From Bacteroidia bacterium (lineage in GTDB: Bacteria; Bacteroidota; Bacteroidia; UBA4408), in the NCBI GenBank assembly GCA_020845635.1, contig JADLFI010000051.1:1-46137 (forward strand): a DNA stretch of 46,137 nt, read 5' to 3'. Positions 1-46,137 of this stretch are shown here, piece by piece. Position 1 is the first letter of the stretch. Each line of letters starts with the position of its first letter. The translations under genes were made by a program, and so were the position numbers. The notes under the pieces are model-generated. The model saw nothing but the letters and a program-made list of their open reading frames with translations, had not been told where the DNA came from and ran no database searches.

Positions 1-660
1 ATCAACCGTATAAGTTCCGGCAGAACAACCTGATATTTGAGGGTCAAAAATTACTTTTCCGCTATTATGGGTAAATGTTCCTCCGCTATGATTAAAAATT
101 GTTGCTGTGGTTTGTACTCCACCTACTTTGAAATTACCACTTGGAGCGGTAAAATCTCCACTAAGCAAACTAAACTTGGTTAGCGATAAGGCAGTGGTGC
201 CCACATTAGGGGTTAATGCTCCTGAGGACTTATTTACTATTAGGTGAGCTGTGCGTGGGGCCGATGCATTTACAGAATAGGCTTGTGCGCCTGTGCCATT
301 AGCAGTTATTGTTCCGCTTCCTCCATCAGATAAGGAACCTATAATTAAGTTGTTTTTAAACTCTGCCTCTCCGTTAAATACACCATCGTTATGTGCAAAG
401 TTTCCATTGCATTTTAACACATCGCCCGTTGCGGTGGTAACTACTGCATTAATCCCACAGGTTGGTTTTCCATCAATAGTTATGTTGTTGAATACTGTTG
501 CAGGCAAAACATCAACAGTATAGGTTCCGGCAGAACAGCCTGAAATTTGAGGGTTCAGGGTTACTGTACCACTATTATGATTAAATGTTCCTCCGGTTTG
601 ATTAAAAATTACACCTGTTGTTTGTACTCCACCAATGGAAAAATTTCCCGAAGTTGAAGT
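1..660 (-). repeat. Two long direct repeats inside the secreted protein gene
   Basis: The DNA at 1 to about 150 recurs with moderate divergence at 511 to about 660, a period of 510 bp or 170 codons. Both copies encode the same order of short beta-strand motifs, including SGCSAGTYTVD. Since the gene continues off the left edge, more units are likely. This is an internal duplication of a coding module, not a mobile repeat. Confidence 0.7.
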
Positions 661-1074
661 AAAAACACCACCGTTTAAATTAAAACTACCTCCTGCTATT
701 ACAAACCCTACCGTACCTCCTGAAAAAGTACCGGTAGTTTGGGTTAGTCCGGATGCTCCAATATTAATTACATTGGCATTCTGAGTAATGGTTCCGGTAT
801 AGGTGGCTATTTGCATACCTAATATATTGACAGTTGCGTCAATATTACAATCTCCATTTCTAAGATTGTTAAAAATGGCAAGGTCAGCCACTCCGGGAAC
901 TCCGGCACCTCCGGGACCTCCCGGGGTGTTACTCCAATTTGCAGCATTGTTCCAATTAGAAGGAACATTGGAAACCCAATAACGATTAGCTGCTTGAGTT
1001 GTTTGAAGCGTTATTATAAGGCTTCCAAATAAAACAACAAAAGATAACAGTTTTAAATAATAATTATGTTTCAT
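1..1074 (-). CDS. Secreted repeat protein, N-terminal part (runs off the window)
   Basis: A minus-strand reading frame stays open from an ATG at 1074 to the left edge, giving 358 codons without a stop, so the C-terminus is missing. It starts with a clear signal peptide (basic MKHNYYLK, then a hydrophobic stretch ending near TTQAA), followed by RYWVSN and an NWNNAANWS-type motif common in secreted Bacteroidota surface proteins. The rest is Gly/Thr/Asn/Ser-rich beta-strand sequence. Two units about 170 residues apart share the segment QISGCSAGTYTVD, so the protein is built of long repeats. I infer an exported adhesin-like or beta-helix protein, probably a T9SS substrate; the sorting domain that would prove this is outside the window. 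No enzymatic motif is visible. Confidence 0.8.
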   Translation of the reverse strand, partial: MKHNYYLKLLSFVVLFGSLIITLQTTQAANRYWVSNVPSNWNNAANWSNTPGGPGGAGVPGVADLAIFNNLRNGDCNIDATVNILGMQIATYTGTITQNANVINIGASGLTQTTGTFSGGTVGFVIAGGSFNLNGGVFTSTSGNFSIGGVQTTGVIFNQTGGTFNHNSGTVTLNPQISGCSAGTYTVDVLPATVFNNITIDGKPTCGINAVVTTATGDVLKCNGNFAHNDGVFNGEAEFKNNLIIGSLSDGGSGTITANGTGAQAYSVNASAPRTAHLIVNKSSGALTPNVGTTALSLTKFSLLSGDFTAPSGNFKVGGVQTTATIFNHSGGTFTHNSGKVIFDPQISGCSAGTYTVD

Positions 1075-1305
1075 ATAGTGTGAGTGTTATTAATTTTAAA
1101 TTTAAAATTTATATAAGTTTAACGCAAAATTGAAATAACAGTTTCAATTTTAACTTTCTTGTACAAATTTATTATTTTTTCAATCATGTATATCTGACCT
1201 GAAAAAAAATTTTATAACAATTAAATATGGATAAAAAAATCAAAAAAATAGAAATCCCCAATCCTATACCTGAGAATTAAGCAGTGAATTATTTAAGTAT
1301 CGCTC

Positions 1306-3120
1306 CTATTCACTTATTTGAAACTGGGTTTGCAATCGATTTAAGCTATGATATAAACCTCCTTCTATAGACATAAGTTCATCATGGGTTCCGTTTTCAA
1401 CGGCTATTCCTTTATCAATAACAATAATGCGGTTAGCTTTACGAATGGTTGATAAGCGATGTGCAATAACAATAGAGGTTCGACCAATCATTAATTTATC
1501 TAATGCCTCCTGCACTAATCTTTCCGACTCAGAGTCTAAAGAACTGGTGGCTTCATCAAGTATAAGTATTGCAGGATCTTTGAGTACGGCACGAGCTATG
1601 GCTATGCGTTGCCTTTGACCTCCGGACAATTTAATTCCCCTATCGCCAACAATAGTGTTGAATTTTTCAGGGAAACTTTCAATAAAATTGAGGGCGTTGG
1701 CTTTTTTGGCTGCTTCAAATATTTCATCATCGGTAGCATAGGGTTTTCCGTAGGCAATATTTTCTTTTATCGTTCCCCCAAACAAAATAACATCTTGTGG
1801 TACTATAGCCATATTATTGCGAAGTGCTGTAAGATTGTAAGAGGTGCTATCTTTGCCGTCAATGAGTATATTTCCATTTTCCAAGTCATAAAACCTTAAT
1901 AACAAGGACACTATTGTACTTTTTCCGGCTCCACTCGGGCCAACAATGGCAACAGTTTCGCCTTTACGAGCTTCAAATGAAACACCTTTTAAAACCTGTA
2001 TTTCTTTTCTTGAAGGATAGGTAAAAACGACCTTATCAAAAATAACATTTCCTTCTATCCTTAATAATGAATTGCTTTGACCTGATATATCAATAGGCTC
2101 AGCCTTTTCATCTAAAATTTCAAATACCCGTTCAATAGCACCAACTGCTTTTTGAATTTGAGCATATAACTCGGCAATACCTCCAAAAGAAGCGCCAACA
2201 AAGGCCGAGTACAGTATAAACGAAATTAAATCACCAATTAATAACTGATTTTGTGAAGCCAAATAAACACCATACCAAATTACTGCAACTATGGCTCCAA
2301 ACAAGCAAAAAATGATAAATGATGAAAACGAGCCTCGATACTTTCCTCCAATTAATCCAACTCGAATAATTTCAAAAGTACTTTTTACATACCTATTATT
2401 TTCATAATGCTCATTGGCAAAGGCCTTTACATTGGTTATTCCCTGTAAAGTTTCTTCTATAATTGTATTTGATTCGGCAACTTTTTCTTGTACTAGCCGT
2501 GATGTTTTTCTGATAAACCGACCGAAAACAACTGCTGCCACGGCAACAACCGGAACAATAGCCAGCATGAGCAAAGTTAACTTAGGTGAAATAAGCACTA
2601 ATAAAATAATACCTCCAACAACCAATATGAGTTGCCTAAGAAACTCGGCCAGGGTAGTTGTGAGTGTGTCTTGTATTTGGGCAATATCAGCCGACATACG
2701 AGAATTAAGGTCGCCAACTCTTTTCTGAACAAAGAAAGACATAGGCAGTGTAATTAAATGGGCATAAATGGCTCTGCGTAGTGAAGCTAAAGTATTTTCA
2801 GTATAGTTAACAAATAAATAAACCCTGAAAAAAGAAAATAAGGATTGAAACAATAAAACTAATATAAGTAAAAAGCCTATTTTATTAATTTCATTAAACT
2901 CTTTTTGTTCAATCGTTTTAACTAATTTCCCTAAAAGCATAGGAAAAAGCAAGGCGGTAGCTCCGGTAAGTAATAAAAAAAACAGACCTATATATAATTT
3001 CCATTTGTGTTTTCCAATGTAGGTAAATAATCTTTTTGTTTTTTGTAAGGCCTCTTTATTAATTTTGGCTTTAGGCAATTCTTCTGAGAGGGCATTACCT
3101 GTATTTTGCTTTTTTGCCAT
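1306..3120 (-). CDS. ABC exporter, fused transmembrane and ATPase domains (MsbA/ABCB type)
   Basis: A half-size ABC exporter of 604 residues. The N-terminal half carries about six hydrophobic helices of the ABC type-1 exporter fold. The C-terminal half has the full ATPase set: Walker A GPSGAGKS, signature LSGGQRQR, Walker B ILILDEATSSLD, and the switch histidine in IAHRLST. It should act as a homodimer in the inner membrane, exporting a lipid, peptide or drug; the substrate cannot be told from sequence. I start it at the ATG at 3120 (MAKKQ); a TTG at 3141 in the same frame would add seven residues but is less likely. It is divergent from the T9SS block across about 250 bp and is not obviously in an operon. 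Confidence 0.93.
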   Translation of the reverse strand: MAKKQNTGNALSEELPKAKINKEALQKTKRLFTYIGKHKWKLYIGLFFLLLTGATALLFPMLLGKLVKTIEQKEFNEINKIGFLLILVLLFQSLFSFFRVYLFVNYTENTLASLRRAIYAHLITLPMSFFVQKRVGDLNSRMSADIAQIQDTLTTTLAEFLRQLILVVGGIILLVLISPKLTLLMLAIVPVVAVAAVVFGRFIRKTSRLVQEKVAESNTIIEETLQGITNVKAFANEHYENNRYVKSTFEIIRVGLIGGKYRGSFSSFIIFCLFGAIVAVIWYGVYLASQNQLLIGDLISFILYSAFVGASFGGIAELYAQIQKAVGAIERVFEILDEKAEPIDISGQSNSLLRIEGNVIFDKVVFTYPSRKEIQVLKGVSFEARKGETVAIVGPSGAGKSTIVSLLLRFYDLENGNILIDGKDSTSYNLTALRNNMAIVPQDVILFGGTIKENIAYGKPYATDDEIFEAAKKANALNFIESFPEKFNTIVGDRGIKLSGGQRQRIAIARAVLKDPAILILDEATSSLDSESERLVQEALDKLMIGRTSIVIAHRLSTIRKANRIIVIDKGIAVENGTHDELMSIEGGLYHSLNRLQTQFQISE

Positions 3121-3161
3121 ATTGAGTTTTAAAAACAGCAAATCTACACCAGATAAAAAAT

Positions 3162-3282
3162 ATTTATATGTTAAAAATCAAAAATCTTAATTTGTTTTAC
3201 CAAGCAAGCTCTATTATTTATTTTAATTTTCTATCATTTTATCGAATTTTCAATAATTCCACATAAGATTTATATGTTAAAA
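3162..3282. repeat. 15-bp direct repeat pair in a divergent promoter region
   Basis: ATTTATATGTTAAAA occurs exactly at 3162-3176 and again at 3268-3282, in the AT-rich gap between the ABC exporter and the first T9SS substrate. The 106-bp spacing and position between divergent starts would suit paired binding sites for a regulator. In DNA this AT-rich, chance similarity is also possible. Confidence 0.35.
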
Positions 3283-3369
3283 GTTTTCATAATAAATATT
3301 TTTCGTTAACATTGTCCTTTGCAAAAACGTAAAAAAATAAAAAGCATTTAGTTTTTTTATAAAAATTTT

Positions 3370-6114
3370 ATGAGAGTGTTTCTACTAAAAAAAATACTTA
3401 TAACACTATCATTTTTATTGATAGTTGCATTGTTTAACCCTGTAAGATCACAGTTTTGGACTGAAGATTTTCTTCAAACCAACAACAATTCTCCTGCATT
3501 TGCCAACGGCTACATAAGTGCCAATGGGACATGGACTGTTACTGACTTGGCAGGGAACACAGGTGGCGATGCCAATAAATTTTATGTAAGTTGTACCGAA
3601 GCCGGTATGAATGCCAACAATTGTGGAGCTGTATGCCCCGGAGCACCACTGCCCCCTCCCACACCATATATTGCGCAAAGTTTACATATTGGGAATGTAG
3701 CCTCTTCGTGGGCTCTTTTATGTCCGGCCGGTGATTGTGGGGCCCTTTATAATGCCGGAGATGGAGGTTTGGGGGTTTCAGATGCCGCAACTGAAACAAG
3801 AGCTGAATCGCCAGTTATCAATTGTACCGGTCATAGTAATATTACTTTAACCTTTAACTATATTGAGTTTGGAGACGGAGGAAACGATAATGCACAGGTT
3901 TGGTATTTTGATGGAGCATCATGGTCAATGCTTTTGGATATGCCGAAAACCTCTTGCGGAGATGGTACAGGAGGTCCTTGCAATCAGGTTCCTTGCGATG
4001 GAACAAAGCAAGGGTATTGGACTGCTATACCGGCAATAAATTTACCTGCCTCTGCAGACAGCAATCCAAACGTAAAAATAGGATTTAGATGGGTAAATAA
4101 CAATGATGGTGTTGGAACAGACCCCTCATTTGCCGTTTCTCATATTGAACTTACAAGCTCAACCTCTGCCAATACTATTACAGCAGGTAATTTAATAGGG
4201 CCATTTTGTGCAGGCTCCACTGCTACTTTGCCGTTTACCAGTACAGGAACTTTTACAGGAGGCAATGTTTATACTGCCCAGATGAGCGATGCTGCCGGTA
4301 GTTTTGCCAGTCCGGTTGATTTAGGAACTTTTCCTAGTACTGCTAATGTTGGTAACATTACCCTAACCTTTCCGGCCAACACCCCGGCAGGTAGTGGTTA
4401 TTTAATACAAATAGTATCGAGTGCCCCATCGGCAACCTCAAATACAATTGGGCCATTCACTATTAATCCCTCCTTACCTTTAAGTGTTACGGTTACCGCC
4501 AATCCTTCAACGAGTATCTGTCCTGGACAATGTGTTACTTTTACAGCAAGTCCGGTAAACGGGGGTACAACACCAACCTATCAATGGCAAATAAATGGGG
4601 TAAATGCACCCTCTCCTTCAACCAATGATACTTATACCAGTTGCACACTTCAAAATAACGATCAGGTAACTGTAATAGTTACTTCCAATGCTACTTGCGT
4701 TACCAATTCACCGGCTACCTCAACCGCGCAGGTTATTACTTATGTAAGTACTATGCCTTTTAGTGTTACTTTAAGTACCAACCCAAGCCCTTTAGTGATA
4801 TGCTCTGGCGACCCTATTGAATTAACAGCCAATACTGTTAACGGTGGAACTCCAACCTATGAGTGGACGGTAAACGGTACAACACTACCGGGAATAAATA
4901 CCCAAACGGTTAACTATAATGGAACTCCTATTCCGCTTACTGATGGTACTGTTGTATGTGTTATTTCAGCTTCTTCTTTAAGTGGCTGCATTACCAACTC
5001 GCCTGACACCGCCTGTGTAACAGTAAGTGTTGCTACAAACTTATTACCAACGGCACAAATCACAGCCGACAAAAATTCAATATGTGTTGGTGAATCTGTT
5101 ACTTTTACTTCAGTAATTACAAATGGCGGTTCTGCCCCAAGCTATCAATGGATGATAAATTCCAACCCCGTTCCGGCTCCTGCCGGTACCGGAAGTACTT
5201 TTACCACCACTTCATTAGTAGCCAATGATATTGTAAGTTTAGAGATTACTTCAAATTCTTCTTGTGTTTCCACTCCAACAGCTACTTCAAACTTTGTGAT
5301 TGTAGATATTTTACCTTTTGTAACACCTACTATTACAATTGCACCTAATTCGGGGGTTTGCAAAGGGCAGTCAATTACCTTTTCAAGTAATACCTCAGGG
5401 CAAGGCACAGCACCATTGTTTAAATGGTTTAAGAATGGTGTTCCTGTTCCCGGAAATTCAAACTCTGCAAGTTTAACTATTAGCTCTTCCATTTTTAATG
5501 AAGGAGATACCCTTACCTGTATGATGATTAGTAATTATCCTTGTTTGGTCCAAGATACTGTATTTTCCAATAAATATATCATTCACTTATTAGATCCTGC
5601 CACTGTTAACGTAGGTCCTGATCAAAGTATTATATACGGAGAAACAGTAAAGTTTGAACCGGATTTAAACGGACCCGTATCGCAAGGGACATATTTATGG
5701 TATCCGGACAGTACCTTAAGTTGTAACACTTGTTATAGCCCTGTAGCTTCACCCCTAGTAAACTCGGCCTATGTTATTATTTATAAAAACCAAAATGGTT
5801 GTATAGCCCGCGATACTATTAACATAGAAGTTAAACCTAATTATGACATTTTTATACCATCAGGTTTTTCGCCTAATGGTGACAACGTAAATGATGTATT
5901 TTATGTTAGAGGAACGTATGTTAAAAGTATAAATGTTAAAATTTGGGATCGTTTTGGAGGTAAGGTTTTTGAATCGGTATATATTAATTTTGGCTGGGAT
6001 GGTACAAAAGATTATAAAGCATTAAATAGCGGGGTTTATGTATATTATGTTACTGTAACCTATTTGGACGGGACAATTAAAGACTTTAAAGGAAACGTAA
6101 CACTTTCAAGATAA
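3370..6114 (+). CDS. T9SS type-B substrate with Ig/PKD-like modules
   Basis: A 914-residue secreted protein. It has a signal peptide (MRVFLLKK, hydrophobic core, cleavage near RSQ), then a region to about residue 270 that resembles a carbohydrate-binding or adhesion fold. Next come roughly four Ig/PKD-like modules starting near residues 368, 460, 557 and 650, each with a pattern like YQWxxNG and paired cysteines. The last 90 residues are a CHU_C / gliding-motility-associated type-B sorting domain, with FIPSGFSPNGD, IWDRFGGKVFES and GWDGT, ending in FKGNVTLSR. The family is secreted by the type IX system and displayed on or released from the cell surface. The gene opens a same-strand run with a PorP/SprF gene 42 bp downstream. 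Confidence 0.93.
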   Translation: MRVFLLKKILITLSFLLIVALFNPVRSQFWTEDFLQTNNNSPAFANGYISANGTWTVTDLAGNTGGDANKFYVSCTEAGMNANNCGAVCPGAPLPPPTPYIAQSLHIGNVASSWALLCPAGDCGALYNAGDGGLGVSDAATETRAESPVINCTGHSNITLTFNYIEFGDGGNDNAQVWYFDGASWSMLLDMPKTSCGDGTGGPCNQVPCDGTKQGYWTAIPAINLPASADSNPNVKIGFRWVNNNDGVGTDPSFAVSHIELTSSTSANTITAGNLIGPFCAGSTATLPFTSTGTFTGGNVYTAQMSDAAGSFASPVDLGTFPSTANVGNITLTFPANTPAGSGYLIQIVSSAPSATSNTIGPFTINPSLPLSVTVTANPSTSICPGQCVTFTASPVNGGTTPTYQWQINGVNAPSPSTNDTYTSCTLQNNDQVTVIVTSNATCVTNSPATSTAQVITYVSTMPFSVTLSTNPSPLVICSGDPIELTANTVNGGTPTYEWTVNGTTLPGINTQTVNYNGTPIPLTDGTVVCVISASSLSGCITNSPDTACVTVSVATNLLPTAQITADKNSICVGESVTFTSVITNGGSAPSYQWMINSNPVPAPAGTGSTFTTTSLVANDIVSLEITSNSSCVSTPTATSNFVIVDILPFVTPTITIAPNSGVCKGQSITFSSNTSGQGTAPLFKWFKNGVPVPGNSNSASLTISSSIFNEGDTLTCMMISNYPCLVQDTVFSNKYIIHLLDPATVNVGPDQSIIYGETVKFEPDLNGPVSQGTYLWYPDSTLSCNTCYSPVASPLVNSAYVIIYKNQNGCIARDTINIEVKPNYDIFIPSGFSPNGDNVNDVFYVRGTYVKSINVKIWDRFGGKVFESVYINFGWDGTKDYKALNSGVYVYYVTVTYLDGTIKDFKGNVTLSR

Positions 6115-6156
6115 CACATTAACTAAGAAAAAACAATCATTATAAAATCAGATTAT

Positions 6157-7206
6157 ATGAATAAAAGAATTACACTCTTATTTTCTGCCATAATATTTGG
6201 AGGAACAATCATGGCACAAGACATACATTTTTCTCAATATTTTAGCTCACCGCTTAATTTAAATCCTGCTTTAACCGGATTGATGAATGAAGATATTCGA
6301 ATATCCAGTAACTATAGGAATCAATGGAAAAGTGTGAGTGCCAAACCCTACAGCACTATTTCGGCAAGCATAGATGCCACTTTGCCCCCAAAAAAGAAAA
6401 CAAACAATTTTTTTGGACTTGGTTTGGTTGTAAACAGTGATAAGGCAGGAACCTCTATATTAGCTACCAATCAGGCAAATCTTTCAATGGGTTACAATAT
6501 GCTTTTGGCTCCTTCTACCGGTGGCATGTTCTCTGTAGGATTTCAGGCAGGTGCCGGACAAAAAAGTATGAATTATGATAACTTATCCTGGGATTCACAA
6601 TGGACTGGTACTAAGTATGACCCTAGTTTATCTTCGGGCGAGAGTGCAATTGGAAGTGGCTTAACCTTTTTAGATGTTTCGGCCGGAATTAACTGGAGTC
6701 AAATGATGGGGAAAAATTTTAGATTAAGCACAGGTGCCTCATTATGGCATGTTAATCGTCCGAGCATTTCACAATCGAGGGTTGCCAAAGATATTCTATA
6801 TATGAAATTTGGGATTAATGCTATTGGTCAATATACCTTACCCTCACGACCTGGAACTTCAATTTTACCTAGTGTAATCTATTTTCAGCAAGCCACTCAA
6901 CGTTTGTTAAATGTAGGTGCTGCTTGGCGATATCGTTTGATTGAACAATCGAAATTTACCGGTTGGGTTTCTGAAACTGCTTTAGTTGCCGGTTTATACT
7001 ATCGTTTAAAAGATGCTGCATTTATAAATTTGCGCTTAGACTATAAGGATTTTTCATTTGGTGTTAATTATGACTTCAACGTATCAACGCTCCAAGTTGC
7101 CAGTAATAGCAGAGGCGGAATGGAACTTTGCTTAAGTTATAAAAAAGCTTTATTGCAAAAACAAAGATACAACCCTAAACAAGGATTGAAATTTGTTCAG
7201 TTTTAA
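6157..7206 (+). CDS. PorP/SprF-family type IX secretion outer-membrane protein
   Basis: A 349-residue outer-membrane beta-barrel with a signal peptide ending at MAQ. It then shows the family hallmark DIHFSQYFSSPLNLNPALTG and NYRNQW near the mature N-terminus. PorP/SprF proteins are needed to deliver or anchor particular T9SS substrates; in gliding flavobacteria SprF serves the adhesin SprB, which has a type-B terminal domain. Here the gene lies between two type-B substrates, 42 bp after one and 25 bp before the other. I infer it is their dedicated partner rather than the general secretion-machine PorP. Confidence 0.92.
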   Translation: MNKRITLLFSAIIFGGTIMAQDIHFSQYFSSPLNLNPALTGLMNEDIRISSNYRNQWKSVSAKPYSTISASIDATLPPKKKTNNFFGLGLVVNSDKAGTSILATNQANLSMGYNMLLAPSTGGMFSVGFQAGAGQKSMNYDNLSWDSQWTGTKYDPSLSSGESAIGSGLTFLDVSAGINWSQMMGKNFRLSTGASLWHVNRPSISQSRVAKDILYMKFGINAIGQYTLPSRPGTSILPSVIYFQQATQRLLNVGAAWRYRLIEQSKFTGWVSETALVAGLYYRLKDAAFINLRLDYKDFSFGVNYDFNVSTLQVASNSRGGMELCLSYKKALLQKQRYNPKQGLKFVQF

Positions 7207-7231
7207 TTTATTTCTTTAATTTTTTTATATT

Positions 7232-10200
7232 ATGAGATTAAGATACCTAATCTTTACATGTATTCTTATGTTTATACATAAGGGTTTTGTAAATGCACAA
7301 ACCGTTATTTTTTCAGAAAATTTTGATTCGTCCCCAAATTGGACGTTAAATACTCCGGGTGCTTCATTAATTACCGGTTCATTGCCCAACCCGGGAGGTA
7401 GCCCAAACACTTGGGCTATTAATAACTCAGGAACTACCATTGATGGCACCAACAATTTGCACATTACTTGCAGTGGATTTATTTGTAATATTTTGGGAGC
7501 TCCGGGGCCTGTATATAACGCATCGGGTGCAGCTAATAATACAAATACTGCAGCAACTATGAATAGCGACATAAACGCGTCAGTTTTCACCGGAGGAGGT
7601 CCTTTTACACTTAGCTTTCAGTGGATATGCTCAGGAGCCACCACCCCGAGCAATGGTTCGGGGCGACTAATATACAGCGTTGATGGAGGTGCTAATTGGA
7701 TTGAACATCCAACAAATTATAACGGAAGCGCAAGCGCCATAACCGAGTCAATTGATATGTCAACTTTAGCGGGATTTACCCCTACGGTAAACAATATAAG
7801 ATTAGGCTTTAGGTGGTTTAATATTGGTACAAGTGGTCATAATGATCCTCCAATGATAGTTGATAACATTAAGATTACTATACCTAATGTTTCCAATACC
7901 ATTACTACAGGAACCATAACCGGTAGTCCATTTTGTCCGGGAGCTACATTTAGCGTGCCTTTTACCTCTACCGGTACATTTAATACCGGAAATGTTTATA
8001 CTGCACAATTAAGTGACGCTTCAGGAAGCTTTGCAACCCCTACTAATATTGGGACTTTACCGAGTACAGCCAATTCAGGAAGTATTTCTGTTACAATACC
8101 TTTAGGTACACCTGCCGGAACAGGTTATGTAATACGTGTTGTATCAAGTAATCCTGCTGTTACGGGTTCTTCAACTGTAGCTTTTTCTATTGTTGCTCCT
8201 ACAACGCCTACTTTTAATGCCATTGGTCCTCTTTGCCAAAATGCTACGGCTCCGTCCTTGCCGGCAAGTTCTACCAATGCCACGCCTATTACGGGAACTT
8301 GGAGTCCGGCCACCATAAATACAAGTGTTGTTGGTACTACAACCTATACTTTTACCCCTAATGCAGGGCAATGTGCTGATAATACAACATTAGACATTAC
8401 CATAACAGCTCCTGAAACCCCTACCTTTAACCCTGTTGGTCCTTTTTGCCAAAACGCTACGGCTCCGGCATTGCCAACAAGCTCTACCAATGCCACGCCC
8501 ATTACGGGAACTTGGAGTCCGGCTACCATAAATACAAGTGTTGTTGGGACATCAACTTACACTTTTACGCCTGATGCCGGGCAATGTGCTGTTAATACAA
8601 CTTTAAACATTACCATAACAGCTCCTGAAACCCCTACCTTTAACCCTGTTGGTCCTTTTTGTTTAAACGCTACGGCTCCTGCCTTGCCAACAAGCTCTAC
8701 CAATGCCACGCCAATTGCGGGAACTTGGAGTCCGGCCACCATTAACACGAGTGTTGCAGGGACATCAACTTATACTTTTACCCCCGATGCAGGACAATGT
8801 GCGGTAAGTACCACTATGGATATTGAAATTACCAACGGAATAATTCCTACTTTTAATGCTATAGGTCCTTTTTGCTTAAATGCAACGGCTCCGGCCTTGC
8901 CAACAAGCTCTACCAATGCCACACCTATAACAGGAACGTGGAGTCCGGCTACCATTAACACCTCGGCAATAGGAACAACTACTTACACATTTACCCCTAA
9001 TGCAGGGCAATGTGCGGTAAGTACCACTATGGATATTGAAATTACCAATAGTATTACTCCTACATTTAATGCTATTGGGCCATTTTGTTTAAACGCTACG
9101 GCTCCGGCCTTGCCAACAAGTTCTACCAATGCCACACCTATTACAGGAACCTGGAGTCCGGCTACTATTAACACCTCGGCTATAGGTACAACAACTTACA
9201 CATTTACCCCTAATGCAGGGCAATGTGCGGTAAGTACCACTATGGATATTGAAATTACCAACAGTTTAACTCCAACCTTTGCTTCTATTGCTCCTATTTG
9301 TCAAGGTTCAACAGCGCCATCTTTACCAAGCAGTTCAACCAACTCCATACCTATCACCGGAACTTGGAATCCGGCAACCATTAACACCTCTACTGTAGGA
9401 ACAACTACATACACTTTTACCCCTGATGCAGGACAGTGTGCCGTAAGTACCACTATGGATATTGAAATAATAGCTACCCCTCCAGCACCTGCTATTAGCA
9501 TTAGTGCCAATGTAACTACTATTTGTGCAGGCGAAATGGTTGATTTTACAGCCACTCCAAATTCATTTAACACAGGTGATGTAATACAGTGGTTTGTTAA
9601 TAATACACCGATACCGGGTGGTACAGGCTTACAATTTAGTTCAAACACCTTAACCAACACCGCTCAGGTTACAGCAGTATTTACTCCTTCTTCGAGTTGT
9701 TTAGTTGGTCAAACTGCTACATCAAATCTTATTATTATTACTGTTAATCCGACTACTTCGCCTTCTGTAACTATTAATGCCACCTCAACACAAATTTGTG
9801 CAGGACAAAATGTAACATTTAATGCAACTATTACAGGTGGTGGAGGTTCCCCTCAAATACAATGGATGGTAAATGGCAATGCTGTAGCAGGAGCCGATTC
9901 AAATACATTTAGCACAACAGGTTTGGCAAATTCTGACATAGTAACGGTTGTGGTTACCAGCAACTCGCCATGTGCCAATCCAAATACAGCTACATCAAAC
10001 AGTTTAACTATTGCGGTTATCCCAACAGGAACGCCAAGTATAATCATTGAAGCCGATCGTACCGTAATTTGTGTTGGCCAACATATTATATTAAACGCTA
10101 CTACTACCTTTGGAGGTTCTTCGCCTACCTATAACTGGTCGGTTGATGGGAATAATTTCACCACCACTACACCAAGTTTCACTGCCAGTGGGCTAACAGC

Positions 10201-10807
10201 AAACTCAACTATTACCTGTACTTTAAATAGTAACTATGCCTGTGCAACCTCCAACAGCGCTGTATCAAACACCATTAATATTCAGGTAAACCCTACCCCA
10301 ACAGTTAGTGTAAGTGATGATGCTACTATTCAGGAAGGCAGTTCGGTTAATATTACTGCAGTAGCTACCGAGAATATGAATTATTTATGGTCGCCTTCCG
10401 AAGGTTTATCATGCTCTGATTGTTTATTACCGGTGGCTACCCCAAAAGAAACAACAGTTTATAATATTAGTGTTACAGATCCGGCATCGGGCTGTAGTGC
10501 TGTTGATTCAGTAAAAATAACAGTAATTAAGAATTTTGATATCTGGATTCCAACAGCATTTAGTCCAAATGGAGATGGAAAAAACGATATATTATTTGTT
10601 CGCGGAAACAATATTAAAGCATTTACCTTAAAAATTTATGACAGGTGGGGCACAAAACTGTTTGAAACTTCTGATGTTGCAAAGGGTTGGGACGGAGAAT
10701 ATAACAACAGAAAAGTAAATACCGGAATATTTGTATATGTTATAGATTATACACTCAATGATGGTACATCGCAAACCTTGAAAGGAAACTTAACTCTTTC
10801 AAACTAG
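7232..10807 (+). CDS. T9SS type-B substrate with six tandem 71-residue repeats
   Basis: A 1191-residue secreted protein. Its signal peptide ends near VNAQ, and an N-terminal adhesion-like region runs to about residue 320. Six tandem copies of a 71-residue Thr/Ser/Pro-rich module occupy residues 325-750; each contains NATAP, SPATINTS (NPATINTS in the last copy), TYTFTP and AGQCA with conserved cysteines. Further Ig/PKD-like modules follow to about 1010. From about residue 1100 comes a CHU_C type-B sorting domain with IWIPTAFSPNGDGKND, IYDRWGTKLFET and GWDGEYNN, ending LKGNLTLSN. It is the last gene of the block and is followed by a strong terminator. A surface adhesin or matrix protein is the likely role. 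The third ordinary reading, a secreted enzyme, has no motif support. Confidence 0.92.
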   Translation: MRLRYLIFTCILMFIHKGFVNAQTVIFSENFDSSPNWTLNTPGASLITGSLPNPGGSPNTWAINNSGTTIDGTNNLHITCSGFICNILGAPGPVYNASGAANNTNTAATMNSDINASVFTGGGPFTLSFQWICSGATTPSNGSGRLIYSVDGGANWIEHPTNYNGSASAITESIDMSTLAGFTPTVNNIRLGFRWFNIGTSGHNDPPMIVDNIKITIPNVSNTITTGTITGSPFCPGATFSVPFTSTGTFNTGNVYTAQLSDASGSFATPTNIGTLPSTANSGSISVTIPLGTPAGTGYVIRVVSSNPAVTGSSTVAFSIVAPTTPTFNAIGPLCQNATAPSLPASSTNATPITGTWSPATINTSVVGTTTYTFTPNAGQCADNTTLDITITAPETPTFNPVGPFCQNATAPALPTSSTNATPITGTWSPATINTSVVGTSTYTFTPDAGQCAVNTTLNITITAPETPTFNPVGPFCLNATAPALPTSSTNATPIAGTWSPATINTSVAGTSTYTFTPDAGQCAVSTTMDIEITNGIIPTFNAIGPFCLNATAPALPTSSTNATPITGTWSPATINTSAIGTTTYTFTPNAGQCAVSTTMDIEITNSITPTFNAIGPFCLNATAPALPTSSTNATPITGTWSPATINTSAIGTTTYTFTPNAGQCAVSTTMDIEITNSLTPTFASIAPICQGSTAPSLPSSSTNSIPITGTWNPATINTSTVGTTTYTFTPDAGQCAVSTTMDIEIIATPPAPAISISANVTTICAGEMVDFTATPNSFNTGDVIQWFVNNTPIPGGTGLQFSSNTLTNTAQVTAVFTPSSSCLVGQTATSNLIIITVNPTTSPSVTINATSTQICAGQNVTFNATITGGGGSPQIQWMVNGNAVAGADSNTFSTTGLANSDIVTVVVTSNSPCANPNTATSNSLTIAVIPTGTPSIIIEADRTVICVGQHIILNATTTFGGSSPTYNWSVDGNNFTTTTPSFTASGLTANSTITCTLNSNYACATSNSAVSNTINIQVNPTPTVSVSDDATIQEGSSVNITAVATENMNYLWSPSEGLSCSDCLLPVATPKETTVYNISVTDPASGCSAVDSVKITVIKNFDIWIPTAFSPNGDGKNDILFVRGNNIKAFTLKIYDRWGTKLFETSDVAKGWDGEYNNRKVNTGIFVYVIDYTLNDGTSQTLKGNLTLSN
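8204..9481 (+). repeat. Six in-frame tandem repeats of 213 bp
   Basis: Six head-to-tail units of exactly 213 bp each encode one 71-residue module of the secreted protein. Units 4 and 5 are nearly identical in protein and very close in DNA, while units 1 and 6 are the most diverged, as expected when the array grows from its middle. The exact unit length keeps the frame, so copy number can change by slippage or recombination without breaking the gene. Confidence 0.93.
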
Positions 10808-10826
10808 AAAACCATTTGCTTATTAT

Positions 10827-10864
10827 ATAATAAAGGCTGTTCTGTATAGGGCAGCCTTTATTAT
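10827..10864 (+). terminator. Hairpin terminator after the T9SS block
   Basis: A perfect 13-bp stem (10827-10839 with 10852-10864) has AAAGGCTG pairing with CAGCCTTT around a 12-nt loop. It lies 20 bp after the last T9SS stop. The descending arm ends in a T/A-rich stretch rather than a pure T run. It probably ends transcription of the 3370-10807 block. Confidence 0.8.
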
Positions 10865-10948
10865 TTGCAGCTTTTAACATCCAAAGGTTAATATATATCG
10901 TAAGAAGACTAACTCTATACCATTTATACACAATACTTTTGGAATATT

Positions 10949-13585
10949 ATGCGAAGAAAAATAATTATTGGTCTTGGCGTTTTTACGGCTATTATTGGTC
11001 TTATAACTTTGCTCATAACATTGGTATATGAAGATCAGGTAAAGAGTATTATTATTTCGCAAATCAATAATAAACTGAAAACCAAGGTAGATGTAAGGAA
11101 AATAGAGTTTTCTATTTTTAAGAATTTTCCGGATGCATCGTTAAGCTTCTATGATGTTAAAGCCCAATCGGTTTACCAAGGAGCACAAAAAGACTCTTGT
11201 CCAAAAAATCTGTTAGAGGCGTCAGAAATAAGTCTGAGGTTTAACATTCAATCCATATTTAAAGGATTGTATGAGATACAAAAAATTGATGTAAAAGGAG
11301 TTTCTGTATTTATATTTATTGACAAAGACAATTTAGACAATTATCACTGTTGGGTAGAAGACACGCTTGAAACCTCAAGTGATAAAGTGCAATTTAAGAT
11401 GAACAGGATTCAAATTAAAAAAAGCCTCATAGATTATAAAGATTTAAAAAATATTTTTCACCTGTCGGCCATAGTCAATAACACCAAAATGAAAGGAGAA
11501 GTTTTTGAACAAGATTTTGCCTTATTACTTGACGGTGAACTACAAATAAAAGAATTACAAATACAGCATGAACATTATTTAAAGGATAAGAAAGTAAAAC
11601 TAAATACAGGCATCCTGAAAAAGAATGAGCAGTATAGCCTAACAAACGCTTTGGTAAGTGTTGAAAAGCTAAACATGAAGGTAAACGGAACTTTTGATAC
11701 TAAAACTATGTTTTTAGAGGCTCAAGGGCAAGAGTTAGATATTCAGTCATTTTTATCATTATTACCGCCAAGTATTTACCAAAAATTTTCGGACTATAAG
11801 AGTACCGGATTATTTGCCTTAACGTTAAGTGTAAAAGGCAAATATGAAAAATCACAAATAAAAGCTGATTTTAGTATAGATAAAGGTACATTAACCAATA
11901 ATACCGGCAAGGCCACATTAAATAATATAGTTTTAAAAGGATATTTCAGTAATGGCAGATTACAAAACATCAATACATCAGGCATATATGTTACTTCATT
12001 TTATGCTAAACTCAACAATAATCCTCTTTCCGGCAGTTTTTCTTTAATAGATTTTGAGCATCCGTTTCTTGACGGAAAGTTAAATGCTACTGTAGATCTC
12101 AGAAATTTAAAAGACATCCTACAACTTGATACTTTTGAAATATTAGAAGGAAATGCAGCATTAGCATTAAGAGTATCAACCCCTATTCATCGTTTACAAC
12201 AGCAAAAATTTTCCTCGGGCGAACTAGGCGAAGTATCAGGTACTTTAGTACTAAAAGACGGTAAATTTAAGTTTGAAAATGAAAACACAAGTTATGAAAA
12301 TATAAATGCCGATTTATATGCTCATGATAATTATATTCAGGTCAATAATTTGCAATTCAGTCATGGCAAATCAGCCCTAAATTTAGTAGGTGAATTGGTA
12401 AATTACAGAGCCCTATTTATGGATGAAACTTATGGTGTGGCTCAATTAAAAGCACATTTAAACGCCTCTAACTTGGAGTTAGAAGATTGGCTTAGGTCAA
12501 ATCAGCAAAAAAATATTTCAGAGTCGAATAGTAATGATAGCTATTTAAATAAGATAGACATGAAGCTAATAGCTAAAATAGATAGATTTGGTTTTGACAA
12601 GTTTGTTGCTACCAACCTGTCGGGCAGGGTGTATTTTAATCATAATACTTTTACCCTTGACTCTTTGGCATTTAATTGTATGGATGGTAGTGTAAATGCA
12701 AATAGTGTAATTGTTTTGAAGCCTAAAAGTGGGTTTGATTTATATTGTAATGCTCGTTTATCTAAACTTAACATAACCAAATTGTTTTCCCAATTAAACA
12801 ATTTCGGGCAAGAAACCATGACTGACAAACATATAGCCGGAAAACTAACTGCAAGAATTAACTATCAAAGTAGTTGGGCCGATTTGAGCCGTGTTATTCC
12901 CGAAAGTATAATGGCTGATGCTTCGGTAAGTATTACAGATGGTGAACTAAAAAATTTCACTCCAATGAATAAACTATCAAGATTTATATCATTAAATGAA
13001 CTAAGTCATATTAAGTTTAAAGAACTAAGTAACAACATTACTATCAGTAATAAAAAAATTCATATTCCTATGTTTCAAATACAATCATCGGCTCTCAATT
13101 TGTATTGCAGAGGTGAGCATGATTTTGACAACAATATTGATTATCATTTTAAGCTAACCTTAAATGAACTGCTGAGTAAAAAAAGAAAGAAAGAAGCAAT
13201 AAAAAATTCAGATTTCAACGAAGTTGAAGAGGATAAAGACGGAAAATCAATTTTATTTATAAGTATGACCGGTAATATTGATAATCCCATTGTGAAATAT
13301 GATAAAACCGAGCTAAAACAGTTTGTAAAAGATGAAATAAAGAACGAAAAACAAACCATAAAACAGTTATTGAAAAAAGATTTTGGATTGTATAAAAAAG
13401 ACCCAACAATAACTGAACCGAATAATAAGAAGGAACCTAAAAAGAGCGATTTTAAAATTGAATGGGAAGAGGATGATAATACTATAAAAAAAGACGATAA
13501 CAGAAATATAAAAGTTAACGAAACACCAACAAAAAAGACTAAGAAGAAAAAATCGGAACCTGAAAACAGCGATGATTACTTATGA
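10949..13585 (+). CDS. AsmA-like membrane-anchored protein
   Basis: An 878-residue protein with one N-terminal membrane helix (MRRKIIIGLG then a hydrophobic run to about residue 27). The next segment has the pattern INNKLKTKVDVRKIEFSIFKNFPDASL, typical of AsmA-family N-termini. A long beta-rich body follows, with an AsmA C-terminal-type segment at about residues 630-745. The tail from about 750 is highly charged and Lys/Glu-rich. AsmA-like proteins form elongated envelope proteins implicated in lipid movement between membranes; that role here is inferred from family. Its stop overlaps the convergent comF-like gene by 10 bp. Confidence 0.85.
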   Translation: MRRKIIIGLGVFTAIIGLITLLITLVYEDQVKSIIISQINNKLKTKVDVRKIEFSIFKNFPDASLSFYDVKAQSVYQGAQKDSCPKNLLEASEISLRFNIQSIFKGLYEIQKIDVKGVSVFIFIDKDNLDNYHCWVEDTLETSSDKVQFKMNRIQIKKSLIDYKDLKNIFHLSAIVNNTKMKGEVFEQDFALLLDGELQIKELQIQHEHYLKDKKVKLNTGILKKNEQYSLTNALVSVEKLNMKVNGTFDTKTMFLEAQGQELDIQSFLSLLPPSIYQKFSDYKSTGLFALTLSVKGKYEKSQIKADFSIDKGTLTNNTGKATLNNIVLKGYFSNGRLQNINTSGIYVTSFYAKLNNNPLSGSFSLIDFEHPFLDGKLNATVDLRNLKDILQLDTFEILEGNAALALRVSTPIHRLQQQKFSSGELGEVSGTLVLKDGKFKFENENTSYENINADLYAHDNYIQVNNLQFSHGKSALNLVGELVNYRALFMDETYGVAQLKAHLNASNLELEDWLRSNQQKNISESNSNDSYLNKIDMKLIAKIDRFGFDKFVATNLSGRVYFNHNTFTLDSLAFNCMDGSVNANSVIVLKPKSGFDLYCNARLSKLNITKLFSQLNNFGQETMTDKHIAGKLTARINYQSSWADLSRVIPESIMADASVSITDGELKNFTPMNKLSRFISLNELSHIKFKELSNNITISNKKIHIPMFQIQSSALNLYCRGEHDFDNNIDYHFKLTLNELLSKKRKKEAIKNSDFNEVEEDKDGKSILFISMTGNIDNPIVKYDKTELKQFVKDEIKNEKQTIKQLLKKDFGLYKKDPTITEPNNKKEPKKSDFKIEWEEDDNTIKKDDNRNIKVNETPTKKTKKKKSEPENSDDYL

Positions 13586-14268
13586 GCATAAGCTAAGGCC
13601 AGACATGAAATTTTGCAGGAAGCGGCCTTTAGAAGCGTTTGTGCACAAGCCTCAATAGTGGCTCCTGTTGTAATCACATCATCAACCAAAATAAGGTGTT
13701 TATTTTGTAATCTTTCGGGGTGTTTTACTTCAAAAATTGACTCCACATTTTCCCAACGTTCGTATCTTGATTTTCGGGTTTGGGTTAAAGATGCCACTAC
13801 TCTAACAAGATTCTCTTCCTCTACCGGAATTTGCAGTACTTGAGCAAGTCCTTTAGCAAACCACAAACTTTGATTATAACTTCTCTTTCTTAACTTTTCG
13901 GGGTGTAAAGGTACCGGAATAATAAGTTCGGCATTGTTCAATACCGCATCTCGTTTAAGCACCTCGCCATATATAAGTCCTAAATAATGACCTATTTCCT
14001 TTTTCCCTTTATATTTAAATCTATGCATTAAAGATTGCACACGACTACCTTTGTGAAAATATAATAAAGTTGCTGCTGTTTGAAACTGAACTCGCCCCCA
14101 GAAAACTTTTTCAACAGGATTATCAATTATGGTATGAAAATTGGTGTAAGGTAAATGAGCCTTACAATAGTTACAAATCAACTCTTCATGTTTGTATAAT
14201 GCTTTCCCACAAGCATTACAGTTGTTAGGAAAGATTATTGCAAATAAATCTTCAAAATATGCTAACAT
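13576..14268 (-). CDS. ComF-family phosphoribosyltransferase-like protein
   Basis: A 230-residue protein of normal ComF length. The N-terminus carries a four-cysteine zinc-binding site (C17, C20, C32, C35 in NNCNACGK and ICNYCKA). The C-terminal part is a type-I phosphoribosyltransferase fold with the PRPP-binding loop ILVDDVITTGAT near residue 195 and IIPVPLHPEKLRKRSYNQ upstream of it. ComF proteins support DNA uptake during natural transformation in some bacteria, and in many others their role is unknown. The start ATG at 14268 lies 123 bp from the divergent coiled-coil gene, so the two probably share a promoter region. It overlaps the convergent AsmA gene by 10 bp. Confidence 0.93.
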   Translation of the reverse strand: MLAYFEDLFAIIFPNNCNACGKALYKHEELICNYCKAHLPYTNFHTIIDNPVEKVFWGRVQFQTAATLLYFHKGSRVQSLMHRFKYKGKKEIGHYLGLIYGEVLKRDAVLNNAELIIPVPLHPEKLRKRSYNQSLWFAKGLAQVLQIPVEEENLVRVVASLTQTRKSRYERWENVESIFEVKHPERLQNKHLILVDDVITTGATIEACAQTLLKAASCKISCLALAYAHK

Positions 14269-14391
14269 TGTAGTATTAAAAAAAAAAATAATCTTTTTAT
14301 AATTAATTAAAGAAATTAAGCTAATTTAGCTATAATTTCGCAGTTAATTAGATTAATTGCCTTAGCAAAAAGAAAACAAAAACTACAAAAT

Positions 14392-15303
14392 ATGGAAAAT
14401 CAAAACAATCAGAAGAATAAGGTCTTAGTCCTCATTTCGGTCGTATTGTTTATAGTATCGGTAATTTTAGGATGGAAGCTCTACAATACCACTTCTGAAA
14501 AAGAAACAATATATGTTGAGAAAGTAAAGGTTGAAACTGATTTTGCCTCAGTAAAGTCAGATTTTGAAGAGGTAAAAAAAGCCTACGATGAGTTGAATAC
14601 GGATAATAAACAACTTCAATCAGAACTTGATGCCCGAAAAGAAGAACTGGAAGATTTGGGGATTCAACTTGAGAAATACAAGAATGATGCTGCTATGGTT
14701 AAGAAACTTAAAAAAGAGTTAGATACTATAAGAGCTTTAATTAAAAGTTACCTGCATGATATAGATTCATTACAACAAGCAAACATAGGTCTTCAGAAGG
14801 AAAATATGCAAGTAAAATCAGATTTAAAAGAAGAAAAAGGGAAGACTGAGCAATTGACTATTGAAAAAAGTAATCTTTCACAGAAGATTGATTTAGGCTC
14901 AAAGTTGAAAGCATATCAATTATTTGCAGATGCCTTAAGAGTAAAAGGTTCAGATAAAGAGTCGTCCACCACTAAGGCACGTAGAGCCGATAGAATAAGA
15001 GCTTGCTTTACTTTGAGTGAGAATAAAATTGCTAAAAAGGAAAACAAAACAGTATATATGAAAATTACTGCCCCAAGGGATGAAGTTTTAGTAACGAGTA
15101 CTGATGATAGTAACACATTTACCGGTGAGGGCGAGAAGCAATTTTATAGCGCAAAAAAAGATATATACTATGAACAAGAAGCCAAAGAAATGTGTTTAGC
15201 TTTTACTAAAAAATCTACTGCAGATTTTAAACAAGGGAAATACAAAGTTGAAATTTTTATTGATGGTGTAAATATTGGTACTACCAGCTTTGAACTAAAA
15301 TAA
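14392..15303 (+). CDS. Membrane-anchored coiled-coil protein of unknown function
   Basis: I do not recognise a named family. The 303-residue protein has a short polar N-terminus, one transmembrane helix at about residues 11-28, and then a long Lys/Glu/Leu-rich coiled coil to about residue 165. A compact C-terminal domain of about 110 residues follows, with beta-strand character (KTVYMKITAPRDEVLV, KYKVEIFIDG). The topology suggests an anchored rod with a globular head on the outer side of the inner membrane. A weak -7-like box TAATTTCG lies at 14333-14340. The gene is followed by its own terminator, so it is probably transcribed alone. Confidence 0.75.
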   Translation: MENQNNQKNKVLVLISVVLFIVSVILGWKLYNTTSEKETIYVEKVKVETDFASVKSDFEEVKKAYDELNTDNKQLQSELDARKEELEDLGIQLEKYKNDAAMVKKLKKELDTIRALIKSYLHDIDSLQQANIGLQKENMQVKSDLKEEKGKTEQLTIEKSNLSQKIDLGSKLKAYQLFADALRVKGSDKESSTTKARRADRIRACFTLSENKIAKKENKTVYMKITAPRDEVLVTSTDDSNTFTGEGEKQFYSAKKDIYYEQEAKEMCLAFTKKSTADFKQGKYKVEIFIDGVNIGTTSFELK

Positions 15304-15325
15304 CACTTACCATATTACTGCCCTT

Positions 15326-15358
15326 AAAAGTCGGTTAGTGTCAACTATTCCGGCTTTT
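15326..15358 (+). terminator. Terminator after the coiled-coil gene
   Basis: A 9-bp stem AAAAGTCGG / CCGGCTTTT (15326-15334 with 15350-15358, one T-G wobble) is followed by a T run to 15360. It sits about 20 bp after the stop at 15303 and just before the helicase start. Confidence 0.75.
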
Positions 15359-15381
15359 TTCATTTATAAACCCCGCCTTAT

Positions 15382-16824
15382 ATGCTCGAGAAATTTTTAG
15401 ATGAATTAACGCAGCACTTTGAACATCAGGCCACACAAGGGCAGATAACCCTGATGCACAAGTTGAGTACTTTTATTTTAAACCAAGTACAAGACGAGAT
15501 TTTTATTATAAAAGGATATGCGGGTACGGGTAAAACTACCTTAATTAGTGCAGTTATAAAAAGCCTTCGGGTAATTAATTATCAATCGGTGTTGTTGGCA
15601 CCAACAGGAAGGGCTGCTAAAGTACTTAGTTTATATTCCGGGAAGTTGGCCTTTACCATTCATAAAAAAATTTACAAACCTATAAGTAAATCTGATAGTT
15701 CAAGAGCTTTTGTACTGCAACCAAATTTACATAAAAACACTATATTTATTGTTGATGAGGCCTCTATGATTGGTGACGACCGTGTACAATCAGAAGGAAA
15801 ACTCTTTGGAGCAGGCAGTTTATTGGAGGATTTACTCATGTATGTTTATCAAGGAGAAAACTGTAAACTCGTACTGATAGGAGATACAGCACAGCTTCCG
15901 CCCGTAGGGATGAACGAAAGTCCGGCATTGAGTGCCGATAACCTAAAAAGAATTTTTCATTGCAGTGTGTATGACCATGAATTAACCGAAGTAGTAAGGC
16001 AAATGCAAAACAGTGGAATATTAAGTAATGCAACACAACTGAGAAATATGATTAGAGAAAATAATCAGCATATACCTCAGTTGCAACTGAATAATTATAA
16101 AGACATAAGAAGTGTAAGCGGAATTGAACTTGAAGAGGCTATTAATACCGCCTATAATCGCTTTGGCGATGATAATACTATAATAATTTGCCGAAGCAAC
16201 AAAAGAGCCAACATATATAATAGAGAAATACGAAGTCGTATAAAGTTTTATGATGACAGCATAAATACAGGCGATTATTTAATGGTGGTAAAGAACAATT
16301 ATTTTTGGCTTGATAATAAAGATAGAAACAGTTTTATTGCTAATGGCGACATTGCTGAAGTAGTACGGATTAAGAAGCGTAATATTGAAATGTTTGGATT
16401 TAAGTTTGCCGATGTTACTTTACGTTTAATTGATTATCCCGAAGAACCGGAGTTTGATGCCAAAATAATATTAGATACCATTGACTCTGAACATTCGGCA
16501 TTAACTTTTGAGCAGAACAATGCTTTGTATAATGCCGTTATGGAATATTACAGCGATGTTGCTAAAAAGAGTACACGTGTGGCAAAAGTAAAACAAGACC
16601 CCTATTTTAATGCTTTACAAGTAAAATTTGCTTATGCAATTACTTGTCATAAAGCCCAAGGAGGTCAGTGGAAAGCAGTATTTGTTGAGCAAGGTTATTT
16701 AACTAACGATATGATAAATTTGGAATTTAAAAGATGGCTCTATACTGCTATTACCCGAGCCGAGACCGAATTATATTTAATTAATTTTAATAAAGACTTT
16801 TTTGCTGAAAACACTATGATATAA
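15382..16824 (+). CDS. RecD/Dda-like superfamily 1 DNA helicase
   Basis: A 480-residue ATP-dependent helicase. Walker A GYAGTGKT is at residues 45-52, LAPTGRAAK (motif Ia) follows, Walker B DEAS is at about 125-128, and LIGDTAQLPPVG is motif III. The C-terminal UvrD_C_2-like motif FAYAITCHKAQGGQW is near residue 416 with LYTAITRAE after it. The short form, without the RecD N-terminal domain, resembles the Dda-like or RecD2-core helicases common in Bacteroidota, which act in DNA repair or replication restart. It overlaps the convergent DciA-like gene by 11 bp at the stop codons. Confidence 0.9.
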   Translation: MLEKFLDELTQHFEHQATQGQITLMHKLSTFILNQVQDEIFIIKGYAGTGKTTLISAVIKSLRVINYQSVLLAPTGRAAKVLSLYSGKLAFTIHKKIYKPISKSDSSRAFVLQPNLHKNTIFIVDEASMIGDDRVQSEGKLFGAGSLLEDLLMYVYQGENCKLVLIGDTAQLPPVGMNESPALSADNLKRIFHCSVYDHELTEVVRQMQNSGILSNATQLRNMIRENNQHIPQLQLNNYKDIRSVSGIELEEAINTAYNRFGDDNTIIICRSNKRANIYNREIRSRIKFYDDSINTGDYLMVVKNNYFWLDNKDRNSFIANGDIAEVVRIKKRNIEMFGFKFADVTLRLIDYPEEPEFDAKIILDTIDSEHSALTFEQNNALYNAVMEYYSDVAKKSTRVAKVKQDPYFNALQVKFAYAITCHKAQGGQWKAVFVEQGYLTNDMINLEFKRWLYTAITRAETELYLINFNKDFFAENTMI

Positions 16825-17104
16825 TTACCTGTTCAATCAACTCCATTTTAAACTCCTCATTAATATTCTCTTTAATTTTTTCTTTGGCAAAATTTAATTC
16901 ATTGCGTAATGCCGGTGAATCAATCTTTAGAATTAAACATTTATCGCGTAATTGTATATCGTTTGTATGCCTTGATATTGACCTGCCCATAAGCTTTTCC
17001 CAACTTTTCTTAATCATAGCCGCATTTACATGGTTTTCTATCCTGTACTCTTTTAGCAAATCATGTATTACTTCTTTAAGGCTCTGTTCGTTTGTTTGTC
17101 GCAT
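16814..17104 (-). CDS. DciA-like protein (DUF721 family)
   Basis: A 96-residue protein matching the small DUF721/DciA family in length and pattern: an N-terminal helical part (SLKEVIHDLLKEYRIE), a central W in SWEKLMGRSISRHT, then a beta-hairpin LILKIDSPALRNELNFAKEKI. DciA is the ancestral bacterial loader of the replicative helicase DnaB and is widespread where DnaC/DnaI are absent. Assignment to loader function is by family only. The ATG at 17104 is used. Its end overlaps the helicase gene tail to tail by 11 bp. Confidence 0.82.
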   Translation of the reverse strand: MRQTNEQSLKEVIHDLLKEYRIENHVNAAMIKKSWEKLMGRSISRHTNDIQLRDKCLILKIDSPALRNELNFAKEKIKENINEEFKMELIEQVIIS

Positions 17105-17189
17105 GTCAATTCAAATGATAATATCTAAAACTAATAATTGAATTTTGGGTTATATTTCTTAATTCAGGAATAAATATAAACAAAAAAAA

Positions 17190-18674
17190 TCAGAACTGAA
17201 AATATATAAAAGGTTGCACCTCAACGCTTCTTATTTGAAATATTAAATAAATCATTAAAGTCAGTAAAAGCGCTTGAATATAAAAAGGCATGAGGGTAAT
17301 AAATGACTTCATTTTAAGATCAACGCTACCGGGAATAAAATGAATAATATATCCTAAAAACATTAAAATAAATACTAACTTATATCCCTCAATCAATTCA
17401 AACAGCAAAGCCCCATTGAAATTCAAAACAATTTGTTGTATAACTTCCAAAGCACTATCAAAAGAACTTGCTCTGAAAAAAATCCAGCAAAGCGCCACCA
17501 AATGAAAGGTAATAAGCCAGGCAAAAAATTTATAAACAATGTTGGAACTCGGCCTAATATTCAATTTTTTGAAGCCTTCATCTTTTAACTTATCAATAGC
17601 CAATGCCACTCCGTGCATACCGCCCCAAACAATAAATTTAAAAGATGCCCCATGCCACAAACCTCCTAACAACATAGTTATTATCAGATTGATATATTGC
17701 TTAACTTTCCCATTTCTGTTTCCTCCCAACGGAATATATAAATAATCGCGCAACCAAGAGCTGAGAGAAATATGCCAACGCCTCCAGAACTCTGTTATAC
17801 TGGTGCTTTGATAAGGAGCATTAAAGTTAAGAGGGAGTTGAATTCCCATTAGCAAAGCTATACCCACAGCCATATCGCTATACCCCGAAAAATCACAATA
17901 AATTTGTAAAGTATATCCATAAACACCCACAAGATTTTCTATGCCGGAATACAAGGTTGGATTGTCAAAAATTCTATCTACAAAATTTACTCCAATATAG
18001 TCAGAAATAATGGCCTTTTTGAGCAATCCGGACAATATAAAGAATATTCCGTGTCCTATGTGAATATTATTGATTACAATTTTTTTTCTGATTTGAGGCA
18101 CTAACTCATTAGGACGAACTATGGGGCCTGCAACTAAATGGGGGAAAAATGAAATATAAAAACCGAAATCAAGAATGCTCTTCACCGGTTTAAACTTTTT
18201 CTGATAAACATCAACCGAGTAGCTTATTAATTCGAAAGTATAGAATGAAATACCTAAGGGCAAAAATATAGATTGGAAGGGAATTTTTTGTGTGCAGAAA
18301 TTATTGATTATATCAATAATAAAATTAGTGTACTTAAAGTAAGCCAATAAGGACAAATACAGTATCAAACTAAAGACCAGTAGGGATTTTCTTTTGGTTT
18401 TATGCCTTGTTTTATAAATATGTATTGACAGAAAATGTGCTGCTATTGCCGTAGCAACAAGGAGAATAAAATACCATCCGCTGCTTTTATAATAGAAATA
18501 TACCGAGAAAAGAGTAACATATATTATCCGCAGATTGGTGTGTTTTTGGATAATACCATAAAACAGCATAAAGGCAATAAACAGAAAAAGAAACATGCCA
18601 CTATTGAATAACAATGGCTCTTTTTGATTATACAAAAAGAGTTGCAAAAGTTTATCAATATCTATTAAAGGCAT
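17190..18674 (-). CDS. MBOAT-family membrane O-acyltransferase (AlgI/PatA/DltB-like)
   Basis: A 494-residue polytopic membrane protein with around ten hydrophobic helices. It has typical MBOAT motifs: YFKYTNF, PLGISFYTFELISY, FPHLVAGPIVR, FWRRWHISLSSWLRDYLYIPLGG, and the catalytic-histidine segment GGLWHGASFKF. These enzymes move an acyl group, usually acetyl, across the inner membrane to an extracytoplasmic polymer. It is the last gene of a three-gene run with two SGNH proteins upstream (12 bp gap), the usual arrangement in which the SGNH partner completes acyl transfer. The acceptor, exopolysaccharide or peptidoglycan, cannot be told. Confidence 0.92.
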   Translation of the reverse strand: MPLIDIDKLLQLFLYNQKEPLLFNSGMFLFLFIAFMLFYGIIQKHTNLRIIYVTLFSVYFYYKSSGWYFILLVATAIAAHFLSIHIYKTRHKTKRKSLLVFSLILYLSLLAYFKYTNFIIDIINNFCTQKIPFQSIFLPLGISFYTFELISYSVDVYQKKFKPVKSILDFGFYISFFPHLVAGPIVRPNELVPQIRKKIVINNIHIGHGIFFILSGLLKKAIISDYIGVNFVDRIFDNPTLYSGIENLVGVYGYTLQIYCDFSGYSDMAVGIALLMGIQLPLNFNAPYQSTSITEFWRRWHISLSSWLRDYLYIPLGGNRNGKVKQYINLIITMLLGGLWHGASFKFIVWGGMHGVALAIDKLKDEGFKKLNIRPSSNIVYKFFAWLITFHLVALCWIFFRASSFDSALEVIQQIVLNFNGALLFELIEGYKLVFILMFLGYIIHFIPGSVDLKMKSFITLMPFYIQALLLTLMIYLIFQIRSVEVQPFIYFQF

Positions 18675-18686
18675 TGTTACGATACT

Positions 18687-19958
18687 TTATTTTACATTTT
18701 CTTTATACTGCATATATTGATGGTAGGCTTTAATTAAAGCACTATACAACAAGGCTCCCTGTACTTCATAACCTTTTGGAGAGAGATGTAATTTATCTTT
18801 TGAAGAAAGTCCTCTTAGAAACCACTTATTTATACTTCCCTTCCCTCCCATAACATCAAACCAATTCCAATAACACAAGTTGTTTTTTTGACAGTAGTTG
18901 ATAAGTGTATTCGCGGCTCTTAAATTATTGGGGTTTTTATATTTGCGTTTCTTAAAGCTATCGCCCGGAGTAGTAATTAGTAATGAGGCATCCGGGTTTT
19001 GTATTCTTAAAATACTTATGAGTGAGTCAACTTGTGCATAAAATTCAGCATTGTTATATAAATGGGCATAAGCTTCATTAGTTCCCATTGAAATAATTAT
19101 TAAATCGGGGTGCAGGGTGGCCATTTGCTGCTGAAACATAGGGTTAAGGTTGTAGTTTTGATATTTGGCTCCATTAATTCCAATAGTATGGTAAAGTATT
19201 CCGGGCATCCCGTTCTCCAACAATATTCCATATATTGTGGTGCTTTTTAGCAGTCCCGAATCAGTTTTCTGCGGCTGAATACTAATACTATTAGTTGCAT
19301 TAAAATGAACGGCACTTAAACTACTCATTGTGTCAATTTGCGAATTAATGGAGGCCATTACCTGACCTAAGGAATCGGCAATATCTAAGTTGAAGCAATT
19401 ATAGCCTTTTTGATGATAAAGCGTTAGTGTATTAAATCCGTAATCTAACTCGTCCTGATTAAAAACATTAATATTTAATTTACTATTGCTGCTGTCGCTT
19501 TTAATGGTTAGTCCGGAAATGCCAATGGGCAATGAGTCTTTTTCAATAACAATTCTTCGGGCACGCCACTTAATATTACTACTTGTTTTGTAGTTCGGAG
19601 GCTCGTTTGTACGTCCTACCTTATATGGTGTAATAAGGCCGCGGCCTGCATTTCCAAAATTTTTCTGCAAATTTCTGCGGACTAAGCCCGGAAAAAAATC
19701 AGCCTGTAAATGCGAATCTCCGAGATGAATTACCGAAACTTTATTTATGCTTCCACTCTTTAACTGATCTAATTTCTCAAAGAAAGGAAACAATGAAGAG
19801 CTGTCGCCCTGAATGATATTTTTATCTGTTTTGATAAAAGAATATTTATGTTTAATACTATCCTCCGCAAGACTAACTTGCGCCTGAAGTTTCATAAATA
19901 CAGGAGAGAAAAGAGAGGTAAGAGTGGTTAGTATGAATACTTTTATTTTGAACATCAT
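18687..19958 (-). CDS. SGNH/GDSL-family exported acylhydrolase or acyltransferase
   Basis: A 423-residue exported protein with an N-terminal hydrophobic signal ending near LQAQ. It shows the SGNH blocks: IHLGDSHLQ with nucleophile S82, the GTNE block in IISMGTNEAYAH, and a C-terminal KLHLSPKGYEV with the catalytic His. The spacing to the conserved C-terminal block fits the AlgX/PatB-like partners of MBOAT proteins. Its ATG directly follows the TAA of the upstream SGNH gene, so translation is probably coupled. A second in-frame ATG lies one codon later. Confidence 0.87.
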   Translation of the reverse strand: MMFKIKVFILTTLTSLFSPVFMKLQAQVSLAEDSIKHKYSFIKTDKNIIQGDSSSLFPFFEKLDQLKSGSINKVSVIHLGDSHLQADFFPGLVRRNLQKNFGNAGRGLITPYKVGRTNEPPNYKTSSNIKWRARRIVIEKDSLPIGISGLTIKSDSSNSKLNINVFNQDELDYGFNTLTLYHQKGYNCFNLDIADSLGQVMASINSQIDTMSSLSAVHFNATNSISIQPQKTDSGLLKSTTIYGILLENGMPGILYHTIGINGAKYQNYNLNPMFQQQMATLHPDLIIISMGTNEAYAHLYNNAEFYAQVDSLISILRIQNPDASLLITTPGDSFKKRKYKNPNNLRAANTLINYCQKNNLCYWNWFDVMGGKGSINKWFLRGLSSKDKLHLSPKGYEVQGALLYSALIKAYHQYMQYKENVK

Positions 19959-21398
19959 TTAGTAGCTTAAATTCTTTTGTTTGTTTTCTGTGGACTTTAA
20001 ATATTCATTATAACCTTTATCAAGCTCTTGATACAGAAGGCGAGCCACTTTAGAAGCTCCCCGAAAGTTAAAATGCGTATAATCCTTATTTGCCAGCGCA
20101 GTATCTGATTCAACCCATTTTACCATTGAGTTATACCCACCCATTGCTTCAAACAAGTTCCAAAATGCGGCTCCGTTGTTCTCAGCCGCATTGCGCTCGG
20201 CATTAATTACAAGAGGTATTGCGGGGTTGGTTATGTATCCGTTGATATCTTTATATCCTTTATCAGGCACTCCAATAAACAATAAGGCAGTGTTTGGGAA
20301 ACTTCTCTTAATGTGTTTTACAATTCTATCAAGCCCTCTTTGATACCAACTATAATCAGTAATTTCGGTACTTACGGCATTCATTCCATATTCAAGAATT
20401 ATAAGGTCGTATTGGTTTTTTTCATTAAATTCGGCTAAAATATGTTGTGGAATTTTAGATAAGGGTAAGCCTGAATTACCTCTGAACGAAAGATTATCTA
20501 CAAAAACACCGGTATCTGACTCAAAGCTTACCGCGTAAACAGGTAATTGTTGCCGGTTAATAAATGTAAATTTTATTTCATTAAATGTTTTTTGTTCATT
20601 ATCAATTTCAAGTGTGTTTACAGGTTCTTTTCCGTTTAAAATCTTATTAATTCTGGTCATATTATCAATTTCTATATGCACAGAAGCATCAATATCAGTT
20701 GGTAATCCGTAGTACAGGCGCACTTTATGAAACTTGTCTAAACCTCGCATTTTACTACTTTTATACCGAACCCAGCTTGCATCGGCAGGTATAGGATTTG
20801 AAGTATCGCTTATGGTTAGGTTTTGCGGATTAAATACATAACCTGTTATTCCAAGCGCTTCATCAGATATGGGGTCTAATAAATTCTTGTTCTTCCAATT
20901 TTCAGAAAAGGTATGATTAATGGTTCTTCTGAAACCTGCTGTGACCGAGGTTATTGGCACTATACCCACTCCCGAACCACCATACTTCTTTTGTAAAATG
21001 GCGCGTAACTCTTGGGTAATTAAATCACCTTCAACCATACTGTCGCCAAACCAAGCAATTCTTATTTTCTTTTTAGTTTTGATATTTCTTAATCCTTCGT
21101 AAAAGCTATCTAACCCTTTCACGGTATCTTTCACAACATTAACCTTTTGTAATGTATCCGACCATTGGCTTAAGGTGTCTTTTAATATCTTTTCAAAATT
21201 TTCATCATTTTTTACGGGTACAGAATGCAAAAGAGTATCTTTTTGTTTTATTGTTATTTGACTCAGTAAATCCAAATGCTTAATATCATGATTAAACTGA
21301 GCAAAATAATGATCAATAGTACTTAACATTATTAAGAAACCCAGAACAGTTATCAATATAATAAAAGGCCTGAAAGGCTTATTATTACTATTATTCAT
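19959..21398 (-). CDS. SGNH/GDSL-family membrane-anchored protein
   Basis: A 479-residue protein with an N-terminal membrane helix (FIILITVLGFLIMLS) and a linker to about residue 110. The SGNH fold follows: AWFGDSMVEGD with nucleophile S120, ILEYGMNAVS as the Asn block, and KDYTHFNFRGA holding the Asp/His pair. A beta-sandwich-like insert lies between blocks, around residues 180-300. It is the first gene of the SGNH-SGNH-MBOAT run. Two differing SGNH partners may divide transfer and release steps, but that is inference. Confidence 0.87.
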   Translation of the reverse strand: MNNSNNKPFRPFIILITVLGFLIMLSTIDHYFAQFNHDIKHLDLLSQITIKQKDTLLHSVPVKNDENFEKILKDTLSQWSDTLQKVNVVKDTVKGLDSFYEGLRNIKTKKKIRIAWFGDSMVEGDLITQELRAILQKKYGGSGVGIVPITSVTAGFRRTINHTFSENWKNKNLLDPISDEALGITGYVFNPQNLTISDTSNPIPADASWVRYKSSKMRGLDKFHKVRLYYGLPTDIDASVHIEIDNMTRINKILNGKEPVNTLEIDNEQKTFNEIKFTFINRQQLPVYAVSFESDTGVFVDNLSFRGNSGLPLSKIPQHILAEFNEKNQYDLIILEYGMNAVSTEITDYSWYQRGLDRIVKHIKRSFPNTALLFIGVPDKGYKDINGYITNPAIPLVINAERNAAENNGAAFWNLFEAMGGYNSMVKWVESDTALANKDYTHFNFRGASKVARLLYQELDKGYNEYLKSTENKQKNLSY

Positions 21399-21552
21399 TT
21401 ATCAGTTAATGTAGATAGTATATTTTAATGCATAGATAAGCTAAAATAGTAAATCAAAAAAGCCATTAGGCAAATGATTTTGTATCATTAACAAGAAAGC
21501 TGTATTTTAAGCTTTCTTTGAAGATTTAATAGATATTTACGAATACCTTGAA

Positions 21553-22866
21553 TTAATGATTTATAATCAGTTTGCTTCTGCCGGTTTGATTAGCAGAGGT
21601 TAGTTCAATAAAATATACTCCGTTTGGCCAACTGGCAATATTAAGTACTTGGCGATTTGTTTGACAATTAATACTTGTTACCAATTGTCCCGAAATATTA
21701 AACACATTAATATTGGCATTTTGTGCATGGTTATCAAATTCTATAACAAGCACGTCATTTGCCGGATTAGGCAATATTTTCATTCCTAATTTATTATCTT
21801 TTGTGTTCAATCCGCTAAATGAAACGGTAGCTATATCAGGTCTTTTGGATCTAATTACCCAGCGCATAAATTCTACCTGGTCTTTTGTAAAACTATTTTG
21901 GCAGTCTTCGGCACTATAGTCCATATAATTCTCTACCATATCGGGCATATCAATACCGGCAATATTATCAACGCAGGTATTTTTTGATGTATCACAATCT
22001 GTATTGGATTTATCTGCTGCAGCCGGGGTATCATCAATACCATCATCACCGGCACAATTAGTTGCATCGCCCCATATATGTCTTAACCCTAAATAGTGTC
22101 CCACCTCGTGTACGGTAGTACGACCTTTTGAAATATAGGTTGTGTTTCCGGCTGAGATAGTATTAGGATTGTTACCTCCAAACACTTGATATTGTATTAC
22201 TACCCCATCCTTAATTCCGTTTGTAGCATTAGGATCCCAATTAGGTAAACCGCTTGGTGGTACAGCATATCCCAGCACGGCAGGGCCTAAAAAAGGAATA
22301 CTCATATTACATACCCATATATTTAAATAGCGGTTTTGATCCCAAGGACTAATACCTCCGGTAGCATTGTCCTTAACATCTTCTGCCAAACCGCCTCCAA
22401 CTAAGTTAAAGAAAGTAGTTTTAGAGGTTTGTGTTCTTGTTATTCCGGTGGTTGGGTTTCCTTGCGGGTCGGTGTCGGCTAATAAAAATCTTATACGTGA
22501 ATCAACCCCTGCAATAGGTGCAAAAACAGAACGTAAATTGATGGTATCTTCATTCATTCGGCCATAGTCTTCATTTAACACATTTATCTGATTATAAATT
22601 ACCGAATCGTGTAAGTTTTCAGCTGTTGTATTATACACCACATGTACCACAACTCTTACATACAAAAAAGTGTCAGATATAGCACGGTTGTTGTGTGTGT
22701 TATAAAATTCATTAAACATATTGAATGAACTTTGCATATAGCCCGGGTTCAATTGCTCCGCTTTATTCATAGCTTGATGCGATGCGCACTTGCTGTAATT
22801 TTGAGCCTTTACAAAGCTTATGCAAGCAGTCAATAAAATAATAGAAAGAATAGATATTTTTTTCAT
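21553..22866 (-). CDS. Secreted M43 (pappalysin/cytophagalysin) zinc metalloprotease
   Basis: A 437-residue exported protease. I choose the ATG at 22866 (MKKISIL) because it gives a clean signal peptide ending near FVKAQ; an upstream in-frame start at 22914 would add 16 residues with no signal character. The zinc site HEVGHYLGLRH has H253, E254, H257 and H263, followed by a cysteine-rich stretch and the Met-turn NYMDYS, all typical of M43. The last 75 residues form a T9SS type-A sorting domain (ILPNPANDVLVIEF, NISGQLV, WPNGVYFIEL). It therefore differs in sorting type from the type-B proteins at 3370-10807. Likely role: extracellular protein degradation. Confidence 0.92.
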   Translation of the reverse strand: MKKISILSIILLTACISFVKAQNYSKCASHQAMNKAEQLNPGYMQSSFNMFNEFYNTHNNRAISDTFLYVRVVVHVVYNTTAENLHDSVIYNQINVLNEDYGRMNEDTINLRSVFAPIAGVDSRIRFLLADTDPQGNPTTGITRTQTSKTTFFNLVGGGLAEDVKDNATGGISPWDQNRYLNIWVCNMSIPFLGPAVLGYAVPPSGLPNWDPNATNGIKDGVVIQYQVFGGNNPNTISAGNTTYISKGRTTVHEVGHYLGLRHIWGDATNCAGDDGIDDTPAAADKSNTDCDTSKNTCVDNIAGIDMPDMVENYMDYSAEDCQNSFTKDQVEFMRWVIRSKRPDIATVSFSGLNTKDNKLGMKILPNPANDVLVIEFDNHAQNANINVFNISGQLVTSINCQTNRQVLNIASWPNGVYFIELTSANQTGRSKLIINH

Positions 22867-22946
22867 TTGTATAAATTTTGCTCTAAAATACATTATTTTA
22901 ATATTGAAAAACAATAATAAAAACTTTTTAGTGTATCTTCAAATCA

Positions 22947-25913
22947 TTAAAAAGTTATTTGTGGAAGTCTTTCAGCACTTTGCACCATAATGCTATAAAA
23001 ATCAAATTCAACGGTTACAATTCCTTTTATGAGATAGCAACCTCGCCCTCGCATAGGATATTTACGTGCTACCAATGGGAAATGAGTAGTGTCAAATATA
23101 TTTCCTTCTACATCTATAAAAGTGGCAAAAAACATTTCTTCTTTGTGTTTTGTTCGGGTTCGTTTTACTGTTATCAAATATCCTTTTATACTGATATTTT
23201 TACCTAAAAATTCAGGAAACTGCCTTACTACACAAGTATCGGAAGGAGCATTTTCAAGCAATATAAACGGATTGCATAGCGGGAAACCCAGCAATTCAAT
23301 TTCATCTAAAGCATCTTCGTGCGGGTGTTGGTACAACTCGGGTAAATTAAAATATTTTTCGTGATACTCCTCAAAAATTATTTTATTACTTTGCAATACT
23401 CCTTGTTTAGCCGGAGTAATATGAATATCCCATAACAGTTCTCTTTTTTTGCGTCCTGTAAAATTAAAAGCACCCACTCTGATTAGTATTTGCAATTGCT
23501 CAATAGTAATATTAACTCTATTGTTAAAATCAATTAAACTCACAAAGCATCCGTACTTACGCTCTTGTAAAATATCGGTAATTGTTTTTTGCTCTAACCC
23601 TGCCACAAGATTAAATCCTAAATAAATAGTAGTACCTTCAATAGTGGTTTGCACATTACTTTTATTGATATGCGGAGGGATAACAAGAGCGCCATGCTGT
23701 CGGGCTTCATGCAAATAGTGTTCGGTTTGATAAAAACCTCCAAAATTATTTACTACGGCTACCATGTGTTCTAACGGATAGTAAGCTTTTAAGAATAAAC
23801 TCATGTAACTTTCAACCGCATACGATGCACTATGCCCTTTTGAAAAGGCATAGCCTGCAAAACTTTCAATTTGTCTCCATACTTCGGCACTTTCTTTTTC
23901 GGCATAGCCTTTAGCTTTACATTGGTCAAAAAACATTTGTTTAACTCTCTCAAATTCTGCCCTGCTCCTGTATTTGCCACTCATTCCTCTGCGCAATATA
24001 TCGGCTTCGGCCAAGCCCAGCCCTGCGTAGCTATGTGCTACTTTAATAACATCTTCCTGATACACCATTACCCCAAATGTTTCTTCTAAAATTTCATTTA
24101 TAATAGACGGTGTTTCGTAGCCTGACGATTTTCCTCTGTAACGTAAAATATATTCTGTCATCATACCCGATGACGCTACTCCCGGCCTGATAATAGAGCT
24201 GGCTGCTACCAAAATTTTATACGTATCGGCTTTTAGTTTTTTCAGCAACATACGCATGGCAGGGCTTTCTACATAAAAACACCCCATACAGCGACCTTGA
24301 CGCAACAGCACTTTTATTTGTTCATCTTGTTTAAAGCTTTTTACATCATGAATATCTATGTCAACACCTCTGTTTTGCCGAATAATACCTATAGCATCTT
24401 TAATATGCCCCAGCCCCCGTTGCGATAATATGTCAAATTTATACAACCCTACATCTTCGGCTTCAATCATACTAAACCGACAAGTAGGAAAACCCTTAGG
24501 CGGATAATTAAAAGCCGTGTAATAATAAATTGGTTTTTCTGAAATTAATATTCCGCCCGAATGAATACTCAAATAGTTTGGAAAATCGTGAATTAAAGAG
24601 CTATACCGCCCTATCAATCGAATAATATAATCGGCATCATTGCTAACATCTTTTTTTTCGTACAAAGCATCAATTTCATTCTTTGGCAAACCAAAAACTT
24701 TACCCAGTTCGCGTATAAGCCCCTTATACTGAAAAGTATTGTAGGTAGCCAGTAAACAAGTATGCTGAGGGCTGTATTGGTTAAATATGTATTGTATTAC
24801 ATCATCCCTATCTTTCCAACTAAAGTCTAAATCAAAGTCGGGCGGGCTTGTTCTGTAAGGATTTAAGAAGCGTTCAAAATACAAATCAAGCTCTACGGGA
24901 TCAACATCAGTAATACGTAACAAATAGGCCACTAAGCTGTTAGCCCCACTGCCACGACCTATGTAAAAATAATTCTTATTACGTGCATAGCGCACAATAT
25001 CATAGTTAATTAAGAAATAAGCTGAAAAATTCAGCTCTTGTATTAAGCTCAATTCTTTTTCTAAACGACTAAATATTTCTTGTGTTAAACTATGATATCT
25101 GTATGTTAGATTATCATAGCATAACTTACGTAAAAGTTGATTATCTTTTTCGGCATTTTCACAAAAATGTTTTTTGTTTTGATTTACACCAAAATCAAAA
25201 TTTATACTGCATTGTTCTAACAATCTTTGAGTGTTTAAAACTGCTGTGGGAAAATCGCTATACAACTGCAACAATTCATGATAGGGCAGCATTGTTTCAA
25301 ACAGCTTTCCTTGCTCGGACAAAACCAGTTTGCTTAAAAGTATGTTATGGTCAATAGCTCTGAGCAGGCGGTGTATATTAAAATCTGTTTTGCTCAAAAA
25401 ACTAACGGTGTGCATCACAACCATACGCTTTTGCCATGATGTATATTTTGAGAAACGCAATTGATTAATATCGGCTCGGCTAATTCCTATATAAATATTC
25501 TTGTGTTGGTTAAATAACCGTAACAGTCCATTTTCATTTACTTTACATAAGTTTACAAATCGCTGAAAGGGTAGAATAATAAAACAATTTTCAAATACAG
25601 GAATATTATCAGGAACAATGGTTACACCGCTTACCGAACATACTGAAAGGTATTGGTTTAACTCTTGGAAGCCTATGTTATTCTGCGCTATACCTACAAA
25701 CTGTTGTTGTATTCCATTCCTAAAATCAATACCCACAACGGGCAAAATATCATATTTTTTAGCCAAACGAACAAAGCTAAGTACACCCGAAGTATTGTTA
25801 ATATCGGTAAGTACAAATTTGTGTACCCCCTTTTGCTTGGCAGTTTCAAGCAATTTGTCAATACTAAGTGTTCCGTATTTAAGGCTAAACCAGCTATGGC
25901 AATTTAAATACAT
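22947..25913 (-). CDS. dnaE: DNA polymerase III alpha-like polymerase (short C-family, probably a second DnaE)
   Basis: A 988-residue C-family polymerase, shorter than typical replicative DnaE (about 1150 or more). Catalytic aspartates are intact: D361 and D363 in PDFDLDF and D494 in YKFDIL, with GRGSGANSLVAYLLRI upstream. A C-terminal OB-fold segment is present near residues 905-985. The N-terminal PHP domain is degraded: the usual HxHS becomes NCHS and the usual TDH becomes TDI, so metal-dependent proofreading there is unlikely. This fits the DnaE2/ImuC-like class used in damage tolerance, but no imuA/imuB, dinB or lexA gene is nearby. A main replicative enzyme would be expected elsewhere in the genome. 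Confidence 0.88.
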   Translation of the reverse strand: MYLNCHSWFSLKYGTLSIDKLLETAKQKGVHKFVLTDINNTSGVLSFVRLAKKYDILPVVGIDFRNGIQQQFVGIAQNNIGFQELNQYLSVCSVSGVTIVPDNIPVFENCFIILPFQRFVNLCKVNENGLLRLFNQHKNIYIGISRADINQLRFSKYTSWQKRMVVMHTVSFLSKTDFNIHRLLRAIDHNILLSKLVLSEQGKLFETMLPYHELLQLYSDFPTAVLNTQRLLEQCSINFDFGVNQNKKHFCENAEKDNQLLRKLCYDNLTYRYHSLTQEIFSRLEKELSLIQELNFSAYFLINYDIVRYARNKNYFYIGRGSGANSLVAYLLRITDVDPVELDLYFERFLNPYRTSPPDFDLDFSWKDRDDVIQYIFNQYSPQHTCLLATYNTFQYKGLIRELGKVFGLPKNEIDALYEKKDVSNDADYIIRLIGRYSSLIHDFPNYLSIHSGGILISEKPIYYYTAFNYPPKGFPTCRFSMIEAEDVGLYKFDILSQRGLGHIKDAIGIIRQNRGVDIDIHDVKSFKQDEQIKVLLRQGRCMGCFYVESPAMRMLLKKLKADTYKILVAASSIIRPGVASSGMMTEYILRYRGKSSGYETPSIINEILEETFGVMVYQEDVIKVAHSYAGLGLAEADILRRGMSGKYRSRAEFERVKQMFFDQCKAKGYAEKESAEVWRQIESFAGYAFSKGHSASYAVESYMSLFLKAYYPLEHMVAVVNNFGGFYQTEHYLHEARQHGALVIPPHINKSNVQTTIEGTTIYLGFNLVAGLEQKTITDILQERKYGCFVSLIDFNNRVNITIEQLQILIRVGAFNFTGRKKRELLWDIHITPAKQGVLQSNKIIFEEYHEKYFNLPELYQHPHEDALDEIELLGFPLCNPFILLENAPSDTCVVRQFPEFLGKNISIKGYLITVKRTRTKHKEEMFFATFIDVEGNIFDTTHFPLVARKYPMRGRGCYLIKGIVTVEFDFYSIMVQSAERLPQITF

Positions 25914-25954
25914 AGATTATATTATAATCATTATTTATGACTACAATATAATCT
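25914..25954. promoter_or_regulatory. Perfect 10-bp inverted repeat abutting the polymerase start codon
   Basis: AGATTATATT at 25914-25923 and AATATAATCT at 25945-25954 form an exact inverted repeat with a 21-bp spacer. The inner arm ends at the base next to the ATG of the dnaE-like gene. It could be an operator or a leader hairpin masking the ribosome site. It is very AT-rich, which lowers confidence. Confidence 0.4.
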
Positions 25955-26000
25955 TTTTAATTAAATAAGATAATAAAGTGTTAATAAAATTTCGGGAAAC

Positions 26001-26342
26001 TTACTTTTTCAAGAGTTCATCAATTCTTGCGGCATAATCAGCACTGTCATCTAAGAAGAATTCAAATTCCGGAGTAATGCGTAATTGCTTGCCAATGCGG
26101 TTTCCCATTTTTCCGCGTAAATCTTTTGACAATTCATTATTTGCTTTCTTGATAATACTGTTTTTATCAGTATTTCCGAAAATGCTTAAATAGGCTTTCA
26201 CATAAGACAAGTCGGGGCTAACTCTAATTTTGGTAACAGTTATTAAAACTCCCGGAAAATGGTAAGCCAAATCGCGTTGAAACATCTCTCCCATTTCTTT
26301 TTGTATTAAGCGAGCAACCTTTAATTGTCTTGTAGTATCCAT
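26001..26342 (-). CDS. rbfA: Ribosome-binding factor A
   Basis: A 113-residue protein of normal RbfA length. It has the family start (RQLKVARLIQKEMGEMFQRD), the KH-like core with VTKIRVSPDLSYVKAYLSIFG, and the end RITPEFEFFLDDS. RbfA binds the 30S subunit and helps mature the 5' end of 16S rRNA, with a role in cold adaptation. It is transcribed divergently from enolase across about 220 bp. Confidence 0.95.
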   Translation of the reverse strand: MDTTRQLKVARLIQKEMGEMFQRDLAYHFPGVLITVTKIRVSPDLSYVKAYLSIFGNTDKNSIIKKANNELSKDLRGKMGNRIGKQLRITPEFEFFLDDSADYAARIDELLKK

Positions 26343-26524
26343 AATAATGCTAATAAAATGGCTACAAATATAACCATAAAAAAGCGAAAAGTATGATTGT
26401 ATCTTTTGTTATTGTATTACAACAAATTATTAGTAATATCAAGGCTAACTAAAGTATGTAGTTATAAGCATACAGTTATTCATTATCAAATAAAAAAATC
26501 TTAGCGAAGTATCAATAAAAACAA

Positions 26525-26532
26525 TAATTTTG
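26525..26532 (+). promoter_or_regulatory. Bacteroidota-type -7 box for eno
   Basis: TAATTTTG fits the consensus TAnnTTTG and lies 34 bp before the enolase ATG. No clear -33 TTTG partner was found. Confidence 0.5.
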
Positions 26533-26557
26533 CCCCAATTTTTAACTCACTAAATAA

Positions 26558-27856
<1,299 letters not shown>

Positions 27857-27892
27857 TTATTTTAATTGGTATTTAGGAAACCTAAGAAATAG

Positions 27893-27921
27893 AATTTCAG
27901 AAACTGAATTTTTTCTTTTTT
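27893..27921 (+). terminator. Terminator after eno
   Basis: AATTTCAG at 27893-27900 pairs with CTGAATTT at 27904-27911 (one internal mismatch, AAA loop), leading into a long T-rich run. A small extra hairpin TTAGG/CCTAA lies at 27873-27885. Confidence 0.6.
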
Positions 27922-28012
27922 TATTGGAATTCATATAAGTTATCAATACCTTCGTAAGCATAAATGTTTTTAAAAACATATCATTAAATAACTCAATTTA
28001 TACCCACATATT

Positions 28013-29335
28013 ATGGATAAGCTTAAAGAAAAATTTGCAAGTATTGCGCTTCCTATGAAAGAGGAAGTAAAAACTTTAATAAAAGAACACGGTGATAAAA
28101 AACTAGGAGAATACACTATAGCCAACGTATATCAAGGAATGAAGGGAATGATTGGAATGGTTACCGAGACCTCTAAACTAGACCCTGAAGAAGGTATTCG
28201 CTTTAGAGGCTACTCTATACCCGAGCTAAGAGAAAAACTTCCAAAGGCTCCTAAAGGATTTGAGCCACTTCCTGAAGGTATTTTTTATTTAATGCTTACA
28301 GGAGAAATACCTACCAAAGCAGATGTTTTAGATATTAGTAATAATTGGGCACGAAGAAGTATAGTTCCAAAACATGTATTTGATATTCTTGAAGAGTTGC
28401 CAATTAACACCCACCCTATGACTCAGTTTTGTGTTGCTATTACTGCTTTACAAACCGAATCTGTTTTTGCGGCTGCCTATCGTAAAGGAATAAGCAAGAA
28501 AAACTACTGGGATTATACTTATGAAGATGCAATGAATTTGATAGGCCGATTGCCACGTGTAGCTGCCTTTATTTATCGAAGAATGTATCATAACGGGGTA
28601 CATATTGAACCTAATCCAAAGCTTGACTGGGCAGCTAACTTTGCACACATGTTAGGATTTGAGAAACTCGATTTCAGAAGACTAATGCGTTTATACCTTA
28701 CCATTCATGCCGATCATGAAGGAGGTAATGTTTCGGCACATGCCACGCACTTGGTAGGCTCTGCTTTATCTGATCCATACTTAGCATTTACAGCCGGTAT
28801 GGCCGGTTTAGCGGGTCCGTTACATGGATTAGCTAACCAGGAAGTTATTGCATGGATTTTAAAGATGCGTGAGGAGTTGGGTGGCGGTTTACCTAACAAG
28901 GAACAAATATCTGATTACGTTAAAAAAACCATTGAAGAAGGAAAAGTTGTTCCAGGGTACGGGCACGCTGTGTTGCGCAAAACTGACCCTCGTTTTACAG
29001 CACAACAAGATTTTTATAAACGCTATATTCAGCCTAAAGGCAAAGATGATTTATTAGAGATTGTGCAAACTATTTACGAAGTAGTTCCTCCTATATTAGG
29101 CTCTATAGGAAAAATTAAGAATCCTTGGCCTAATGTTGATGCTCACTCAGGAGCACTGTTAATGCACTATGGTTTAAAAGAATTTGATTTTTATACTGTA
29201 CTGTTTGGTGTTTCGCGCTCGTTAGGTGTATTGTCTTCTTTGATATGGGATAGAGCTTTAGGACATCCTTTAGAAAGACCGGGTTCAATTACTACAGAAG
29301 GAATAAAGAAAAAAATTGAAGCATACGGAAAATAA
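28013..29335 (+). CDS. gltA: Citrate synthase, eukaryote-type
   Basis: A 440-residue citrate synthase catalysing acetyl-CoA plus oxaloacetate to citrate. The catalytic residues are all visible: His in PLHGLANQEV, His in PGYGHAVLRKTDPR, and Asp in NVDAHSGALL. The blocks HADHEGGNVSAH and LVGSALSDPYL match the mitochondrial (type I, dimeric) enzyme much more than the usual bacterial hexameric type; there is no N-terminal targeting peptide. A possible promoter, TTGG then TACCTTCG at about 27947-27954, lies upstream. A strong terminator follows. Confidence 0.96.
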   Translation: MDKLKEKFASIALPMKEEVKTLIKEHGDKKLGEYTIANVYQGMKGMIGMVTETSKLDPEEGIRFRGYSIPELREKLPKAPKGFEPLPEGIFYLMLTGEIPTKADVLDISNNWARRSIVPKHVFDILEELPINTHPMTQFCVAITALQTESVFAAAYRKGISKKNYWDYTYEDAMNLIGRLPRVAAFIYRRMYHNGVHIEPNPKLDWAANFAHMLGFEKLDFRRLMRLYLTIHADHEGGNVSAHATHLVGSALSDPYLAFTAGMAGLAGPLHGLANQEVIAWILKMREELGGGLPNKEQISDYVKKTIEEGKVVPGYGHAVLRKTDPRFTAQQDFYKRYIQPKGKDDLLEIVQTIYEVVPPILGSIGKIKNPWPNVDAHSGALLMHYGLKEFDFYTVLFGVSRSLGVLSSLIWDRALGHPLERPGSITTEGIKKKIEAYGK

Positions 29336-29386
29336 TCATTTAGTGTCAATCTAAATATAGAGTTTGTACATACTTTAGTGGTAATA

Positions 29387-29423
29387 AAAAATGTCAGTTT
29401 AGGTTTCCCAAACTGACATTTTT
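29387..29423 (+). terminator. Strong terminator after gltA
   Basis: A perfect 14-bp stem (29387-29400 with 29410-29423) includes ATGTCAGTTT pairing with AAACTGACAT, flanked by A-run and T-run so it can work in both directions. It lies about 50 bp after the citrate synthase stop. Confidence 0.85.
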
Positions 29424-29500
29424 GTGTAATACAACGAAGTGTTTTATTTTTTATCTAAGCACAAATAATTCCAACATCATTTAATTTAGCCTAAATCACT

Positions 29501-29508
29501 TATCTTTG
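29501..29508 (+). promoter_or_regulatory. Bacteroidota-type -7 box for the thioesterase gene
   Basis: TATCTTTG matches TAnnTTTG exactly and lies 14 bp before the ATG at 29523, so the transcript would have a very short leader. Confidence 0.5.
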
Positions 29509-29522
29509 CACAAACAAAAAGT

Positions 29523-30044
29523 ATGAAAGCAAAGAAAGCAAGTGAAAGCTATGCCGTAAGTTCCGAAATAGTACTCCCAAACGATACCAATACTTTAGGT
29601 AATTTAATGGGTGGAAAATTACTCCATTGGATGGATATTGTAAGTGCTATTGCTGCACACCGTCATTGTCGCAGAGTAGTAGTTACGGCTTCGGTAAACA
29701 ATGTAAGTTTTAATCACCCTATAAAGCTGGGCGATGTTGTTACCCTTGAATCAAAAGTATCTCGTGCCTTTAGTACTTCTATGGAAGTGTTTATAGATGT
29801 ATATGTTGAAGACCACTCTACCGGAGGTAAAAAAAAGTGTAATGAGGCTATTTACACCTTTGTAGCGGTAGATCAGGTTGGAAGCCCAATTGCAGTTCCT
29901 GAAATTATTCCCGAAACAGAACAAGAAAAAGAACGTTATGCAGGTGCTTTACGCAGAAGACAGTTAAGTCTTATTTTAGCCGGAAAAATGAAACCGGCAG
30001 AAGCTACTGAATTAAAGGCCTTATTTAATTTAATTACAAAATAA
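29523..30044 (+). CDS. Acyl-CoA thioesterase (hotdog fold, YciA/BFIT-like)
   Basis: A 173-residue hotdog-fold thioesterase. The motifs NTLGNLMGGKLLHWMD and FNHPIKLGDVV fit the acyl-CoA hydrolase subfamily, in which an Asn/Asp near the first helix and a conserved Thr/Ser region line the active site. It hydrolyses acyl-CoA to free acid and CoA in the cytosol, with unknown chain-length preference. It is followed after 51 bp by gldH, with no terminator between, so it may head an operon with gldH and the ATPase gene. Confidence 0.9.
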   Translation: MKAKKASESYAVSSEIVLPNDTNTLGNLMGGKLLHWMDIVSAIAAHRHCRRVVVTASVNNVSFNHPIKLGDVVTLESKVSRAFSTSMEVFIDVYVEDHSTGGKKKCNEAIYTFVAVDQVGSPIAVPEIIPETEQEKERYAGALRRRQLSLILAGKMKPAEATELKALFNLITK

Positions 30045-30095
30045 GAAATATATCTCTATTTTATAATCATAAATTCATCTAATCCAATAAATTTC

Positions 30096-30560
30096 ATGAA
30101 AAAGGTAATCATCTTAGCTTTCATAGTTTTAGTATCACTTCTAATTTCATGCGATTCTAAAAGAGTTTATGAAGAGAATATTGATATTCCCGACTATATT
30201 TGGGATGTAAACAATCCGGTTTATTTTGATGTGCAAATAGATGATACCGTATCTTTACACAATATCTACATAAATATTCGCAATGCCAGTGGTTACGGCT
30301 ATAGTAATATTTATTTATTTTTAGATACTAAATATCCCGATAATACTATTTCGCGCGATACCATTGAATGTATTTTAGCCGACCCCTCAGGTAAATGGTT
30401 AGGTAATGGTAGTGGCGATATTTGGGACAATCAAATTTTGTTTAAGAAAAATGTGAGATTCAAACAAAAAGGAAAATATAATTTTAGATATGAACAGGCC
30501 ATGCGTACCCCAAAACTTCCTATGATTATGGACGTAGGGTTACGAATAGAAAAAGAATAG
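30096..30560 (+). CDS. gldH: Gliding motility lipoprotein GldH
   Basis: A 154-residue lipoprotein with a lipobox (LLISC, Cys at about residue 19) after a short hydrophobic signal. The mature part matches GldH: VYEENIDIPDYIWDVNNPVYF, the tail of the central beta domain with NIYLFLDTKYPD, and RTPKLPMIMDVGLRIE at the C-terminus. GldH is required for gliding in Flavobacterium and is also conserved in non-gliding Bacteroidota. The ATPase gene starts 2 bp after its stop, indicating coupling. Confidence 0.92.
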   Translation: MKKVIILAFIVLVSLLISCDSKRVYEENIDIPDYIWDVNNPVYFDVQIDDTVSLHNIYINIRNASGYGYSNIYLFLDTKYPDNTISRDTIECILADPSGKWLGNGSGDIWDNQILFKKNVRFKQKGKYNFRYEQAMRTPKLPMIMDVGLRIEKE

Positions 30561-30562
30561 CT

Positions 30563-32101
30563 ATGCTTGAAAAAACCTTTGGAAGTGCTGTTTATGGCAT
30601 AAATGCCACCATAATTACTGTTGAGATTGATGTTTCAACCGGTATTAAATATTATCATGTTGGTTTGCCCGATAATGCGGTAAAAGAAAGTCAGCAAAGA
30701 GTTACCTCAGCCTTAAAACATTCGGGTTATAAAATGCCCGGTAAACGCATTGTTATCAATATGGCTCCGGCCGATATCCGTAAGGAAGGTTCTTCCTATG
30801 ATTTAACCATAGCTATAGGAATTTTGGCTGCTTCAGAACAAATATTCAGCACCAAACTGGCCGATTATATTATTATGGGTGAGCTTTCGCTTGATGGCTC
30901 TCTTCAACCTATTAAAGGGGCTTTGCCCATAGCCTTACAAGCAAAAAAAGAAAACTTCAAAGGCTTTATCTTGCCTATGCAAAATGCACGCGAAGCAGCT
31001 ATAGTTGAAGGGCTTGAAGTGTTTGGTGTAAATAACTTAAGAGAAGTAATAGATTTTTTGACCGATGTTCGCCAGCTTGAAAGAGTAAGTGTGAATACAA
31101 AAGAAGAATTTTATTCCAGACTCCATGTTTCGGAATTTGATTTCAGTGATGTAAAAGGGCAAGAAAATATTAAAAGAGCATTAGAAATAGCCGCTGCAGG
31201 AGGTCATAATGCCTTACTGGTAGGGCCTCCGGGAGCCGGAAAAACTATGCTGGCAAAGCGATTACCAACTATTTTACCTCCTTTATCTTTACAAGAATCG
31301 TTAGAAACTACTAAAATACATAGTGTAGCGGGTAAAATGGGTAAAAATGCATCATTAATAACCCAACGGCCTTTCCGTTCACCTCATCATACCATTAGCG
31401 ATGTAGCATTGGTAGGTGGTGGAGGCATACCACAACCCGGTGAAATATCACTGGCGCATAACGGAGTATTATTTTTAGACGAACTGCCTGAATTTAAAAG
31501 AACCGTTTTAGAAGTTATGCGACAGCCCTTGGAAGAGAAAAAGATAATGGTTTCCAGAGCCAAATTTTCAGTAGAATATCCGGCAAGTTTTATGTTAATT
31601 GCTGCCATGAACCCCTGCCCTTGCGGTTATTACAATCATCCTGAAAAAGAATGTGTTTGCGCCCCCGGGATAGTTCAAAGATATCTTAACAAAATATCAG
31701 GGCCTTTACTCGATCGTATTGACATACATGTAGAAGTCACCCCGGTGGCTTTTAGCGAACTAACCAAAGACCGTACAAGTGAAAAGAGTAACAATATTCG
31801 TGAAAGAGTTATTAAGGCCCGCGAAATACAGGAGCAGCGGTTTGCACAATATGAAAACATTCATTGTAATGCACAAATGTCGGCTAAAAAGATACAAAGT
31901 ATTTGCAAGATTGATGAATCGGGTAAACAACTACTAAAAACAGCTATGGAAAGATTAGGATTGAGTGCTCGTGCCTATGATAGTATCTTAAAGGTATCTC
32001 GCACAATTGCCGATTTAGACGGCTCTAAAGAAATACAGAATCAACACTTGGCCGAAGCTATTCAGTACCGCAGTCTTGACCGCGAAAACTGGGCAGGATA
32101 A
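30563..32101 (+). CDS. YifB/ComM-family Mg-chelatase-like AAA+ ATPase
   Basis: A 512-residue protein of normal length with an N-terminal ChlI-like domain (EIDVSTGIKYYHVGLPD, KRIVINMAPADIRKEGSSYDL). A Mg-chelatase AAA core follows with Walker A GPPGAGKT, Walker B LFLDELPEF, and RSPHHTISDVALVGGG. A cysteine cluster CPCGYYNHPEKECVCAP and a C-terminal Mg-chelatase-C domain (LSARAYDSILKVSRTIADL) complete it. ComM promotes branch migration during natural transformation; in non-competent species the role is unclear. ComF at 13576 is another competence-linked family here. The stop is followed by a hairpin-rich gap. Confidence 0.95.
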   Translation: MLEKTFGSAVYGINATIITVEIDVSTGIKYYHVGLPDNAVKESQQRVTSALKHSGYKMPGKRIVINMAPADIRKEGSSYDLTIAIGILAASEQIFSTKLADYIIMGELSLDGSLQPIKGALPIALQAKKENFKGFILPMQNAREAAIVEGLEVFGVNNLREVIDFLTDVRQLERVSVNTKEEFYSRLHVSEFDFSDVKGQENIKRALEIAAAGGHNALLVGPPGAGKTMLAKRLPTILPPLSLQESLETTKIHSVAGKMGKNASLITQRPFRSPHHTISDVALVGGGGIPQPGEISLAHNGVLFLDELPEFKRTVLEVMRQPLEEKKIMVSRAKFSVEYPASFMLIAAMNPCPCGYYNHPEKECVCAPGIVQRYLNKISGPLLDRIDIHVEVTPVAFSELTKDRTSEKSNNIRERVIKAREIQEQRFAQYENIHCNAQMSAKKIQSICKIDESGKQLLKTAMERLGLSARAYDSILKVSRTIADLDGSKEIQNQHLAEAIQYRSLDRENWAG

Positions 32102-32235
32102 ATCTTTGGTATTTGACTTGTTACAAACATCAGCGTATTTGCTTGCAACAGGCGAACAGGCATGGTATTGGATGCGCTCTAATAAATGTTCTTTTACAAG
32201 CCCCAAAACTGCTAGTCCAAGCGATTTCAAATAAA

Positions 32236-32266
32236 AAAAACGATGAAATTGTGTTCCATCGTTTTT
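32236..32266 (+). terminator. Probable terminator of the thioesterase-gldH-ATPase run
   Basis: AAAAACGATG at 32236-32245 pairs exactly with CATCGTTTTT at 32257-32266, with an 11-nt loop. It is 135 bp beyond the ATPase stop; the T run is at the base of the stem. Confidence 0.6.
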
Positions 32267-32484
32267 AAAAAATTTGCTACCACACGCAGAAAAAATATTA
32301 AAACCCCATAAGAAATTTTTACTCAAGGCTCCGGAAGCTTTATTCAACACAGGATTAAATCAAAGCAGAGCTTCGTTTAATCCCTATATGTTACCGGATG
32401 CCCTTCTGTATGTTCGAAGGTCTGTCATTGTTGTTACGCTTTAAACTGTCAAGGTAGGACACTGGAATGGAAAGGAAAATTGTC

Positions 32485-32504
32485 GGGTTAGGGGGCGGGT
32501 GGGG
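32485..32504 (+). other. G-quadruplex-type motif
   Basis: Four G-runs of three or more (GGG TTA GGGGG C GGG T GGGG) with loops of 3, 1 and 1 nt fit the standard quadruplex pattern. It stands out in a low-G+C genome and lies in the noncoding stretch just left of the IS element. Confidence 0.7.
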
Positions 32505-32571
32505 TATTTTTATTTTTTAGAAGGGAGGGAGAAATTGAAGTTTTTTATTGGGCGGCAGAAAAAAAAATTCT

Positions 32572-32618
32572 CTCTTGCAAGTTTTGGTCTGTGGAGTGGC
32601 TTGTGCGACTTGCAAGAG
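32572..32618. repeat. Perfect 11-bp inverted repeat with a 25-nt loop
   Basis: CTCTTGCAAGT (32572-32582) and ACTTGCAAGAG (32608-32618) are exact inverted copies. Each arm contains the self-complementary core TTGCAA. It ends 26 bp before the IS element boundary. Confidence 0.7.
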
Positions 32619-32650
32619 TGTATTTTTTTGTGAGGTGCCTGTATTGTATC

Positions 32651-32669
32651 GTCCTGAAAAAAGTTGACA
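32651..32669 (+). repeat. IS terminal inverted repeat, orfB side
   Basis: GTCCTGAAAAAAGTTGACA; pairs as an inverted repeat with 34161-34179 at 17 of 19 positions. Confidence 0.8.
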
Positions 32670-32730
32670 CTTTTTTAGTGCTAAATCCTGTTACAAGTTT
32701 ACACATTTTTCGGTAATCCTAAATAAGGTT

Positions 32731-32738
32731 TACATTTG
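32731..32738 (+). promoter_or_regulatory. Bacteroidota-type -7 box for the candidate RNA in the IS
   Basis: TACATTTG matches TAnnTTTG exactly. An upstream TTCG at 32709-32712, 18 bp away, is close to the -33 TTTG. It points away from the IS end toward the terminator at 32827, opposite to the transposase. Confidence 0.55.
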
Positions 32739-32742
32739 CATT

Positions 32743-32853
32743 GGAGACTAAACGGAAGCAGGCTCTGCTGGAGAGCAACTTGCCAGGGATACATCTCCGG
32801 GTGACGGAATAAAAACGTCTTTTTATAGCCAAGTGTAACAGCTTGGCTTTTTT
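32743..32853 (+). ncRNA. Candidate structured small RNA inside the IS element
   Basis: A short plus-strand unit sits between a consensus -7 box (32731-32738) and a rho-independent terminator (stem 32827-32833 with 32842-32848, then a T run to 32853). In between, GGAGA at 32743-32747 can pair with TCTCC at 32794-32798, enclosing a second arm: GGAAG/CTTGCC at 32754-32784 with inner GCTCT/AGAGC (32762-32766, 32772-32776). A small CCG/CGG hairpin follows at 32797-32807. There is no convincing short reading frame. It is convergent with the transposase genes. I do not recognise a known RNA family; the pairing was found by eye, without energy calculation. Confidence 0.5.
32827..32853 (+). terminator. 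Terminator of the candidate RNA
   Basis: AGCCAAG (32827-32833) pairs with CTTGGCT (32842-32848), followed by TTTTTT. On the opposite strand there is no T run after the stem, so it works for plus-strand transcripts and not for the transposase. Confidence 0.75.
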
Positions 32854-32888
32854 ATTCTCGAACCCTTCATGCCTGAAAAAAACTCATT

Positions 32889-33791
32889 TTACGGCATAAC
32901 AACCTCCTTCTTTTTTGAATAGTAATTTTTCCATCTACGTTTTAATTCTCCTTCCTTTAGATGAGCTTCTATTGGTGTTAACATATCGATACTGCTATGC
33001 GGTCTTTGATAATTGTAGATGCTAATGGCGGCTGCAATAGCTTGTCTTGCCTGTTCATAATTAAGATAGACTTTTTCTAATAGCTCATCTTTCAATATTC
33101 CGTTTACTCTTTCTGCAATGGCATTTTCTAAAGGGTCACCACTTTGAGTCATGCTAATTTTTACAAAGTGTTTGTCAAGTATTGAAACGTAATCAGCACA
33201 ACAGTATTGACTTCCTCTATCAGAATGGTGAATTAACCTTCCCAATTGAGGATTATTTTTTAAAGCCATTTGCAATGCTTTAATACAGCCATCTGCCGAT
33301 AGCGTATGTGATAAGTAAAACCCTACTATCTTTCGGCTATAAGCATCCGTAATCAGTGATAAATAAGAAAAATCATATTTCAACGTGATGTAAGTAATAT
33401 CGCTTACCCAAAGTTGATTGGGAGCAGTTGGGATAAAGTCAACTATCAGGTTCGGATATTTTCGCATCCAGTGATCAGAGAAAGTTGTAATTGGAACTTT
33501 ACGTTTTCTTTTCCTTATCAATAGTTTATGAGTTGCCAGTAAATCAAACATAGCATCTCTGCCAATTTCAATATGGTGTTCACTCATGAATCCTTCCATT
33601 TTGAACAGCAGTTTTCTTGTTCCTAATCGCTTTAACGTCTTTCTAATCCTCAATACTTCCTGAAGAATTAAATCATGCTGCAATGCTTCTTTTTCAGCGT
33701 GTTTGACAAATTTATAAAAGGCTTGCCGACTATAACCAAGCAATGAGCAAAGCGTTTGTATGCTTCGGCTTTCACTTTGCTCTATATTCAT
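32889..33791 (-). CDS. IS3-family transposase OrfB (integrase core)
   Basis: A 300-residue rve-type DDE transposase. The catalytic acidic residues fall in WVSDITYI, HHSDRGSQY and the DPLENAIAERVNGILKDELL segment. An N-terminal HTH_21-like part precedes the core, and YNYQRPHSSIDMLTP ends it. The ATG at 33791 overlaps the OrfA stop as TAATG. It lies in the -1 frame relative to OrfA, so expression could be by frameshift (fusion OrfAB) or by reinitiation. It appears intact. Confidence 0.94.
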   Translation of the reverse strand: MNIEQSESRSIQTLCSLLGYSRQAFYKFVKHAEKEALQHDLILQEVLRIRKTLKRLGTRKLLFKMEGFMSEHHIEIGRDAMFDLLATHKLLIRKRKRKVPITTFSDHWMRKYPNLIVDFIPTAPNQLWVSDITYITLKYDFSYLSLITDAYSRKIVGFYLSHTLSADGCIKALQMALKNNPQLGRLIHHSDRGSQYCCADYVSILDKHFVKISMTQSGDPLENAIAERVNGILKDELLEKVYLNYEQARQAIAAAISIYNYQRPHSSIDMLTPIEAHLKEGELKRRWKNYYSKKKEVVMP

Positions 33792-34132
33792 TATTGCTTG
33801 GTGCCAAACTTTTTTTTCCAGTCCGTTCCTGTTTCTTTATTGGCAATGTTGATGATTTCTTCAAGCAATTTATTATGCAATTGCTGCTTTTTAAGTTCCT
33901 TTTGTAGGAGCTTTACTTCGTTTGGCAATTCAGGCTCTTTTATGCCTGTTTGTTTCTCTCGTTTGCGTTTCATCTTTTCACGCCATGTTGGTTTTCGACC
34001 TTGATATTCCAATACCCAATCGCAAATACTGCGAAATGGAATATCATATTTCAATCCAAGTTCACGATAGCTGTAGTTGCCTGTCAAATATTCGGCAACA
34101 ATTTCTTCTTTTGCTTTTCTTTTTTGACTCAT
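33791..34132 (-). CDS. IS3-family transposase OrfA (helix-turn-helix)
   Basis: A 113-residue DNA-binding subunit with an N-terminal helix-turn-helix (EEIVAEYLTGNYSYRELGLKYDI, then SICDWVLEYQG) and a C-terminal Leu-rich coiled coil (VKLLQKELKKQQLHNKLLEEI) for dimerisation. It ends TDWKKKFGTKQ just after the slippery A run. The start ATG at 34132 lies 69 bp from the kdp kinase stop and on the same strand, so kdp transcription could read into it. Confidence 0.92.
   Translation of the reverse strand: MSQKRKAKEEIVAEYLTGNYSYRELGLKYDIPFRSICDWVLEYQGRKPTWREKMKRKREKQTGIKEPELPNEVKLLQKELKKQQLHNKLLEEIINIANKETGTDWKKKFGTKQ
33810..33817 (-). other. Programmed -1 frameshift site in the IS
   Basis: On the minus strand eight A residues precede G, containing the classic IS3 slippery heptamer A AAA AAG in the OrfA frame. 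A -1 slip here enters the OrfB frame, which is open through to the OrfB ATG, so an OrfAB fusion would be made. This is the standard way IS3 elements make transposase. Confidence 0.75.
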
Positions 34133-34160
34133 TTTTTGTGCGAAATAAAGTTAACAATTC

Positions 34161-34179
34161 TGTCAACCTATTTCAGGAC
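34161..34179 (-). repeat. IS terminal inverted repeat, orfA side
   Basis: Reads GTCCTGAAATAGGTTGACA on the minus strand; differs from the other end at two positions. Confidence 0.8.
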
Positions 34180-34201
34180 AAGTCAATTTATCTGTCCGAC
34201 T

Positions 34202-35932
34202 TCATACAGCTGCTTTGTTTAGCGCAAGTGAAAAAATACTTCCTTTCCCAATATCACTTTGCACAAAAATATGTCCGCCTTGTGCTTCAACAAATTCTTT
34301 GCTGATGGCAAGCCCAAGTCCGGTGCCTGATTTGCTGCTGCCGGGAATCTGAAAGTAACGGTCGAAAAGTTTTGGCAGATATTTGGAGTCAATGCCTTTG
34401 CCAAAATCCTGAATAGTAAAAATTATTTTATCTTCTTCTTCATGCGCACTTACCACCACTTTAGAATTTTCGAAAGAGTAGTTGATGGCATTAATCATCA
34501 GATTGGTAAGCACCCATGCTGTTTTTTCGCTGTCGGCATTTACTGACGGAAGATTTGCCGGACATTCTACCTGTATCGTTACACCTTTTTGGTCGGCTTG
34601 TGTTTTTACTACATTGGTTGCATACTGAATTATTTCTAAAGGTGAAGCGGCTTGTAAACTCAACTGTATTTTACCAACTTCTACTTGTGTCATGTTCAGG
34701 AGTTCGCCTGTAATTTTCAAAAGCCGTTCACTGTCTTCTTTAACGCTTTGTATGAGTTGTTTTTGCTCTAAATTTACTATACCAATTTTTTCATTCTCCA
34801 AAAGGTTTAAACTCATGAGTATGGATGAAATGGGTGTTTTGAGTTCATGTGAAACCGTGGCTATGAAATTGGTTTTCGCAAAATCAAGTTCTTTAAAAGG
34901 AGTGATGTTCTGAAGAAGAATAACATCTCCAATATGTTTAGATTGTTTTTCGGCAGTTGGTGTAATGGAGATGGGAATAATTTCCTTTTCAAAATAACTT
35001 TCTTTGTTGTCTGCAAAAATCTTCAGTGGCTGTTGAGGCTTATCTCTGTTATCATTTGGTTTGAGCAAATCCTGAATTAGCGAACGGATTAAATCGTTAT
35101 GAATGGCAATGTCTTGCACCTGTTTGCCTTCAACTTCCTCCCTTTTAAGTCCTGAAACTTTTAAAGCTTCGTTGTTAACGAAAATAACTTTCCGGTTTTC
35201 GTCTAAACCGATAACCGGATTATGCATATTGTTGATGAGTGTTTCAATACGCTGCTTTTCCTGCATCAGTTTTGCGAGATTACTGTTATTGTATTCTTCC
35301 AGTTTCTCAGCCATCACATTAAACGAATGTGCTAGTTCACCAAATTCATTATTTTGTTCAAAATGCACTCGTTGGGCGTAATTTTCATCAGCAATTTCTT
35401 TAATACTTTGTGTAAGTTCTTTAATAGGATCCGCGATATTAGATGGAAGATTTAGGAGAAGGGTAAATGCAAGCATGAAACAAACAGTACCAACGATTGA
35501 AATTACTATTGTTGCAGTTTCAGCAGTTTTTTTTGCCAAATCACTTTTGCGTTGTATAGCCTCCATATTCACATTCATAATATTTAAGATGTTGTTTCTG
35601 ATGCTGCTTGCTACAAATTGGCTGTCTAAATTTGATTTATATTGCTCGAAGTTTTTTCGCAACTCAATGGTTGCCGCTTCTTCACCTATCTCAGTAGCAT
35701 TTTCTTCCTGAAGCTTCAGATTTTCATCAAGGGTGGTGGTAGTGCTGTCAGATTTATTTTCCAAGGCCGATAACATATTTCTGCAATACTCAAGACTATG
35801 GTAGTTTGCAGTAAGAATATTTTCAGTATCCGATTTCATTATATTTATCTTGTATACTCCTACTATACTAAGCAGAAGAATCATAATAAAGAGTAGGCCA
35901 ACACCTAAGGTTAATTTAGTTTTTATTTTCAT
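34202..35932 (-). CDS. HAMP/PAS sensor histidine kinase of the kdp locus
   Basis: A 576-residue membrane kinase. It has one TM helix at about residues 7-27, an extracytoplasmic segment, a second TM near 140-163, HAMP to about 220, and a PAS domain around 230-340. HisKA follows with phospho-acceptor H362 in VSHELKTP, then the HATPase with N-box NLMINAINYS, GKGID and GTGLGL. It starts 1 bp after the short KdpD stop, so they are tightly coupled. I infer it supplies the kinase half that E. coli KdpD carries in one chain, with the sigma-54-type regulator at 44164 as likely partner. Its 3' end is 16 bp from the IS, so the original terminator may be lost. Confidence 0.92.
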   Translation of the reverse strand: MKIKTKLTLGVGLLFIMILLLSIVGVYKINIMKSDTENILTANYHSLEYCRNMLSALENKSDSTTTTLDENLKLQEENATEIGEEAATIELRKNFEQYKSNLDSQFVASSIRNNILNIMNVNMEAIQRKSDLAKKTAETATIVISIVGTVCFMLAFTLLLNLPSNIADPIKELTQSIKEIADENYAQRVHFEQNNEFGELAHSFNVMAEKLEEYNNSNLAKLMQEKQRIETLINNMHNPVIGLDENRKVIFVNNEALKVSGLKREEVEGKQVQDIAIHNDLIRSLIQDLLKPNDNRDKPQQPLKIFADNKESYFEKEIIPISITPTAEKQSKHIGDVILLQNITPFKELDFAKTNFIATVSHELKTPISSILMSLNLLENEKIGIVNLEQKQLIQSVKEDSERLLKITGELLNMTQVEVGKIQLSLQAASPLEIIQYATNVVKTQADQKGVTIQVECPANLPSVNADSEKTAWVLTNLMINAINYSFENSKVVVSAHEEEDKIIFTIQDFGKGIDSKYLPKLFDRYFQIPGSSKSGTGLGLAISKEFVEAQGGHIFVQSDIGKGSIFSLALNKAAV

Positions 35933-35933
35933 T

Positions 35934-37058
35934 TTACGAAAGTATTACAAGGTCAATATCAGATGCCGAAATATTTTTCAACAGCTCGTTTAAAATATTT
36001 GTTGCCAATATTAATTTCCAAATGGTGACATGTGGTTTTCCTATACATATAGTGGTAATTTTAAATTTTTGAGCTTGTTCCATCATAGCGATGGGAATAT
36101 TTTTTTCCTGCACCTGAATTACTTCACCTCCCAGTTCAGTAGCCAATTTGAAATTATTAATGAGATGTCTTTGCTTATCTAAAGCAATTTTAGAGGCACT
36201 TTCTGCAGGTGTTTGCACGTACAACACAAACCAGTTAGCATTGTAATAGCTGGCTAATCGTGCTGTTTTTCTGATTACATTTTTGGCTGTCTTTTCATTG
36301 CTACTGATACATGCCATAAATTTTTCATTACGCAGCGCAATAGTTTTTGGCACTTCAATATCCACTTTTCGCTCTACCTGTGACGCAACTTCCTTTAATG
36401 CCAATTGCCTCAGTTGAAGTATATGCTCCGGTTTGAAAAAATTAGTTAGTGCTGTTTGTATTTTTTCTGCTTGATAAATTTTCCCTTCTTTTAGCCGGGT
36501 TATCAACTCATCTGATGTAAGGTCAATGTTCACCACTTCATCTGCAAGTGCCAACACTTTATCCGGAATTCGTTCAGCCACTTCAACTCCGGTAATGGCT
36601 TTAACTTCTTCATTCAAACTCTCAATGTGCTGAATATTTACTGCGCTTATCACATTTATTCCAGCATCTAAAATTTCCAATACATCCTGCCATCGTTTTT
36701 CATTTTTGCTGCCCTGAATGTTTGAATGTGCCAACTCATCAATAATTACAACCTCAGGGCGTAAACTAATTACTGCCTGCACATCAAGTTCTTCAAGTTC
36801 CTTGCCTTTGTAAAAAAGTTTTCTGCGTGGAATGAGAACAAGCCCCTCTAAAAGTGCATTAGTTTCCAATCTGTTATGTGTTTCAATATATCCCAACTTC
36901 ACATCAATGCCATTGCGCATGAGGTTGTGCGCCTCCTGCAGCATGCGGTAGGTTTTACCCACACCGGCACTCATACCAATATAGATTTTAAATTTCCCTC
37001 TCCTCGATTTTTTGATAAGGTTTAAGAAATCTTCTGCCGATTTTTTAATCTCTTCCAT
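35934..37058 (-). CDS. kdpD: Short KdpD: KdpD sensor domain plus USP domain only
   Basis: A 374-residue protein matching only the N-terminal cytoplasmic part of KdpD. The KdpD domain has Walker A GMSAGVGKT at residues 28-36 and VVIIDELAHSN. A universal-stress-protein-like domain follows from about 245, with VLYVQTPAES and ITTICIGKPHVT. The membrane helices and histidine-kinase domains of E. coli KdpD (about 894 residues) are absent; this is not a frameshift, since the next gene encodes a distinct HAMP kinase. Short KdpD is known in several lineages. It likely senses nucleotide or K+ status and signals to the coupled kinase. Confidence 0.93.
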   Translation of the reverse strand: MEEIKKSAEDFLNLIKKSRRGKFKIYIGMSAGVGKTYRMLQEAHNLMRNGIDVKLGYIETHNRLETNALLEGLVLIPRRKLFYKGKELEELDVQAVISLRPEVVIIDELAHSNIQGSKNEKRWQDVLEILDAGINVISAVNIQHIESLNEEVKAITGVEVAERIPDKVLALADEVVNIDLTSDELITRLKEGKIYQAEKIQTALTNFFKPEHILQLRQLALKEVASQVERKVDIEVPKTIALRNEKFMACISSNEKTAKNVIRKTARLASYYNANWFVLYVQTPAESASKIALDKQRHLINNFKLATELGGEVIQVQEKNIPIAMMEQAQKFKITTICIGKPHVTIWKLILATNILNELLKNISASDIDLVILS

Positions 37059-37067
37059 AACATTATA

Positions 37068-37913
37068 TCACTGAATTTGTGATGCCTCCAAACGTTCTAT
37101 TCGTTTTTCAAGTAATTCAATCTTTTGCCTGTCGGTTAATGGGGCTGTTTTTCCTTCTTCCATTTTCCATTTTTGATACGCAATGTAAATACCGGGCACC
37201 ATCATCAATACTATTAGTAAATCCCATAACACTACACTTTTTTTACTTAGATGGTTACTATCCGCCTTCTTAATCTTTAAATATCTTGTTAGTAAAAATG
37301 TAGCCCAACCTATGAACAAACAATTGATGATATAAAAATAAAAACCACCAATAAAAAAGCTAAAGTCCAAATTAGCCAGTCCATAAGCAGCAGTACAGAC
37401 CGGAGGCATACAGGCTGTTGCTACAGCTACGCCTGCAATTATTTTCACACCTTCTTTTTTTAAGATTCCAATAAAGCCCGCCATTCCGCCAAAGAATGCC
37501 AGTGCTATATCAAAGATGCTTGCTTTCTTAAAAGCTTCCAGCATCACTGTGCTGTTATCAAATGGATTTAGTAGAAAGAACAGCGTGGCAGCAAGTAGGC
37601 TTACCATTGTCATCACCAACCAGTTTTGAATACCTCTTCTTCGCAAGGTTTTATCATTGATGGCTAGGCCAAATGAAAAACCAACGATTGGCCCCATTAA
37701 AGGAGAAATCAGCATGGCACCAATTACTGCACTTATAGAATTAGTCGTAAGCCCGATACAGGCAATCACCATAGCAGCGCCTAGCACCCAAAGATTAGCA
37801 CCTTTCATCACTACCCCATCCGAAACTTCATTGTAAATTTCATAATAGTCTTCCTCGCTTCTGATATGGAACTGAAGTCCTAAATATCTCCTTATAACAC
37901 TAAGCTTTGTCAT
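37068..37913 (-). CDS. DUF389 / TIGR00341-family membrane protein
   Basis: A 281-residue polytopic protein with about six hydrophobic helices and the family motif ISAVIGAMLISPLMGPI near residues 60-76, plus GVAVATACMPPVCTAAYG. A charged Glu/Arg-rich coiled tail ends it. The function of the family is not established. It lies inside the kdp run, 40 bp after the porin and 9 bp before kdpD, which suggests a job in ion homeostasis or sensing, but that is inference from position. It has no counterpart in the classical E. coli kdpFABCDE operon. Confidence 0.85.
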   Translation of the reverse strand: MTKLSVIRRYLGLQFHIRSEEDYYEIYNEVSDGVVMKGANLWVLGAAMVIACIGLTTNSISAVIGAMLISPLMGPIVGFSFGLAINDKTLRRRGIQNWLVMTMVSLLAATLFFLLNPFDNSTVMLEAFKKASIFDIALAFFGGMAGFIGILKKEGVKIIAGVAVATACMPPVCTAAYGLANLDFSFFIGGFYFYIINCLFIGWATFLLTRYLKIKKADSNHLSKKSVVLWDLLIVLMMVPGIYIAYQKWKMEEGKTAPLTDRQKIELLEKRIERLEASQIQ

Positions 37914-37953
37914 TGTATGCTATTTGCCTCAAAGATATTATTAAGAACTATAT

Positions 37954-39138
37954 TTAAAAACTAATTGCAAGCGAACTTGTCAAAAATGAGTTGGTTGCAA
38001 TTGGATTCCCATCTTTCACAAATATTTTATCCTTACTTGAAAAACCTCTTCCTTCAATTCGCCATAAAATAGTATTGTGAATAAGGTAATCCAGGTTAAG
38101 AGAATATCCAAAGATCTGAAAATTGTTTGGTGTTCCGGTTGAAATAATTACGCCACTTGCATCATTATAATACTCGCCTCTTGCTGCAATACTGAATTTA
38201 TCTGTGGGGCTTACTTTCAAAATCAATATGGGAGCATACCATGTGGTATAAGTGCTGCTGTTTTTAGATTGCTGCTGTGCACCTATGTCAAAGCCGGCAA
38301 TCATTCCGAATTTTTCATGCAGTTGAAATTGACCATACAAATTATGGAAATAGCGCATTTGCCTTGCTGTATCCGGTTTGTCGCTTCCTATAAATGAACT
38401 GCTGTTTAATGTAACTTTTGAATTTGGTTTGTATGTAAGCTGATGACTGAAAGCCGGAAAATTATTTCCATCGGGGCGATAAATTCTTTGCCATCCGTTT
38501 AATACCAAACCACTGATAAACCATTTTCCGTTGTCGGTCGTATAGGAAATTTTTGCACCTGTTTCGTAGTAAGGCGAATTGTCTGCCATAATACTTCTTG
38601 TCAATGTCCAGCAATCTTTACCCACAGCACTTTCAAAACCAATATGCGAAACAAAAACTCCTGCATCAATCCAAAGGTTTTTCTTTTTTGAAATTTTAAA
38701 ACCGGCATTGGCTTCATAAATATTTTTCATCACACCAGGTTCTGCTGCAAGATTATCATTACTGTATGTTCCTGCCATCAAAGCAATATTGGCACGAGCA
38801 TTCTCTGTTGCATACGATAGTTTTATCAAAGCAAGATTTACGTTAAACTCGTTGTGTCTGTTGTAGGCATACACAAATGGTTGCCGTATATGGTTTTCGG
38901 GGTTTGCAAAATCGTAAGAATAATATGTCTCCAAATACCCGGAGATAGAAAGCGATTTTGAAATTTGCCCTATGGGTTTCTGTGGTTCATTATTCAAACT
39001 ATCAATCACTTCCTTTTTCACTTGCTGAACAATGGACTGCCGGTCAGCATCGGATAATGTTGATTGTGCAGAAAGAAATTGAATGATAGAGAAATTGATA
39101 ATTGCAAACAGTGCAACTGTCTTTGATATAATTTTCAT
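37954..39138 (-). CDS. Outer-membrane beta-barrel porin of the kdp operon
   Basis: A 394-residue protein with a signal peptide ending near LSAQS. A short helical segment (DRQSIVQQVKKEVIDSLN) follows, then about 16 alternating amphipathic strands with aromatic ends, finishing SSLAISF with terminal Phe as is usual for beta-barrels. The pattern, including ISGYLETYYSYDF at the start of the barrel, resembles the porin-2 (BBP2/OmpL-like) family. A porin next to kdpC and before kdpD probably admits K+ through the outer membrane. It starts 10 bp after kdpC. Confidence 0.85.
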   Translation of the reverse strand: MKIISKTVALFAIINFSIIQFLSAQSTLSDADRQSIVQQVKKEVIDSLNNEPQKPIGQISKSLSISGYLETYYSYDFANPENHIRQPFVYAYNRHNEFNVNLALIKLSYATENARANIALMAGTYSNDNLAAEPGVMKNIYEANAGFKISKKKNLWIDAGVFVSHIGFESAVGKDCWTLTRSIMADNSPYYETGAKISYTTDNGKWFISGLVLNGWQRIYRPDGNNFPAFSHQLTYKPNSKVTLNSSSFIGSDKPDTARQMRYFHNLYGQFQLHEKFGMIAGFDIGAQQQSKNSSTYTTWYAPILILKVSPTDKFSIAARGEYYNDASGVIISTGTPNNFQIFGYSLNLDYLIHNTILWRIEGRGFSSKDKIFVKDGNPIATNSFLTSSLAISF

Positions 39139-39148
39139 ATTTCTTTTT

Positions 39149-39709
39149 TTATTTAAGATTATCTAAGGCGATGTTAAGCTGAAGCACATTGATGCGCTCC
39201 GGCCCGAACATACCAAGCAAGGGTTTTTCAATGTTTGAAAGAATTAGTTGCTGAATATCAGCCTCAGTAATACCACGGGATTTTGCAATTCGTTTTAACT
39301 GCACATTGGCGGCTTGCACAGAAATGTGTGGGTCAAGTCCACTACCACTTGCAGTTACTAAGTCAGATGGAATTTCTGATTTTTCAACTCCGGGGTTATG
39401 CACTAAAAATGTGTCAATACGGGCTTGCACTTCGGCTAAGTAGTCGGGGTTGGAAGGACCTTTATTGCTGCCTGCACTTCCGGCAGCGTTGTAAGCTACT
39501 GCCGAAGGACGGGACCAAAAATATTTATCAGCTGTAAAACTTTGAGCAATGTTGCTGTAAAAAGTTTTTCCGTTTTGGGTTATGATTTCGCCTTTGCCGT
39601 TATTAGGTGAAAACTGTGCTACGCCAAAAATTATTAACGAGTAGATGCCACAGAAAAACACAAGGCATACTAAAGTCAATTTAATGGCAGGAAGAATATT
39701 TGATTTCAT
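39149..39709 (-). CDS. kdpC: K+-transporting ATPase KdpC subunit
   Basis: A 186-residue single-span inner-membrane subunit. An N-terminal TM helix is followed by the periplasmic domain with SFTADKYFWSRPSAV, AGSAGSNKGPSNP, the pattern LVTASGSGLDPHISV, and NVLQLNIALDNL at the end. It stabilises KdpFAB and is thought to raise ATP affinity. It follows kdpB by 61 bp. Confidence 0.97.
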   Translation of the reverse strand: MKSNILPAIKLTLVCLVFFCGIYSLIIFGVAQFSPNNGKGEIITQNGKTFYSNIAQSFTADKYFWSRPSAVAYNAAGSAGSNKGPSNPDYLAEVQARIDTFLVHNPGVEKSEIPSDLVTASGSGLDPHISVQAANVQLKRIAKSRGITEADIQQLILSNIEKPLLGMFGPERINVLQLNIALDNLK

Positions 39710-39770
39710 AATTAGTTATTTTTATTTGTTGTAATTGAATGCATTTGACATTTCATTTTGTTTTGAGTTT

Positions 39771-41813
39771 TTAAATGAATACAGAGACGATTAAGTCAAT
39801 CAATTTTATTCCTATGAATGGAACTATGATGCCTCCCAGTCCATAGATGAAAAGGTTTCTCCTTAGTAAGGCACTTGCACCAATTGGTTTGTAGGTTACG
39901 CCTTTCAGGGCAAGCGGAATGAGTAAAGGAATAATGATGGCGTTAAAAATTACTGCAGATAAAATGGCACTCTCAGGCGAATGCAACTGCATAATATTCA
40001 AACCTTGTAATGCCGGGATAGATGCAATAAATAATGCCGGAACGATTGCAAAATACTTTGCCACATCATTGGCAATACTAAATGTGGTTAGTGTGCCTCT
40101 TGTCATTAAAAGTTGTTTTCCTATTTCCACCACTTCTATAAGCTTGGTTGGGTCGTTATCTAAATCTACCATATTTCCCGCTTCTTTGGCGGCTTGTGTT
40201 CCGCTGTTCATAGCTACACCTACATCGGCTTGTGCCAGTGCCGGTGCATCGTTGGTGCCATCGCCCATCATAGCCACTAATCTTCCTTCCCCTTGTTCTT
40301 TGCGGATGTAATTCATCTTGTCCTCGGGTTTTGCTTCGGCAATAAAATCATCCACTCCCGCTTTGCTGGCAATGTATTTTGCAGTAAGCGGATTATCGCC
40401 TGTTACCATCACCGTTTTAATCCCCATCTTACGCAACCTTTCAAAGCGTTCCTGAATACCCGGTTTAATGATGTCCTGTAATTCTATCACACCAATCACT
40501 TTTTCATTTTCAGAAACAACTAAGGGCGTTCCTCCATTGCTTGATATTTCTTTTACTTTTTCCGAAACCTCAGCAGGAAAAACATTGCCTGCTTTTTCAC
40601 AGATATTTTTGATGGCATCTGAAGCTCCCTTTCTAATTCTCGTGTTTTCAATGTCAATTCCGGATGATCTTGTATCGGCTGTAAATTTTATGAAGCGAGG
40701 GTTTTGAATTTTGAAACTGTCCTGTTTCAATCCTGATAATTCAATAATAGATTTTCCTTCAGGGGTTTCATCAGCTATAGAACTCAGGAAAACTGCTTTA
40801 ATGAAATGTTGTTCAGTAACCCCCGTAGCCGGATAAAAATGTGTGGCCTTGCGATTGCCAATTGTTATGGTTCCTGTTTTATCTAATAGCAACACATCAA
40901 TATCGCCTGCTGTTTCCACGGCTTTGCCGCTTTTGGTAATTACATTGGCTCTTAAAGCCCTGTCCATTCCGGCAATGCCAATGGCTGATAACAGTCCACC
41001 TATCGTAGTTGGAATTAAACAAACAAAAAGCGAAATAAATGCAGCGATTGTAATTGGAGTGTTTGCATAATCAGCAAAAGGTTTCAACGTAACACAAACA
41101 ATAATGAAAACAAGTGTGAAGCCTGCCAACAAAATTGTTAAGGCAATTTCGTTGGGTGTTTTTTGTCGGCTTGCTCCTTCTACCAATGCAATCATTTTAT
41201 CCAAAAAACTTTCACCGGGTTGGGTGGTTACCACTACCTGAATTCTATCACTCAAAACTTTTGTTCCTCCGGTAACAGAACTTTTATCGCCACCTGCTTC
41301 ACGAATTACCGGTGCACTTTCGCCCGTAATCGCACTTTCATCAATGGTTGCAAGCCCTTCCAGAATTTCTCCATCAGTAGGAATAATATCGCCTGCTTCG
41401 CAAAAAAATAAATCGCCTTTTTTGAGTTGTGATGATGCTATGATTTCAACTTCATCAGAATGGAATTTTCCTAAAGCAGAAATCTTTTTAGCAGGAGTTT
41501 CTTCTCTTGTTTTACGTAAACTGTCTGCTTGTGCTTTTCCTCTTGCCTCGGCAATAGCTTCAGCAAAATTGGCAAAGAGTAAAGTGAGCAGCAGCACAAC
41601 AAATACAACAAAGTTATAGGCAAACGAACCGTGTCCGCTTGCACCCGTCAATGTCCATAGAGATACGAACAACATTACCAATGTTCCCACCCAAACCGTA
41701 AACATTACCGGATTGCGAAACATTTTTACCGGATTCAGTTTTTTGAAAGATTGTTTCAGTGCTTCGTTTATTAACTCTTTCTGAAATAAGGATGTGTTTT
41801 TTGATTTATTCAT
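39771..41813 (-). CDS. kdpB: K+-transporting P-type ATPase KdpB subunit
   Basis: A 680-residue P-type ATPase. TGES lies in the actuator domain, the phosphorylated Asp is D311 in LLLDKTGT, and the hinge motif is [21 protein letters not shown]. Seven or so membrane helices are present, including one with [14 protein letters not shown]. It hydrolyses ATP to drive K+ through KdpA. Length and motifs are normal for KdpB, and it lies 12 bp after kdpA. Confidence 0.98.
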
Positions 41814-41825
41814 GACTTGTGTAGA

Positions 41826-43526
41826 TTAATAGATTGAAAAATATTCAGCAATAGGGCCAAGAGTGAGTGCAGGAAAAAATGCAAGTGCCGCAACAATTGC
41901 TATTACTGCAAATACCATTAATCCGAATGTGGCAGTATCTGTTTTTAAAGTTCCATTACTTTCGGGTATATATTTTTTACTCCCCAAAATTCCTGCAATA
42001 GCAACGGGTCCAACTATAGGTAAGAAGCGGGCAAGAAGCATTACCAGTCCGCAGGCAATATTCCAAAACAAAGTGTTGTCTCCTAATCCTTCAAAACCAC
42101 TACCGTTGTTGGCTGCTGATGAAGTGAACTCATATAACATTTCGCTGAAGCCGTGAAAACCGGGATTGGCTAACCATCCGGAATATGCTTCCGGATTTCC
42201 TGCATAAAGAGAACTCGCAATGGCTGTTGCGCTCAATATTAAAAATGGATGTAGTAGTGCGATGAGCATGGCTATCTTCATTTCTTTTGCTTCAATTTTC
42301 TTTCCGAGAAACTCGGGAGTTCTCCCCACCATAAGCCCACTGATAAATACTGCCAGTATGATAAATATGTAGAAGTTGAGTATGCCTACGCCTACACCAC
42401 CATAAAAACAATTTATCATCATACCCAGCATTTGGTTCATACCGCTCAGCGGAGTATAACTGTCGTGCATGGAATTAACCGAGCCGGTGGAAATTACTGT
42501 GGTAGTAATACTCCAGTAAGCCGATGCCGCAGCACCAATACGCACTTCTTTTCCTTCCATGCTTCCCAGCGGTTGTGCAATACCCATCTCAGCAATTTTG
42601 GGATTGCCATTAATTTCAGAAATGACGGTTGGAATGGTGAGCAGTAGAAAACCAAAACTCATTACACCAAAAATCATCCACGATAATGTTCTTCGCTTGA
42701 TAACAAAACCTAAAGCAAAAATCATTGCAATAGGTATGAGCATTTGTGCTACCATTTCGGTGATATTGGTTAAGTAAGTTGGGTTTTCCAGCGGATGCGC
42801 AGAATTTGCTCCATAAAATCCGCCACCGTTGGTTCCTAAATGTTTGATGGCTACAAACGCAGCTACCGGACCTCTGCTTACTTGCAAAGTATCTCCTTGC
42901 AAAGTGGTGATTGTGTCTTTCCCTTCAAAAGTCATGGGTGTTCCGCTAAATGAAAGTATGCTTGCAACCGCCACTGCTATCGGGAACAATATTCTTGTGC
43001 AGGTGCGAACAAAATAGAAATAGAAGTTGCCTAATGTTTTTGTTGTCCGTTCCTTCATTGCCATAAATACAACAGCACAAATGGCAATGCCAGTAGCAGC
43101 ACTTACAAATTGCCAAAGCATCAATATCAACTGACCTAAATAGGAAATGCCGGTTTCACCCGAATAATGCTGAAGGTTTGTGTTCACCACAAAACTTATT
43201 GATGTGTTGAAGGCAAGGTCGGCACTCATGGATGGATTTCCGTCCGGATTGAGCGGAAGCCAACTCATGTTTGTAAGCACCAACATAGAAAGAACAAACC
43301 ATGCAGCATTGATTGTGAGCAATGCCAGCAAATGTTGCTTCCATGTCATTTCCTTTGAAATATCAATGCCGCAGATTTTGTAAAAAAGATTGTCAACTGG
43401 GTTAAAGATTTTATCTAACCATGTGGGTTGATTGGTAAAAATTTTACCGATGTATCGTCCAAGTGGAATGGCAAGTAATACTACAATGCCATACATCAGT
43501 ATTGTTCCAAATATTTCTGTATTCAT
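41826..43526 (-). CDS. kdpA: K+-transporting ATPase KdpA subunit
   Basis: A 566-residue channel-like subunit related to K+ channels and Trk. Four selectivity-filter-like repeats are visible: NTNLQHYSGE, GTNGGGFYGANSAHP, NCFYGGVGVG, and SSAANNGSGFEGLG. About ten membrane helices are present. It binds and conducts K+ with high affinity within the KdpFABC complex. It starts 22 bp after kdpF. Confidence 0.98.
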   Translation of the reverse strand: MNTEIFGTILMYGIVVLLAIPLGRYIGKIFTNQPTWLDKIFNPVDNLFYKICGIDISKEMTWKQHLLALLTINAAWFVLSMLVLTNMSWLPLNPDGNPSMSADLAFNTSISFVVNTNLQHYSGETGISYLGQLILMLWQFVSAATGIAICAVVFMAMKERTTKTLGNFYFYFVRTCTRILFPIAVAVASILSFSGTPMTFEGKDTITTLQGDTLQVSRGPVAAFVAIKHLGTNGGGFYGANSAHPLENPTYLTNITEMVAQMLIPIAMIFALGFVIKRRTLSWMIFGVMSFGFLLLTIPTVISEINGNPKIAEMGIAQPLGSMEGKEVRIGAAASAYWSITTTVISTGSVNSMHDSYTPLSGMNQMLGMMINCFYGGVGVGILNFYIFIILAVFISGLMVGRTPEFLGKKIEAKEMKIAMLIALLHPFLILSATAIASSLYAGNPEAYSGWLANPGFHGFSEMLYEFTSSAANNGSGFEGLGDNTLFWNIACGLVMLLARFLPIVGPVAIAGILGSKKYIPESNGTLKTDTATFGLMVFAVIAIVAALAFFPALTLGPIAEYFSIY

Positions 43527-43548
43527 TTTTTATAATAGTTAGTTTGTC

Positions 43549-43626
43549 TTAAAATTTTTCCGGTTTCAGTAATACATACACGATGTAACTGAAAATGGCT
43601 ATGGCTATGATGAATAATGCTGTCAT
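43549..43626 (-). CDS. kdpF: KdpF, small subunit of the K+ ATPase
   Basis: A 25-residue single-span peptide encoded just upstream of kdpA. It has one hydrophobic helix (ALFIIAIAIFSYIVYVLL) and ends with the KdpF hallmark LLKPEKF. It lies 5 bp after the stop of the 29-residue peptide and is in the same run. KdpF stabilises the complex in the membrane. Confidence 0.88.
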   Translation of the reverse strand: MTALFIIAIAIFSYIVYVLLKPEKF

Positions 43627-43631
43627 GTCTA

Positions 43632-43721
43632 TTATATTTTTTCAAAAAAACTGATGGCTTTATAAAACAGTGCAAAGCATAAAAGCCCTACTGCAATCAA
43701 TAATGCTGTAATCATAATCAT
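43632..43721 (-). CDS. 29-residue single-span membrane peptide before kdpF
   Basis: A tiny frame encoding MIMITALLIAVGLLCFALF, then YKAISFFEKI: one hydrophobic helix and a short basic/aromatic tail, similar in plan to KdpF. Its ATG overlaps the TGA of the preceding gene as ATGA, and its stop is 5 bp before the kdpF ATG, so it sits in a tightly packed operon with no spare noncoding DNA. That arrangement is good evidence it is translated. I know of no name for it; it could be a second accessory subunit of the Kdp complex. Confidence 0.7.
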   Translation of the reverse strand: MIMITALLIAVGLLCFALFYKAISFFEKI

Positions 43722-44041
43722 GATGTATTAACTTGTTTGTGATATTCGGTGAGTAATTTTTCAGGAAACAAATTCCTGATTGCACAATGATGAATTTCCA
43801 GAAAACCGGAAACTGAGAATACATATACATTACAAATCGCATTCTTCATTTCTGTATTCCCGTTTTCCATAAGTTTAGCAGCTACGGCTAAGCAGTGTTT
43901 TGCTCTGCTGATATTTCCGGTTGCAATATATTGTTTTGTTACATCAGCAAATCGTTGTGCTTGCTTGTAGATGCTTGTTTGTTTTTTCGTTTTCATCTTT
44001 GAAATAGTATTGTTTATGCCAATACCTATTTCAAATGCCAT
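43718..44041 (-). CDS. Small protein of unknown function at the head of the kdp run
   Basis: I do not recognise the family. It is up to 107 residues, mostly helical, and Cys-containing (HCLAVAAKLMENGN, ICNVYVFSVSGFLEIHHCAIRNLFPEKLLTEYHKQ). The middle TPR-like pattern GNISRAKHCLAVAAKLME suggests a small helical scaffold. Two starts are possible: 44041 (107 residues) or the ATG at 43996 (MKTKKQ, 92 residues). The DNA between them forms a near-perfect inverted repeat, which favours the shorter form with the hairpin as leader. It overlaps the 29-residue peptide by ATGA, tying it to the kdp operon. Confidence 0.75.
   Translation of the reverse strand: MAFEIGIGINNTISKMKTKKQTSIYKQAQRFADVTKQYIATGNISRAKHCLAVAAKLMENGNTEMKNAICNVYVFSVSGFLEIHHCAIRNLFPEKLLTEYHKQVNTS
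43998..44035 (-). promoter_or_regulatory. Inverted repeat before the internal start of the first kdp gene
   Basis: TTTGAAATAGTATTG (43998-44012) and CAATACCTATTTCAAA (44020-44035) are inverted copies with one bulged base and a 7-nt loop. The end of the repeat is 1 bp from the ATG at 43996. It may be an operator for the kdp regulator or a leader hairpin controlling translation. Confidence 0.5.
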
Positions 44042-44121
44042 TCCGCTAAACTGAAAAATGGCCGATTGCCTTAATAAACAAGGGCTTATGGTTTTGTAGA
44101 AAGGAATTACTCTGTAGAAAC

Positions 44122-44161
44122 CCTTTCAAAATGAAAAGGTGAAGCATAGCGTTTTGCTATG
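44122..44161. terminator. Two small hairpins between the regulator and the kdp genes
   Basis: CCTTTC/GAAAAGG at 44122-44139 and CATAGC/GCTATG at 44145-44161 (5-nt loop) lie directly after the regulator stop. Neither has a long T run. They may weaken read-through from the regulator gene or serve as binding sites. Confidence 0.4.
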
Positions 44162-44163
44162 GT

Positions 44164-45504
44164 TTAACTGATTTTATACTCTTCTAATTTACGATAGAGG
44201 GTGGTTATGGCGATATTGAGCAAACGGGCTGTTTCTGTTTTATTGCCATTGGTATAATTCAGCACTTTTTGAATATGTAGTTTTTCTGCACTTGCTAAAT
44301 CAAATGCAGATAGTTGTTTTCCGTTTTTTGAAGAAATATTTTGAAGCTCAACCGGTAAATCTTCAACAGTTAATTCGCTGCCGTTAGAAAGTATAACACA
44401 GCGTTCAATTACATTTTTCAGTTCACGGATGTTGCCCTTCCACTGATGTTGCTTTAGTGCTTCAACAAAATCAGCTGACAGTGTTTTTATATTCTGTTTT
44501 GTTTTTATACAAAACACTTCAACAAATTGATTTGCTAAAATTTCAATATCCACAACTCTTTCCCGCAATGGTGGAAGGTTAATTTGAAAAACAGAAAGGC
44601 GGTAAAAGAGGTCTTGTCGGAAATTGCCGGTTTCAATTTCATTTTCCAGATGGCGATGCGTAGCTGCAATAATGCGCACATTCGTTTTATTGGTTTTGCT
44701 CTCACCCACTTTAATATACTCTCCTGTTTCAAGCACCCGTAACAACTTTGCCTGCAATTCTAAACTCATTTCTCCTATCTCATCTAAAAAAATAGTTCCG
44801 GTATTGGCTTCTTCAAATAAACCTTTTTTGTCTTTGCTTGCACCGGTAAATGCACCAGCTTTGTGACCAAACATTTCACTATCCAAAAGTTCTTTATTGA
44901 AAGCCGAGCAGTTGATAGCAACAAATGGTTTGTTTGCCCGTGGGCTTGCATGGTGAATGGCTTGTGCAAAAACTTCTTTCCCTGTGCCGGTTTCACCCAA
45001 TAACAAAACAGTAGTGTCTGTGTTAGCTACTTTTTGTGCCAAACTAACTGCGGCAACAATAGGTTTAGATTTGCCAATGATGTTATCAAAAGAATATTTA
45101 TCCCCAACCTGTTTTTGCAGCTGTTGCAATCGCTTTACGAGATTTACTTTTTCTATGGCACGATGCAGCAGCGGAATAATTTTATTGTTGTCATCACCTT
45201 TGGTGATATAATCGAATGCACCATTCTTTATAGCTTGCACACCGTCAGGAATATTTCCGTATGCAGTTAATAAGATGATTTCAATGTGTGGATATCGCTC
45301 TTTTATTTTCTTGGAAAGCTCCACCCCATTTCCATCAGGCAATTTTACATCACACAATGCAACATCAAAATCGTTCTGTTCCAACTTTTTCAATGCAGTT
45401 TTGCAATCTGCTGCCTGAATGACCTCAAAACCCTCCAGACTGATAATGCGGGAAAGCAGGGTTCTGAGTTTTTCTTCATCGTCTATAATTAGTATGTGGC
45501 TCAT
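44164..45504 (-). CDS. Sigma-54-dependent response regulator (NtrC type) of the kdp locus
   Basis: A 446-residue regulator. The receiver domain has D8, D9 and phospho-acceptor D52 (CDVKLPDGNG), LLTAYG and the conserved Lys in TKGDD. The AAA+ domain follows with Walker A GETGTGKE, the sigma-54 contact loop GAFTGA, Walker B IFLDEIGEM and FRQDLFYRLSVF. A Fis-type HTH ends it (TETARLLNIAITTLYRKLEEY). It replaces the OmpR-type KdpE of E. coli, so kdp here is probably driven from a sigma-54 promoter. The likely kinase is encoded at 34202-35932 at the far end of the run. Confidence 0.95.
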   Translation of the reverse strand: MSHILIIDDEEKLRTLLSRIISLEGFEVIQAADCKTALKKLEQNDFDVALCDVKLPDGNGVELSKKIKERYPHIEIILLTAYGNIPDGVQAIKNGAFDYITKGDDNNKIIPLLHRAIEKVNLVKRLQQLQKQVGDKYSFDNIIGKSKPIVAAVSLAQKVANTDTTVLLLGETGTGKEVFAQAIHHASPRANKPFVAINCSAFNKELLDSEMFGHKAGAFTGASKDKKGLFEEANTGTIFLDEIGEMSLELQAKLLRVLETGEYIKVGESKTNKTNVRIIAATHRHLENEIETGNFRQDLFYRLSVFQINLPPLRERVVDIEILANQFVEVFCIKTKQNIKTLSADFVEALKQHQWKGNIRELKNVIERCVILSNGSELTVEDLPVELQNISSKNGKQLSAFDLASAEKLHIQKVLNYTNGNKTETARLLNIAITTLYRKLEEYKIS

Positions 45505-45526
45505 ATGCTTTTAATATTTTCAGCGA

Positions 45527-45534
45527 CAAAGGTA
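45527..45534 (-). promoter_or_regulatory. Bacteroidota-type -7 box for the kdp regulator
   Basis: On the minus strand TACCTTTG matches TAnnTTTG exactly, 22 bp before the ATG at 45504. No clear -33 element was seen upstream. Confidence 0.5.
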
Positions 45535-45582
45535 GAATTTTAAAAGGGTGAATTTGCTACGGAGCGTAATAAGGCACAGGAG

Positions 45583-45651
45583 ATTTGGCTCTTTTGATTT
45601 TGGCTTCGGGTTGGATTTGAGCGTTGGCAGCCAAAAGCAAATGTGCCAAAT
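45583..45651. repeat. Nested inverted repeat
   Basis: ATTTGGC at 45583-45589 pairs with GCCAAAT at 45645-45651, and inside it TTTTGGC at 45598-45604 pairs with GCCAAAA at 45630-45636. Together they could form a long interrupted hairpin. Confidence 0.6.
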
Positions 45652-45814
45652 GTGCGAGGCAATAAAAACTTCAATTTTTCTGTGCATGGGAAAAAAATAA
45701 AAATACGAAGCAGAGGTTTGTCGGTTAAAAAGGGTGTGCCCCGAAGTCAGAAAAGTTGTCATGTCAGTTTATTAAAAGAACCGTCCGTTTGAAGCTGCAC
45801 AGACGCAAAAAAGG

Positions 45815-45956
45815 GTTTCCGGTAACGGCCGCGTATTGGCGATGGGCGGAAGTTTTAGCACTTTCGTTAAATCGAAGCACAGAAGCTGAACCTTGCACTT
45901 CCGTTGATACGAAGCACTGCACCCGCCATTACGCCAAACCGCTGTTGAACTAAACC
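45815..45956. repeat. Palindromic block with two internal direct repeats (attC-like look)
   Basis: The ends are imperfect inverted copies: the left side holds GGTAACGGCCGCG then TTGGCG and TGGGCGG, and the right side, read in reverse, holds AACAGCGG then TTTGGCG and TGGCGGG. Between them the 22-mer at 45859-45880 recurs at 45896-45917 with 18 of 22 bases the same, each copy itself able to fold (CTTTCG/CGAAG). The size and folding resemble integron recombination sites, but the left core box does not fit that consensus and no integrase is in view. Confidence 0.5.
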
Positions 45957-46028
45957 TTCGGTAGCCACAAACAAAACAAAAATACACATATATCTCGTAT
46001 AAGCAAACTCATTTAAATAAAAAATATT

Positions 46029-46137
46029 ATGAGTTTACAAAAAAAGCGATACAATACCATTGTATCACAAGCCAAACAAAACGTGATAGGCTTTTCATCG
46101 GCCTATCAAAAATTTTTAGAACGTGTAAGTATTGATC
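46029..46137 (+). CDS. Start of an unidentified gene (cut by window edge)
   Basis: An ATG at 46029 opens a frame that stays open to the right edge for 36 codons. The start reads MSLQKKRYNTIVSQAKQ and then NVIGFSSAYQKFLERVSID. It is polar and helical with no signal peptide, so probably cytoplasmic. Too little is visible to name a family. It is divergent from the kdp regulator. Confidence 0.5.
   Translation, partial: MSLQKKRYNTIVSQAKQNVIGFSSAYQKFLERVSID

What the first reader, a model, noticed from the sequence alone, without database searches (positions are those of the whole stretch)
32670..32888. Possible small-RNA gene carried inside an IS3-family element
Sequence: between the terminal inverted repeat and the OrfB stop lie about 220 noncoding bases with a consensus Bacteroidota -7 box (32731-32738), two nested helices at 32743-32798, and a rho-independent terminator at 32827-32853, all on the strand opposite to the transposase. 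Knowledge: IS3 elements are normally almost fully coding, and I know of no IS3 RNA comparable with the guide RNAs of IS110 or IS200/IS605. Inference: the RNA may regulate or guide transposition, or be passenger cargo.
Basis: partly seen in the sequence, partly recalled or inferred. Interest (0 to 1): 0.68.

Follow-up and report, generated by a model that had tools for sequence, protein, structure and literature searches.

The report
Pseudoknotted RNA gene carried by transposons
A small RNA gene, folded into a knotted shape not found in the public RNA-family library, rides inside at least six families of bacterial jumping genes and a few plasmids and viruses, which suggests that very different mobile elements share one RNA tool whose job is still unknown.

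Summary
The segment between the IS3 OrfB stop and the right terminal repeat holds a real structured-RNA gene, and its structure runs on to about 32886. It has a Bacteroidota -7 box, helices P1-P4, and a 3' tail that pairs with the P3 loop (PK1) and with the P1/P2 internal loop (PK2). P1 and P2 show compensatory changes across 62 distinct sequences (160 cells against 52 in shuffles). PK1 forms in 35 of 36 tails (best of 5000 shuffles: 27). P4 closes in 36 of 36 (best of 40 strand swaps: 20). No Rfam 15 family matches. The core occurs in 42 of 395 genomes of the class, against 0 for the reversed pattern. The same RNA sits beside IS3, IS481, IS256, IS256-Zn, IS1182 and IS110 transposases, beside a RepL-like plasmid gene and in two microviruses, in either orientation. 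A sister clade of the window's IS has lost it. It is therefore a passenger RNA module, not an IS3 guide RNA. A cis-antisense role at the transposase start was tested and not supported. Best inference: a trans-acting RNA that engages a common cellular partner. Transcription and function are untested.

The parts
32645..34185 (-). IS3-family insertion sequence (about 1.54 kb) that carries the RNA gene; ends TGTATCGTCCTGAAA.. and ..TTTCAGGACAAGTCA
   Evidence: boundary on the RNA side from divergence of the flanks of L003, L004 and L009 after CGATACA; other boundary inferred by symmetry; no clear target duplication
33791..34132 (-). OrfA of the IS3 transposase (113 aa)
32889..33791 (-). OrfB of the IS3 transposase (300 aa), convergent with the RNA
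   Evidence: Pfam rve 6.4e-22; NCBIfam transpos_IS3 7e-72
32654..32732 (+). three subterminal direct repeats TCCTGAAAAAAGTTGACAC / TCCTGTTACAAGTTTACAC / TCCTAAATAAGGTTTACAT, about 33-34 bp apart, likely transposase-binding sites; the third overlaps the -7 box
   Evidence: read from sequence; same three blocks in relatives with and without the RNA; function inferred
32731..32738 (+). Bacteroidota-type -7 promoter box TACATTTG of the RNA gene
   Evidence: 38 of 53 relatives within one mismatch against 1.5% background
32741..32886 (+). the RNA (P1 to PK1), about 146 nt; 5' and 3' ends inferred
32743..32798 (+). helix P1 (32743-32747 with 32794-32798) enclosing the core
   Evidence: compensatory changes at all 5 pairs
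32750..32757 (+). 5' side of the conserved internal loop (AAACGGAA)
   Evidence: alignment A2
32758..32783 (+). helix P2 (32758-32762 with 32779-32783), CUC bulge 32763-32765 and P3 hairpin UGCU-GGAG-AGCA (32766-32777)
   Evidence: compensatory changes at 4 of 5 P2 pairs and at the loop-closing P3 pair; this 42-nt core found in 15 of 149 genomes
32770..32773 (+). loop L3 (GGAG), 5' partner of pseudoknot PK1
32785..32790 (+). PK2 5' strand AGGGAU (3' side of the internal loop)
   Evidence: read from alignment
32799..32865 (+). helix P4: outer GGGU/ACCC, middle GAAUAAAA/UUUUAUUC (32807-32814 with 32850-32857), inner terminator-like hairpin 32827-32848
   Evidence: closes in 36 of 36; best strand swap 20
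32869..32874 (+). PK2 3' strand AUGCCU in the conserved tail AUGSCUNNRAAAAYYY
32883..32885 (+). PK1 3' strand CUC, pairs with GAG of L3; preceded by the A-run 32876-32882

Best explanation
The segment is an autonomous small-RNA gene: its own promoter starts an RNA of about 145 nt at P1, and the RNA folds into a compact double pseudoknot (P1-P2-P3 hairpin, P4, and a 3' tail that docks on the P3 loop and on the internal loop). This much is shown by comparison, not by transcript data. It is an exchangeable passenger module of mobile elements, placed in the insertion sequences between the transposase stop and the nearby element end, in either orientation. The inferred mechanism is that it acts in trans. 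The conserved internal loop, the P3 hairpin and the pseudoknots form a binding surface for a partner that all these elements meet, most likely a cellular protein or protein-RNA machine, and this helps the element persist or tunes its expression. Steps shown: gene layout, fold, module status, mobility. Steps inferred: transcription, trans action, partner, benefit.
For: Covariation in P1, P2 and the closing P3 pair, P4 and PK1 (35 of 36, shuffle maximum 27). The ortholog in L022 (63% OrfB identity, same place and orientation) differs by changes that keep pairing in P1, P3, PK1, PK2 and P4. The promoter box lies at a constant place just before P1. The same RNA occurs with IS3, IS481, IS256, IS256-Zn, IS1182 and IS110 transposases, beside a RepL-like gene, a RadC-like gene (L095), and in microviruses PQ006214 and PQ006462. 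Held-out members score E 1.5e-9 and 8e-8 against the model. Conserved loop letters beside freely compensating helices point to a binding surface. Both orientations occur relative to the transposase, which argues against a purely cis-antisense role. Copies at different sites carry near-identical RNA.
Against: No transcript data were available. No partner is identified. In the microviruses and some RepL-gene copies the promoter box is poor, so the RNA may there be part of an mRNA. A sister clade of the same IS lost it, so it is dispensable for transposition. G-U cells outnumber A-C cells only 36 to 22, weak support for the strand by itself.
Confidence: 0.42

Rival explanations
1. Cis regulator: the module insulates the transposase gene. 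P4 acts as a transcription terminator and the inward promoter interferes with or lowers transposase expression.
For: It always lies at the 3' end of the transposase gene in the insertion sequences examined; RNA-less relatives carry a plain strong hairpin in the same place; P4 has a U-run in most AT-rich members.
Against: P1-P3, PK1 and PK2 are conserved far beyond what a terminator needs; GC-rich members (L045, L085, L086, L087) lack the U-run; it also occurs in co-directional orientation and in elements without a transposase; tail-to-start antisense was not supported.
Confidence: 0.2
2. Catalytic RNA: a new self-cleaving or processing ribozyme, carried by mobile elements as other small ribozymes are.
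For: Compact double pseudoknot with invariant internal-loop letters, spread among mobile elements without a fixed protein partner.
Against: No Rfam ribozyme matches even at permissive thresholds; the promoter would start the RNA right at P1, leaving little 5' leader to remove.
Confidence: 0.14
3. Guide or bridge RNA that directs the transposase to donor or target DNA.
For: Located in the element's non-coding end like IS110 bridge RNAs; some hosts are IS110 elements.
Against: The same RNA accompanies non-RNA-guided DDE transposases of five families; near-identical RNA in copies at different sites; no long variable loops; in the convergent IS110 elements about 200 nt still separate it from the transposase, room for a separate bridge RNA.
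Confidence: 0.06
4. The structure acts as single-stranded DNA or is a recombination relic, with the promoter box incidental.
For: Covariation alone cannot tell RNA from folded DNA; ssDNA phages carry it; the G-U to A-C ratio is only 36 to 22.
Against: A conserved, correctly placed promoter box; two separate pseudoknot strands keep pairing; degenerate copies lose some pairing while intact ones keep it (L025, L049).
Confidence: 0.1

Closest known systems
IS110/IS1111 bridge RNA (seekRNA)
   Same: Structured non-coding RNA encoded in the non-coding end of an insertion sequence
   Different: Pairs with donor and target DNA through two variable loops and works with one transposase family; here the loops are short, the RNA is shared by unrelated transposases and does not vary with insertion site
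TnpB/IscB omega-RNA (IS200/IS605, IS607 including RAGATH-18-derived reRNA, PMC11061315)
   Same: Transposon-borne pseudoknotted RNA scaffold
   Different: Those guides lie next to an RNA-guided nuclease gene; no such gene was seen in the elements examined here and no Rfam match
IS10 RNA-OUT and IS200 art200 antisense RNAs
   Same: Small RNAs transcribed inward from within an insertion sequence
   Different: They pair with the transposase start region; tested here and not supported; here the RNA lies at the 3' end in either orientation
Phage-borne large structured RNAs such as GOLLD and ROOL, and self-cleaving ribozymes
   Same: Structured RNAs of unclear role carried by mobile elements
   Different: No sequence or structure match in Rfam; about 145 nt and mostly in insertion sequences

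Membership tests
Any described RNA family (Rfam 15) | Match at or above the family's gathering score | tested here: not met
   0 matches in the window; only chance-level hits at permissive threshold for the segment; no match overlapping the RNA in 11 diverse member loci or in the viral loci
IS110 bridge RNA | Encoded by an IS110-type element and specific to its transposase | tested here: not met
   Same RNA next to IS3, IS481, IS256, IS256-Zn and IS1182 transposases
IS110 bridge RNA | Internal loops complementary to donor and target DNA | tested here: inconclusive
   Not computed base by base; near-identical RNAs at different insertion sites argue against site-specific loops
Antisense regulator of transposase translation (RNA-OUT type) | Complementarity to the transposase start region above chance | tested here: not met
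   Window tail has a 9-nt match but 13.5% of shuffles do as well; of the other 8 elements 7 have shuffle fractions above 0.5 and one (L067) 0.035, and its tail pairs as well with another element's start
Intrinsic terminator only | Conservation limited to a hairpin plus U-run | tested here: not met
   P1-P3, PK1 and PK2 conserved; GC-rich members lack the U-run
Bacteroidota promoter-driven sRNA gene | TAnnTTTG box a few nt upstream of the RNA | tested here: met
   38 of 53 within one mismatch, 17 exact; background 1.5% and 0.07%
Bacteroidota promoter-driven sRNA gene | A discrete transcript | not testable with these tools
   No RNA-seq available
OMEGA-type RNA | Adjacent RNA-guided nuclease gene (TnpB/IscB) | tested here: not met
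   Neighbouring genes identified are transposases, a RepL-like gene, a RadC-like gene and microvirus genes

The most novel reading that the evidence does not exclude
A previously undescribed RNA fold works as a general-purpose trans-acting 'helper RNA' of bacterial mobile elements. It was captured independently or exchanged by six or more transposase families, plasmids and ssDNA phages, and interferes with or recruits a universal cellular machine (for example a defence factor, the ribosome or RNA polymerase).
Probability: 0.3. Interest if true: 0.93.

Novelty: categorically new. Interest (0 to 1): 0.8.

Why it matters
Insertion sequences are usually taken to carry only what moves them. A structured RNA gene shared by at least six transposase families, and by plasmids and ssDNA phages, would mean that mobile elements trade RNA tools the way they trade resistance genes. 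It gives a concrete RNA, with a testable fold, for asking what common obstacle or resource in Bacteroidota such an RNA acts on, and a covariance model to find it elsewhere.

Tried and rejected
Antisense to the transposase start: tested with duplex energies against shuffles, not supported. Known RNA family: none. Short peptide: the core can be read as KRKQALLESNLPGI in the window, but changes in relatives follow base pairing and not codons, and the AUG of the tail is AUA or changed in some members and followed by stops in many. Plain terminator: see the membership table. HDV-like ribozyme: tail AUGGCUAAG recalls its J4/2 (from memory), but the pairing topology differs and Rfam gives no match. 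Searches with the model over hundreds of genomes under-report because only 11 candidates per genome are scored; the pattern search was used instead. A hit in Felixounavirus genomes lay inside a gene and was taken as chance. A first P4 test was uninformative and replaced; a first PK2 test used a faulty pattern and was redone. PK2 support is mainly two types tied to clades, so it is weaker than PK1. Literature searches found no description; the library lacks most subscription papers and, as it states, bioRxiv.

Full report
Observation. The window carries an IS3-family element at about 32645-34185 with OrfA and OrfB on the reverse strand. Between the OrfB stop (32889) and the right terminal repeat lie about 235 non-coding bases. 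Folding the single sequence is only mildly unusual (z -2.15), so comparison had to decide.

The segment belongs to the IS. Three other copies (L003, L004, L009; OrfB 88-95% identical) carry it at about 95% nucleotide identity with different flanks. More distant relatives keep three subterminal repeats, and most of them (L005-L007, L015-L017) have a plain long hairpin in place of the RNA. A tree of OrfB puts RNA-less L005-L008 and L012 inside the RNA-bearing group, with RNA-bearing L022 outside, which is most simply a replacement of the RNA (L012 is cut off before the segment, so its label is by default). The window element is single-copy in its genome. A second IS type in the same genome carries the RNA at two contig ends, one of them cut off by the contig end.

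The RNA is a family. A 42-nt core was found in 15 of 149 related genomes. A pattern for it, with up to three mismatches, was found in 42 of 395 genomes of the class, with 0 hits for the reversed pattern. A covariance model from 16 sequences found held-out members: microvirus PQ006214 at E 1.5e-9 and an Acidisarcina plasmid locus beside an IS110 transposase at E 8e-8. Many genomes hold several copies, often at contig ends as expected for collapsed repeats.

Structure. In 62 distinct aligned sequences all five P1 pairs, four of five P2 pairs and the loop-closing P3 pair show changes on both sides; 160 such cells against 52 in shuffles, covariation score 0.431 against 0.156, and 0.04-0.11 when the register is slid. 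This alignment was fitted to the model, so the count leans towards it, but the slid and shuffled controls are far away. Downstream, P4 closes a few bases before a conserved tail AUGSCUNNRAAAAYYY in 36 of 36 sequences (swapped 3' strands: mean 15.7, maximum 20). The YYY of the tail pairs with the P3 loop: GGAG with CUC or CUU, GGGG with CCC or UCC, GAGG with CCU, GGCG with CGC, GGGA with UCC; 35 of 36 against a maximum of 27 in 5000 shuffles. AUGSCU of the tail pairs with AGSRAU of the internal loop (26 of 36 in a rigid register, shuffle maximum 23; the two main types follow clades, so this is weaker). The ortholog L022 differs from the window in P1, P3, PK1, PK2 and P4 by changes that keep the pairing (read by eye). 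The RNA therefore extends to about 32886, and the 'terminator' is part of P4; its U-run pairs with upstream A's.

Promoter and strand. The TAnnTTTG box is within one mismatch in 38 of 53 members and exact in 17, against 1.5% and 0.07% upstream background. G-U cells outnumber A-C cells 36 to 22, in the same direction but weak. Transcription itself is not shown.

Contexts. Curated models name the neighbouring transposases IS3, IS481, IS256, IS256 zinc variant, IS110 and IS1182 (the IS1182 fragment is below the curated cut-off but Pfam DUF772 agrees). L078 carries a RepL-like gene upstream of the RNA (Pfam RepL 6.4e-8); the related gene in L054 was scanned only against PHROGs and gave a weak replication-type hit. 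L095 lies beside a RadC-like gene; L068 was judged RadC-like by eye only. Two microviruses carry the RNA. In the insertion sequences it lies in the gap between the transposase stop and the nearby element end, convergent in most and co-directional in others (L020, L062, L075, L048, L045). Several viral contigs (L093, L101, L102, L106, L109) have the same P2-P3 hairpin followed by a helix and a tail AUAAACGC or AUAAAAACUC matching the loop, a possible wider superfamily seen by eye only.

Mechanism. Orientation, independence from transposase type and near-identical copies at different sites argue against a guide or a cis-antisense role; the antisense idea was tested directly and not supported. 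The pattern of invariant loop letters with freely compensating helices fits a binding surface. I therefore favour a trans-acting RNA with a common cellular partner (0.42), over a cis insulator (0.2), a ribozyme (0.14), a DNA-level element or relic (0.1) and a guide (0.06). Partner and benefit are inference.

Novelty. No Rfam 15 family matches and the literature searches found no description, within the limits of that library. I call it categorically new as an RNA family and as a passenger shared across transposase families, with the caveat that an unknown function might later place it in a known kind.

Noticed in passing
window 32654-32732: Three subterminal direct repeats of 19 bp spaced about 33-34 bp, the outermost being the terminal repeat itself; conserved in relatives with and without the RNA, likely transposase-binding sites.
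   Followed up: partly
L005-L007, L015-L017, 3' of OrfB: RNA-less relatives carry a long hairpin CTCTTTGTTCCGTTCCGCTACGCTCCACTCCACAAAGAG in place of the RNA; in L015 the same sequence is inverted; L008 has neither.
   Followed up: no
L093, L101, L102, L106, L109: Viral contigs hold the same P2-P3 hairpin in other structured RNAs, with a tail AUAAACGC or AUAAAAACUC that matches the loop; L093 and L109 have tRNA genes within about 2 kb.
   Followed up: partly
L054 1501-1582 and 2964-3046: Two divergent copies of the RNA in opposite orientation about 1.4 kb apart, on either side of a gene related to the RepL-like gene of L078 and one other ORF.
   Followed up: no
L095 and L068: The RNA lies beside RadC-like genes typical of genomic islands (L095 by PHROGs, L068 by eye).
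   Followed up: no
window 32484-32506: G-quadruplex-like run GGGTTAGGGGGCGGGTGGGG upstream of the IS.
   Followed up: no
window 32572-32619: Inverted repeat CTCTTGCAAGT / ACTTGCAAGAG just outside the IS end.
   Followed up: no
window 34202-37058: A KdpD-like N-terminal protein and a separate HAMP/histidine-kinase protein are adjacent ORFs (judged by eye from the translations).
   Followed up: no
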